Assembly: GCA_947589215.1 (NCBI GenBank)
Contig: CANQCL010000018.1
Location: forward strand, 1 to 36,193
Source of the DNA: an uncultured Clostridia bacterium
GTDB taxonomy: Bacteria; Bacillota; Clostridia; Oscillospirales; Ruminococcaceae
Direction: 5' to 3'
Length of the DNA stretch: 36,193 bases
In this document: positions 1-36,193 of the stretch, one piece after another
How positions within the stretch are numbered: position 1 is the stretch's first letter
Layout: the number at the start of each line of letters is the position of its first letter
Program-made: the position numbers and the translations under genes
The notes under the pieces: generated by a model
Databases searched by the model: none
The model's input: only the letters and a program-made list of their open reading frames with translations
Told to the model about the DNA's origin: nothing

Positions 1-33
1 AGGAGTATTAAGAAGAAAGGATGGTTTTCTAAA

Positions 34-1947
34 ATGAAAACTAAAAGAATTATATCATTGCTAGCGTCATTGGCAATGATGGTAACAGCGGTTACGGGCG
101 CAATGAGTGTATCGGCTGAAACTGATTCGGGCGATTGCGGAGAAGTAAAATGGAGCTTTGACAGCTCAACGGGTAAGCTTACAATATCTGGTGAGGGAGC
201 AATGGCATCGCCTGATGATGTCGTGGGTGTAAATTTAGATATAACAGATGAGGGATTAGGTGACTTCTCTAATACATACTCATATAAAAAATATAAAGAG
301 AACATAAAAGAAGTGGTGATTGAAGAGGGAGTAACATCAATAGGATTTTGTGCATTTTATAATATGCAGAATCTTGAGACTGTTGTTTTGCCTTCGACTA
401 TTACAGATTTTAGTGGATATAGATATCCTGGTGTTAGTGTTAATTATAGGAATAATTACGCATTTGCTAAGTGTACAAAACTTAAAAATCTTACTTTGTC
501 CGAAGGTATGACAGCTATAGGTGGTTATTCATTTTATGGTTGTACATCCCTTAAGAGTGTAAGAATACCTTCAACAATAACAGAATCAAGATGGGGCTAT
601 TTCTCATTTAAGAAATGCTCATCATTAAAAGATATAACACTTCCTGAGGGATTAACTATTATTGGACCTAATGTATTTTCAGAGACTGCAGTAGAAAAAA
701 TTATAATTCCCTCAAGCATTGTGGATTGGGATTATCAAGAAGTTCCAAATCAAAGTTCAACTCATAATAGTGCATTTCAAAACTGTGAAAAACTTTCTTC
801 TGTTACATTTAAAGAAGGTCTAAAAACAATCAGAGGATACGTATTTGAAAATTGTTCATCATTAAAGAAAGTAGTTATACCATCATCAGTTATTGACTTA
901 TATGCTGCATTTGGTGAATGTACCGGACTTGAAGAGGCATACATAGAAGAAGGCGCGCAGATAGTAGGACAGGCTAATGTTGATTCAAAAACAGTTGGTT
1001 TTCAAAATGCTTTTAATAATTGTACAAATCTCAAAAAATTAGAAATACCTTCAGGTGTTGAAATTGATTATAATAATGCACGATGGTGCACAGGCTGCAG
1101 CTCATTAACAGATTTATATATACACGGAAAAGATTATAGTTATTTCCCGGTAAGTAATAATATGTCAAGAGTACATTGTTATTCTGGTACAGAAACATAC
1201 AATTCTCTTATAAAAAATGGAGTTGCAGGTCCTAGACTGGCAGATATCGAAGAAGATATAGAAAATGCTCAAGCAGAATTGAACAAAGCGGTAACCGAAG
1301 CAGAAAAATATTCTGAAGAAGATTATACAACTGAAAGCTATGGTGTATTAAAGGCATTACTCGAAAAGGCAGGTGAATACGGAGAAGATCCAAGCGTAAT
1401 GTCAATGAAGGACACAACAGAGGGAATATATGCTGCCATTGATGGGCTTGTAGATAAGTCAAACGAGCCATCGTCATCAGATCCTTCTTCATCAGACCCA
1501 TCAGATTCATCAAATCCGACAGATAATTCGTCAGATCCATCAAATTCATCAGGCAATAACAACCAGTCACAGTCACCAAACACTCCGGCTACACCAACTA
1601 CAGCAGCACCGACAACAGCAACTCCTAAACCTACAACACCGCCTACAGTTACAACAACAGCAGCAAAACCAGCAAAGGTAAAAGCGGTTAAGGTGAAAGC
1701 AAAGAAAAAGAAATTAAATGTAAGCTGGAAAAAGGTAAGCGGAGCAACAGGGTATGAGGTTCAGTATGCTACGAATAATAAATTTACAAAGAATAAGAAG
1801 ACAGTCACAGTAAAGAAAAACAAAGTCACACTTAAAAATCTAAAACCAAAGAAGAAATACTTTGTAAAGGTAAGAGCGTACAAGCTTGCAAATGGCAGGA
1901 AGTATTTTGGAAAGTGGTCAAAGGTAGTCAAGAAAAAGACTAAATAA
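34..1947 (+). CDS. Secreted BspA-like leucine-rich-repeat protein with FIVAR-like and fibronectin III-like C-terminal domains
   Basis: Probably an exported cell-surface protein; its binding partner is unknown. Residues 1-28 form a signal peptide (basic MKTKR start, hydrophobic core, likely cut after VSA). Residues about 29-60 carry the WSFDSSTGKLTISGEG block typical of the N-terminus of BspA-like proteins. Residues about 90-395 are imperfect BspA-type (LRR_5) repeats of the form L..V.IP..IT.IG..AF..C..L. Residues about 405-475 look like a FIVAR-type helical domain, followed by a Ser/Asp/Pro/Thr-rich linker (about 475-545). A very Lys-rich fibronectin III-like domain (546-637) contains VSWKKVSGATGYEVQY. 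No LPXTG motif or transmembrane anchor follows, so retention may be through the basic C-terminus (inference). The start has an AGAAAGGA ribosome site about 12 nt upstream. No dockerin is present. Confidence 0.88.
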   Translation: MKTKRIISLLASLAMMVTAVTGAMSVSAETDSGDCGEVKWSFDSSTGKLTISGEGAMASPDDVVGVNLDITDEGLGDFSNTYSYKKYKENIKEVVIEEGVTSIGFCAFYNMQNLETVVLPSTITDFSGYRYPGVSVNYRNNYAFAKCTKLKNLTLSEGMTAIGGYSFYGCTSLKSVRIPSTITESRWGYFSFKKCSSLKDITLPEGLTIIGPNVFSETAVEKIIIPSSIVDWDYQEVPNQSSTHNSAFQNCEKLSSVTFKEGLKTIRGYVFENCSSLKKVVIPSSVIDLYAAFGECTGLEEAYIEEGAQIVGQANVDSKTVGFQNAFNNCTNLKKLEIPSGVEIDYNNARWCTGCSSLTDLYIHGKDYSYFPVSNNMSRVHCYSGTETYNSLIKNGVAGPRLADIEEDIENAQAELNKAVTEAEKYSEEDYTTESYGVLKALLEKAGEYGEDPSVMSMKDTTEGIYAAIDGLVDKSNEPSSSDPSSSDPSDSSNPTDNSSDPSNSSGNNNQSQSPNTPATPTTAAPTTATPKPTTPPTVTTTAAKPAKVKAVKVKAKKKKLNVSWKKVSGATGYEVQYATNNKFTKNKKTVTVKKNKVTLKNLKPKKKYFVKVRAYKLANGRKYFGKWSKVVKKKTK

Positions 1948-1976
1948 ATGCCTTTCTATAAATATTCTATATAATC

Positions 1977-2014
1977 AAAACCGCTCGGCAGTATTAAAAC
2001 TGTCGGGCGGTTTT
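1977..2014 (+). terminator. Rho-independent terminator after the BspA-like gene
   Basis: AAAACCGCTCGGCAGT pairs, with one mismatch, with ACTGTCGGGCGGTTTT around a 5-6 nt loop, and a T-rich tail follows. It lies 30 bp past the stop codon. Confidence 0.9.
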
Positions 2015-2253
2015 GTCTTGCTTATGACAATTATCCATTATCCATTGTCAATTATCAATTGATAAGCCTGCCGTTTCACAAGGTAAACACATTTTGCATA
2101 CTGCCCAAAGGCAGCAGAGCCTCCGCCGGCTCGGCGGTCGGGCGGTTATGCTGTTTTCGAGGTAAGAGGTTATATGTAAGAGCGGCAATATGGTAGGAAT
2201 TACACACTGCCGGCTCTATATTTATGAGTTTTACCGATTAAAATAATTATAAT
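2015..2253. other. Repeat-containing intergenic stretch between the BspA-like gene and spoVS
   Basis: No gene is visible. The left part (2021-2062) is AT-rich and made of overlapping short repeats of the ATTATCCATT and CAATTATCAATTG kind. The middle holds the two-hairpin element listed at 2100-2137. The remainder up to 2253 shows nothing recognisable apart from an imperfect inverted pair (GAGCGGCA near 2180 and TGCCGGCTC near 2208) that could form a hairpin. Confidence 0.6.
2100..2137 (-). repeat. REP-like two-hairpin element, copy 1
   Basis: Two adjacent small palindromes in an otherwise AT-rich spacer: CTGCC-caaa-GGCAG (2101-2114) and GAGCC-tccgcc-GGCTC (2117-2132), the latter overlapping CCGCCG-gct-CGGCGG (2123-2137). 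The 22 bp at 2100-2121 are the exact reverse complement of 35721-35742, and the order of the two hairpins is also mirrored there. Both stems are kept while the second loop differs, which suggests a structural repeat family rather than chance. Confidence 0.7.
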
Positions 2254-2317
2254 TTGGTAAAATATTCAAATAATATACAGAATTTTATTGTTTTATTCAC
2301 AACAAACTCAAAAATAC

Positions 2318-2345
2318 TTGATTTTTTTTATAAAATATGTATAAT
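2318..2345 (+). promoter_or_regulatory. Predicted sigma-A-type promoter of spoVS
   Basis: TTGATT (2318-2323), 16-bp spacer, TATAAT (2340-2345), 34 bp before the spoVS start. In Bacillus subtilis spoVS is transcribed by sigma-H; no convincing sigma-H site was identified here. Confidence 0.65.
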
Positions 2346-2379
2346 AATAATTATAACATATATAACACGGAGGTTAGCT

Positions 2380-2640
2380 ATGGAAATCTTAAAAGTATCT
2401 TCACAATCTATACCAAACGCAGTTGCAGGAGCTATTGCTGGTGTAATTCGTGACAAGGGTTCTGTGGAAGTGCAAGCAGTTGGAGCAGGAGCTACAAATC
2501 AGGCTATCAAGGCTATTGCAATTTCAAGAGGATTTTTATCACCGATCGGCATAGAGCTTATATGCTTGCCTGCATTTGCAAACGTAGATATTGACGGCGA
2601 AAAAAGAACAGCTATCAAGCTTGTTTGTGAGGCCAGATAA
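2380..2640 (+). CDS. spoVS: Stage V sporulation protein S (SpoVS)
   Basis: Small Alba-like protein that in Bacillus affects the coat/cortex stage of sporulation and cell separation; its molecular activity is not well defined. The 86-residue product matches the family's usual length and nearly its whole sequence: MEILKVSSQSIPNAVAGAIA at the start, then GAGATNQAIKAIAISRG and an IDGEKRTAIKLVCE end. The ATG at 2380 is chosen because GGAGG lies 6 nt upstream (2369-2373). A longer in-frame reading back to 2254 would start upstream of the promoter and add a non-family, AT-rich tail. It is monocistronic, with its own promoter and terminator. Its presence hints at a spore-forming ancestry, but spoVS also persists in lineages that do not visibly sporulate. 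Confidence 0.96.
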   Translation: MEILKVSSQSIPNAVAGAIAGVIRDKGSVEVQAVGAGATNQAIKAIAISRGFLSPIGIELICLPAFANVDIDGEKRTAIKLVCEAR

Positions 2641-2670
2641 GAAAATTTTATTTAGAGGATGATTTAAGTA

Positions 2671-2703
2671 AAAAGGACGGTAGTTAAAATACTGTCCTTT
2701 TTA
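2671..2703 (+). terminator. Terminator of spoVS
   Basis: AAAAGGACGGTA pairs with TACTGTCCTTTT (one mismatch) around a short AT loop, followed by T residues, 30 bp after the spoVS stop. Confidence 0.85.
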
Positions 2704-2716
2704 TTTGTGTTATACT

Positions 2717-2747
2717 TAAAAAGCTCCGGTAAACACCGAAGCTTTTT
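2717..2747 (-). terminator. Terminator of glgP
   Basis: AAAAAGCTCCGGT and ACCGAAGCTTTTT form a near-perfect hairpin 20 bp downstream of the glgP stop on the minus strand. The T run follows on both strands, so it may work in both directions. It stands tail to tail with the spoVS terminator. Confidence 0.85.
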
Positions 2748-2767
2748 ACTTGAATTGTTGTAACAAA

Positions 2768-5263
2768 TTATTTTATAAGACCCCAAATATCTCTTGCATA
2801 ATCTTCAACAGCTCTGTCAGCAGAGAAAACACCTGCGCAAGCTATATTTTCTAGAGACATCTTCTGCCATCTGGTCTGGTCCTTGTAGCACTCTGAAGCA
2901 AAAGCCTGAGCTCTTTGATAATCTTCAAAGTCAGCCAGCACCATGTAAGGATCGCTGAATTTGAGAGAGTTTGCAATTTCTTCAAAAGTATTTCCGTTCA
3001 CACCGCCGTAAAGCTTGTCGATAGAAGAGCGTATAATACTGTTTTCATTATAGAATTTTTCAGGGTGGTATGAAGATTTTCTAGCCGTTACCTCGTCTGA
3101 ACTCATACCAAAAGTTATGATGTTTTCCTTTCCGACCTGTTCATATATCTCAACATTAGCGCCGTCCATCGTACCGAGAGTAACAGCGCCGTTAAGCATA
3201 AGCTTCATATTGCCTGTTCCCGAAGCCTCTGTTCCGGCAAGAGAGATCTGTTCTGATATCTCAGCGGCAGGCATAAGCATTTCCGAAAGTGTAACGCAAT
3301 AGTCCTCTAAGAATATAACAGAAAGCTTTTCGTTTATCTGAGGGTTTTTCTTTAATTCCTCACCGATCGACCATATCAGCTTGATGATCTGCTTTGCCAG
3401 ATAGTATCCGGGAGCTGCCTTTGCGGCAAAGATATAAGTTTTCGGAACAAAATCAGCATTTGGATTTTCAAGAAGATAATTATACTGAGAAATAATATTC
3501 AAGGCATTTAAGTGCTGTCTCTTGTATTCGTGCAGACGTTTTACTTGAACGTCGAATATTGAATCCGTGTTCAAGGTTATGCCGTACTTGCTTTTTACGT
3601 ATTTTGCAAAGGTATCTTTGTTTTGCTTTTTAATTTTTGCCAGACTGTCTAAAACATCTTTATCGTCTTTAAAAACCTCAAGCTTTTTAAGCATAGCGCC
3701 GTTTTTAAGAAAATCGCTGCCTATTTTTTCACGAAGCAGATTTGTAAGACCGGGATTAGACTGATAAAGCCACCTTCTGTATGCGATACCGTTTGTAACG
3801 TTTTTAAACTTATTAGGGCAGTCGACATATTCATCGTGGAAAACTGTGTTTTTAACGATTTCAGAATGAATTTTAGAAACTCCGTTTACGCTGTGGCAAG
3901 CGTGAACACACAGATTTGCCATTTTAACTAGGTTATTACTGATAATTGACATACGAGAAACAAGTGCTTCGTCGTCGTATCTTTCCATAAGGTCTCTGCA
4001 ATATCTTTCGTTTATTTCTACAATGATTGAGAAAATTCTCGGCGTGACCTGTTTTAGAAGGTTACAGTCCCATTTTTCCAAAGCCTCAGCCATTACAGTG
4101 TGATTTGTGTATGCAAATGTGTTGGTTACAATGTGCCAAGCCTTATTCCAAGAAAATCCGCAGTCGTCGAGCATAACTCTCATAAGCTCCGGAATCGCAA
4201 GGGTAGGGTGGGTATCGTTTATATGAATGGCAACCTTTTCGTGCAGATTGTCAAGGGTACCGTAGGTTCTCATATGCCTGTCGACAATGTCTGCAATAGA
4301 AGCTGCACACATAAAATACTGCTGTCTGAGTCTTAAAGATTTACCCTCTGCGTGGTTATCGTTAGGATAAAGTACCTTTGATATTGCCTGTGCAACTACG
4401 TTTTGACCCAGAGCCTTTTCATAATCGCCGCTGTTGAACATTCCCATATCAAACGACGGACACTCAGCTTTCCACAATCTGAGCCTCGACACAGATTCGC
4501 TGTCATATCCGGAAACGTATAAGTCATATGGAACGGCTAAAACTGTAGTGTAATTTTCGTGAATGACGCAGTGGTACTGATTGTCCCAGTATTCCTTTAA
4601 ATCTCCGTCGAAATGTATCTCGACCTGTCTGTTGCTTCTTCTTACAAGCCAGCAGTTTCCGCCCGGAAGCCAGTTGTCAGGCAGTTCTGTCTGCCATCCG
4701 TCCTCAAGCTTTTGCTTGAAAATACCGTATTCATAGCATATAGAATATCCCGTTGCGGCATATCCCTGAGTTGCAAGTCCGTCAAGATAGCAGGCTGCAA
4801 GACGTCCTAATCCGCCGTTTCCAAGACCTGCGTCAGGCTCACAGTCAAAAAGACTATTTATATTAACGCCGAATTCTTTCATTACCTCTGTTGCTTCGTT
4901 GATAATATCAAGATTATAAAGAGAAGTTTTTAGAGATCTTCCCATCAAAAACTCCATTGACAAATAGTAAACCTGCTTTTTGCCGTCGGAGTTTACCTTG
5001 TTCATAAATTTTTTGTGCTTTTCCTGCATTAAATCTACAATAATCATAGAGAGAGTTTCATATAAAGCTTTGTCTGATACTTCATCAGGGGTTGTGTCAA
5101 ACTCTTGATCCAGAATTTTCAGAATTCTCTCTTTTAATTCGTTCTTTGAAATAAGCTTATTGCCGTTTACCTTTTTTGTAGCTGCTGTCGTTTTTTTCTT
5201 TACGGCAGGTGCTTTAGTATTTAAGGAAGCCGTTTTGTTTTCTGACTTCTTAGTTGACGCCAT
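2768..5263 (-). CDS. glgP: Glycogen/starch (alpha-glucan) phosphorylase
   Basis: Cytosolic PLP enzyme that releases glucose-1-phosphate from the non-reducing ends of glycogen or other alpha-1,4-glucans. The 831-residue product has the full family length (GT35). The PLP-binding signature EASGTGNMKLMLNG places the Schiff-base lysine at about residue 687; YYLSMEFLMGRSL, GLGNGGLGRLAACYLD and VQVKRLHEYKRQ are further family blocks. The ATG at 5263 has AAAGGACGG upstream. An in-frame ATG at 5377 lies inside the -35 box and is not a start. The first about 45 residues are a Lys/Ala/Thr-rich extension (KKSENKTASL, VKKKTTAATKK) not typical of bacterial GlgP. No other glycogen gene is nearby, so it appears to be a lone transcription unit. 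Confidence 0.97.
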   Translation of the reverse strand: MASTKKSENKTASLNTKAPAVKKKTTAATKKVNGNKLISKNELKERILKILDQEFDTTPDEVSDKALYETLSMIIVDLMQEKHKKFMNKVNSDGKKQVYYLSMEFLMGRSLKTSLYNLDIINEATEVMKEFGVNINSLFDCEPDAGLGNGGLGRLAACYLDGLATQGYAATGYSICYEYGIFKQKLEDGWQTELPDNWLPGGNCWLVRRSNRQVEIHFDGDLKEYWDNQYHCVIHENYTTVLAVPYDLYVSGYDSESVSRLRLWKAECPSFDMGMFNSGDYEKALGQNVVAQAISKVLYPNDNHAEGKSLRLRQQYFMCAASIADIVDRHMRTYGTLDNLHEKVAIHINDTHPTLAIPELMRVMLDDCGFSWNKAWHIVTNTFAYTNHTVMAEALEKWDCNLLKQVTPRIFSIIVEINERYCRDLMERYDDEALVSRMSIISNNLVKMANLCVHACHSVNGVSKIHSEIVKNTVFHDEYVDCPNKFKNVTNGIAYRRWLYQSNPGLTNLLREKIGSDFLKNGAMLKKLEVFKDDKDVLDSLAKIKKQNKDTFAKYVKSKYGITLNTDSIFDVQVKRLHEYKRQHLNALNIISQYNYLLENPNADFVPKTYIFAAKAAPGYYLAKQIIKLIWSIGEELKKNPQINEKLSVIFLEDYCVTLSEMLMPAAEISEQISLAGTEASGTGNMKLMLNGAVTLGTMDGANVEIYEQVGKENIITFGMSSDEVTARKSSYHPEKFYNENSIIRSSIDKLYGGVNGNTFEEIANSLKFSDPYMVLADFEDYQRAQAFASECYKDQTRWQKMSLENIACAGVFSADRAVEDYARDIWGLIK

Positions 5264-5348
5264 AAATGTGACCGTCCTTTCTTTCTGAAATAAAAATACT
5301 TTATAGCTAATACTATTTTCATAGCCATTCTCAGCCAAATATAACCTG

Positions 5349-5377
5349 ATTATACAGTAATATTGCCTAATTGTCAA
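5349..5377 (-). promoter_or_regulatory. Perfect consensus sigma-A promoter of glgP
   Basis: On the minus strand TTGACA (5377-5372), a 17-bp spacer, TATAAT (5354-5349). Transcription would begin near 5341, giving a leader of about 78 nt before the ATG at 5263. Confidence 0.9.
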
Positions 5378-5527
5378 GGTGGTTTTTTATACAAAATGCC
5401 AAAAAATATATGGTTTTAAAAAGTATACTATTAATTATTATTTCCGGTTAAATTGTTTTTAGTATGACATTTAAGTATGAATTTTGCTTTTTTCAGCGTA
5501 AATTTCAAATACAATAAAATATTTTTT
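5378..5527. other. AT-rich gap between glgP and the phage-derived cassette
   Basis: No gene or recognisable RNA is seen. Scattered AT hexamers resemble -10 boxes, but none has a convincing -35 at 16-18 bp. Confidence 0.5.
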
Positions 5528-5540
5528 AAAAAGTTGCATT
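5528..5540 (+). repeat. 13-bp direct repeat left of the phage-derived cassette
   Basis: AAAAAGTTGCATT occurs here and again at 12680-12692, bracketing exactly the phage-type genes. It could be a remnant of attachment-site cores or a chance AT-rich match. Confidence 0.35.
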
Positions 5541-5558
5541 AAAACGTGCAACTTTTTT
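5528..5558 (+). terminator. Strong hairpin with T tract immediately before the phage-derived cassette
   Basis: AAAAAGTTGCA (5528-5538) and TGCAACTTTTTT (from 5547) form an 11-bp perfect stem with an 8-nt loop and a T-rich tail. It points towards the cassette, with no plus-strand gene in front of it back to spoVS. It may therefore be an attenuator or insulator of the cassette (inference). Confidence 0.75.
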
Positions 5559-5641
5559 GTTTTTTGCAGGATAAGTGAAAGGACAAATAGTTCTTTCATT
5601 TCTCAGGTCAGGAGAAAATCATATACGAAAGGAGAACGGAT

Positions 5642-6049
5642 GTGAGAAAATTTTCGGACAGAAAAATCTGTTCAACTCCGGCAGTTGAGCTTGCAAAGCT
5701 TGCACTTGGCAGAATGCTTTTCTCTGATAAAAAAGAAGCTGTAAAACTTTCTTTGAGCGACGGTGAGAATGTGAACATAAAATCACTAAGCGCAGAAAGT
5801 CTGAATGCAGTTTCGGATATTAAGAGAAATAAAGACGGCGGTGTTGATATAAAGCTGTTTGATATGATAAAGGCGGCAGAGCTTATGTTTGAGATCGGCA
5901 AGGAGGAAAACAGCAATGAGGAAAGCGGAGCAGAATTTCTTGAAGGTTTTTTAAAGTCGGCAAGACAGCTTAGCTCATCACAAGAGACTGCAAAGGAAAT
6001 TGCTGAACAATGTGAGCATTCCTGTTCTGATGGGGTGAGTGAAGCTTGA
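5642..6049 (+). CDS. Phage terminase small subunit-like protein
   Basis: Likely the DNA-recognition subunit of a headful-type packaging motor. The 135-residue product sits directly before a clear large terminase. Its central block IKSLSAESLNAVSDIKR followed by GGVDIKLFDMIKAAELM resembles the C-terminal oligomerisation region of small terminases, where a conserved IKLYDKLKALELL-type helix is usual. A helix-turn-helix is not obvious in the N-terminal 50 residues, which are rather short for the family, so DNA binding could be altered. The start is GTG, with AAAGGAG 7 nt upstream; an ATG two bases earlier is immediately followed by TGA. The stop overlaps the next start by four bases, indicating translational coupling. 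Confidence 0.7.
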   Translation: MRKFSDRKICSTPAVELAKLALGRMLFSDKKEAVKLSLSDGENVNIKSLSAESLNAVSDIKRNKDGGVDIKLFDMIKAAELMFEIGKEENSNEESGAEFLEGFLKSARQLSSSQETAKEIAEQCEHSCSDGVSEA

Positions 6050-7314
6050 TAAAAAACAAGGCTTACAAAAGGTACTCAAAAAAGCAGATGCAGGTTATGA
6101 CCTGGTGGGCGGACGACCGCTATAAGGATAAAGATGTCATTATCTGCGACGGCGCTGTCAGAAGCGGTAAGACCACCTGTATGGCATTTTCGTTTGTTAT
6201 GTGGGCTATGACTGAGTTTAACGGGCGGACATTCGGGTTATGCGGAAAAACAATCACCTCCCTCAAGCGTAATCTGGCAGAGCCGCTGAAAGAAATGCTC
6301 AGGCATACAGGACTGAAGCTAAAGGAAAATTCAACTAAGAACTACCTAGAAGTATCAAACGGAAAGTATAAAAACAGGTTTTACTATTTCGGCGGAAAGG
6401 ACGAAAGCTCGGCGGCTCTTATTCAGGGAATAACTTTAGCAGGAGTTTTGCTCGATGAGGTTGCGCTTATGCCGAGATCTTTTGTTGAACAGGCGATCGC
6501 AAGATGTTCTGTTACCGACTCGAAGCTTTGGTTTAACTGCAATCCTGATAACCCTTATCACTGGTTTAAGAAAGAGTGGATCGATAAGATTGAGGACAAG
6601 AACGGATTGTATTTAAAGTTTACTTTAGACGATAATCCGTCGCTGAGCAAAAAGGTGATAAAACGATATCACAGTCTTTACTCAGGAGCTTTCTATGAGC
6701 GTTTTGTACTGGGAAACTGGTCTAGCGTTTACGGCTGTGTATATCCTATGTTCGATCCTGAGCTCCACACCTTTTCAGAGCCGCCCGAACACATTGAAAG
6801 GTATGCTGTGTCCTGCGATTACGGAACAGTAAATCCCTCATCATTCGGATTGTGGGGCTATTCAGACGGTGTGTGGTACCGCTTAAAGGAATACTATTAT
6901 AACTCCAGAACTGAGGGCTTTCAGCGCACAGATGAGGAGCATTACAAAGGCTTAGAAGAGCTTTGTTCCGGCTGTGAAATAAAGCCGGAGGCAGTTGTGT
7001 GCGATCCGTCGGCGGCATCGTTTATCGAGTGTATAAGACGGCATGGGGTTTTCAATGTTATTCCAGCGAAAAATGATGTCATGAGCGGTATACGCAAGGT
7101 TAGCGACGCCATTACCGATGGAAAAATAAAAATTTCAAAATCCTGCACCGATACGCTACGGGAGTTTACTCTTTACCGCTGGGACGAAAAAAGCGGAACA
7201 GATTGTCCTGTTAAGGAAAACGACCACGCAATGGACGATATAAGGTATTTTGTTTCTGCTTTTGTATATACGTTGGGTGACGATTTTTTTGTGATGTCAC
7301 TTGACAGAGAGTAA
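6046..7314 (+). CDS. Phage terminase large subunit, PBSX-type
   Basis: ATP-driven DNA-packaging motor with an endonuclease domain. The 422-residue length is normal for the family. The ATPase half shows Walker A GAVRSGKT (36-43), Walker B VLLDEV (Asp137, Glu138) and the coupling block NCNPDNPYHWFKKEW (164-178) typical of PBSX-like enzymes. The nuclease half keeps the acidic residues of the RNase H fold: Asp258 in CDYGT, Asp320 in VVCDPSAASF and Asp397/398 in HAMDDIRYF. All catalytic positions appear present and there is no frameshift, so the protein is probably functional. It starts at TTG (6046) inside the stop region of the preceding gene, with GGGTGAG just upstream. Confidence 0.95.
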   Translation: MIKNKAYKRYSKKQMQVMTWWADDRYKDKDVIICDGAVRSGKTTCMAFSFVMWAMTEFNGRTFGLCGKTITSLKRNLAEPLKEMLRHTGLKLKENSTKNYLEVSNGKYKNRFYYFGGKDESSAALIQGITLAGVLLDEVALMPRSFVEQAIARCSVTDSKLWFNCNPDNPYHWFKKEWIDKIEDKNGLYLKFTLDDNPSLSKKVIKRYHSLYSGAFYERFVLGNWSSVYGCVYPMFDPELHTFSEPPEHIERYAVSCDYGTVNPSSFGLWGYSDGVWYRLKEYYYNSRTEGFQRTDEEHYKGLEELCSGCEIKPEAVVCDPSAASFIECIRRHGVFNVIPAKNDVMSGIRKVSDAITDGKIKISKSCTDTLREFTLYRWDEKSGTDCPVKENDHAMDDIRYFVSAFVYTLGDDFFVMSLDRE

Positions 7315-7367
7315 AGAGCCTTTAACCAATAAACGGTTGCTTACAAATCAAAAAAGGAACGATAAAA

Positions 7368-8555
7368 ATGAAACTTAAATTCAAAGAAAAAGAACCAAAG
7401 GCAGTTAGGTTTGAGCCAATTGCCTCCTCGGCAGAAAGGGCAAACGGCAAAGAAATCTTTCGCTTAGCGCCGACAGCGTATACCTTTGAACAGGAATTTT
7501 ACGAAACCTTGAGAAGTCAAGTACCGATATTAGACGCCTGCATCGCAAAGATTGTAAGGCTTACAGGCGGATTTAAGCTTGTATGCGAGGACGAGAGATA
7601 TCAAACCGAGCTTGAAGAGTTTATGGACACTATCCCCGTAGGTATTTCGGGCTCGTCATTGAATACCTTTGTGGATATTCATCTCGATCAGCTTTTGACT
7701 TACGGAAAGGCGATAGGAGAAATTTTGATTGATCCGAAAACCAAGCAGGTGTGCGGTATATACAATGCCGACCCTACGCATTTTGAAGTCAAGGAGGGCG
7801 AGACCCCTTGCGACAGACGTATTTACGCAATAAGCGGCGCTAATGATCGGCTAATTGAATATCCCGAAAGGATACTTTATTCAGCACTTAACCCAAATCC
7901 TAAAAACACAAACGGTGTTTCAATATTTAGGGGACTTCCCAGCTTAGCGGGAATACTTATGAAGGTTTACGACTGCGTAGGTCAGAACTTCGACCGTATA
8001 GGTAACATAAGATATGCGGTAACCTATAAGCCGACAAATGAAAACGATAAGGCTTTTGCTAAGGAACGTGCAATGCAGATAGCAAAGGAATGGTCGGACG
8101 GGATGAACGCATCTCGAAACGGAATAGTTAAGGACTTCGTTGCGGTGGGCGATGTTGAAATAAAGGTTATCGGTGCGGATAATCAGATTATTGACACTGA
8201 GGTTCCGGTACGACAGCTTTTAGAACAAATGATTTCAAAGCTTGCAATTCCGCCGTTTCTGTTGGGGCTAAACTGGTCGACTACCGAGAGAATGAGCCAG
8301 CAGCAGTGCGATATTTTAACAAGCGAGCTTGAATATTTCCGCAGACTTCTAACACCGGTCATTCGCAAAATTTGCGAAACTTATCTTCATCTTTTGGGTG
8401 CGGACAGCAGAGTGTTTGTAGAGTGGGATAATATCAATCTTCAAGATGAAACTGAACTGGCTAAATCAAGACTTTATAACGCTCAGGCGGAGGCGCTTGA
8501 AATAGAGAACGAAAGGAGAAAAGCAAATGGCGGGGAAGTCAGCGAAACTGAGTAA
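7368..8555 (+). CDS. Phage portal protein
   Basis: Predicted dodecameric portal at one vertex of the capsid, the channel for DNA and docking site of the terminase. The 395-residue product follows the large terminase directly. It has portal-like features: an early LDACIAKIVRLTGGFKLV helix/strand block, the YNADPTHFEV and RILYSALNPNPKNTNGVSIFR region, and SKLAIPPFLLGLNWSTTERM followed by a long helix ending in QAEALEIENERRK, matching the common portal pattern of an I(P)P.LLG block and a C-terminal coiled segment. The start has AAAAAGGAACG upstream. The last 29 bp overlap the following gene. Confidence 0.85.
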   Translation: MKLKFKEKEPKAVRFEPIASSAERANGKEIFRLAPTAYTFEQEFYETLRSQVPILDACIAKIVRLTGGFKLVCEDERYQTELEEFMDTIPVGISGSSLNTFVDIHLDQLLTYGKAIGEILIDPKTKQVCGIYNADPTHFEVKEGETPCDRRIYAISGANDRLIEYPERILYSALNPNPKNTNGVSIFRGLPSLAGILMKVYDCVGQNFDRIGNIRYAVTYKPTNENDKAFAKERAMQIAKEWSDGMNASRNGIVKDFVAVGDVEIKVIGADNQIIDTEVPVRQLLEQMISKLAIPPFLLGLNWSTTERMSQQQCDILTSELEYFRRLLTPVIRKICETYLHLLGADSRVFVEWDNINLQDETELAKSRLYNAQAEALEIENERRKANGGEVSETE

Positions 8556-9486
8556 TTCGGACGGTTTTGAAATAAACGATGAGATTATGGCAAAAATCAA
8601 CGTCTACACAAGAAAAGAACTTACATCAGACGAGGTTTATGCTTTTCCTATTATCCTTTGCGACAATGATGTCGACAGGGACTATGAGCGTTTTTCTGTT
8701 AAGTCTTTAGAGGCTTTGGCAGAACTGTTTATCGGTAAAACGGGTATTTTTGACCACAATCCCAAAGGCGAAAATCAGACAGCCAGAATCTTTGACGCCG
8801 AGGTTAAAATTGATAAGAGCAAAAAGACTGTAAACGGCGAGGATTATACTTATCTGCTTGCAAAGGCGTATATGCTTAAAAACCAAAAAACACAGGATTT
8901 AGTATCTGAAATTGAAGCCGGAATAAAAAAAGAGGTTTCAATAAGCTGTAAAATCGACAGCGAGATATGTTCTGTCTGCGGAGCGGATAAGCGTATAAAG
9001 CCGTGTGCACACATAAAGGGAAGAACCTACGGTAATAAGGTTTGTCATACGGTTCTGGAACGTCCGTCTGACGCTTATGAATGGTCATTTGTTGCAATTC
9101 CGGCACAGCCGAACGCCGGAGTTTCAAAAAGCTTTTCGGATTCTTTTGATGATGACTGTTTAGAAGTAAGAAAGAAAACTGTCTGTAAATCAAAGGATGT
9201 GCTGTTAAAGGAGCTTAAACAGAAGGACGATATGATCTCGATGCTTTATGACGAGTTAAGGCGTGATGTTATATCAATGAAGTATTTATGCGATCCATTA
9301 ACGTCAAGAGAAGATTTTGAAAAAACAATTTCTGAGCTAGACTGCGAAAAGCTGTTGGATCTTAAGAAAACGCTTTTTGAAAAAACTCAGAACAGAAGTC
9401 TTTTTACGCCTCAGCTTTGGACGAAAAAAGACAGTTTATATTCACAAAGCAAACAAAAAAACAATCAATTTAAGCTAGGAAAATAG
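8527..9486 (+). CDS. XkdF/prohead-protease-like protein with zinc-cluster insert and coiled-coil C-terminus
   Basis: Probably the capsid maturation protease, perhaps fused to a scaffold. The 319-residue product lies between portal and capsid genes, the standard place. Candidate catalytic residues of the HK97-type serine protease fold are His77 (GIFDHNPKG) and Ser138 or Ser140 (KKEVSISC). A Cys/His cluster follows (C148, C151, C160, H162, C173, H174), which could hold one or two metal ions, then EWSFVAIPAQPNAGVSK, a block typical of XkdF-type proteins. Residues about 210-300 are charged and helical (LLKELKQKDDMISMLYDELR), resembling a scaffold or delta domain. The start has AAAGGAG 8 nt upstream and lies within the portal gene. 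Activity is inferred, not shown. Confidence 0.75.
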   Translation: MAGKSAKLSNSDGFEINDEIMAKINVYTRKELTSDEVYAFPIILCDNDVDRDYERFSVKSLEALAELFIGKTGIFDHNPKGENQTARIFDAEVKIDKSKKTVNGEDYTYLLAKAYMLKNQKTQDLVSEIEAGIKKEVSISCKIDSEICSVCGADKRIKPCAHIKGRTYGNKVCHTVLERPSDAYEWSFVAIPAQPNAGVSKSFSDSFDDDCLEVRKKTVCKSKDVLLKELKQKDDMISMLYDELRRDVISMKYLCDPLTSREDFEKTISELDCEKLLDLKKTLFEKTQNRSLFTPQLWTKKDSLYSQSKQKNNQFKLGK

Positions 9487-9507
9487 CTTTAGAAAAGGAG
9501 AAAAATT

Positions 9508-10479
9508 ATGTATAAAGATATAAAATTAGAAAAGGGACTTTACAACATTACAGGAAAGAGCTTTACAAGAGCATTGACCGATTTAGACCCTGATGAAAAC
9601 TATAAGGATACAGATCTGGCAGGACTAGACGCTTATGAGCGTCAGCTTAAGAGATTTGACATCAAGGTACACGGAGAAAACTGCGACCGTGTAGAGAAAT
9701 TCTTCCTTTCAACCGAATCGGCAGTTTTGTTCCCTGAGTTCGTAAGAAGATGTATTAAAGAGGGTATGGATAAGGCTTCTATCTTATCTGAAGTCATAGC
9801 TGCAACCACTTTAACTGATGAGCTTACTTATCGAGGACTGACTATTACAAAGTCAGGAACGGACAATGCAGTTCCTGAGGGCGGTACATTGCCAAATACA
9901 ACCGTAAGGCTTACAGCAGCCGGAATTAATCTTTCTAAATTTGCAAGGAAGCTTTCCTGCTCATATGAATCGATCAGAAAACACAGAATAGAAACCTTTG
10001 CTGTTATTCTGAGAGATCTGGGCGCTCAGATTTCAAGAGCAGTAAACAAGCAGGCAATAAGCGTTCTGAACGCTGGCGTTTCACCTTCTACACTTATCGG
10101 AGATACTCTTACATACGCTGATTTGGCTAAGTTCTGGGCGTCAATGGATTCATATGATATGACTACAATGCTTTGCTCACCGGCTGATATGGCTACGATT
10201 CTTGCATTTGATGAAATGAAATACTGCGTATCCGACTATATGACAAGCGGTATGGTTAAAACTCCTTACGGAGTAACAATTGTAAAATGTGCCGGCTTAC
10301 AGGATGGTTTAGCTATCGGCGTCGATAAAAACTGCGCTCTTGAAATGATTTACGGAACAGATATTATTGTTGATTTCGATAAGCTTCTTTCAACGCAGTG
10401 TGATGAAGTTGCTTGCTCTATCACAGTAGGATTTTCAAAGATTGCCAGCGATGCAGTTAAGGCTTTGGAAACTGCTTAA
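9508..10479 (+). CDS. Major capsid protein (HK97-fold type)
   Basis: Predicted shell protein of the phage-derived particle. The 323-residue product follows the protease directly and has a strong ribosome site (AAAAGGAG). The N-terminal about 65 residues are charged and may be a scaffold-like arm. The core shows capsid-like segments: LTYRGLTITKSGTDNAVPEGGTLPN, described here by its ends (about 109-133), a long helix with RDLGAQISRAVNKQAISVL, then DYMTSGMVKTPYGVTIVKC and a beta-rich end. This matches the E-loop, spine helix and A-domain order of HK97-like shells. It is full length, with no internal stop. The assignment rests on gene order and overall pattern. Confidence 0.78.
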   Translation: MYKDIKLEKGLYNITGKSFTRALTDLDPDENYKDTDLAGLDAYERQLKRFDIKVHGENCDRVEKFFLSTESAVLFPEFVRRCIKEGMDKASILSEVIAATTLTDELTYRGLTITKSGTDNAVPEGGTLPNTTVRLTAAGINLSKFARKLSCSYESIRKHRIETFAVILRDLGAQISRAVNKQAISVLNAGVSPSTLIGDTLTYADLAKFWASMDSYDMTTMLCSPADMATILAFDEMKYCVSDYMTSGMVKTPYGVTIVKCAGLQDGLAIGVDKNCALEMIYGTDIIVDFDKLLSTQCDEVACSITVGFSKIASDAVKALETA

Positions 10480-10525
10480 TGCAGCAGGCTTAACGGTTAA
10501 AATTTAAAAAACAGGAGTGTTTTAA

Positions 10526-10894
10526 ATGGACCTCGAATCTATTACTGATATATTTCAGTCTATCTCTGAGCTTTCAAAAAGCGATGTACAAAATTACAGC
10601 GATACTATAGACGACGCAAAGGATTTTATCGAAAAAAAGCTTATTTCTGCTCCCACAGCGCCGGAAGATATAAAAAGATGCGAATATGCAGCGGCTTGCG
10701 TGGCTTATTATGATTACACTATTCTCTCTTTGATGAGGGAAAAAAGAGGAATTACACTTACAGGCTCTGCAACAGAATCTCTAAATCCTAATGAAAGGCT
10801 TGCAGGGGCAAGAGAGCTCAGAAACAATGCGCTATTACGCATTTCTGACTTGACGCAGGATATGGATTTTATCTTTACCTCTGTAAGGGGATAA
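10526..10894 (+). CDS. Head-tail connector/adaptor-like protein
   Basis: A 122-residue mainly helical protein directly after the capsid gene, where the gp6/gp15-type connector is normally coded. The sequence (DTIDDAKDFIEKKLIS, then EDIKRCEYAAACVAYYDYTILS) has the long-helix pattern of such adaptors, which ring the portal. A role in joining portal to tail is inferred from this position. AGGAG precedes the ATG by about 10 nt. Only 2 bp separate it from the next gene. Confidence 0.6.
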   Translation: MDLESITDIFQSISELSKSDVQNYSDTIDDAKDFIEKKLISAPTAPEDIKRCEYAAACVAYYDYTILSLMREKRGITLTGSATESLNPNERLAGARELRNNALLRISDLTQDMDFIFTSVRG

Positions 10895-10896
10895 AA

Positions 10897-11298
10897 ATGT
10901 TTGAAGATTTAAAAGCAAGTATTAACCAAGTTTTATCTGCTGATGGGATTGATATGTATGATGAGTATTCGGATATAGATTTAATAAAGAGCTATAATCA
11001 AAATGTTGGTTTTTTGAGCGTTAAAAAAGTTGAAAAAATCAATGATTATAAGAATTTATTAAATGTAAAATCATGTGAGGTTTTTGTTACTCTTGAATGT
11101 AAGGTTATTGCTAAAAAGGGTATTTCAGCAGAAGCGTTCTCCCAGACAATGAATAATATTTATACGGATTTCTTGTTCAGTGATGATTTTATGCCGGTTT
11201 CACTGGATTTGGAGAATTTAAAAATTAACAGTCTTTACTCTCGCCTTGAAACAAATCTGACCTTTAAATTCAGGTATTTTTTAACCGATACAGTGTAA
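10897..11298 (+). CDS. Small phage protein of unknown function, possibly tail terminator/completion
   Basis: I do not recognise this 133-residue protein with confidence. It begins with a short helix (MFEDLKASINQVL), then alternates predicted strands, and ends FKFRYFLTDTV. By position after the connector it could be a head-tail or tail-terminator factor. The start has AAGGGGAT 5-6 nt upstream and is 2 bp from the previous stop, so it is probably translated together with it. From here to 12665 the DNA looks more AT-rich than in the terminase-portal part. Confidence 0.55.
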   Translation: MFEDLKASINQVLSADGIDMYDEYSDIDLIKSYNQNVGFLSVKKVEKINDYKNLLNVKSCEVFVTLECKVIAKKGISAEAFSQTMNNIYTDFLFSDDFMPVSLDLENLKINSLYSRLETNLTFKFRYFLTDTV

Positions 11299-11327
11299 AA
11301 AGTGTGAACTAAAAAGGGGAAAAGAAT

Positions 11328-11687
11328 ATGACAGAAAAAAATTCAAAACATTTGATCGCAATGAATGTAGACACTTTTAAGTTCTATGTTAAGGATTATA
11401 AAATTTTCAGATCTGCAAAGACTTCAGAGATAACAACATTCTCAAAGCAAAGGGGAATTTGTTATTTAGGATTTGGTCCTAAAAGAATCAAGGCAACAGC
11501 TATTGCTGACAAGGAAAGACTGAATCAGTTAATTATGGTTCTTAATGACTTTATTGTCACAGATTCACACAGCGTTTCTGTTGAGGAATTAAGTTTAGGT
11601 AATTATAGATTGATTGACTATGAAATTTGCGGTTCTGATGAAGATTATATTTATGAGGTCAAGCTGAATTTGTGCAGCCTTGTTTAG
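11328..11687 (+). CDS. Small phage-cassette protein of unknown function
   Basis: A 119-residue protein that I cannot assign. It alternates strands and short helices: LIAMNVDTFKFYVKDYKIF, then GICYLGFGPKRIKATAIADK and RLIDYEICGSDEDYIYEVKL. It lacks a signal peptide or membrane segment. Its place between a possible tail-completion gene and a baseplate-hub-like gene suggests a tail or tip part, but a tail-tube protein would normally be longer. AAAAGGGG lies about 8 nt before the ATG. Confidence 0.5.
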   Translation: MTEKNSKHLIAMNVDTFKFYVKDYKIFRSAKTSEITTFSKQRGICYLGFGPKRIKATAIADKERLNQLIMVLNDFIVTDSHSVSVEELSLGNYRLIDYEICGSDEDYIYEVKLNLCSLV

Positions 11688-11708
11688 AATACTTAAAACT
11701 ATTACGAA

Positions 11709-12665
11709 ATGACGGTGATATATATTAATAATGTAAGTGCAGAAATAAGAGTGATGGATTCAAACCAATCAGTGCATACGGTCACTTTGTATGAATGTAT
11801 TTATTTTAGTGTTGATAAGGAAAGATATACTCCTTACACAACCTTTAGAGGGTCTTTTATTATACCGCAATATTATGAAGAGATAATTTCTATAAGATTT
11901 ATTATCGACGGTGTTGATGTTCATTACGGTTCGGTTGATATGGCAAAAATGGTATTCAAGAACGGAAATTACAGATTGGATATAAATTCACGTTCATATA
12001 CTCTTGCTTTGGGGCTTAATCAGCCGAAGCCTGAAATAAATTCAAACGTGACGCTCAGAAATATAATATTTTCAAATGTAGCCGTTAAAAATATCACTTA
12101 TGAGGGCGGAACAAAAGCTATCAATTATATATACGTATTAGATAACTCTACCTTATGGGACGCTGTTGTAGCGTACTCAATAAAAGCATATGGAACTTAT
12201 CCGTTTGTTTATAAAACAAATGAGGTAAGGGTAAATGCTCCTACCAGTGTTATATCACGTGATTATTATGACAATTCTCTGATAGAAGTATATAACGGTT
12301 CGACCTTGTCAAATTTGATTTCTGATATTCACATGAGGGATACTGAAGGTAATTACGAAACTTATAACTTATCCGACATTTATGCAAGTGCAAGAGATAT
12401 CGTAAGGCATAAGCAGATACCGCTTGATAAGCAATGGCTTGACTATACAGATATAGCATTGACAAGCAGAATTGATTTTGCAAAAAGAGGTACAAAGTTC
12501 AACGGTATCAAGGTTTTAGGGTATTCAGGTGAAGAGTTGTTTGATGAGTTTTCATATTATCTAGAAGATACAAGTTATACAAACTGTGCAATTCATAAGC
12601 TGAATATAACCGGAAGCAATAATGTTATCTATACAACGATGTATCATTATACCGACGCATATTAA
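11709..12665 (+). CDS. Baseplate hub-like protein (gpD/XkdQ-type) - tentative
   Basis: A 318-residue beta-rich protein. The order of an N-terminal barrel-like region (RGSFIIPQYYEEIISIRFIID), a middle part (NVTLRNIIFSNVAVKNITYE, then STLWDAVVAYSIKAYGTYPF) and later strands is like phage late-control/XkdQ hub proteins, in which a short helix-rich LWD(A/L)I.AY segment precedes beta strands. The match is by pattern only. The ATG at 11709 has no good Shine-Dalgarno sequence, so translation may be coupled or the true start may differ. It is the last gene of the cassette, and no tape-measure, tube, sheath or lysis gene follows. Confidence 0.5.
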   Translation: MTVIYINNVSAEIRVMDSNQSVHTVTLYECIYFSVDKERYTPYTTFRGSFIIPQYYEEIISIRFIIDGVDVHYGSVDMAKMVFKNGNYRLDINSRSYTLALGLNQPKPEINSNVTLRNIIFSNVAVKNITYEGGTKAINYIYVLDNSTLWDAVVAYSIKAYGTYPFVYKTNEVRVNAPTSVISRDYYDNSLIEVYNGSTLSNLISDIHMRDTEGNYETYNLSDIYASARDIVRHKQIPLDKQWLDYTDIALTSRIDFAKRGTKFNGIKVLGYSGEELFDEFSYYLEDTSYTNCAIHKLNITGSNNVIYTTMYHYTDAY

Positions 12666-12679
12666 TTTAAGAAATAAGC

Positions 12680-12692
12680 AAAAAGTTGCATT
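12680..12692 (+). repeat. 13-bp direct repeat right of the phage-derived cassette
   Basis: AAAAAGTTGCATT, identical to 5528-5540, located 15 bp past the last cassette gene. Here it is not part of a hairpin. Confidence 0.35.
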
Positions 12693-12723
12693 CTTTTGAT
12701 TAACATTATAATTTTGTACAAAC

Positions 12724-12764
12724 AAAAAGGAACAGATTTTCCAAAACGGAAAGCTGTTCCTTTT
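12724..12764. terminator. Bidirectional terminator between the phage cassette and the coiled-coil gene
   Basis: AAAAGGAACAG pairs with CTGTTCCTTTT, with an inner TTTCC/GGAAA extension. A T-rich tail occurs on both strands. It can stop the plus-strand cassette and the minus-strand operon that ends at 12792. Confidence 0.85.
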
Positions 12765-12791
12765 GCTTTTATAAAGTATATTAGCTATGCG

Positions 12792-13262
12792 TTATTTTGA
12801 GTTGTTTTTAGGAGCATTTGCAGCCTTTACTGCTGCTCTTGTGCTTTTTATATTATTTAGAGTAGAAGCTAACGACTCCTCAGTTGAAGCCAGCATACTG
12901 TCGATCTTTTCAGACATAGCATTTCGAATATCTCTATCCATAGCATAAGCCTGCGCGGTTATTTCGGCAGCCTGTTCCTTCGCCTGTTTTAAAATCTCCT
13001 CATTTGATACCAAAACCTTAGCCCTGTCCTCAGCCTTTTTGATAATAACCTCTGCTTTTTTATTGGCTTCAGTCATTATAATGGCCTTGTCATTCTGAAG
13101 CTCTTTTGCCTTCTTGATATCAGATGGTAGATTATACCTTATGCTGTCAATATACTCTCTCAGCTTTTCAGTATCAACAAGTGTTTTCTTGTTCGTGAAT
13201 GGAACAGTAACCGCTTTGTCCAGTAACTCATCCATTAAGTCTAAAATCTCGTCAATCTTCAT
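12792..13262 (-). CDS. Conserved coiled-coil protein of unknown function
   Basis: 156 residues, with no signal peptide or membrane segment. The first 50 residues (MKIDEILDLMDELLDKAVTV) look like a small helical domain. Residues about 55-145 form a long charged coiled coil with Ala/Lys/Glu heptads (ANKKAEVIIKKAEDRAKVLV), similar in texture to ATP synthase b/E-type stalk subunits or DivIVA-like scaffolds. No ATP-binding motif is present, so an ATPase label would be unsupported. GGAGAG lies about 8 nt before the ATG. It is last in the order rsmD-coaD-this gene, a neighbourhood I associate with Clostridia. The function is unknown. Confidence 0.75.
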   Translation of the reverse strand: MKIDEILDLMDELLDKAVTVPFTNKKTLVDTEKLREYIDSIRYNLPSDIKKAKELQNDKAIIMTEANKKAEVIIKKAEDRAKVLVSNEEILKQAKEQAAEITAQAYAMDRDIRNAMSEKIDSMLASTEESLASTLNNIKSTRAAVKAANAPKNNSK

Positions 13263-13326
13263 TTTTATCTCTCCTCACTTTTTTTAAGGCTTTTGCCCCG
13301 TTTCTTCATTTTGTTTGATTTATTTT

Positions 13327-13374
13327 AAGCATTTTACATAACACATAACACACAAATTATTAAGCAAAATGCTT
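13327..13374. repeat. Inverted repeat between coaD and the coiled-coil gene
   Basis: AAGCATTTT (13327-13335) and AAAATGCTT (13366-13374) are perfect 9-bp inverted arms around a 30-nt loop that contains repeated GTGTTAT-type units on the minus strand. It lies just past the coaD stop and might fold in the transcript; no T tract supports termination. Confidence 0.4.
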
Positions 13375-13385
13375 CGAATCCGTTT

Positions 13386-13871
13386 TTATTTCGCAATCCT
13401 GTTGTTTATAATCTCTAGTACGTCCGACGGTACAAATTCGCTTATATCACCGCCGTAGCTTGCTATTTCTTTCACAACGCTTGAACTGAGATACATATTT
13501 TCTGCCCTTGTTGTAAGGAAAATAGTATCCGCTTTTTCATATAGCTTTTTGTTCGCAAGCGCCTGCTGAAATTCGTATTCAAAGTCTGTGACAGCTCTTA
13601 GTCCTTTTACAATGGCTACAGCGCCCTTATCTTTGCAGTATTCAGCTAAAAGCCCGTCGCATTTATCAACCGTTACATTAGGCAAATGCTTAGAAACAGA
13701 CTTTATCATTTCCATACGCTCTTCTGCTGTGAAGCTGTATGCCTTTTGCGAATTGATAGAAACAGCGACGATAACTTCATCAAATAGCTCAGAAGCACGT
13801 TCGATTATATCAAGATGTCCTAAGGTCACAGGGTCAAAACTGCCAGGACATACCGCTATTTTTTTATTCAT
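13386..13871 (-). CDS. coaD: Phosphopantetheine adenylyltransferase (CoaD)
   Basis: Transfers AMP from ATP to 4'-phosphopantetheine to make dephospho-CoA, the fourth step of coenzyme A synthesis in the cytosol. The 161-residue length is standard. The nucleotidyl-transferase motif GSFDPVTLGH is at residues 10-19 (His19 catalytic), AIVKGLRAVTDFEYEFQ is in the middle, and ENMYLSSSVVKEIASYGGDIS is the typical C-terminal ISSTxVR-like block. It begins 29 bp after the rsmD stop, so the two are probably co-transcribed; the rsmD-coaD pair is common in bacteria. Confidence 0.97.
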   Translation of the reverse strand: MNKKIAVCPGSFDPVTLGHLDIIERASELFDEVIVAVSINSQKAYSFTAEERMEMIKSVSKHLPNVTVDKCDGLLAEYCKDKGAVAIVKGLRAVTDFEYEFQQALANKKLYEKADTIFLTTRAENMYLSSSVVKEIASYGGDISEFVPSDVLEIINNRIAK

Positions 13872-13900
13872 TTTAAGTCCAATCCTTAATTGAAAATTCT

Positions 13901-14449
13901 TTAGTTTTCATCGGAATTTACAGAAAAATAGGTAAGAGAAATTTTTCCATACCTCTTAGTTTTAGTTTTTTTAAGTCTGCCGTAGATGTCATCAAGAATA
14001 AGCTCATTTTCATGCTCGCATATAACCGTTGAATTATCAGACATTATCCTGTCTAACAGCGGAAGTGCCTTCGTTATCAATCCCTGACGATATGGTGGAT
14101 CTAAAATTGCAATATCAATACCAGTTTTAGCAACAGATAGATATTCAATACTATCCATATTTAAAACCCTTGTCTGAGCGTTGAAGCCGCAGGTCTCAAT
14201 ATTCTTTTTTATTATATCAACAGAGTTTTTGCTTTTGTCAACAAAAACACAGTGTTTTGCACCACGACTTATAGCCTCAATACCAAGCTGCCCCGAGCCT
14301 GCAAAAAGATCAAGCACAGATGCTCCCGGCAAATCAAAATGTATGCTTGAGAAAATAGCTTCCTTGACCATTTCTGTAGTAGGTCTTACGTCAAGACCGT
14401 CAAGAGTGATTAGCTTTTTTCCTCTTGCAATACCTGTGATAACTCTCAT
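13901..14449 (-). CDS. rsmD: 16S rRNA (guanine-966-N2)-methyltransferase RsmD
   Basis: SAM-dependent methyltransferase that modifies G966 of 16S rRNA during 30S assembly. The 182-residue product has the family start RVITGIARGKKL, the RPTTEMVKEAIFSSI block, the SAM-binding motif LDLFAGSGQLGIEAISRGA and the catalytic DPPY motif (ILDPPYRQG). GAGG lies 8 nt upstream of the ATG. It heads the minus-strand unit continuing into coaD and has its own promoter (14526-14554). Confidence 0.96.
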   Translation of the reverse strand: MRVITGIARGKKLITLDGLDVRPTTEMVKEAIFSSIHFDLPGASVLDLFAGSGQLGIEAISRGAKHCVFVDKSKNSVDIIKKNIETCGFNAQTRVLNMDSIEYLSVAKTGIDIAILDPPYRQGLITKALPLLDRIMSDNSTVICEHENELILDDIYGRLKKTKTKRYGKISLTYFSVNSDEN

Positions 14450-14525
14450 TGTTAAACCTCTTGTTTCCTCACAAAAGCGGCAAAATAAGGTTGATTTATT
14501 ATTTTGTCAGCTTTTGAATATTTTT

Positions 14526-14554
14526 ATTATAATATAAATATTTCGTTTTGTCTA
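14526..14554 (-). promoter_or_regulatory. Predicted sigma-A promoter of rsmD-coaD
   Basis: On the minus strand TAGACA (14554-14549), 17-bp spacer, TATAAT (14531-14526), 77 bp before the rsmD start. Confidence 0.75.
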
Positions 14555-14792
14555 TATAAATAATGCCCAAATTTGTCATAGTTTTGTTATTTATTCTATA
14601 AAATGAAATAAAAAAATATGTTTAGACAAAAGTTCAAAACACAATATATTGTGTTTGAAAAATGTTTTTGAAATGAAAATGAGGACGGTAAAGTGCTTTT
14701 CCGTCCCCATAAAGCTGAATTTTTAAAATTGTATTGTCATTTTGCACAAAAGAATTTGAAAATTATTCCTTTGTTTAAGCGGCTGTCAGAAC
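14555..14792. other. Non-coding gap between rsmD and nifU
   Basis: No gene is seen. It holds a hairpin GGACGG (14683-14688) / CCGTCC (14701-14706) that could end the nifS-nifU transcript, though its T tail on the minus strand is interrupted. A second, imperfect hairpin, GGCTGTCA/TGGCAGCC (14781-14804), overlaps the nifU stop. The rest is AT-rich. Confidence 0.5.
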
Positions 14793-15224
14793 TTAATGGC
14801 AGCCGTGACAGTCCTCGCACTCACCGATATCGCCTATAATAGGAGTAGGATCAACGCCCTGCTTTTTATAATAATCCGCAATTGCAGACTTCATCGCCTG
14901 TTCTGCAAGTACCGAGCAGTGTAGCTTTGCAGGAGGAAGTCCCTCAAGAGCCTCGACAACGGCTCTGTTCGTAAGCTTTAAAGCTTCGTCTATAGTTTTT
15001 CCCTTTATAAGCTCGGTTGCCATTGAAGACGTTGCTATTGCGGCTCCGCAGCCGAATGTCTTAAATTTAACGTCGCTGATAACTCCGTTATCAACCTTGA
15101 TGTACATTTTCATTATGTCTCCGCATTTTGCGTTTCCTACCTCGCCTACACCGTCAGCGTCGGCGATCTCTCCTACGTTTCTTGGGTTGGTGAAGTGATC
15201 CATAACCTTTTCTGAATATATCAT
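14793..15224 (-). CDS. nifU: Iron-sulfur cluster scaffold protein, IscU/NifU N-terminal type
   Basis: Scaffold on which Fe-S clusters are assembled from sulfur delivered by the neighbouring desulfurase. The 143-residue protein keeps the three ligand cysteines, Cys34 (GNAKCGD), Cys59 (FGCGAAIA) and Cys103 (LHCSVLA), and Asp36. It has a C-terminal Cys/His tail (GECEDCHGCH) beyond the core, which could bind metal. The ATG at 15224 is preferred, as AAAGGAG lies 9 nt upstream; the TTG two codons earlier is too close to it. It follows nifS by 18 bp. In this setting the pair serves general Fe-S assembly; there are no nitrogenase genes. Confidence 0.96.
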   Translation of the reverse strand: MIYSEKVMDHFTNPRNVGEIADADGVGEVGNAKCGDIMKMYIKVDNGVISDVKFKTFGCGAAIATSSMATELIKGKTIDEALKLTNRAVVEALEGLPPAKLHCSVLAEQAMKSAIADYYKKQGVDPTPIIGDIGECEDCHGCH

Positions 15225-15242
15225 TATCAATTACTCCTTTCG

Positions 15243-16442
15243 CTAAATAGTACCTGTTATTCCTTCGTTTTTGCATATACGCTCCCATAATGGCGACATT
15301 GAACGCAGTCTGTCTACAACCTTAGGAATGGTTTCCAAAATATAGTCAATATCTTCGTCGGTAGTTTCTTCAGAAATTGAAAGACGAAGCGAGCCGTGAG
15401 CTGTTTCGTGAGGTAAACCTATTGACAGCAGAACGTGAGAAGGGTCAAGACTGCCAGATGTGCAGGCTGAACCGCTGGACGCTAAAATGCCGTACATATC
15501 AAGCATCAAAAGCAGGCTTTCGCCCTCAACGCCTCTTATTGAAATGTTAACGTTTCCGCAAAGACGTTTTTCTCTGTCACCGTTAAGTCTTGTTTCCTGT
15601 ATCTTTAAAATTCCGTCGATAAGTCTGTCACGCCGTTTTGATACTTTCTCCTGTTTTTCCTTTATGTTCTGAACAGCGTCGGTGATAGCCTGTGCCAGCC
15701 CGACAATTGATGCAAGATTTTCAGTTCCTGCTCTTTTATTCTTCTCTTGAGCGCCTCCGTGAATAAGGTTGGGAAGCGATATACCTCCCCTTACATATAA
15801 TGCTCCCACTCCCTTTGGAGCGTGAATTTTATGTCCCGATAAAGAAAGCATATCTATATTTAATGCTTTTACGTCTATTTCAACGTTTCCGACAGCTTGA
15901 ACAGCGTCAGTATGGAAAGGAACTTTTTTCTCTTTGCAGATCTCTCCGATTTCTTTGATAGGCTGAATGGTTCCTATCTCGTTGTTTGCAAACATTATAG
16001 TAACTAAGCAGGTATCATCACGAATTGCATTTTTGACGTCGTCCGGGTTTACAAGACCCTTTTCGTCAACAGGGAGGTATGTTATCTCATACCCTTGCTT
16101 TTCTAAAAATTCGCAGGTATGAAGCACAGCGTGGTGTTCAAATACTGATGTTATTATATGCTTTTTTCCAGATTTTGAACCGTTTAAAGCCATACCCTTT
16201 ATTGCCCAGTTGTCTGCCTCAGAACCGCCCGATGTAAAGAATATCTCATGCGTTTTTGCGCCTATTGCTTTTGCGACGGTTTCTCTTGCTTTTAAAAGAG
16301 CCTTTGCAGCGCTCTGTCCCAGCATATAAATGCTTGAAGCATTTCCGTATTCCTCAGTGAAATAGGGGAGCATAGCGTCTAAAACCTTTTTTGAAACCTT
16401 AGTTGTTGCGGCATTGTCGCAATAAATAAGTTTTTTATCCAA
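15243..16442 (-). CDS. nifS: Cysteine desulfurase, NifS/IscS family
   Basis: PLP enzyme converting cysteine to alanine and passing persulfide sulfur to the scaffold coded next. The 399-residue product shows [12 protein letters not shown] at the start, the cofactor-stacking His104 (EHHAVL), the PLP lysine Lys205 ([12 protein letters not shown]) and the catalytic Cys327 in SSGSACTSG, the group I loop. The start is a TTG (16442), with GAAAGGAC upstream; the resulting [14 protein letters not shown] is the usual N-terminus. It forms a two-gene operon with nifU and has its own promoter. No IscR-type regulator gene lies beside it. Confidence 0.97.
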
Positions 16443-16518
16443 TTTATATCAAGTCCTTTCAGCCTAAAAGAAATATCTTAGTAAAATAATTCATATAGAA
16501 ATACTATATTTTATTTAT

Positions 16519-16547
16519 ATTATATAACACTATTAATGAACTTACAA
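16519..16547 (-). promoter_or_regulatory. Predicted promoter of nifS-nifU
   Basis: Minus strand TTGTAA (16547-16542), 17-bp spacer, TATAAT (16524-16519), about 77 bp before the TTG start of nifS. Confidence 0.7.
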
Positions 16548-16622
16548 GTGTTGATGTATTAACAAACTTTTAAAGTTAGCACAGAGTAACTAAAAATATT
16601 AATAAAATCATATCAGAATATA

Positions 16623-17057
16623 TCAAAATTTTTGAGATTCCATAACTGCTAGCTTGTCGCAGCGTTCGTTTTCAGGATGTCCTGCGTGACCCTTTACCCA
16701 AATAAACTTAACCTTGTGCTTATCTAAAAGAGATAAAAGAGTTTCCCACAGATCGGGATTCAGAGCCTTTTTCCTGTCGGATTTTATCCAGTTGTTTGAT
16801 TTCCACTTTTTTGCCCAGCCTTTTTCAACTGCGTCGACTATATATTTGCTGTCGGTGGTTATTGTTACCTCGCAAGTCTCTTTTAATGCAGATAAACCTG
16901 CAATTACAGCGGAAAGCTCCATTCTGTTATTTGTTGTATTGGGGTGTCCGCCTGAAAGCTCTTTTTCTATGCCCTTATATCTAAGTATAGTTCCGTAACC
17001 GCCGGGACCTGGATTGCCCGAGCAGGCTCCGTCTGTAAACATTTCAACCTTTTTCAT
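16623..17057 (-). CDS. rnhA: Ribonuclease HI
   Basis: Cuts the RNA strand of RNA-DNA hybrids, helping to clear R-loops and primers. The 144-residue enzyme keeps the catalytic acidic residues Asp9 ([14 protein letters not shown]), Glu47 (NNRMELSAV), Asp69 (TTDSKYIV) and Asp134 (ERCDKLA), plus His124 in VKGHAGH. A basic region, [17 protein letters not shown], corresponds to the handle that binds the hybrid. GGAG precedes the ATG. It has its own promoter and is probably a single-gene unit. Confidence 0.97.
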
Positions 17058-17098
17058 AAAAACTCCGTTCTCAAATATAAAACAGCGAATGTAATGGT

Positions 17099-17127
17099 AT
17101 TATACAATAAATTATATAAAAGTTCAA
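17099..17127 (-). promoter_or_regulatory. Predicted promoter of rnhA
   Basis: Minus strand TTGAAC (17127-17122), 17-bp spacer, TATAAT (17104-17099), 42 bp before the start codon. Confidence 0.72.
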
Positions 17128-17259
17128 GCACGATCTGCCTGATTTTGTTGTAGACCGGAGGCAATTAAATTTATTTGCAGATGTTTAACACTTGCTTTAT
17201 AATACATAATTTTTGGCAATTTGCACAAAATACATTTGGAAAATTAGAGAATTTATACG

Positions 17260-17289
17260 GTTGATTTAGGAAGTCAACTCGTTTATAAT
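17260..17289 (+). promoter_or_regulatory. Predicted promoter of the solute-binding protein gene with a small palindrome
   Basis: TTGATT (17261-17266), 17-bp spacer, TATAAT (17284-17289). A short inverted repeat, GTTGA (17260-17264) and TCAAC (17274-17278), overlaps the -35 box and could be an operator half-site pair, or chance. The rest of the 305-bp gap between rnhA and this gene shows no other feature. Confidence 0.65.
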
Positions 17290-17362
17290 ATTGTTAGGTT
17301 AAGTTTCGTTTGTTTTTGTTACGACTTAAAACCCAATATATTAAATAAGGAGGAGTTATACA

Positions 17363-18769
17363 TTGAAAAATGCAAAAAGGATTGGTTCTGCTGTTCTAGC
17401 ACTTTTAATGTGTATGGCTGTATCAGGCTGTTCTAACGGCGGTAATGAAGACAGCTCGCATACTGATAAGGTAAAAGTTGATTCAACTGCGGCTGCTAAT
17501 GCTATTAAAGCTATCCCTGACGGCGCTCAGAAAGAGCTTATATGGATGGGAACTTATGATTTGAACCCTGAGGAGGACGCAGAAAAAACTGTAGAAATGA
17601 CTTTGTTCAATGAAAAGGGCGGCTCGATTAAATGGACAAGAGTTACTGATGGTGAAAAATATGATAGGTTGGCTACAGCTATAACATCAGGAAAGGATGT
17701 TCCTGATATTTTTAAATATGAGTGGATATCATTCCCGTCTCAGGTAGTTACGGGAATGTATCAGTCGGTTGATGAGATCGTTGATTTTAATGCCGACATT
17801 TGGAAAGATGTTAAAGCAACTGCAGATCAGTTCTCACTAAAGGGCAAGCACTATGTTGCTCCTATAAGCTTTAGCGTAGGAACGCTTATGATGTATAATA
17901 GGGATGTTATTGAAAATGAAGGTTTAGATGATCCTTATGAGCTTTATACAAAAGGCGAGTGGAATTGGGACACATGGTATGAAATCATGTCTGCTTATAA
18001 GTCAAACGCTACCGGAGACGAAGAAAGATACGGTATTGCCGCTCGTTGGTTTGCACCTCAGCTTGTTCAGCAGACAGGTCAGACTATAGTTATCAATGAT
18101 AATGGAGTATTTAAAAATAATCTAAACAACCCTGACCTTGAGAGAGCGGAAAATCTTCTTTATACTCTGGGTAAAGAGGGCTTGGTTGACCTGAATTATT
18201 ACAACTCAGCAAAAAGCTGCTTTACAGCAGGAAAGACATTATTCTACAATATGGGAACTTGGGCACTGTCGGGTACTAACGGACCTTCAGCGGACGATAA
18301 CTGGAAGGTAGTTCCTATTCCGCCTGATCCCCAAAGCGACGAAAAATATATGAGTTCTGATATGCTTGCATATATGTGGATCAAGGGCTCAACTGCTAAG
18401 GAGGCAGTTAAGTGCTGGTTTGAATGTGCGAGAGTAGCAAACTTTGATGAAGCTTATCAACAAACAACAAAAGAAAAGTTCTTAGCTGATAATCCGGGTT
18501 GGGATGAAGAAATGTATCAGGTCAAGGTGGACGCAAGTTCAAGCGAATACAAGCAGGTTTTTGACTTTGGATACGGAGTATCGTCTACGCTTGCAGAGGA
18601 TGATTATAAAACCGGAGCAAACGCACCTATGTCAGCATTATATGAGGACATTTTCAAGCTTGATGAAAATGGTTCTCAGAGAACGTGGACAGCTATGAAA
18701 AATATGTACAACGGTACGATAAATTCAGAATTAAAAAAGATAAATGAAAAGATAAAGAATTTTAAATAA
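17363..18769 (+). CDS. Extracellular solute-binding lipoprotein, ABC sugar-transport type
   Basis: Likely captures a sugar or oligosaccharide outside the membrane for an ABC importer. The 468-residue protein has a lipoprotein signal (MKNAKRIGSAVLALLMCMAV) with lipobox VSGC and lipidated Cys23. The mature part has family-1-type solute-binding features: a DIFKYEWISFPSQVVTGMY segment, GKHYVAPISFSVGTLMMYNRDV and GKTLFYNMGTWAL. The start is TTG with a strong AAGGAGGAG. Promoter and terminator bracket it alone: no permease or ATPase gene is nearby. It must work with components coded elsewhere, or serve as a sensor or binding protein (inference). The substrate is unknown. Confidence 0.9.
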   Translation: MKNAKRIGSAVLALLMCMAVSGCSNGGNEDSSHTDKVKVDSTAAANAIKAIPDGAQKELIWMGTYDLNPEEDAEKTVEMTLFNEKGGSIKWTRVTDGEKYDRLATAITSGKDVPDIFKYEWISFPSQVVTGMYQSVDEIVDFNADIWKDVKATADQFSLKGKHYVAPISFSVGTLMMYNRDVIENEGLDDPYELYTKGEWNWDTWYEIMSAYKSNATGDEERYGIAARWFAPQLVQQTGQTIVINDNGVFKNNLNNPDLERAENLLYTLGKEGLVDLNYYNSAKSCFTAGKTLFYNMGTWALSGTNGPSADDNWKVVPIPPDPQSDEKYMSSDMLAYMWIKGSTAKEAVKCWFECARVANFDEAYQQTTKEKFLADNPGWDEEMYQVKVDASSSEYKQVFDFGYGVSSTLAEDDYKTGANAPMSALYEDIFKLDENGSQRTWTAMKNMYNGTINSELKKINEKIKNFK

Positions 18770-18787
18770 TATTTTGTCAAAGAAACT

Positions 18788-18822
18788 AAGAGCAGTTCCT
18801 TCAGCAGGAACTGCTCTTTTTG
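18788..18822 (+). terminator. Terminator of the solute-binding protein gene
   Basis: AAGAGCAGTTCC and GGAACTGCTCTT form a perfect stem around a 7-nt loop, followed by T residues, about 20 bp after the stop. Confidence 0.92.
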
Positions 18823-18843
18823 TATTAAAAATAACTTATATCA

Positions 18844-19725
18844 TCATATCAAACTGCAAAGCTCCTCAGCATATGCGGTTTCAATGGTCTTTTTATAAAT
18901 AATTTCAACTCCGAGCTTTTGCAGCTTAACTGTCGAGGCGTATTGGTTCTCATTTTCAAGATAATTTACTGAGGCGAGCAGTATCTTTGGTGAACCATTT
19001 TCAAGCAGTCTGATAAGCTCTTTTTCATTTGTTGTACCGCCGTGATATGCCGTGATTATTACAGACGATACTTTGTGCAAATCAATAACCGACAGATCCA
19101 TTCCGGTATAGCTGTTAAGCAGCAGAACTCCCCTTTTAAATTCTTTGAAGCTTTTAAGGCTTTTGTGTTTTGGGGGAAGGGAATCTAAAGAATAAAAATC
19201 GTTTGATAAAATTCCCGACTGGGTAATTTGATAACCCTTATGAACAGTCATTTTGCCGTCGCTGTTTCGGTAGGGAACAAACACTCCGTGCTTGTTTTTT
19301 CCGTTCACGATTTCCCTAACGGCACAGGCGAAGTTTTCAGTTCCGTTAGCTGAATTATCGCTCAGAACTTTATCGCTTGAAACTATATAAACAGGGGGCA
19401 GGTCATTCTCAAAAACTGAAAGCATATTTGCAAAAAATGCAAGGGTATCCGTTCCGTAGGCTATTATGATTCCGTTGTACTCATTACAGATATTTGATTT
19501 TAGGTAATTCAAAATCTTTTCCCAGTCGGTAAGCTCCATATTTTCAGACAGCTTATTCATCAAATAAGTACATTCAAATTGAACTTTTCCCTTCAAATCG
19601 CTGTGGCTTTTTTCAAAATTTCCGAGAAGCATTGGCTTCTCCTCTGAAAGGCTTGGAATAATACCGTTTTTAGTTGCAACTGAGGCTATTGTTCCGCCTG
19701 TGAATATAAGTTTTATTTTGGTCAT
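18844..19725 (-). CDS. Asparaginase-like protein (short, type I-like)
   Basis: Belongs to the asparaginase/glutaminase fold, probably hydrolysing asparagine or a related amide in the cytosol (no signal peptide). The 293-residue product is somewhat shorter than the usual about 320-340. Motif 1 is FTGGTIAS with the nucleophile Thr12; motif 2 is AYGTDTLAFFA with Thr92 and Asp93. The residue before GTDT is Tyr90 where the family usually has His. The typical later HG(K/R) motif carrying the catalytic Lys is not plain in the VFVPYRNSDGKMTVHK region. It may be active on another substrate or be weakened. AAAGGAG precedes the ATG. Confidence 0.85.
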   Translation of the reverse strand: MTKIKLIFTGGTIASVATKNGIIPSLSEEKPMLLGNFEKSHSDLKGKVQFECTYLMNKLSENMELTDWEKILNYLKSNICNEYNGIIIAYGTDTLAFFANMLSVFENDLPPVYIVSSDKVLSDNSANGTENFACAVREIVNGKNKHGVFVPYRNSDGKMTVHKGYQITQSGILSNDFYSLDSLPPKHKSLKSFKEFKRGVLLLNSYTGMDLSVIDLHKVSSVIITAYHGGTTNEKELIRLLENGSPKILLASVNYLENENQYASTVKLQKLGVEIIYKKTIETAYAEELCSLI

Positions 19726-19749
19726 TTTATTACTCCTTTATCTAGCTTT

Positions 19750-19778
19750 ATTTTATATTTTTTAATGTGTAATGTCAA
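19750..19778 (-). promoter_or_regulatory. Predicted promoter of the asparaginase-like gene
   Basis: Minus strand TTGACA (19778-19773), 17-bp spacer, TAAAAT (19755-19750), close to the ribosome site. Confidence 0.65.
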
Positions 19779-19883
19779 ATTGGCGGTTTTTTGATATAGT
19801 CTGCTTAATTTGTTATAGTGTACAAGGAGAGACACGTGTTTTTGTATGCTTCAACAAAATAATTGGTTTGTATTTATTCACAC

Positions 19884-19912
19884 TTTACATGCTATACTAT
19901 TAATGTTATTAT
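19884..19912 (+). promoter_or_regulatory. Predicted promoter of the second BspA-like gene
   Basis: TTTACA (19884-19889), 17-bp spacer, TATTAT (19907-19912), 39 bp before the ATG. Confidence 0.6.
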
Positions 19913-19951
19913 ATATTTATAGAAATATTGTAGAATTAAAGGGGTGATTTT

Positions 19952-20968
19952 ATGAAAAAACTAAAAAGACTATTTAGTTTAACAATGGCGTTAATTATGT
20001 TGGTAACTATATGTGTATCAAACGTCAGCACATATGCATCATATTCATCTGAAATTTATTTTTATGATGGTGATTTTTCTTACCGTATTTATAAGGGGGA
20101 AGCACTAATTCAAGATATAATATCTAACATTAAGGTAATAAACATTCCTGATGTAGTTACATATAACGGTGTAACATATCCTGTGACAGATTTATCTGTT
20201 GACATGGAAGGCTATTCTAATTATGACTTTGGCGGAACTGTAGAAACAATAAATGTAGGAAAAAATCTTAAAACTATGATGTTTGGTTATGCAGACGAAT
20301 ATCTTAGCAGTGATCATTATTATTTTACTTTGAAGACCATAAATATTCCTTCTGGATCAAAGCTTAATTTTCTCAGCTTTAATCTTGGTTGTCAGGAATT
20401 AGAAAATATAAATATTGCTCCTGATTCCGTACTAAAACATTTATATATTGAAGATTGTCCAAGATTAAGTGAATTAACTCTGCCTAAATCTCTAAAACAT
20501 TGTAGCTTTGGCGATGTACCGTTTTTAACATTAAAAATTTCAAAAGACAGCAAGTATTTAAAAGTAAAGGACAATCAGATACTTTCAAAGGATGGGACAA
20601 AGCTAATTGATGCAGTTAATTGGAATTTTCATGTTAAGGTTTGTAACTCAGTAAAGGTAATTTGTGATAGTTTTGGTAACAGTTGCATAACAAAACTAAC
20701 GTTAGGAAAAAATATATCTAAACTTAAAAGATATTCTTTAGATGAAAATTCATTTGCACATGATAGAAATATAAAAATAATACTAAAAAATAAAAAGAAA
20801 GCGCCCAAAATTCAGAACGATGCCTTTTATAATTCAAAGAAAATAAGATTTTATGTAAAAAATAAAAAGGTAGCAAAAGATTTAAAGAAAAAGCTAAAGG
20901 GCAGTGGTATCAAGAAAGCAAAAATCCTGATAGGCAAAAAGGTTGTTTATCAGAATATTAATGGGTAG
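19952..20968 (+). CDS. Secreted BspA-like leucine-rich-repeat protein (short)
   Basis: Exported protein of 338 residues. A signal peptide covers residues 1-29 (MKKLKRLF start, likely cut after TYA). The region VVTYNGVTYPVTDLSV is the typical opening of BspA-like domains, followed by degenerate repeats (TINIPSGSKLNF, ELENINIAPDSVL, LSELTLPKSLK) and the SKDGTKLIDAV block. The last about 70 residues are extremely Lys-rich (ILKNKKKAPKIQNDAF, then VAKDLKKKLKGSGIKKAK), a cap-like end seen in such proteins. It has no FN3 or FIVAR part, unlike the larger relative at the window start. GGGGTGAT gives a strong ribosome site. It is a single-gene unit. Confidence 0.85.
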   Translation: MKKLKRLFSLTMALIMLVTICVSNVSTYASYSSEIYFYDGDFSYRIYKGEALIQDIISNIKVINIPDVVTYNGVTYPVTDLSVDMEGYSNYDFGGTVETINVGKNLKTMMFGYADEYLSSDHYYFTLKTINIPSGSKLNFLSFNLGCQELENINIAPDSVLKHLYIEDCPRLSELTLPKSLKHCSFGDVPFLTLKISKDSKYLKVKDNQILSKDGTKLIDAVNWNFHVKVCNSVKVICDSFGNSCITKLTLGKNISKLKRYSLDENSFAHDRNIKIILKNKKKAPKIQNDAFYNSKKIRFYVKNKKVAKDLKKKLKGSGIKKAKILIGKKVVYQNING

Positions 20969-20972
20969 AATT

Positions 20973-21001
20973 AAGCAGGCACAAGAGGTGTCTGCTTTTG
21001 T
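20973..21001 (+). terminator. Terminator after the short BspA-like gene
   Basis: AAGCAGGCAC and GTGTCTGCTT form a 10-bp stem with one G-T type mismatch, followed by TTTG. On the minus strand the same hairpin lies just past the radA stop and may serve it too. Confidence 0.7.
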
Positions 21002-21033
21002 TATAAATAGTATTGAATTTAGTTACCGAATAA

Positions 21034-22407
21034 TTAAATAAAAGCCTCTTTGAATGCGTTTTTTATCGAGTATGTACCGACAACTTGCATACTGTACTTT
21101 GAAGTGTCAATGCCTTTAAGCGAGCTTTTCGGAACAATGCATTTTTCAAAGCCGAGCCTTTCTATTTCTGAAAGACGCTGAGTAATGTGTGATATACTTC
21201 TAAGCTCTCCGCCAAGACCGATTTCACCCAGCGCTATCAGCTTATCGGGGATAACCTTGTCGGTAAGACTTGAATATAGCGCCAAAGCTATTGATAAGTC
21301 AGCGGCAGGCTCGTCTAACCTCAAGCCGCCTACTATATTCATAAAAACGTCGAGGTTGCCAAAGTAAAATCCCAGACGTTTCTCCAAAACCGCAATAATT
21401 ATCGACATTCTGTTGTAATCAAAGCCTGTTGAGGTTCGTCTGGGTGAGGCGAATCCGCTTTTTGCAACAAGCGCCTGTACCTCCGCCATAATCGGTCGGG
21501 AACCTTCCATAACGCAGGCAACACAACAGCCTGACACGTCAACGGGACGCCCAGAAAGAAGCATCATAGACGGGTTGTCAACTTCCATTAGACCTTTGTC
21601 GGTCATCTCGAAAACACCTATCTCATTCGTTGAACCGTATCTGTTTTTTACCGCTCTCAAAATACGGTATGACATATTTCTCTGTCCCTCAAAATAAAGC
21701 ACAGCGTCAACGATATGCTCCATAACCTTAGGCCCTGCGATAGCGCCGTCCTTGTTTACGTGACCTACAATAAAGAACGGTATCTCCTCAGATTTTGCCG
21801 TTCTCATAAACAGGTTTGTACACTCTCTTACTTGTGTTATACTTCCCTGAGAGGAGGATATAGCAGATATGTTCATAGTCTGAATGGAATCTATGATAAC
21901 TATGTCCGGCTTTTCCTTTTTCACAGCCTCGCATACGGCTTCTGCATCGGTGTGAGCAAGCAGGTACAGATTGTTGCTCAAAACGCCAAGACGTTCCGCA
22001 CGCATTTTTATCTGACGCATAGATTCCTCGCCCGAAACGTAAAGAACAGACTTATTTTGGCAAAGTGTTTTGCATATTTGCAGAAGTATAGTTGACTTTC
22101 CTATTCCCGGCTCACCGCCTAGAAGAACAAGTGAGCCCTTTACAAGTCCTCCTCCGAGAACTCTGTCAAGCTCAGAAAGTCCTGTGCTGTATCTTACTTC
22201 GTTAAAGCTGCCGTCGATCTCGTTTATCGACCTTATACCGCCTGTTATGTCGGCTGTTTTTTTTGTTGTGTTTCTGCCCGATTTTACAACAGCTGCTGTT
22301 GTTTCTTCAAAGGTGTTCCACTCGCCGCAGCTGGGGCATTTTCCGTTCCACTTTGAGCTTTCATACCCGCAGTTTGAGCAGACATAAACCTGTTTTAAGT
22401 TAGCCAT
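21034..22407 (-). CDS. radA: DNA repair protein RadA (Sms)
   Basis: RecA-like helicase that helps branch migration and processing of recombination intermediates. The 457-residue product has the N-terminal zinc ribbon (Cys10, Cys13, Cys24, Cys27), Walker A GEPGIGKS at 98-105, Walker B IVIIDSIQT, the RadA motif KNRYG (254-258, usually KNRFG) and a C-terminal Lon-protease-like domain without an active protease dyad (LDEPAADLSIALALYSS). GGAGG precedes the ATG. Its upstream neighbour on the opposite strand is the endonuclease IV-like gene, so two DNA-repair genes are divergently arranged. Confidence 0.97.
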   Translation of the reverse strand: MANLKQVYVCSNCGYESSKWNGKCPSCGEWNTFEETTAAVVKSGRNTTKKTADITGGIRSINEIDGSFNEVRYSTGLSELDRVLGGGLVKGSLVLLGGEPGIGKSTILLQICKTLCQNKSVLYVSGEESMRQIKMRAERLGVLSNNLYLLAHTDAEAVCEAVKKEKPDIVIIDSIQTMNISAISSSQGSITQVRECTNLFMRTAKSEEIPFFIVGHVNKDGAIAGPKVMEHIVDAVLYFEGQRNMSYRILRAVKNRYGSTNEIGVFEMTDKGLMEVDNPSMMLLSGRPVDVSGCCVACVMEGSRPIMAEVQALVAKSGFASPRRTSTGFDYNRMSIIIAVLEKRLGFYFGNLDVFMNIVGGLRLDEPAADLSIALALYSSLTDKVIPDKLIALGEIGLGGELRSISHITQRLSEIERLGFEKCIVPKSSLKGIDTSKYSMQVVGTYSIKNAFKEAFI

Positions 22408-22487
22408 AGTGACCTCCGATTTATCTATTTTTTATTTATCATACAATATGAATTGTACAAAAATATGTACTGAAAGATGCCAGATGC

Positions 22488-22505
22488 TAGAAGCAAGAGG
22501 CAAGA
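22488..22505 (+). repeat. 18-bp dispersed repeat TAGAAGCAAGAGGCAAGA, copy 1
   Basis: Identical to 31376-31393. It lies in a purine-rich stretch between radA and the endonuclease IV-like gene that contains further variants (GCTAGAAGC, AGTTAGAAGCT). It is non-coding, and its function is unknown. Confidence 0.6.
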
Positions 22506-22599
22506 ATAGAAGTTAGAAGCTGATAATTATAAATACATTATATTATTTTTATATAGCTATTGCAATATAGGCAGGAAAATAAATAGAATAAAATTGCAT

Positions 22600-22628
22600 T
22601 TGTAAATTTTCTCGATATATGCTACAAT
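22600..22628 (+). promoter_or_regulatory. Predicted promoter of the endonuclease IV-like/aroQ unit
   Basis: TTGTAA (22600-22605), 17-bp spacer, TACAAT (22623-22628). It overlaps the upstream in-frame ATG at 22627, which is therefore not the start codon. Confidence 0.6.
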
Positions 22629-22659
22629 GTGTGTAAGAAACAATAAAGGAAGTGTTATT

Positions 22660-23514
22660 ATGTCTGCATTATTCGGACCTGCCGGAAACAGCGACAGTTT
22701 TTCAGCTAAATATAAAAGCTCTGTTGACGCTCCGAAGTTTATAAAAGAGCTTGGTATAGATGCTTATGAATATCAGTGCGGAAAGGGAGTTAGGGTATCT
22801 GATAATACAGCTTTTGCTCTTTGTGAAAATGCAGAGAAATTCGGAATCAAGTTATCACTTCACGCACCGTATTTTATATCTCTTTCGAGCGTTGAAAAGG
22901 AAAAGCGTGACAACAGCATAAATTACATACTTCAAAGCGCAGATGCTGCTAAGCGAATCGGCGCAGACAGAATTATAATCCACGCAGGCTCATGTGCAAA
23001 AATAACCCGTGAAGAGGCTTTAGAGCTTGCTAAAGATACGCTTACCCGTGCGAGGGCTGAGGTAGTATCAAAAGGGCTGGGCGATATACACTTTTGTCCT
23101 GAAACTATGGGTAAGGTAAATCAGCTTGGTGATCTGGAGGAGGTTCTAGAGCTTTGCGCTTTAGATGAAACCTTTATTCCGTGCATCGACTTTGGTCATC
23201 TCAATGCAAGAACATTTGGAGGCATAAAGGGAAAAGCAGAGTATGAGGATATTCTTGATAAAATTCAGAATAAACTAGGTAGTGACAGACTGAAAATATT
23301 TCACAGTCATTTTTCAAAGATAATGTATACAGAGCCGGGCGGAGAGAAAAAGCATCTTACATTTGAGGACGATATATACGGACCTAAATATGAACCGCTT
23401 ATGGAGCTTGTTGCTAAGAAGAATTTGTCCCCGACATTTATCTGTGAGAGTTCTGGAACTCAAGCAGAGGACGCTTTGGCTATGAAAAAGTATTATCTTT
23501 CTTTATTGGATTAA
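22660..23514 (+). CDS. Endonuclease IV-like TIM-barrel protein (Nfo family, AP2Ec)
   Basis: Probably a zinc-dependent AP endonuclease acting in base-excision repair, or a related sugar isomerase-fold enzyme. The 284-residue product has most ligands of the three-zinc site: His68 (LHAPY), His108 (IIIHAGS), Glu148 (CPETMG), Asp177 and His180 (CIDFGHLNA), a His in FHSHFSK (215/217) and Glu263 (FICESSG). The usual Asp-x-His pair is only partly kept (GGEKKHLTF: His232, no clear Asp). The ATG at 22660 is chosen because AAAGGAAG lies 7 nt upstream. It is followed closely by aroQ and is probably co-transcribed with it. Confidence 0.85.
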   Translation: MSALFGPAGNSDSFSAKYKSSVDAPKFIKELGIDAYEYQCGKGVRVSDNTAFALCENAEKFGIKLSLHAPYFISLSSVEKEKRDNSINYILQSADAAKRIGADRIIIHAGSCAKITREEALELAKDTLTRARAEVVSKGLGDIHFCPETMGKVNQLGDLEEVLELCALDETFIPCIDFGHLNARTFGGIKGKAEYEDILDKIQNKLGSDRLKIFHSHFSKIMYTEPGGEKKHLTFEDDIYGPKYEPLMELVAKKNLSPTFICESSGTQAEDALAMKKYYLSLLD

Positions 23515-23532
23515 ATAGAAACGGTGATTTAT

Positions 23533-23985
23533 ATGAAAAAAGTATTAGTTATACACGGTCCTAATCTGAATCTTCTGGGAGAGAGAGAACCCGGAATTTA
23601 CGGTACGGACAGTTATGAGAGTATTAATAACGAGATTATGCAAAATGCAAAAGAGAGAGGTTTTGACTGTAAGATATTCCAGTCTAACCACGAAGGAGCA
23701 ATAATTGATAAGCTCCACGAGGCGAGAAAAGTGTTTGACGGAATTGTAATCAATGCAGGAGCATATACTCATTATAGCTATGCAATAAGAGACGCAATTT
23801 CCGCAATTAAAATACCTGTGGTCGAGGTGCATCTTAGCGATATTCATTCCCGTGAGGGATTCAGGTCGCAGTCTGTAATTAAAGACGTTTGCATAGCTCA
23901 GATTTTAGGGTATGGCAAGAAAAGCTACTTCTTGGGTCTTGAAGAGTTGAAAGCGTTTTTTGAAAAGGGAGATCAATTTGACTAA
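23533..23985 (+). CDS. aroQ: 3-dehydroquinate dehydratase, type II (AroQ)
   Basis: Third shikimate step: dehydrates 3-dehydroquinate to 3-dehydroshikimate in the cytosol. The 150-residue product is family length. It shows VIHGPNLNLLGEREPGIYG with the catalytic Arg18 and Tyr23, NAGAYTHYSYAIRDA, and the EVHLSDIHSREGFRSQS block with the catalytic His and binding Arg. The ATG at 23533 follows GGTGAT; the GTG three codons earlier is less likely. It overlaps the next gene by 8 bp. aroB, aroA and aroC lie about 8 kb further on. Confidence 0.96.
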   Translation: MKKVLVIHGPNLNLLGEREPGIYGTDSYESINNEIMQNAKERGFDCKIFQSNHEGAIIDKLHEARKVFDGIVINAGAYTHYSYAIRDAISAIKIPVVEVHLSDIHSREGFRSQSVIKDVCIAQILGYGKKSYFLGLEELKAFFEKGDQFD

Positions 23986-25042
23986 TATTGAAAAACTACA
24001 GTCTAAAATCGGTGATTTCTGTGACTGCGCAATAATAACCTCAGATGTGAACAGACGTTATTTTACCGATTTGAAGTCTTCGGCAGGAACGGTTTTGGTT
24101 TTTCCGAATAGCGCATATTTGATAATAGACTTTCGGTACATAGAAAAGGCTAGGAGAAAGGTCACAACCTGCGAGGTTATAGAACAGCAGAGGCTTTTTC
24201 ATCAGATAAATAATCTGTTAAAAAAACACGGAGCAAAAACTATTGCTATTGAAAGCGACTATTTAACGGTCAGTGGACTTATTGATTTTAAGGCAAATCT
24301 GAAGGGTAAAATAAAGGCTGATAAGGAGTTAAGCCGACTTATTGCAAGCCTTCGGACTGTTAAAAGCAATGATGAAATTATAAAAATTAAAAAGGCGCAG
24401 AGAATTGCCGAATCGGCTTTTGACGGTATTTTGAAATTTATAGAGGTCGGCAGAACCGAGCGAGAGATAGCATTAAGGCTTGACAGCCTTATGCTTGAAC
24501 ACGGTGCGGAGACGATGTCGTTTGAGACTATAGTGTTGTCTGGAAAGAACACTTCAATGCCACACGGAGTGCCAAGTGATAAAAGGGTTGAGTGCGGCGA
24601 CTTTGTTTTAATGGATTTCGGGGCAGTCTATGACGGTTATCATAGCGATATGACAAGAACGGTCTGCGTGGGAGAACCGACCGATAAGCAGCGAAAGATT
24701 TACGATATAGTTTTAACTGCGCAGAAAGAAAGTATAAAGTGTGCAAAAGCAGGGTTAAGCGGAAGTCAGCTTGACAGCGTTGCCCGTGATATAATAACCA
24801 ATGAGGGTTACGGTGATTGTTTCGGCCATTCGCTCGGTCACGGTGTGGGTCTTGAAATACACGAGTATCCGAATGCATCTCCTAATTCTGATTGCGGGCT
24901 TTTGGAAAACTCTGTTGTGACTATTGAACCGGGAATTTATATTGCAGGCGAGTTCGGAGTGAGAATTGAGGATTTTGTTGTGTTTAAAGAGGACGGCTGC
25001 ATAAACCTTACAAAAGCGCCGAAAGAGCTTATTATACTGTAG
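23978..25042 (+). CDS. M24-family Xaa-Pro aminopeptidase/dipeptidase
   Basis: Cytosolic metallopeptidase that removes residues next to proline. About 354 residues: an N-terminal creatinase-like domain (SDVNRRYFTDLKSSAG) and a pita-bread catalytic domain with all five metal ligands: Asp and Asp in MDFGAVYDGYHSDMTR, His in GHSLGHGVGLEIHEYP, Glu in VTIEPGIYI and Glu in GVRIEDFVV. A TTG at 23978 with AAGGGAG 6 nt upstream is the likely start, overlapping the end of aroQ; a TTG six codons earlier would lie before the ribosome site. The M24-peptidase/efp gene order is common in Firmicutes. Confidence 0.94.
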   Translation: MTNIEKLQSKIGDFCDCAIITSDVNRRYFTDLKSSAGTVLVFPNSAYLIIDFRYIEKARRKVTTCEVIEQQRLFHQINNLLKKHGAKTIAIESDYLTVSGLIDFKANLKGKIKADKELSRLIASLRTVKSNDEIIKIKKAQRIAESAFDGILKFIEVGRTEREIALRLDSLMLEHGAETMSFETIVLSGKNTSMPHGVPSDKRVECGDFVLMDFGAVYDGYHSDMTRTVCVGEPTDKQRKIYDIVLTAQKESIKCAKAGLSGSQLDSVARDIITNEGYGDCFGHSLGHGVGLEIHEYPNASPNSDCGLLENSVVTIEPGIYIAGEFGVRIEDFVVFKEDGCINLTKAPKELIIL

Positions 25043-25055
25043 ATTATTTTAGGGG

Positions 25056-25084
25056 TTGCAATTATAATAAATATTTGGTATAAT
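25056..25084 (+). promoter_or_regulatory. Predicted promoter of efp
   Basis: TTGCAA (25056-25061), 17-bp spacer, TATAAT (25079-25084), about 76 bp before the ATG. Confidence 0.75.
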
Positions 25085-25160
25085 GTTATAGATTTGTAGA
25101 TTCAAGTTATAATGTTGAGTCGCAGAATTTAAAAACGATAACAATTTGGAGGATAAATTT

Positions 25161-25718
25161 ATGGTATCAGCAGGAGATTTCAGAAACGGAATGACTTTTG
25201 AAGAAGACGGCAACGTAATGCAGATAGTTGAGTTCCAGCACGTTAAGCCGGGAAAGGGCGCTGCATTTGTAAGAGCAAAGGTGAGAAACATCATCACAGG
25301 CTCGGTCGTTGAGAAAACCTACAACCCAACAGCTAAGTTCCCGACGGCTTATGTTGAGAGAAAGGATATGGAATATTCTTATACAGACGGTGATTTGTAC
25401 TACTTTATGGATCCCGAGACATATGAGCAGCTTCCTATAGATGCGTCTGAGCTTGGGGATAACTTTAAGTTTGTTAAGGAGCAGATGATTTGCAAGGTTC
25501 TTTCATATAAGGGTAATGTATTCGGCGTTGAGCCTCCTAACTTTGTTGAGCTTGAGGTTACCGCAACAGATCCGGGCTTTAAGGGCGACACTGCAACTAA
25601 CGCCACTAAGCCTGCGACTTTGGAAACAGGTGCTGAGATAAAGGTTCCGCTGTTTATTGAAATCGGCGATAAGATAAGAATTGACACAAGAACAGGCGAG
25701 TATATGGAAAGAGCTTAG
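25161..25718 (+). CDS. efp: Translation elongation factor P
   Basis: tRNA-shaped factor that enters stalled ribosomes and speeds up polyproline peptide bonds. The 185-residue product has the three beta-barrel domains of the family; the loop tip is [10 protein letters not shown] with Lys32 at the modified position. Proline at residue 30 is as in many Firmicutes. The C-terminal block [17 protein letters not shown] fits. The ATG at 25161 has TTTGGAGGAT 6-7 nt upstream; a TTG five codons earlier lies inside that site. It has its own promoter and no obvious terminator before the riboswitch region. Confidence 0.98.
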
Positions 25719-25769
25719 CGTAAAAAAGCTACGTCTATACGTCTATTTGAAATAAAAATAAAATATTAA
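25719..25769 (+). other. Short gap before the FMN riboswitch with tandem octamer
   Basis: ACGTCTAT occurs twice in direct tandem (25731-25746). No good promoter is found, so the riboswitch may be read from the efp transcript or from a weak promoter here. Confidence 0.4.
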
Positions 25770-25883
25770 GTTTCAGGGGGTGGTGAAATTCCACACCGGT
25801 GGTTAAAGTCCACGAACAGAGATAACCTCTGCCGATTTGGTGAAATTCCAAAACCGACGGTCAAAGTCCGGATGGAAGAAACG
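25770..25883 (+). ncRNA. FMN riboswitch (RFN element)
   Basis: The conserved RFN blocks are present in order: CAGGGGGTGGTGAAATTCC, CCGGTGGTTAAAGTCCACGA, a variable hairpin CAGAG/CTCTG, then GATTTGGTGAAATTCC, AACCGACGGTCAAAGTCCGG and ATGGAAGAAAC. It lies upstream of ribU and is followed by an intrinsic terminator (25911-25942), indicating transcriptional attenuation: bound FMN favours termination, its absence allows ribU expression. This is the standard mechanism for the class; the switch here is inferred. Confidence 0.97.
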
Positions 25884-25910
25884 ACAGCATTTTGTGTTTA
25901 TGCAAAAATA

Positions 25911-25942
25911 AACCTCTGAGCATTATGTTCAGAGGTTTTTTC
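25911..25942 (+). terminator. Riboswitch-controlled terminator before ribU
   Basis: AACCTCTGA and TCAGAGGTT form a 9-bp stem around a 9-nt loop, with six T residues after it. Its 5' arm AACCTCTG is also present inside the aptamer (25824-25831), so an alternative pairing is possible. Confidence 0.9.
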
Positions 25943-26032
25943 TGGTGTTTCTCCCGAATGATTTTTTGGAGAATTGCCTGAGATTTAACTTAGGCAAGAA
26001 TATATTTTATAATCAGAAAGGATGACTTAGAT

Positions 26033-26713
26033 ATGTCAAACACAAGAAACAATAATTTAAAAAAGCTCTCGGTATTGGGCTTATTTATTGCATTGGGGTA
26101 CATATGTCTTTTTGTGTTCCGCTTTAGAGTACAGTTCTTGACGCTTGATTTTAAAGACGTGTTTATCACGCTTGCAGGCTTTATTTACGGACCTGTTGCA
26201 GCGGTCACAGTCGCATTTATAGAGGCTCTGCTTGAGCTCATTACTGTTTCAAGCACAGGCTTTTGGGGTGCTATTATGAATTTTGCCGGCAGTGCAGCAT
26301 TTGCGGTAACCGCTTCTCTAATTTATAAATACAATAAAAGCTTTAAAGGTGCAATAGCTGCTCTTGTTTCTGCGGTATTTTCAACAACAGCCGTAATGAT
26401 GCTGGCAAACCTGATAATTACCCCTATTTATACTCATACTGATATTAAAACGGTTGCAAATATGATTTTGCCGTTATTGCTGCCTTTTAATCTTATTAAA
26501 AGTGTGCTTAACGCAGTATTTACATTTGTACTTTACAAACCTGTTACTCAGGCTCTGCGGTCAATGAATATTCTTCCTAAATCAGAAAACGTATTTGCTC
26601 TTAATAAACGCACTGTATGCGGAATTATTACAGCTTGTGTTATTTTGATTATTTCAGTTGCGGTAATGATAGTATTGCTTGGCGGGGATTTTGAGTTTGT
26701 AAAGCATAGCTGA
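26033..26713 (+). CDS. ribU: Riboflavin ECF transporter substrate-binding subunit RibU
   Basis: Membrane S-component that binds riboflavin and works with the shared ECF energy-coupling module (coded elsewhere). The 226-residue protein has six or so hydrophobic segments. The LTLDFKDVFITLAGFIYGP block is typical for RibU and ECF S-components, followed by EALLELITVSSTGFWGAIMNF and late helix LLLPFNLIKSVLNAVF. Its identification as RibU rests on both this family signature and the FMN riboswitch upstream. The C-terminus has an extra hydrophobic stretch (GIITACVILIISVAVMIVLL). AAAGGATGA precedes the ATG. Confidence 0.95.
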   Translation: MSNTRNNNLKKLSVLGLFIALGYICLFVFRFRVQFLTLDFKDVFITLAGFIYGPVAAVTVAFIEALLELITVSSTGFWGAIMNFAGSAAFAVTASLIYKYNKSFKGAIAALVSAVFSTTAVMMLANLIITPIYTHTDIKTVANMILPLLLPFNLIKSVLNAVFTFVLYKPVTQALRSMNILPKSENVFALNKRTVCGIITACVILIISVAVMIVLLGGDFEFVKHS

Positions 26714-26749
26714 CCAGCATATCAATATTATTAATATATTTGTATAATT

Positions 26750-26781
26750 CACGTTCTGTATTTTTCGGAGCGTGTTTTTTT
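26750..26781 (+). terminator. Terminator of ribU
   Basis: CACGTTC (26750-26756) and GAGCGTG (26768-26774) pair with one T-G wobble, followed by seven T residues. The T run merges with the -35 box of the next promoter. Confidence 0.75.
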
Positions 26782-26808
26782 GACAGAAATAAAATTAAAT
26801 GTTATAAT
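26780..26808 (+). promoter_or_regulatory. Perfect consensus sigma-A promoter of the small lipoprotein gene
   Basis: TTGACA (26780-26785), 17-bp spacer, TATAAT (26803-26808). The first two T bases of the -35 box are the end of the ribU terminator tail. Confidence 0.9.
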
Positions 26809-26844
26809 TTTTTATAGTATATTGTTTTGAAAGAAGGTTTTAAA

Positions 26845-27354
26845 ATGAAAAGAATTCTTTTGTTGGCTTTAATGGCAATGTTATTTTTGTGTGGTTGTAC
26901 AAATAATAAGAAAAGTGAGGAAAATTCATCCACCGGTTCAGATGCGAACAGTCAAGAAGAATATTCTATGCAAATAACCGAAAACGATATAAAAATCGAG
27001 GAAAAATCTACATCTAGTCAAGATGCAAGTAATCAAGAAGAACATGATGAGAAAATCGCAAAAAAGGTTATGAAAAGCGACGGAGTTCTAGAAAAAATGA
27101 GTTTTGGCGAATTAACTAAAAAACTATCTAAATTGAATATGAAAACGACTATGACAGATTTGATAGATATTTTTGGCAAAGCACCTCATATGGTTATTGA
27201 AGCAGACAGCAATCTTTATAATTATTTCTGCGGTGATGTACAAATATGTTTATGGGGAGTTGATCTATATGGAGGTGGTACCTTATTTCAAGTAATTGTA
27301 GATAATAATGATTCTAGTTTCTCAATAGATTTACCAAAAGAAAAAGCGGAATAG
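26845..27354 (+). CDS. Small lipoprotein of unknown function
   Basis: A 169-residue membrane-anchored surface protein; I do not recognise a family. The signal peptide MKRILLLALMAMLFLCGC ends in a lipobox with Cys18. Residues about 20-75 are a Ser/Glu/Asn-rich linker in which one unit is repeated imperfectly (DANSQEEYSMQI, DASNQEEHDEKI). The folded part (80-169) begins GVLEKMSFGELTKKLSKL, contains MTDLIDIFGKAPHMVIEAD, similar in style to small SmpA/BamE-like or DUF4367-type lipoprotein domains (weak resemblance), and ends with strands CGDVQICLWGVDLYGG. The ATG at 26845 follows GAAAGAAGG; a TTG six codons earlier is too near the ribosome site. The perfect promoter suggests strong expression. 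Confidence 0.8.
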   Translation: MKRILLLALMAMLFLCGCTNNKKSEENSSTGSDANSQEEYSMQITENDIKIEEKSTSSQDASNQEEHDEKIAKKVMKSDGVLEKMSFGELTKKLSKLNMKTTMTDLIDIFGKAPHMVIEADSNLYNYFCGDVQICLWGVDLYGGGTLFQVIVDNNDSSFSIDLPKEKAE

Positions 27355-27357
27355 AAT

Positions 27358-27393
27358 TTAAGGCAGCCGATAAAAAGGCTGCCTTAAATTTTA
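27358..27393. terminator. Terminator shared by the lipoprotein gene and the convergent AI-2E gene
   Basis: TTAAGGCAGCC (27358-27368) and GGCTGCCTTAA (27377-27387) form a perfect 11-bp stem with an 8-nt A-rich loop; ATTTTAT follows on the plus strand. It lies between two convergent genes. Confidence 0.8.
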
Positions 27394-27457
27394 TATTTAT
27401 ATTTTACATAATTCAAATTTAATTTGGTACAACCCCGACGTTTATTAAAATATTTTT

Positions 27458-28771
27458 TTAATCAACTTTATTCAAAGTCGGAGTGGATGCAGTGTCACCG
27501 TTGCCTGCTTCGTTAACCTCATCTGTATTCGGAATATCAAGGGCGTAAAGTTCTTCGATGGTAAGAGGCTTTTTTCTTTGGTTTGTTTTATAAAGGTGTT
27601 CTATATCGTTTTTATAATAGTTTGTGGAGACGGGCAGCTTTTTCCTTTTTAGCTTCTTTTCAATAGAATCTCTTGAAAGGCTGTAAATTACAGCAAACGT
27701 AGGAACGGACAAGAGCATTCCGACAAATCCGAACAGCCCTCCGCCGACTAAAAGTGAAATCAATACCCATATTGCCGGAATACCTGTTGAATCACCCAAA
27801 ATTCTCGGACCTAAGAAGTTTCCGTCGAACTGCTGAAGCAAAATTACAAAAATGACAAACGGAATAAACTTTCCGGGATCGACAAGAAGAACTAAAAGTC
27901 CGGTAGGTATTGCGCCGATAAACGGACCGAAGAACGGTATTACATTAGTTATGCCTATTATAACGGCTATCATTACAGCGTATGGGATTTTTAGTATAAG
28001 AAGAAACGGTGTTGCTATCAATCCGATAATTAGCGAGTCTAATACTTTACCTGTGATAAAACTTCCGAAAACGTTGTGGCACTTTTTAGATACTTCAAAA
28101 ATCTTTGCACATTTTTTTCTCGAAAAGGTCGCAAGAAGTATTTTCTTTATTTGTGCAAGGAGATTATCTTTGCTGCAAAGAAAATATATTGAAACTATAA
28201 CACCGAGTACGAAGTCTCTTAAAAATCCCAAGAAGCCCCAAGCACCGGATACAAGATTATTGAGCATAGGCTCTGCCCGCTCGACTAGGTTTTCAGCATT
28301 TGTTGAATACTCGCTTATTTTGTCTGAAATAAAAGAGTAGATTTTAGGGTGGTCGGAAAAAAGCGATTTTGCATATTCCTGAAGCTTGCTGAACAAAGAC
28401 GATATGTTAGAGAAAATTTCCGAAACGCTGTTTAATAAAGCAGGTATGATTATCGACATTACGCCCAGTATAAATGCAATAAATAAAAGCTCAACAATAG
28501 TAACAGAAATGGCTACAGAGAGTTTTGGCATTTGCTTTTTTTTGAAAAACCTTTTATTCAAGAGATTATTTATTCCCATAGAAATAGGATTTAGTATATA
28601 TGCAATGGCAAAGCCCCAGATTACAGGCATTAGAATATCCGCAATCGTACCGAGTATTTTTAATATAGTAGAGAATTTAAACACAGCTACTACCATTACG
28701 AACCCGATTGCCAGAACAATAAGTACATATGCCGCTATAGTGTTGTATTTTTTGTTTGAATAAAGCTTCAA
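27458..28771 (-). CDS. AI-2E family transporter (PerM/YtvI-like membrane protein)
   Basis: Integral membrane protein of 437 residues. Members of this family export autoinducer-2 or, in other cases, act in Na+/H+ exchange; the substrate here is unknown. It has about eight hydrophobic segments: three at the N-terminus (YVLIVLAIGFVMVVAVFKF), a long amphipathic loop (residues about 110-170), and the family core GLIATPFLLILKIPYAVMIAV, then NVIPFFGPFIGAIPTGLLVLL and QQFDGNFLGPRILGDSTGIP. A polar tail of about 75 residues follows the last segment. The start is TTG at 28771 with GGAGG 7 nt upstream. It is convergent with the lipoprotein gene and divergent from the helicase gene. Confidence 0.9.
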   Translation of the reverse strand: MKLYSNKKYNTIAAYVLIVLAIGFVMVVAVFKFSTILKILGTIADILMPVIWGFAIAYILNPISMGINNLLNKRFFKKKQMPKLSVAISVTIVELLFIAFILGVMSIIIPALLNSVSEIFSNISSLFSKLQEYAKSLFSDHPKIYSFISDKISEYSTNAENLVERAEPMLNNLVSGAWGFLGFLRDFVLGVIVSIYFLCSKDNLLAQIKKILLATFSRKKCAKIFEVSKKCHNVFGSFITGKVLDSLIIGLIATPFLLILKIPYAVMIAVIIGITNVIPFFGPFIGAIPTGLLVLLVDPGKFIPFVIFVILLQQFDGNFLGPRILGDSTGIPAIWVLISLLVGGGLFGFVGMLLSVPTFAVIYSLSRDSIEKKLKRKKLPVSTNYYKNDIEHLYKTNQRKKPLTIEELYALDIPNTDEVNEAGNGDTASTPTLNKVD

Positions 28772-28885
28772 TGCAATTCCTCCGTGATACTAATAAAAAC
28801 AAATACGTCAATTAAATTATACAACAACGGTTATGAAAAATCTATAGTTTTGAAGAATTATTTTCTTAATTTAGATTTAAAAACC

Positions 28886-28914
28886 TTTAAAATTACTTTA
28901 ATGTGTGTTATAAT
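28886..28914 (+). promoter_or_regulatory. Predicted promoter of pcrA
   Basis: TTTAAA (28886-28891), 17-bp spacer, TATAAT (28909-28914), 60 bp before the ATG. The -35 is weak (4 of 6). Confidence 0.55.
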
Positions 28915-28974
28915 AGCGTTATATTGCATTATAAATTTGTTTTTGTATATAATTTTAGGAGGTTAAAAAGCTCA

Positions 28975-31332
28975 ATGAGCAATGAGAATTACATAGATTT
29001 AAAAAGAAAAGCTTTAGAAAAATATTTTGAGAAGATGAATCCCGAGCAGAGGAAGGCGATTTTCAAAATAAGAGGACCTGTTTTGATTTTAGCCGGAGCA
29101 GGAAGCGGCAAGACTACTGTTTTAGTAAACCGAATAGCAAATATGATATATTTCGGCAACGCATATAACAGCAGTGAAACCTTGTTTACAGATGAAGACG
29201 CAGAGTTTTTAAAGCGTTATGCAGACGGTTTGGAAACTGACAGTCAAAGGCTAAAGAAAATAGTATCGGTAAATACAATAAAGCCATGGAATATTCTTGC
29301 CATTACTTTTACAAACAAGGCGGCAGGAGAATTAAAAGAACGTATAACTAATATGCTCGGCGAGGCAGGAGACGGTCTTACTGCGGCTACGTTTCACTCG
29401 GCGTGCGTTAGAATTTTAAGACGTGAGTGTGAGAAAATAGGTTTTACAAGTGAATTTACGATATACGACAGCGACGATTCCCAAAGGGTTATGAAGTCCT
29501 GCCTTCAGGAGATGGATATTTCTGATAAAATGTTTCCGCCGAGGGCTGTTTTATCGGAGATATCACGGCAAAAGGATATGATGATAACACCTTTAGAATA
29601 TGAAAATCAGAATCAGGCGGATTACAGAAAGTCGACTATTGCTAAACTGTATAAGCTGTATCAGCACAAGCTGTTATCGTCAAACGCAATGGATTTTGAC
29701 GACATCATCTGCCATACGGTAAGGCTGTTTGAAGAAAACCCTGATGTTTTAGACCATTATCAGAATTTGTATAAATACATACTTGTAGACGAGTATCAGG
29801 ACACAAATATGGTTCAGTACCGTCTTGTATCAATGCTTTCTTCTAAGTATAAAAATCTTTGTGTTGTCGGAGACGACGACCAGAGTATTTATAAATTCAG
29901 AGGGGCGACTATTGAGAACATTCTTTCCTTTGAGCACCAGTTTGATGATTGTACGGTTATCAGACTTGAACAGAATTACCGTTCTACGCAGAATATTCTT
30001 ACCTGCGCAAATGAGCTTATAAAAAACAACAAGGGCAGAAAGGGCAAAAATCTCTGGACTGCAATGGGTGACGGTGACAAGGTCAACGTATATAACGCAA
30101 ACAGCGAAAGAAATGAAGCAAGATTTGTTGCCGATACTATTCTGTCGGGAATAAAAGAGGGCAGAAAGTATAACGAATACGCTGTTCTTTACAGAATGAA
30201 CGCACAATCCAATGCTGTTGAGCAGGCTTTTGTACAAAGCGGAATTTCTTATAAGATAATCGGAGGCAAGAAGTTCTTTGACCGCAAGGAAATAAAGGAT
30301 ATTCTTTCTTATTTGGCAGTTGTAAATAACCACAATGATATACTTAGATTAAGGAGAATTATCAACGAGCCTAAGCGTTCTATCGGAAATGCAACGGTTA
30401 ACGCTTTAGAGCAGATAACCTCAGATCTTGGGATTTCACCCATTGAAGTTATGAAAGAAAGTGAAAGCTTAGTTCCGCTTTCAAGAAAGGCAAGTGTTTT
30501 AGTGCCTTTAGCTCAGATGTTTGAGCATCTCACTGATATTTCTGAAATAGTTTCTTTAGAGGAACTTTTAGACGAGCTTATGGAAGTATCGGGGTACAGG
30601 GCTTTCTTGAAATCTCAAGGCGATGAGGGCGAAATGCGTCTTGAAAATATTGAGGAGTTAAAGTCTACAATGATAAAATACTCTGAGGAAGCGGAAGAAC
30701 CCAGCTTATCAGGGTTTTTGGAGGAAATCTCGCTCTTTACCGATGTTGACGACTTAGAGCAAGACGGTGACTATGTTGTTATGATGACTATACATTCGTC
30801 AAAGGGTCTTGAATTCCCAACGGTTTTTGTTGTGGGAATGGAGGAAAATATTTTTCCGTCACAGAGAAGTATGGAGAGCGAAGCTGAGGTTGAGGAGGAA
30901 CGTCGTTTAGCTTATGTTGCGATAACAAGGGCAAAAAGAGAGCTTTATCTTACACACAGCAATGAAAGAATACTTTTCGGCGTTACAAACAGAAACAGAA
31001 AGTCCCGTTTTCTTGAGGAACTTCCCGATGATCTTCTAAATGAGGAAAGCGAGGGCTTGATTCAGCCATCGGGTATGGAACGTGAGTATAGAGAAGTAAA
31101 ATCTGATTCAAATATGCTAAATATGCAGATGGCGTTTAAGAGAAGGTCTGAGACTAGGACGGCATCGGATCAGAACTTCGAGGTAGGGAACAGAGTATCA
31201 CATAACATTTTCGGTGAGGGTACGGTTCTTACTGCTAAAAGAATGGCTAACGATACGATGCTTGAGATTGCTTTTGATACAAAGGGAACAAAGAAGATAA
31301 TGGCTAATTTCGCAAGGATAAAAAAGCTATAG
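28975..31332 (+). CDS. pcrA: ATP-dependent DNA helicase PcrA/UvrD
   Basis: Superfamily 1A 3'-5' helicase for nucleotide-excision repair, replication restart and removal of RecA filaments. The 785-residue product shows motif I GAGSGKTT (41-48), motif II LVDEYQDTN, motif III VVGDDDQSIYKFRGA, motif IV-like YRMNAQSNAVEQAF, motif V MTIHSSKGLEFP and motif VI LAYVAITRAKREL. The C-terminal RNA polymerase-binding tudor-like end is present (GNRVSHNIFGEGTVL). Residues about 61-104, between motifs I and Ia, carry a charged insert not present in classical PcrA. AGGAGG is 12 nt before the ATG, a long spacing; the ATG at 28903 lies within the promoter and is not used. Confidence 0.97.
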   Translation: MSNENYIDLKRKALEKYFEKMNPEQRKAIFKIRGPVLILAGAGSGKTTVLVNRIANMIYFGNAYNSSETLFTDEDAEFLKRYADGLETDSQRLKKIVSVNTIKPWNILAITFTNKAAGELKERITNMLGEAGDGLTAATFHSACVRILRRECEKIGFTSEFTIYDSDDSQRVMKSCLQEMDISDKMFPPRAVLSEISRQKDMMITPLEYENQNQADYRKSTIAKLYKLYQHKLLSSNAMDFDDIICHTVRLFEENPDVLDHYQNLYKYILVDEYQDTNMVQYRLVSMLSSKYKNLCVVGDDDQSIYKFRGATIENILSFEHQFDDCTVIRLEQNYRSTQNILTCANELIKNNKGRKGKNLWTAMGDGDKVNVYNANSERNEARFVADTILSGIKEGRKYNEYAVLYRMNAQSNAVEQAFVQSGISYKIIGGKKFFDRKEIKDILSYLAVVNNHNDILRLRRIINEPKRSIGNATVNALEQITSDLGISPIEVMKESESLVPLSRKASVLVPLAQMFEHLTDISEIVSLEELLDELMEVSGYRAFLKSQGDEGEMRLENIEELKSTMIKYSEEAEEPSLSGFLEEISLFTDVDDLEQDGDYVVMMTIHSSKGLEFPTVFVVGMEENIFPSQRSMESEAEVEEERRLAYVAITRAKRELYLTHSNERILFGVTNRNRKSRFLEELPDDLLNEESEGLIQPSGMEREYREVKSDSNMLNMQMAFKRRSETRTASDQNFEVGNRVSHNIFGEGTVLTAKRMANDTMLEIAFDTKGTKKIMANFARIKKL

Positions 31333-31411
31333 CCGGCGAGCCGCCGGAGGCATTGCCCGATTAGAAGCTAGAGATTAGAAGCAAGAGGCAAGACCGGCGA
31401 GCCGCCGGAGG
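31333..31411 (+). repeat. REP-like palindromic repeats with an 18-bp dispersed repeat between them
   Basis: The 18-mer CCGGCGAGCCGCCGGAGG occurs twice (31333-31350 and 31394-31411); each can form the hairpin CCGGC-gagcc-GCCGG. The first part resembles the GAGCC half of the elements at 2100-2137 and 35710-35742. Between them lies TAGAAGCAAGAGGCAAGA (31376-31393), identical to 22488-22505. The block sits right after the pcrA stop and may also act as its 3' hairpin. Confidence 0.7.
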
Positions 31412-31431
31412 TACTGGCTTTTGAAAGTTAC

Positions 31432-31437
31432 TATAAT
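31432..31437 (+). promoter_or_regulatory. Possible -10 box of the aroB-aroA-aroC unit
   Basis: TATAAT at 31432-31437 lies between the repeat block and the aroB ribosome site; no good -35 stands at the right distance. A second candidate, TTGAAA (31421) with TAGAAT (31444), would start too near the ribosome site. Confidence 0.3.
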
Positions 31438-31467
31438 TTATTTTAGAATAAAAGAGGAAATACAATT

Positions 31468-32580
31468 ATGAAAAAGTTTTATGTTGAGCTTAAAAAGGTT
31501 GTTGATGATTCATACTATATAGAAATCGGACACAAACTCATAGACACACTTATAAGAGATATAAAAAACGGACTTGTGCCTAGTGCTAAAAGGTATGCAA
31601 TCATTACTGACAGCAATGTAAAAGGTCTTTATGCAGATGATGTTTTGGCGAGACTTAATGATGCAGGATTGAAAGCGGATTTATTTGTATTTCCTGCGGG
31701 AGAGAAATCCAAAACCCGTGAGATTAAAGCAAAAATCGAGGACGAGATGCTGAGTTTAGGTTACCGCAGAGACTGCTGTATAATAGCGGTCGGAGGAGGG
31801 GTCGTTACCGACCTTGCAGGCTTTATCGCAGGCACTTTCGGCAGGGGAGTACCTTTTATAAACTACGCTACAACTCTCTTGTCTGCGGCAGACGCATCTG
31901 TTGGCGGTAAGACTGCTGTTGACACTCCTCTTGCGACAAATCTTATCGGACTTTTCAACCAGCCTGAGAGAATCTACATAGATATAGACGCTTGGAAAAC
32001 GCTTCCTAAAAGAGAGATTTCAAGCGGTCTGGCTGAAACGATTAAACACGCTATATTAGCGGATAATGAATTCTTCTGTTATTTAGAAAAGAATATTGAA
32101 AAGGTATTTGACTGCAACACTGAAGTCTGCGAGCATATTGCAGAGAAAAATTGTGAAATCAAGTATCAAGTAGTTATGAAAGACGAGCGTGAAACAGGTC
32201 TAAGAGAAATTCTCAATCTGGGGCATACGGTCGGACGGGCTATCGAAACGGTAAGCGATTACAGACTTCTTCACGGAGAGGCGGTAGCTATCGGTCTGGT
32301 TGCTGAAGTGAAGCTCGCAAAATTTCTAGGGCTTGCAAGCGATGATGACGAAAGCAGGGTTGTCAGTCTGCTTGAGCGTGCAGAACTGCCAATAACTATT
32401 CCTAATTACATTGACAGAGACAAGCTTGTTAAAAAGCTCTACACAGATAAAAAGGTAAGAGACGGCAAGCTGAGGTTTGTTATACAGGACGGGATAGGAA
32501 AGATAACAGAGTTCAGCGATGGTAATTTTGCTAAGGAAATTGCCGAAGAAGATATAGCAAAAATTATTTATAGTATGTGA
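31468..32580 (+). CDS. aroB: 3-dehydroquinate synthase (AroB)
   Basis: Second shikimate step: NAD- and metal-dependent cyclisation of DAHP to 3-dehydroquinate. The 370-residue product has the NAD-binding block IIAVGGGVVTDLAGFIAGTF, then YATTLLSAADASVGGKTAVD and LIGLFNQPERIYID, and metal ligands Glu in GLAETIKHAI and His in LNLGHTVGRAIE and LLHGEAVAIG. GAGGAA precedes the ATG. The next gene, aroA, starts 24 bp after the stop; aroB-aroA-aroC form one operon. Enzymes for the first, fourth and fifth steps are not in the window. Confidence 0.96.
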   Translation: MKKFYVELKKVVDDSYYIEIGHKLIDTLIRDIKNGLVPSAKRYAIITDSNVKGLYADDVLARLNDAGLKADLFVFPAGEKSKTREIKAKIEDEMLSLGYRRDCCIIAVGGGVVTDLAGFIAGTFGRGVPFINYATTLLSAADASVGGKTAVDTPLATNLIGLFNQPERIYIDIDAWKTLPKREISSGLAETIKHAILADNEFFCYLEKNIEKVFDCNTEVCEHIAEKNCEIKYQVVMKDERETGLREILNLGHTVGRAIETVSDYRLLHGEAVAIGLVAEVKLAKFLGLASDDDESRVVSLLERAELPITIPNYIDRDKLVKKLYTDKKVRDGKLRFVIQDGIGKITEFSDGNFAKEIAEEDIAKIIYSM

Positions 32581-32604
32581 TCTACAACTAAAAGGGGAAT
32601 TACA

Positions 32605-33852
32605 ATGGACGTAAAAATCACACCGTCAATTTTAAAGGGTAATGTAAGAATACCTCCGTCAAAGAGCGTTGCACACAGGCTTATAATTGCAGCGGGTCTT
32701 GCTGACGGAGAAAGCATTATATCTAATATTTATATGTCAAAGGATATTATAGCAACTATCGAGGCTATGAAAGCTTTGGGAGCAGAGATAACCTCATTAA
32801 AGGACGGAAACGGTTTAAATACAATAACTGTCAAAGGCATTACAAAGCCTGTTGAAAATGCCGTGATAGACTGTAACGAGTCGGGCTCTACGTTGAGGTT
32901 TCTAATACCTGTTGCGTCTGCTCTTGGTGTTAATGCAACATTTTTGGGCAGGGGAAGGCTTCCGCAGAGACCTATTACGCCTTACCTTACCGAGATGACT
33001 AAAAACGGAGTGAAGTTTGACTATAATAACACAATGCCGTTTTCTGTTTCGGGAAAGCTAAGGGCAGGAGAATACAAAATTGCAGGAGATATATCCTCGC
33101 AGTTTATAACAGGGCTTTTGCTGGCTTTGTCTGTTGCAGAGGGCGAGAGCAAAATAATTTTAACATCACATCTTGAATCAAGACCTTACGTTGATATAAC
33201 AATTGACTGTTTAAATAAATTCGGCGCACAGATAGAGGAAATTCAAGACGGCTTTACAGTCAAGGGCGTGAAGGCTCTTAAACCTCATAATGAAGCGGTC
33301 GAGGGAGACTATTCACAGGCGGCATTTTTCTGTGTTGCGAACAGTCTGGGCTGTGACATAAATATCGAGGAATTATTTGATAATAGCTTTCAAGGCGACA
33401 AAAAGATTATTGAAATATGCAATGAAATAGTGTATAATTCAGATGAAAATGAACTCAAGCCTTTTGACGTAGACTGTTCGGACATACCCGACCTTGTACC
33501 TGTTCTGACGGTTTTAGGCAGTTTTTGCAAAGGCGTGTCGTACATAAGAAACGCCGCAAGGCTGAGAATTAAAGAAAGCGACCGCTTGTCGGCTATATCA
33601 AATGCTTTAAACGCAGTCGGCGGAAAGGTCAAAGAATTAAAAGACGGGCTTGAAATCACAGGAGTTGATTATTTGACGGGCGGTGAGATCGACTCTTGCA
33701 ACGACCACAGAATACCAATGGCTATGACTGTAGCGTCGGTTAAATGCAAAGGCGGCCTTATAATAAAAGGTGCTGAGTGCGTTAAAAAATCTTATCCCGA
33801 CTTTTTCGAGGTTATTAAATCTCTCGGAGGTAATGTCGAGGCAATAGACTAG
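32605..33852 (+). CDS. aroA: 3-phosphoshikimate 1-carboxyvinyltransferase (EPSP synthase)
   Basis: Sixth shikimate step: joins phosphoenolpyruvate to shikimate-3-phosphate. The 415-residue product has the two-domain hexapeptide-like fold pattern and known motifs: IPPSKSVAHRLIIAAGLADG, CNESGSTLRFLIP, LGRGRLPQRPITPY, SSQFITGLLLALS, and RIKESDRLSAI near the C-terminus. The position after the LRFL block is Ile-Pro where many enzymes have hydrophobic-Pro, so the class I/II type cannot be read with certainty. AAAAGGGG precedes the ATG. It is flanked closely by aroB and aroC. Confidence 0.96.
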   Translation: MDVKITPSILKGNVRIPPSKSVAHRLIIAAGLADGESIISNIYMSKDIIATIEAMKALGAEITSLKDGNGLNTITVKGITKPVENAVIDCNESGSTLRFLIPVASALGVNATFLGRGRLPQRPITPYLTEMTKNGVKFDYNNTMPFSVSGKLRAGEYKIAGDISSQFITGLLLALSVAEGESKIILTSHLESRPYVDITIDCLNKFGAQIEEIQDGFTVKGVKALKPHNEAVEGDYSQAAFFCVANSLGCDINIEELFDNSFQGDKKIIEICNEIVYNSDENELKPFDVDCSDIPDLVPVLTVLGSFCKGVSYIRNAARLRIKESDRLSAISNALNAVGGKVKELKDGLEITGVDYLTGGEIDSCNDHRIPMAMTVASVKCKGGLIIKGAECVKKSYPDFFEVIKSLGGNVEAID

Positions 33853-33880
33853 AATGTGTAAGAATTAAGGAGGACAAAAA

Positions 33881-34972
33881 ATGGCTTCAGTATGGAATCA
33901 CAACATCAATTTATCTATTTTCGGGGAGAGTCACGGACCGGCTATCGGCGTTGTGCTTGATAATCTGCCGTCTGGCGAGCATATTGATATGAACGCTCTT
34001 ATGTCGTTTATGGCAAGGCGAGCTCCGAAGAAAAACAAAACATCTACTCAAAGACGTGAGAAGGATATGCCTCAGATTATGTCGGGGCTTTATAATGATA
34101 AAACAACGGGAACACCTCTCTGCGCCTTAATTCAGAACACAGACCAGCACTCGAATGATTATTCCAACCTGTCTAAGCTTGCACGTCCCGGACACGCTGA
34201 CTATACAGGCGCTGTTCGCTACAGCGGATTTAACGACGGACGAGGCGGCGGACATTTTTCGGGCAGGCTGACAGCACCTCTGTGCTTTGCAGGCGCAGTT
34301 GCAGGTCAGATACTGGAGCGCAGAGGGATTTATACGGGTGCGCACATTTTAGAAATTCACGGAATTAAGGATAAATCATTCGATCCTGTTAAGACATCAA
34401 GAGATGAAATAAAACAAATAAGAGAAAAGGAATTCCCAACGCTTGATGATAAGCAGGGCAGGCTTATGATAAAAGACATCGAAAAAGCAGGGAAGTGCTT
34501 AGATTCTGTCGGGGGAATTGTGGAATGTATTTCTATAAATGTTCCGGCAGGAATTGGCTCGCCTATTTTTGAAGGTCTTGAAAACAGTATAGCGTCTTTA
34601 GTTTTTGGTATTCCCGCTGTTAAAGGTATCGAGTTCGGAGTAGGGTTCAACTGTGCTAAGATGCTCGGAAGTGAAAATAATGATGAGTTTTATGTTGATG
34701 AGCACGGTCACGTTGTTACAAGAAGCAACAATCACGGAGGTATTCTCGGCGGTATTTCTTCGGGCATGCCGGTGACGCTGAGGGTGGCGTTCAAGCCTAC
34801 GCCTTCAATTGCACAGCCGCAGAAAACGGTGGATTACAGTTCTCTGACAAACGAGACTATAAAAATCAAAGGCAGGCATGACCCGTGCGTTGTACCTCGT
34901 GCTGTTCCGTGTGTTGAGGCAGCAGTTAATATTGCACTGCTTTCGCATATGCTCGACTATCCTAACTTTTAG
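33881..34972 (+). CDS. aroC: Chorismate synthase
   Basis: Last shikimate step: FMN-dependent 1,4-elimination of phosphate from EPSP to give chorismate. The 363-residue product carries the signature blocks IFGESHGPAIGVVLDNLPSG, RRAPKKNKTSTQRREKD, RPGHADYTGAVRYSGFNDGRGGGHFSGRLT (described by its ends, about residues 104-133), SNNHGGILGGISSGMPV and KGRHDPCVVPRAVPCVEA. AAGGAGG precedes the ATG, 28 bp after aroA. It ends the aroB-aroA-aroC block; reduced FMN is needed, and a riboflavin uptake gene is present at 26 kb. Confidence 0.97.
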   Translation: MASVWNHNINLSIFGESHGPAIGVVLDNLPSGEHIDMNALMSFMARRAPKKNKTSTQRREKDMPQIMSGLYNDKTTGTPLCALIQNTDQHSNDYSNLSKLARPGHADYTGAVRYSGFNDGRGGGHFSGRLTAPLCFAGAVAGQILERRGIYTGAHILEIHGIKDKSFDPVKTSRDEIKQIREKEFPTLDDKQGRLMIKDIEKAGKCLDSVGGIVECISINVPAGIGSPIFEGLENSIASLVFGIPAVKGIEFGVGFNCAKMLGSENNDEFYVDEHGHVVTRSNNHGGILGGISSGMPVTLRVAFKPTPSIAQPQKTVDYSSLTNETIKIKGRHDPCVVPRAVPCVEAAVNIALLSHMLDYPNF

Positions 34973-35017
34973 TCTATGAAAGGTATGCCTTTTTAAAGAA
35001 AGGGCATGGTGATTATA

Positions 35018-35602
35018 ATGGATAAGAATTTTGAAAAATATCTTCAGCCTAATATGATGAACTTGCAGGACAAGTATGCAATAAAGATTCTGATTTGTTA
35101 TTTCTTACGTCAGATAAACAGACCAATCACGCCTAATCAGCTTGCCGAGATAGCGACTTCTGATGGTATAGTAAATTATTTTACCTATGCCGAGACGGTC
35201 GAGGAAATGCTTAGAGATAATATGATGCGGATTGAGGCGGTTGATGAAATCAACTACTACATTTTGTCGCAGGAGGCTTATGAGGCGGCGAACGAGTTTA
35301 AGGGGATAGTTCCAAAGAGCTTTAGAGACAAGATAATTTCGTCGGGACTGAAGTTTTTTGCAAAATTAAAGGACAGCAATATTATTGCAGAAGTCAAAGA
35401 GGTTGAAAAGGGTGCAGAGGTGCATTTTCTCTGTCAGGACAGCGGAGCGAACCTAATGGATTTGACTTTATTTGCTCCCGACCTTACTCAGGCTGAGTAT
35501 ATAAAAAAGAAGGTAATGCTTAATCCGAGCGCTTTTTATGGTAAGATTTTAGATTTTGTTATAGAAAATGAGGAGTATACCCCTGATTTGACAGGCTACT
35601 AG
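35018..35602 (+). CDS. DUF4364-like protein with winged-helix-type N-terminus
   Basis: A 194-residue protein of Clostridia-type DUF4364 appearance; its function is not established. Residues about 10-85 (NLQDKYAIKILICYFLRQIN, then PNQLAEIATSDGIVNYFTYAETVEEMLRDNMM) are like a winged helix: helix, helix with QLAEIA, recognition-helix-like YFTYAETVEEML and a short wing. The C-terminal half is beta-rich. DNA or RNA binding is thus possible (inference). The ATG at 35018 is chosen because GGTGAT lies 4 nt upstream; an ATG four codons earlier is too near the AAAGGG site. It follows aroC by 45 bp and may share its transcript. Confidence 0.82.
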   Translation: MDKNFEKYLQPNMMNLQDKYAIKILICYFLRQINRPITPNQLAEIATSDGIVNYFTYAETVEEMLRDNMMRIEAVDEINYYILSQEAYEAANEFKGIVPKSFRDKIISSGLKFFAKLKDSNIIAEVKEVEKGAEVHFLCQDSGANLMDLTLFAPDLTQAEYIKKKVMLNPSAFYGKILDFVIENEEYTPDLTGY

Positions 35603-35625
35603 GCAACGGTGACGTTGCATCCAGT

Positions 35626-35805
35626 CTGCCTTTGGGTAGTTTGTATAATGTACATAGTATGCACAACGGCAGGATTTACTTTGATGAAATAAAAACTATA
35701 ATGATTAGTGAGCCGCCGCAGGCTCTGCTGCCTTTGGGCAGTTTGTATAATGTGAATAATATGCATAACGGCAGGATTTACTTTGATGAAATAAAAACTA
35801 TAATG
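35626..35805 (+). repeat. Two 78-bp direct repeats with a REP-like element between them
   Basis: Copy A (35626-35703) and copy B (35728-35805) are almost identical, starting CTGCCTTTGGG and ending GAAATAAAAACTATAATG; they differ mostly in the middle. The 24 bp between them and the first bases of copy B contain hairpins GAGCC-gccgca-GGCTC (35710-35725) and CTGCC-tttg-GGCAG (35728-35741). The segment 35721-35742 is the exact reverse complement of 2100-2121. Each copy includes TTTGTATAATG and ends in ACTATAATG, so each could carry weak -10-like sequences. They lie upstream of the rRNA promoter. Confidence 0.85.
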
Positions 35806-35881
35806 TTTTATCATAGAGCAGTTACAAAATTAATTATTTTTTATTTCCAAAAATTTTTTGAAAAAAATTTTAAAAAAACGC
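35806..35881. other. AT-rich stretch before the rRNA promoter
   Basis: Contains A/T tracts (TTTTTTATTTCC, AAAAATTTTTTG, AAAAAAATTTTAAAAAAACG) directly before the -35 box at 35882, as is common for UP-element-like DNA that strengthens rRNA promoters. There is no gene. Confidence 0.5.
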
Positions 35882-35910
35882 TTGACAAAGATTTTTTAAT
35901 GTGATATTAT
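35882..35910 (+). promoter_or_regulatory. Promoter of the rRNA operon
   Basis: TTGACA (35882-35887), 17-bp spacer, TATTAT (35905-35910), preceded by A/T tracts. Transcription would begin near 35917, giving a leader of about 215 nt. Confidence 0.85.
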
Positions 35911-35916
35911 TTAAAA

Positions 35917-36131
35917 GTTGCCGCACGAGAAATCGAGTAGGCGACATTAGCATCTTGAAAATTGAACAATGGAACACGAAGACAAAGAGAAGTACCTGTA
36001 ATTCTTGAGAGAGAAACTCAAGGGAGTGGGAAGCAGAGACCACTTTGGAAAAAATAAATAACTGCAAGTCAGTGAAAGAGAAAATGAGTTGAGGTTTTAA
36101 GTGTCTCAAAAGAGACAGTTAAGATACAAAC
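35917..36131 (+). ncRNA. rRNA leader (5' external transcribed region)
   Basis: Starts with a possible stem GTTGCC/GGCGAC (35917-35945). TTGAAAATTGAACAA (35955-35969) resembles the conserved box common in leaders and spacers of Firmicutes rRNA operons. Further hairpins: CTTGAG/CTCAAG (36004-36022) and TGTCTC-aaaa-GAGACA (36102-36117) just before the mature end. There is no tRNA gene in it. Confidence 0.7.
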
Positions 36132-36193
36132 AAATTAAGAGTTTGATCCTGGCTCAGGACGAACGCTGGCGGCACGCTTAACACATGCAAGTC
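36132..36193 (+). rRNA. 16S ribosomal RNA, 5' end only (runs out of the window)
   Basis: AGAGTTTGATCCTGGCTCAG begins at 36138 (position 8 in the Escherichia coli numbering), followed by GACGAACGCTGGCGGC and AACACATGCAAGTC. This is the universal 16S start in a Clostridia-like form. The mature end is taken near 36132 by alignment with the standard numbering, accurate to a few bases. About 1.45 kb of the gene lies outside. Confidence 0.97.

Follow-up and report, generated by a model that had tools for sequence, protein, structure and literature searches.

It is mainly from Alphaproteobacteria that gene transfer agents (GTAs) have been well characterized. In RcGTA of Rhodobacter capsulatus the genes lie at co-regulated, dispersed loci and the particle has a full siphovirus-like tail. 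PBSX of Bacillus subtilis has a contractile tail whose sheath, tube and tape measure are encoded in the same cluster, and capsid-forming PICIs are characterized by an integrase, a replication module and mobility. According to the published descriptions drawn on here, RcGTA contains domesticated head genes, as does the locus studied here, and its small terminase, TerS, is missing the N-terminal DNA-binding domain (PMC6854486); PBSX is presented as a GTA-like element of a Gram-positive bacterium (PMC12946183). The same study describes FpGTA of the gut bacterium Faecalibacterium (Borodovich et al. 2026, PMC12946183), near-ubiquitous in this genus, with a chromosomal TerS-TerL-portal-head protein-capsid cassette, a TerS without an evident DNA-binding domain and a separate lysis locus.

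In this work we have investigated a cassette at positions 5642-12665 of a 36,193-nucleotide stretch of DNA from an uncultured Clostridia bacterium (positions 1 to 36,193 of contig CANQCL010000018.1, GCA_947589215.1; the whole stretch is called the window below). A sequence-only reading had described nine consecutive plus-strand head-module genes, all open and set between chromosomal genes. Family matches (TerL, portal, capsid) and gene order confirmed the nine open genes, for TerS, TerL, portal, prohead protease, capsid, three small proteins and hub, and family matches also confirmed the glgP and coaD flanks (PF00343, PF01467). The features are as follows.

2768..5377, minus strand: flank, glgP glycogen phosphorylase, syntenic in relatives
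5533..5552, plus strand: palindrome GTTGCATTAAAACGTGCAAC, at which a regulator is proposed to bind; lies within a hairpin of 12 pairs followed by a T-run (5528-5557)
5553..5579, plus strand: T-tract and TATA-like box ATAAGTGAA (box 5571-5579), proposed promoter half
5580..5641, plus strand: conserved leader before terS in a 10-genome alignment, two short inverted repeats (by eye), likely ribosome-binding site
5642..6049, plus strand: small terminase, TerS-like, lacking the Terminase_2/HTH part at its N-terminus (alignment with eight other-genus TerS)
6046..7314, plus strand: TerL large terminase (PF03237, PF17289, phrog_2)
7368..8555, plus strand: portal protein (phrog_30703, 1.2e-144)
8527..9486, plus strand: prohead protease; carries a Cys/His insert resembling a zinc ribbon, and its C-terminal part is helical (scaffold-like)
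9508..10479, plus strand: major capsid protein (PF25209, phrog_3922)
10526..10894, plus strand: candidate head-tail connector by position, 122 aa, kept in relatives; no convincing match in family searches
10897..11298, plus strand: candidate neck protein by position, 133 aa, dN/dS 0.19; no convincing match in family searches
11328..11687, plus strand: fast-evolving small protein, 119 aa, 46-76% identity in close relatives, dN/dS 0.27
11709..12665, plus strand: baseplate hub protein, Mu gp44-like; real start probably after codon 5
12792..13262, minus strand: flank, 156-aa protein without Pfam match
13386..13871, minus strand: flank, coaD (name given by the sequence-only reading), syntenic in relatives

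The folds of the hub and the prohead protease are predicted ones. The capsid has 5966 homologous clusters at E 0.001. In another genus (g13), loci L232 and L233 carry a TerL about 30% identical to that of the window and a portal of PF05133 type; they may represent another GTA or prophages. The order of TerL, portal, assembly protease and capsid is the canonical one of HK97-type phage head modules, from which our locus differs in its single copy, vertical inheritance, housekeeping flanks and cellular-level constraint. Both the TerS and the separate lysis locus of FpGTA as described (PMC12946183) have their parallels here. The two systems appear similar in kind, a likeness set by description and not by sequence: our scan of named genomes gave 11 loci, in Caproiciproducens and other Clostridia, with Faecalibacterium not among them. 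We consider it likely, judging from sequence comparison, that the cassette is a vertically inherited domesticated head module with a dispersed, co-induced regulon, which would serve as a GTA or a close functional equivalent.

Does the cassette belong to the chromosome, or is it a visitor? The sequence-only reading had set strain-specific presence and clean absence from close relatives against domestication, and neither was seen: the portal occurs in 14 of 15 genomes of the window's genus, and the only negative one (G001) retains a deletion scar. The portal was also found in 116 of 248 genomes of the family, 128 of 200 of a second family and 62 of 297 of the order, which we take to be Oscillospirales; sampled carriage is thus about half within the window's family and about a fifth across the order. 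As no portal match was obtained in 132 of the 248 family genomes and 235 of the 297 order genomes, the system is either dispensable or often lost. At class level, nine of 393 genomes scanned were positive, all nine inside the order and none outside it. Copy number was one in every positive genome of the genus, family, order and second-family scans, and the slot between glgP and coaD is identical throughout the close clade, as expected under domestication. A portal tree of 118 rows requires two changes for three families and 29 changes for 30 multi-member genera, in both cases the minimum possible. These results support inheritance of the cassette vertically with its host, with losses. A larger prophage in relatives, another observation that would have spoken for a phage, was not seen in the partly annotated ORF maps around the copies that were fetched. 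A 46.7-kb 'phage' record, MT835508.1, contains the cassette, yet it is a fragment of bacterial chromosome, since rpoA, secY, rnf and nrdD are among the ten flanking proteins scanned. Microcystis phage MACPNOA1 is a distant but true phage relative (portal identity 28%), and it counts against the domesticated-GTA reading.

A mobile satellite, such as a capsid-forming PICI borrowing the tails of a helper phage, would likewise present a head gene set nearly without tail genes. However, no integrase or replication family matched any of the nine proteins, the chromosomal slot is constant across close species with one copy per genome, the tree is vertical, and the lysis and helicase-loader genes bearing the upstream element discussed below are dispersed instead of forming one island. 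We regard a satellite as very improbable. That the cassette has no integrase, replication, tape measure or tail tube gene had been noticed from the sequence, and the family matches bear this out. Single copy, tree and lack of an integrase match together describe vertical inheritance without mobility genes of its own, as in a GTA. A 13-bp direct repeat, AAAAAGTTGCATT, found at both cassette ends, was considered as a pair of att sites; it is missing from the downstream regions of the relatives compared and is therefore ascribed to chance.

The dN/dS medians across the measured genes were 0.035-0.27, well below 1, so purifying selection, as foreseen for a domesticated system, is evident. The values for the portal (0.035) and TerL (0.045) are comparable to those of the housekeeping genes glgP and coaD (0.035 each); that of the capsid is 0.095, and g7, g8 and the hub evolve faster than the packaging core. 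What we find in the chromosome is thus an intact set of phage-derived head and packaging genes under purifying selection, and the near-housekeeping level of TerL indicates that DNA packaging itself matters. Could the locus nevertheless be a prophage remnant, intact by chance, which had been offered as the alternative? Only head-side genes and the hub are present, and deletion scars do occur, as in G001. Against this stand the housekeeping-like constraint on TerL and portal, the minimal-change tree across three families and the lysis genes carrying the same upstream element; neither the relaxed selection nor the strain-specific presence of a decaying prophage was found. We give this alternative almost no credence. 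The domesticated, GTA-like reading, on the other hand, is supported by presence in the genus, tree and dN/dS, its function being a proposal drawn from the genes. The small terminase is of interest in this respect. Terminase_2 was matched by all nine TerS of other genera tested, and by neither the window's TerS nor that of locus L107; alignment with eight TerS showed that the window's genus is without the Terminase_2-type N-terminus that other genera retain. This matches the loss described for the TerS of RcGTA (PMC6854486). Since the TerS of other genera keep this part, packaging there may be site-specific.

A new observation is that a palindrome, T-tract and TATA-like box precede terS and recur before single, dispersed phage-type genes. 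The palindrome is the sole match in the window at three or fewer mismatches (0.08 expected) and is conserved before terS in the 10-genome alignment. A motif AT...TGA[AG] lies 18-20 nt past it at 33 of 40 sites, against 3% in shuffles, and a T-run is present on its gene side at 37 of 40. No Rfam family matched within 5380-13300, and a generic promoter/terminator scan of 5380-12900 gave hits not above shuffles. Despite the hairpin and T-run, a pure terminator or attenuator is disfavoured by the constant spacing of the box and by weaker T-runs in some other genera; both features favour a promoter site. The window's own genome has five palindrome sites, all of them in front of phage-type genes: one precedes the cassette, and the others precede a holin pair, a CHAP lysin, a helicase loader resembling DnaD and a Panacea protein. 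Among ten close genomes the element stands before the cassette and the XhlA-like/holin pair in all ten, before the lysin in eight (nine counting contig-end genes) and before the DnaD-like gene in six (seven on the same count). The holin pair, the lysin and the helicase loader each have a locus of their own and do not form one island. At eight of the 45 sites inspected no neighbour was recognised, which contig ends explain in three cases. Holin and DnaD-like homologues are absent from the other four cassette-bearing genomes of the genus, so the content of the regulon varies. In other genera, two of 24 genomes had 13 and 20 palindrome matches, and most of the sites fetched from these two were not next to recognised phage-type genes. 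Judging from the common element, the cassette and the lysis genes are probably co-regulated, and its presence before scattered lysis genes points to machinery for moving host DNA between cells.

How might such a system work? The head and packaging module of an ancestral phage would have become fixed in the chromosome of a bacterium from which several families of a single clostridial order descend, and would since have been passed on vertically like other cellular genes, though lost in some lineages. On some signal, a regulator may bind the palindrome about 40 bp upstream of the transcription start at several scattered promoters, jointly switching on the head cassette, the XhlA-like/holin pair, the CHAP lysin and the DnaD-like helicase loader. 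Capsids would assemble and be matured by the protease, TerS and TerL would load them with cellular DNA in headful lengths, showing little preference for particular sites, the portal vertex would be closed by the hub acting as a minimal tail tip, and the particle would be set free by holin and lysin. We infer the regulator and its signal, the joint expression, and the particle with its random packaging, release and delivery. As the regulon includes a DnaD-like helicase loader, host DNA may be deliberately over-replicated to supply the packaging; we know of no GTA in which this is so. The full combination, that is, a single origin, near-strict vertical descent, a bipartite promoter (GTTGCAC-N4-GTGCAAC, T-tract, TATAAGTGAAAGG) conserved between genera, a dispersed regulon, DnaD-fed packaging and a hub-only head, is put forward tentatively, as a possibility that we would not bet on in all its parts.

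More questions are raised by the tail. The siphovirus-like tail of RcGTA is complete, whereas this cassette ends at the hub, as do those of close relatives, with none of the sheath, tube and tape measure of PBSX. A longer cassette in the second family (L196) encodes a sheath-initiator/GP46-like protein and Baseplate_J as well as another tail protein, an arrangement that resembles the XkdQ-XkdU order of PBSX. FpGTA II is described as uniting baseplate, fibre, receptor-binding protein, holin and endolysin (PMC12946183), whereas here the loci are scattered; a second operon of this style was rejected, as Baseplate_J is not in the own genome and the lysin is encoded apart from the holin pair. The cassette has neither a tail tube nor a tape measure nor a fibre gene, and Baseplate_J was found in one of 15 genus genomes, not the own one; these genes do not account for how a particle would reach and enter a recipient, which counts against the GTA reading. 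It may be that domesticated particles are made and released without delivering DNA, acting in PBSX-like killing or immunity or as a capsid for other cargo. The missing tail genes would fit this, the faster evolution of g7, g8 and the hub could reflect a competitive role, and the FpGTA authors, in their account of that system, leave delivery open (PMC12946183). The near-housekeeping constraint on TerL and the GTA-like loss at the TerS N-terminus (as described in PMC6854486) speak against it, and we consider this explanation unlikely.

As a GTA or its functional equivalent, the cassette would bear on a wider pattern. The 2026 gut virome study describes DNA packaging of a GTA-like kind in many members of the Ruminococcaceae and Oscillospiraceae; its examples include Ruminococcus callidus, with a 4.6-kb class, as well as events in CAG-115, and the account used here names a gene cluster for Faecalibacterium only (PMC12946183). 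Because capsids labelled Ruminococcus sp., at 63-67% identity, are among the 120 matches listed, some of the clusters still missing from these gut families have a concrete candidate in our cassette family. The common upstream element provides a sequence handle for locating the regulator and the remaining parts, and it makes directly testable when and why gut Clostridia would burst to release host DNA.

The portal search returned a single match per positive genome: in 14 of 15 genomes of the window's genus, in 116 of 248 of its family (50 of 95 genera), in 62 of 297 order-wide (spanning 37 of 146 genera and five families) and in 128 of 200 of a second family (69 of 107 genera), the last three samples comprising only genomes at least 90% complete. 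The occurrence within the genus contradicts a cassette confined to this strain. At class level, where the search ended, 9 of 393 genomes were positive and all nine lie within the order, about 371 of the 393 being outside it by handle numbering. The second family includes Caproiciproducens; a portal of that family as query gave 91% identity to C. faecalis in a scan of named genomes, and C. faecalis is placed in Acutalibacteraceae in the NCBI taxonomy. Relatives of the window's capsid include, among the matches listed, records named Ruminococcus sp., so that the host is probably Ruminococcus-like. A family member without the window's system (genus g13, loci L232 and L233) has a different compact cassette, in which the terminase is accompanied by a portal of the PF05133 type.

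It had been expected that, if the cassette were domesticated, relatives would hold the same genes between glgP and coaD under purifying selection, and both expectations were borne out, the first in the close clade and the second with dN/dS medians of 0.035-0.27 across the nine genes. In nine loci from the close clade the gene order is unchanged. The 156-aa gene (12792-13262, minus strand) and coaD bound the cassette end in eight of them, the contig of the ninth (L105) breaking off within the protease gene; on the opposite side eight loci have glgP, with no glgP match in L106. The whole arrangement of glgP, cassette, 156-aa gene and coaD recurs in L249, from a different genus of the same family. 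In four more distant members of the genus the cassette occupies other positions, in three of them near glgP, and genes seven and eight have diverged so far that they no longer match their counterparts in the window. Elsewhere in the window, a BspA-type leucine-rich-repeat protein with a fibronectin III domain (34-1947) adjoins spoVS.

Median dN/dS over genome pairs (Nei-Gojobori method, 7-10 genomes, restricted to pairs whose pS was below 0.7); values are approximate because the median dS is near 1
Cassette genes: portal 0.035; TerL 0.045; capsid 0.095; protease 0.145; TerS 0.18; g6 (10526-10894, plus) 0.10; hub 0.145; g7 (10897-11298, plus) 0.19; g8 (11328-11687, plus) 0.27
Neighbours: glgP 0.035; coaD 0.035; 156-aa gene 0.034; nifU 0.027; nifS 0.036; rsmD 0.071

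The packaging core evolves at a housekeeping-like rate and the other cassette genes two to eight times faster, yet far below 1. The product of g8 varies sharply among otherwise near-identical relatives (identity to the window 76% in L098 and 47% in L099), which suggests allele replacement or diversifying pressure on the tail side.

The portal tree fits vertical inheritance: over 118 rows, three families required 2 changes and the 30 multi-row genera 29, in both cases the minimum possible. This was a quick maximum-likelihood tree with SH-aLRT support only (reaching at least 95 on 47 of its 115 inner branches), its rows were best-scoring and chosen loci and thus non-random, and the genus count leaves out single-member genera. 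Could the cassette be cleanly missing from a close relative? The lone negative of the genus, G001, contradicts this: at the expected place terS retains its start and the hub gene its end (L304, 10150-10720), and a stretch of about 6.3 kb is missing, compared with genome G002, between flanks of 91-95% identical DNA. The absence of the portal is a deletion, ancestral absence being ruled out. At the break, 19 nt are shared by the two alignments to G002, which suggests that a short repeat mediated the loss.

Related TerL proteins are encoded on at least 595 candidate stretches in IMG/VR (595 of 600 among the matches listed), and 78 of the best 80 of these also carry the portal. Such contigs can be chromosomal, because glgP adjoins the portal on three of them. 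Six records of named phages match: Microcystis phage MACPNOA1 (28%) and five unverified fecal contigs named 'Bacteriophage sp.'. One of these five, the GenBank record MT835508.1 (46.7 kb, human fecal samples), holds the cassette together with rpoA, secY, rnf and nrdD. It is a piece of bacterial chromosome that was either misfiled or derives from host DNA inside particles.

The palindrome and leader upstream of terS are conserved in ten aligned upstream regions. With up to two mismatches, the pattern GTTGCANNNAAACGTGCAAC gave 54 matches across 14 of the 15 genus genomes, and the backward control pattern four in all. The ten close-clade genomes hold 47 sites, of which 45 were examined. The next gene was terS in all ten genomes, the XhlA-like gene of a holin pair in all ten, a CHAP lysin in eight (nine if genes truncated at contig ends are counted), a DnaD- or Lin1244-type helicase loader in six (seven on the same count) and a Panacea protein in three. 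Eight sites at first lacked any of these neighbours; at three of them the gene that follows is truncated at a contig end (a lysin preceded by two sites and a loader preceded by one), and five stayed without a recognised neighbour. The same ten genomes have the SPP1-type holin, matching PF04688 and phrog_263, and the loader matches phrog_8489, phrog_2562 and PF14297. The other gene of the holin pair, which we take to be XhlA-like, matches only phrog_1863, of unknown function. The window's own genome has five sites, which precede:

Contig C18: the cassette
Contig C19: Panacea gene
Contig C24: CHAP lysin
Contig C1: helicase loader
Contig C6: holin pair

The holin pair and the loader stand among chromosomal genes common to the loci of other species; the neighbours of the CHAP lysin were not common to the other species' loci compared. 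A second CHAP lysin paralogue on C19 (L291, 875-4984) has no palindrome within 4 mismatches. Two genes close to it were identified by eye as an XRE-like regulator and a possible integrase; this region is perhaps a small integrated element. Two more, distant TerL-like matches of 25-29% identity (C3, 15756-16883; C19, 29336-29869, the latter near an SPP1-type holin match at C19:31203) are possibly prophages.

At 37 of 40 labelled sites a T-run lies on the gene side of the palindrome, and at 33 of 40 the motif AT...TGA[AG] follows 18-20 nt past it (3% in shuffles). By inference, this layout would resemble an activator site centred near -40 plus a TATA-like box. In other genera the palindrome was matched in 17 of 24 cassette-bearing genomes, chosen partly because some already showed a site. 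In thirteen of the 24, one match precedes the portal by 1.85-2.35 kb, which is how far terS lies from the portal start. Eight such sites were compared by eye and six show the TATA-like part, one of these sites being from the other genus clade. Two genomes from a single additional genus have DUF6291/replisome-organizer-like genes beside the palindrome. The palindrome-rich genomes G134 (20 matches) and G046 (13) carry many near-identical copies, and most of those inspected stand in front of unrelated genes. In two g52 genomes (L400, L404) the palindrome adjoins what by eye is a spoVAC-like gene.

Terminase_2 is matched by all nine TerS proteins compared from other genera (eight from as many genera of the family, one from the second family), and a profile search found no such match in the TerS of the window or of locus L107. 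In the alignment, the window's TerS and three from the other genus clade start after the first ~60 residues of that family. The same N-terminal absence is reported for TerS of the Rhodobacter capsulatus gene transfer agent (GTA), where it is proposed to underlie random packaging (PMC6854486), and TerS of the Faecalibacterium GTA (FpGTA) is described as having no obvious DNA-binding domain (PMC12946183). According to the latter paper, FpGTA combines a head cassette with a second operon for baseplate, fibre, holin and endolysin, forms 40-nm particles with about 9 kb of DNA, and has its operon reported in Faecalibacterium and not in Gemmiger or Subdoligranulum (PMC12946183). The head cassettes of FpGTA and the window are comparable by description. 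In L196, from the second family, the cassette continues with genes for a sheath-initiator/GP46-like protein, for Baseplate_J and for one more tail protein; a search of the window's own genome found no Baseplate_J. Among the matches listed on gene transfer agents, no title or abstract except the FpGTA paper dealt with the cassette, its putative regulon or their spread (bioRxiv and most subscription papers being outside the scope).

Delivery of DNA to recipients by this system is putative and unproven. The domestication proposed by the sequence-only reading is strongly supported, and the likeliest interpretation of the cassette is a GTA-like function.
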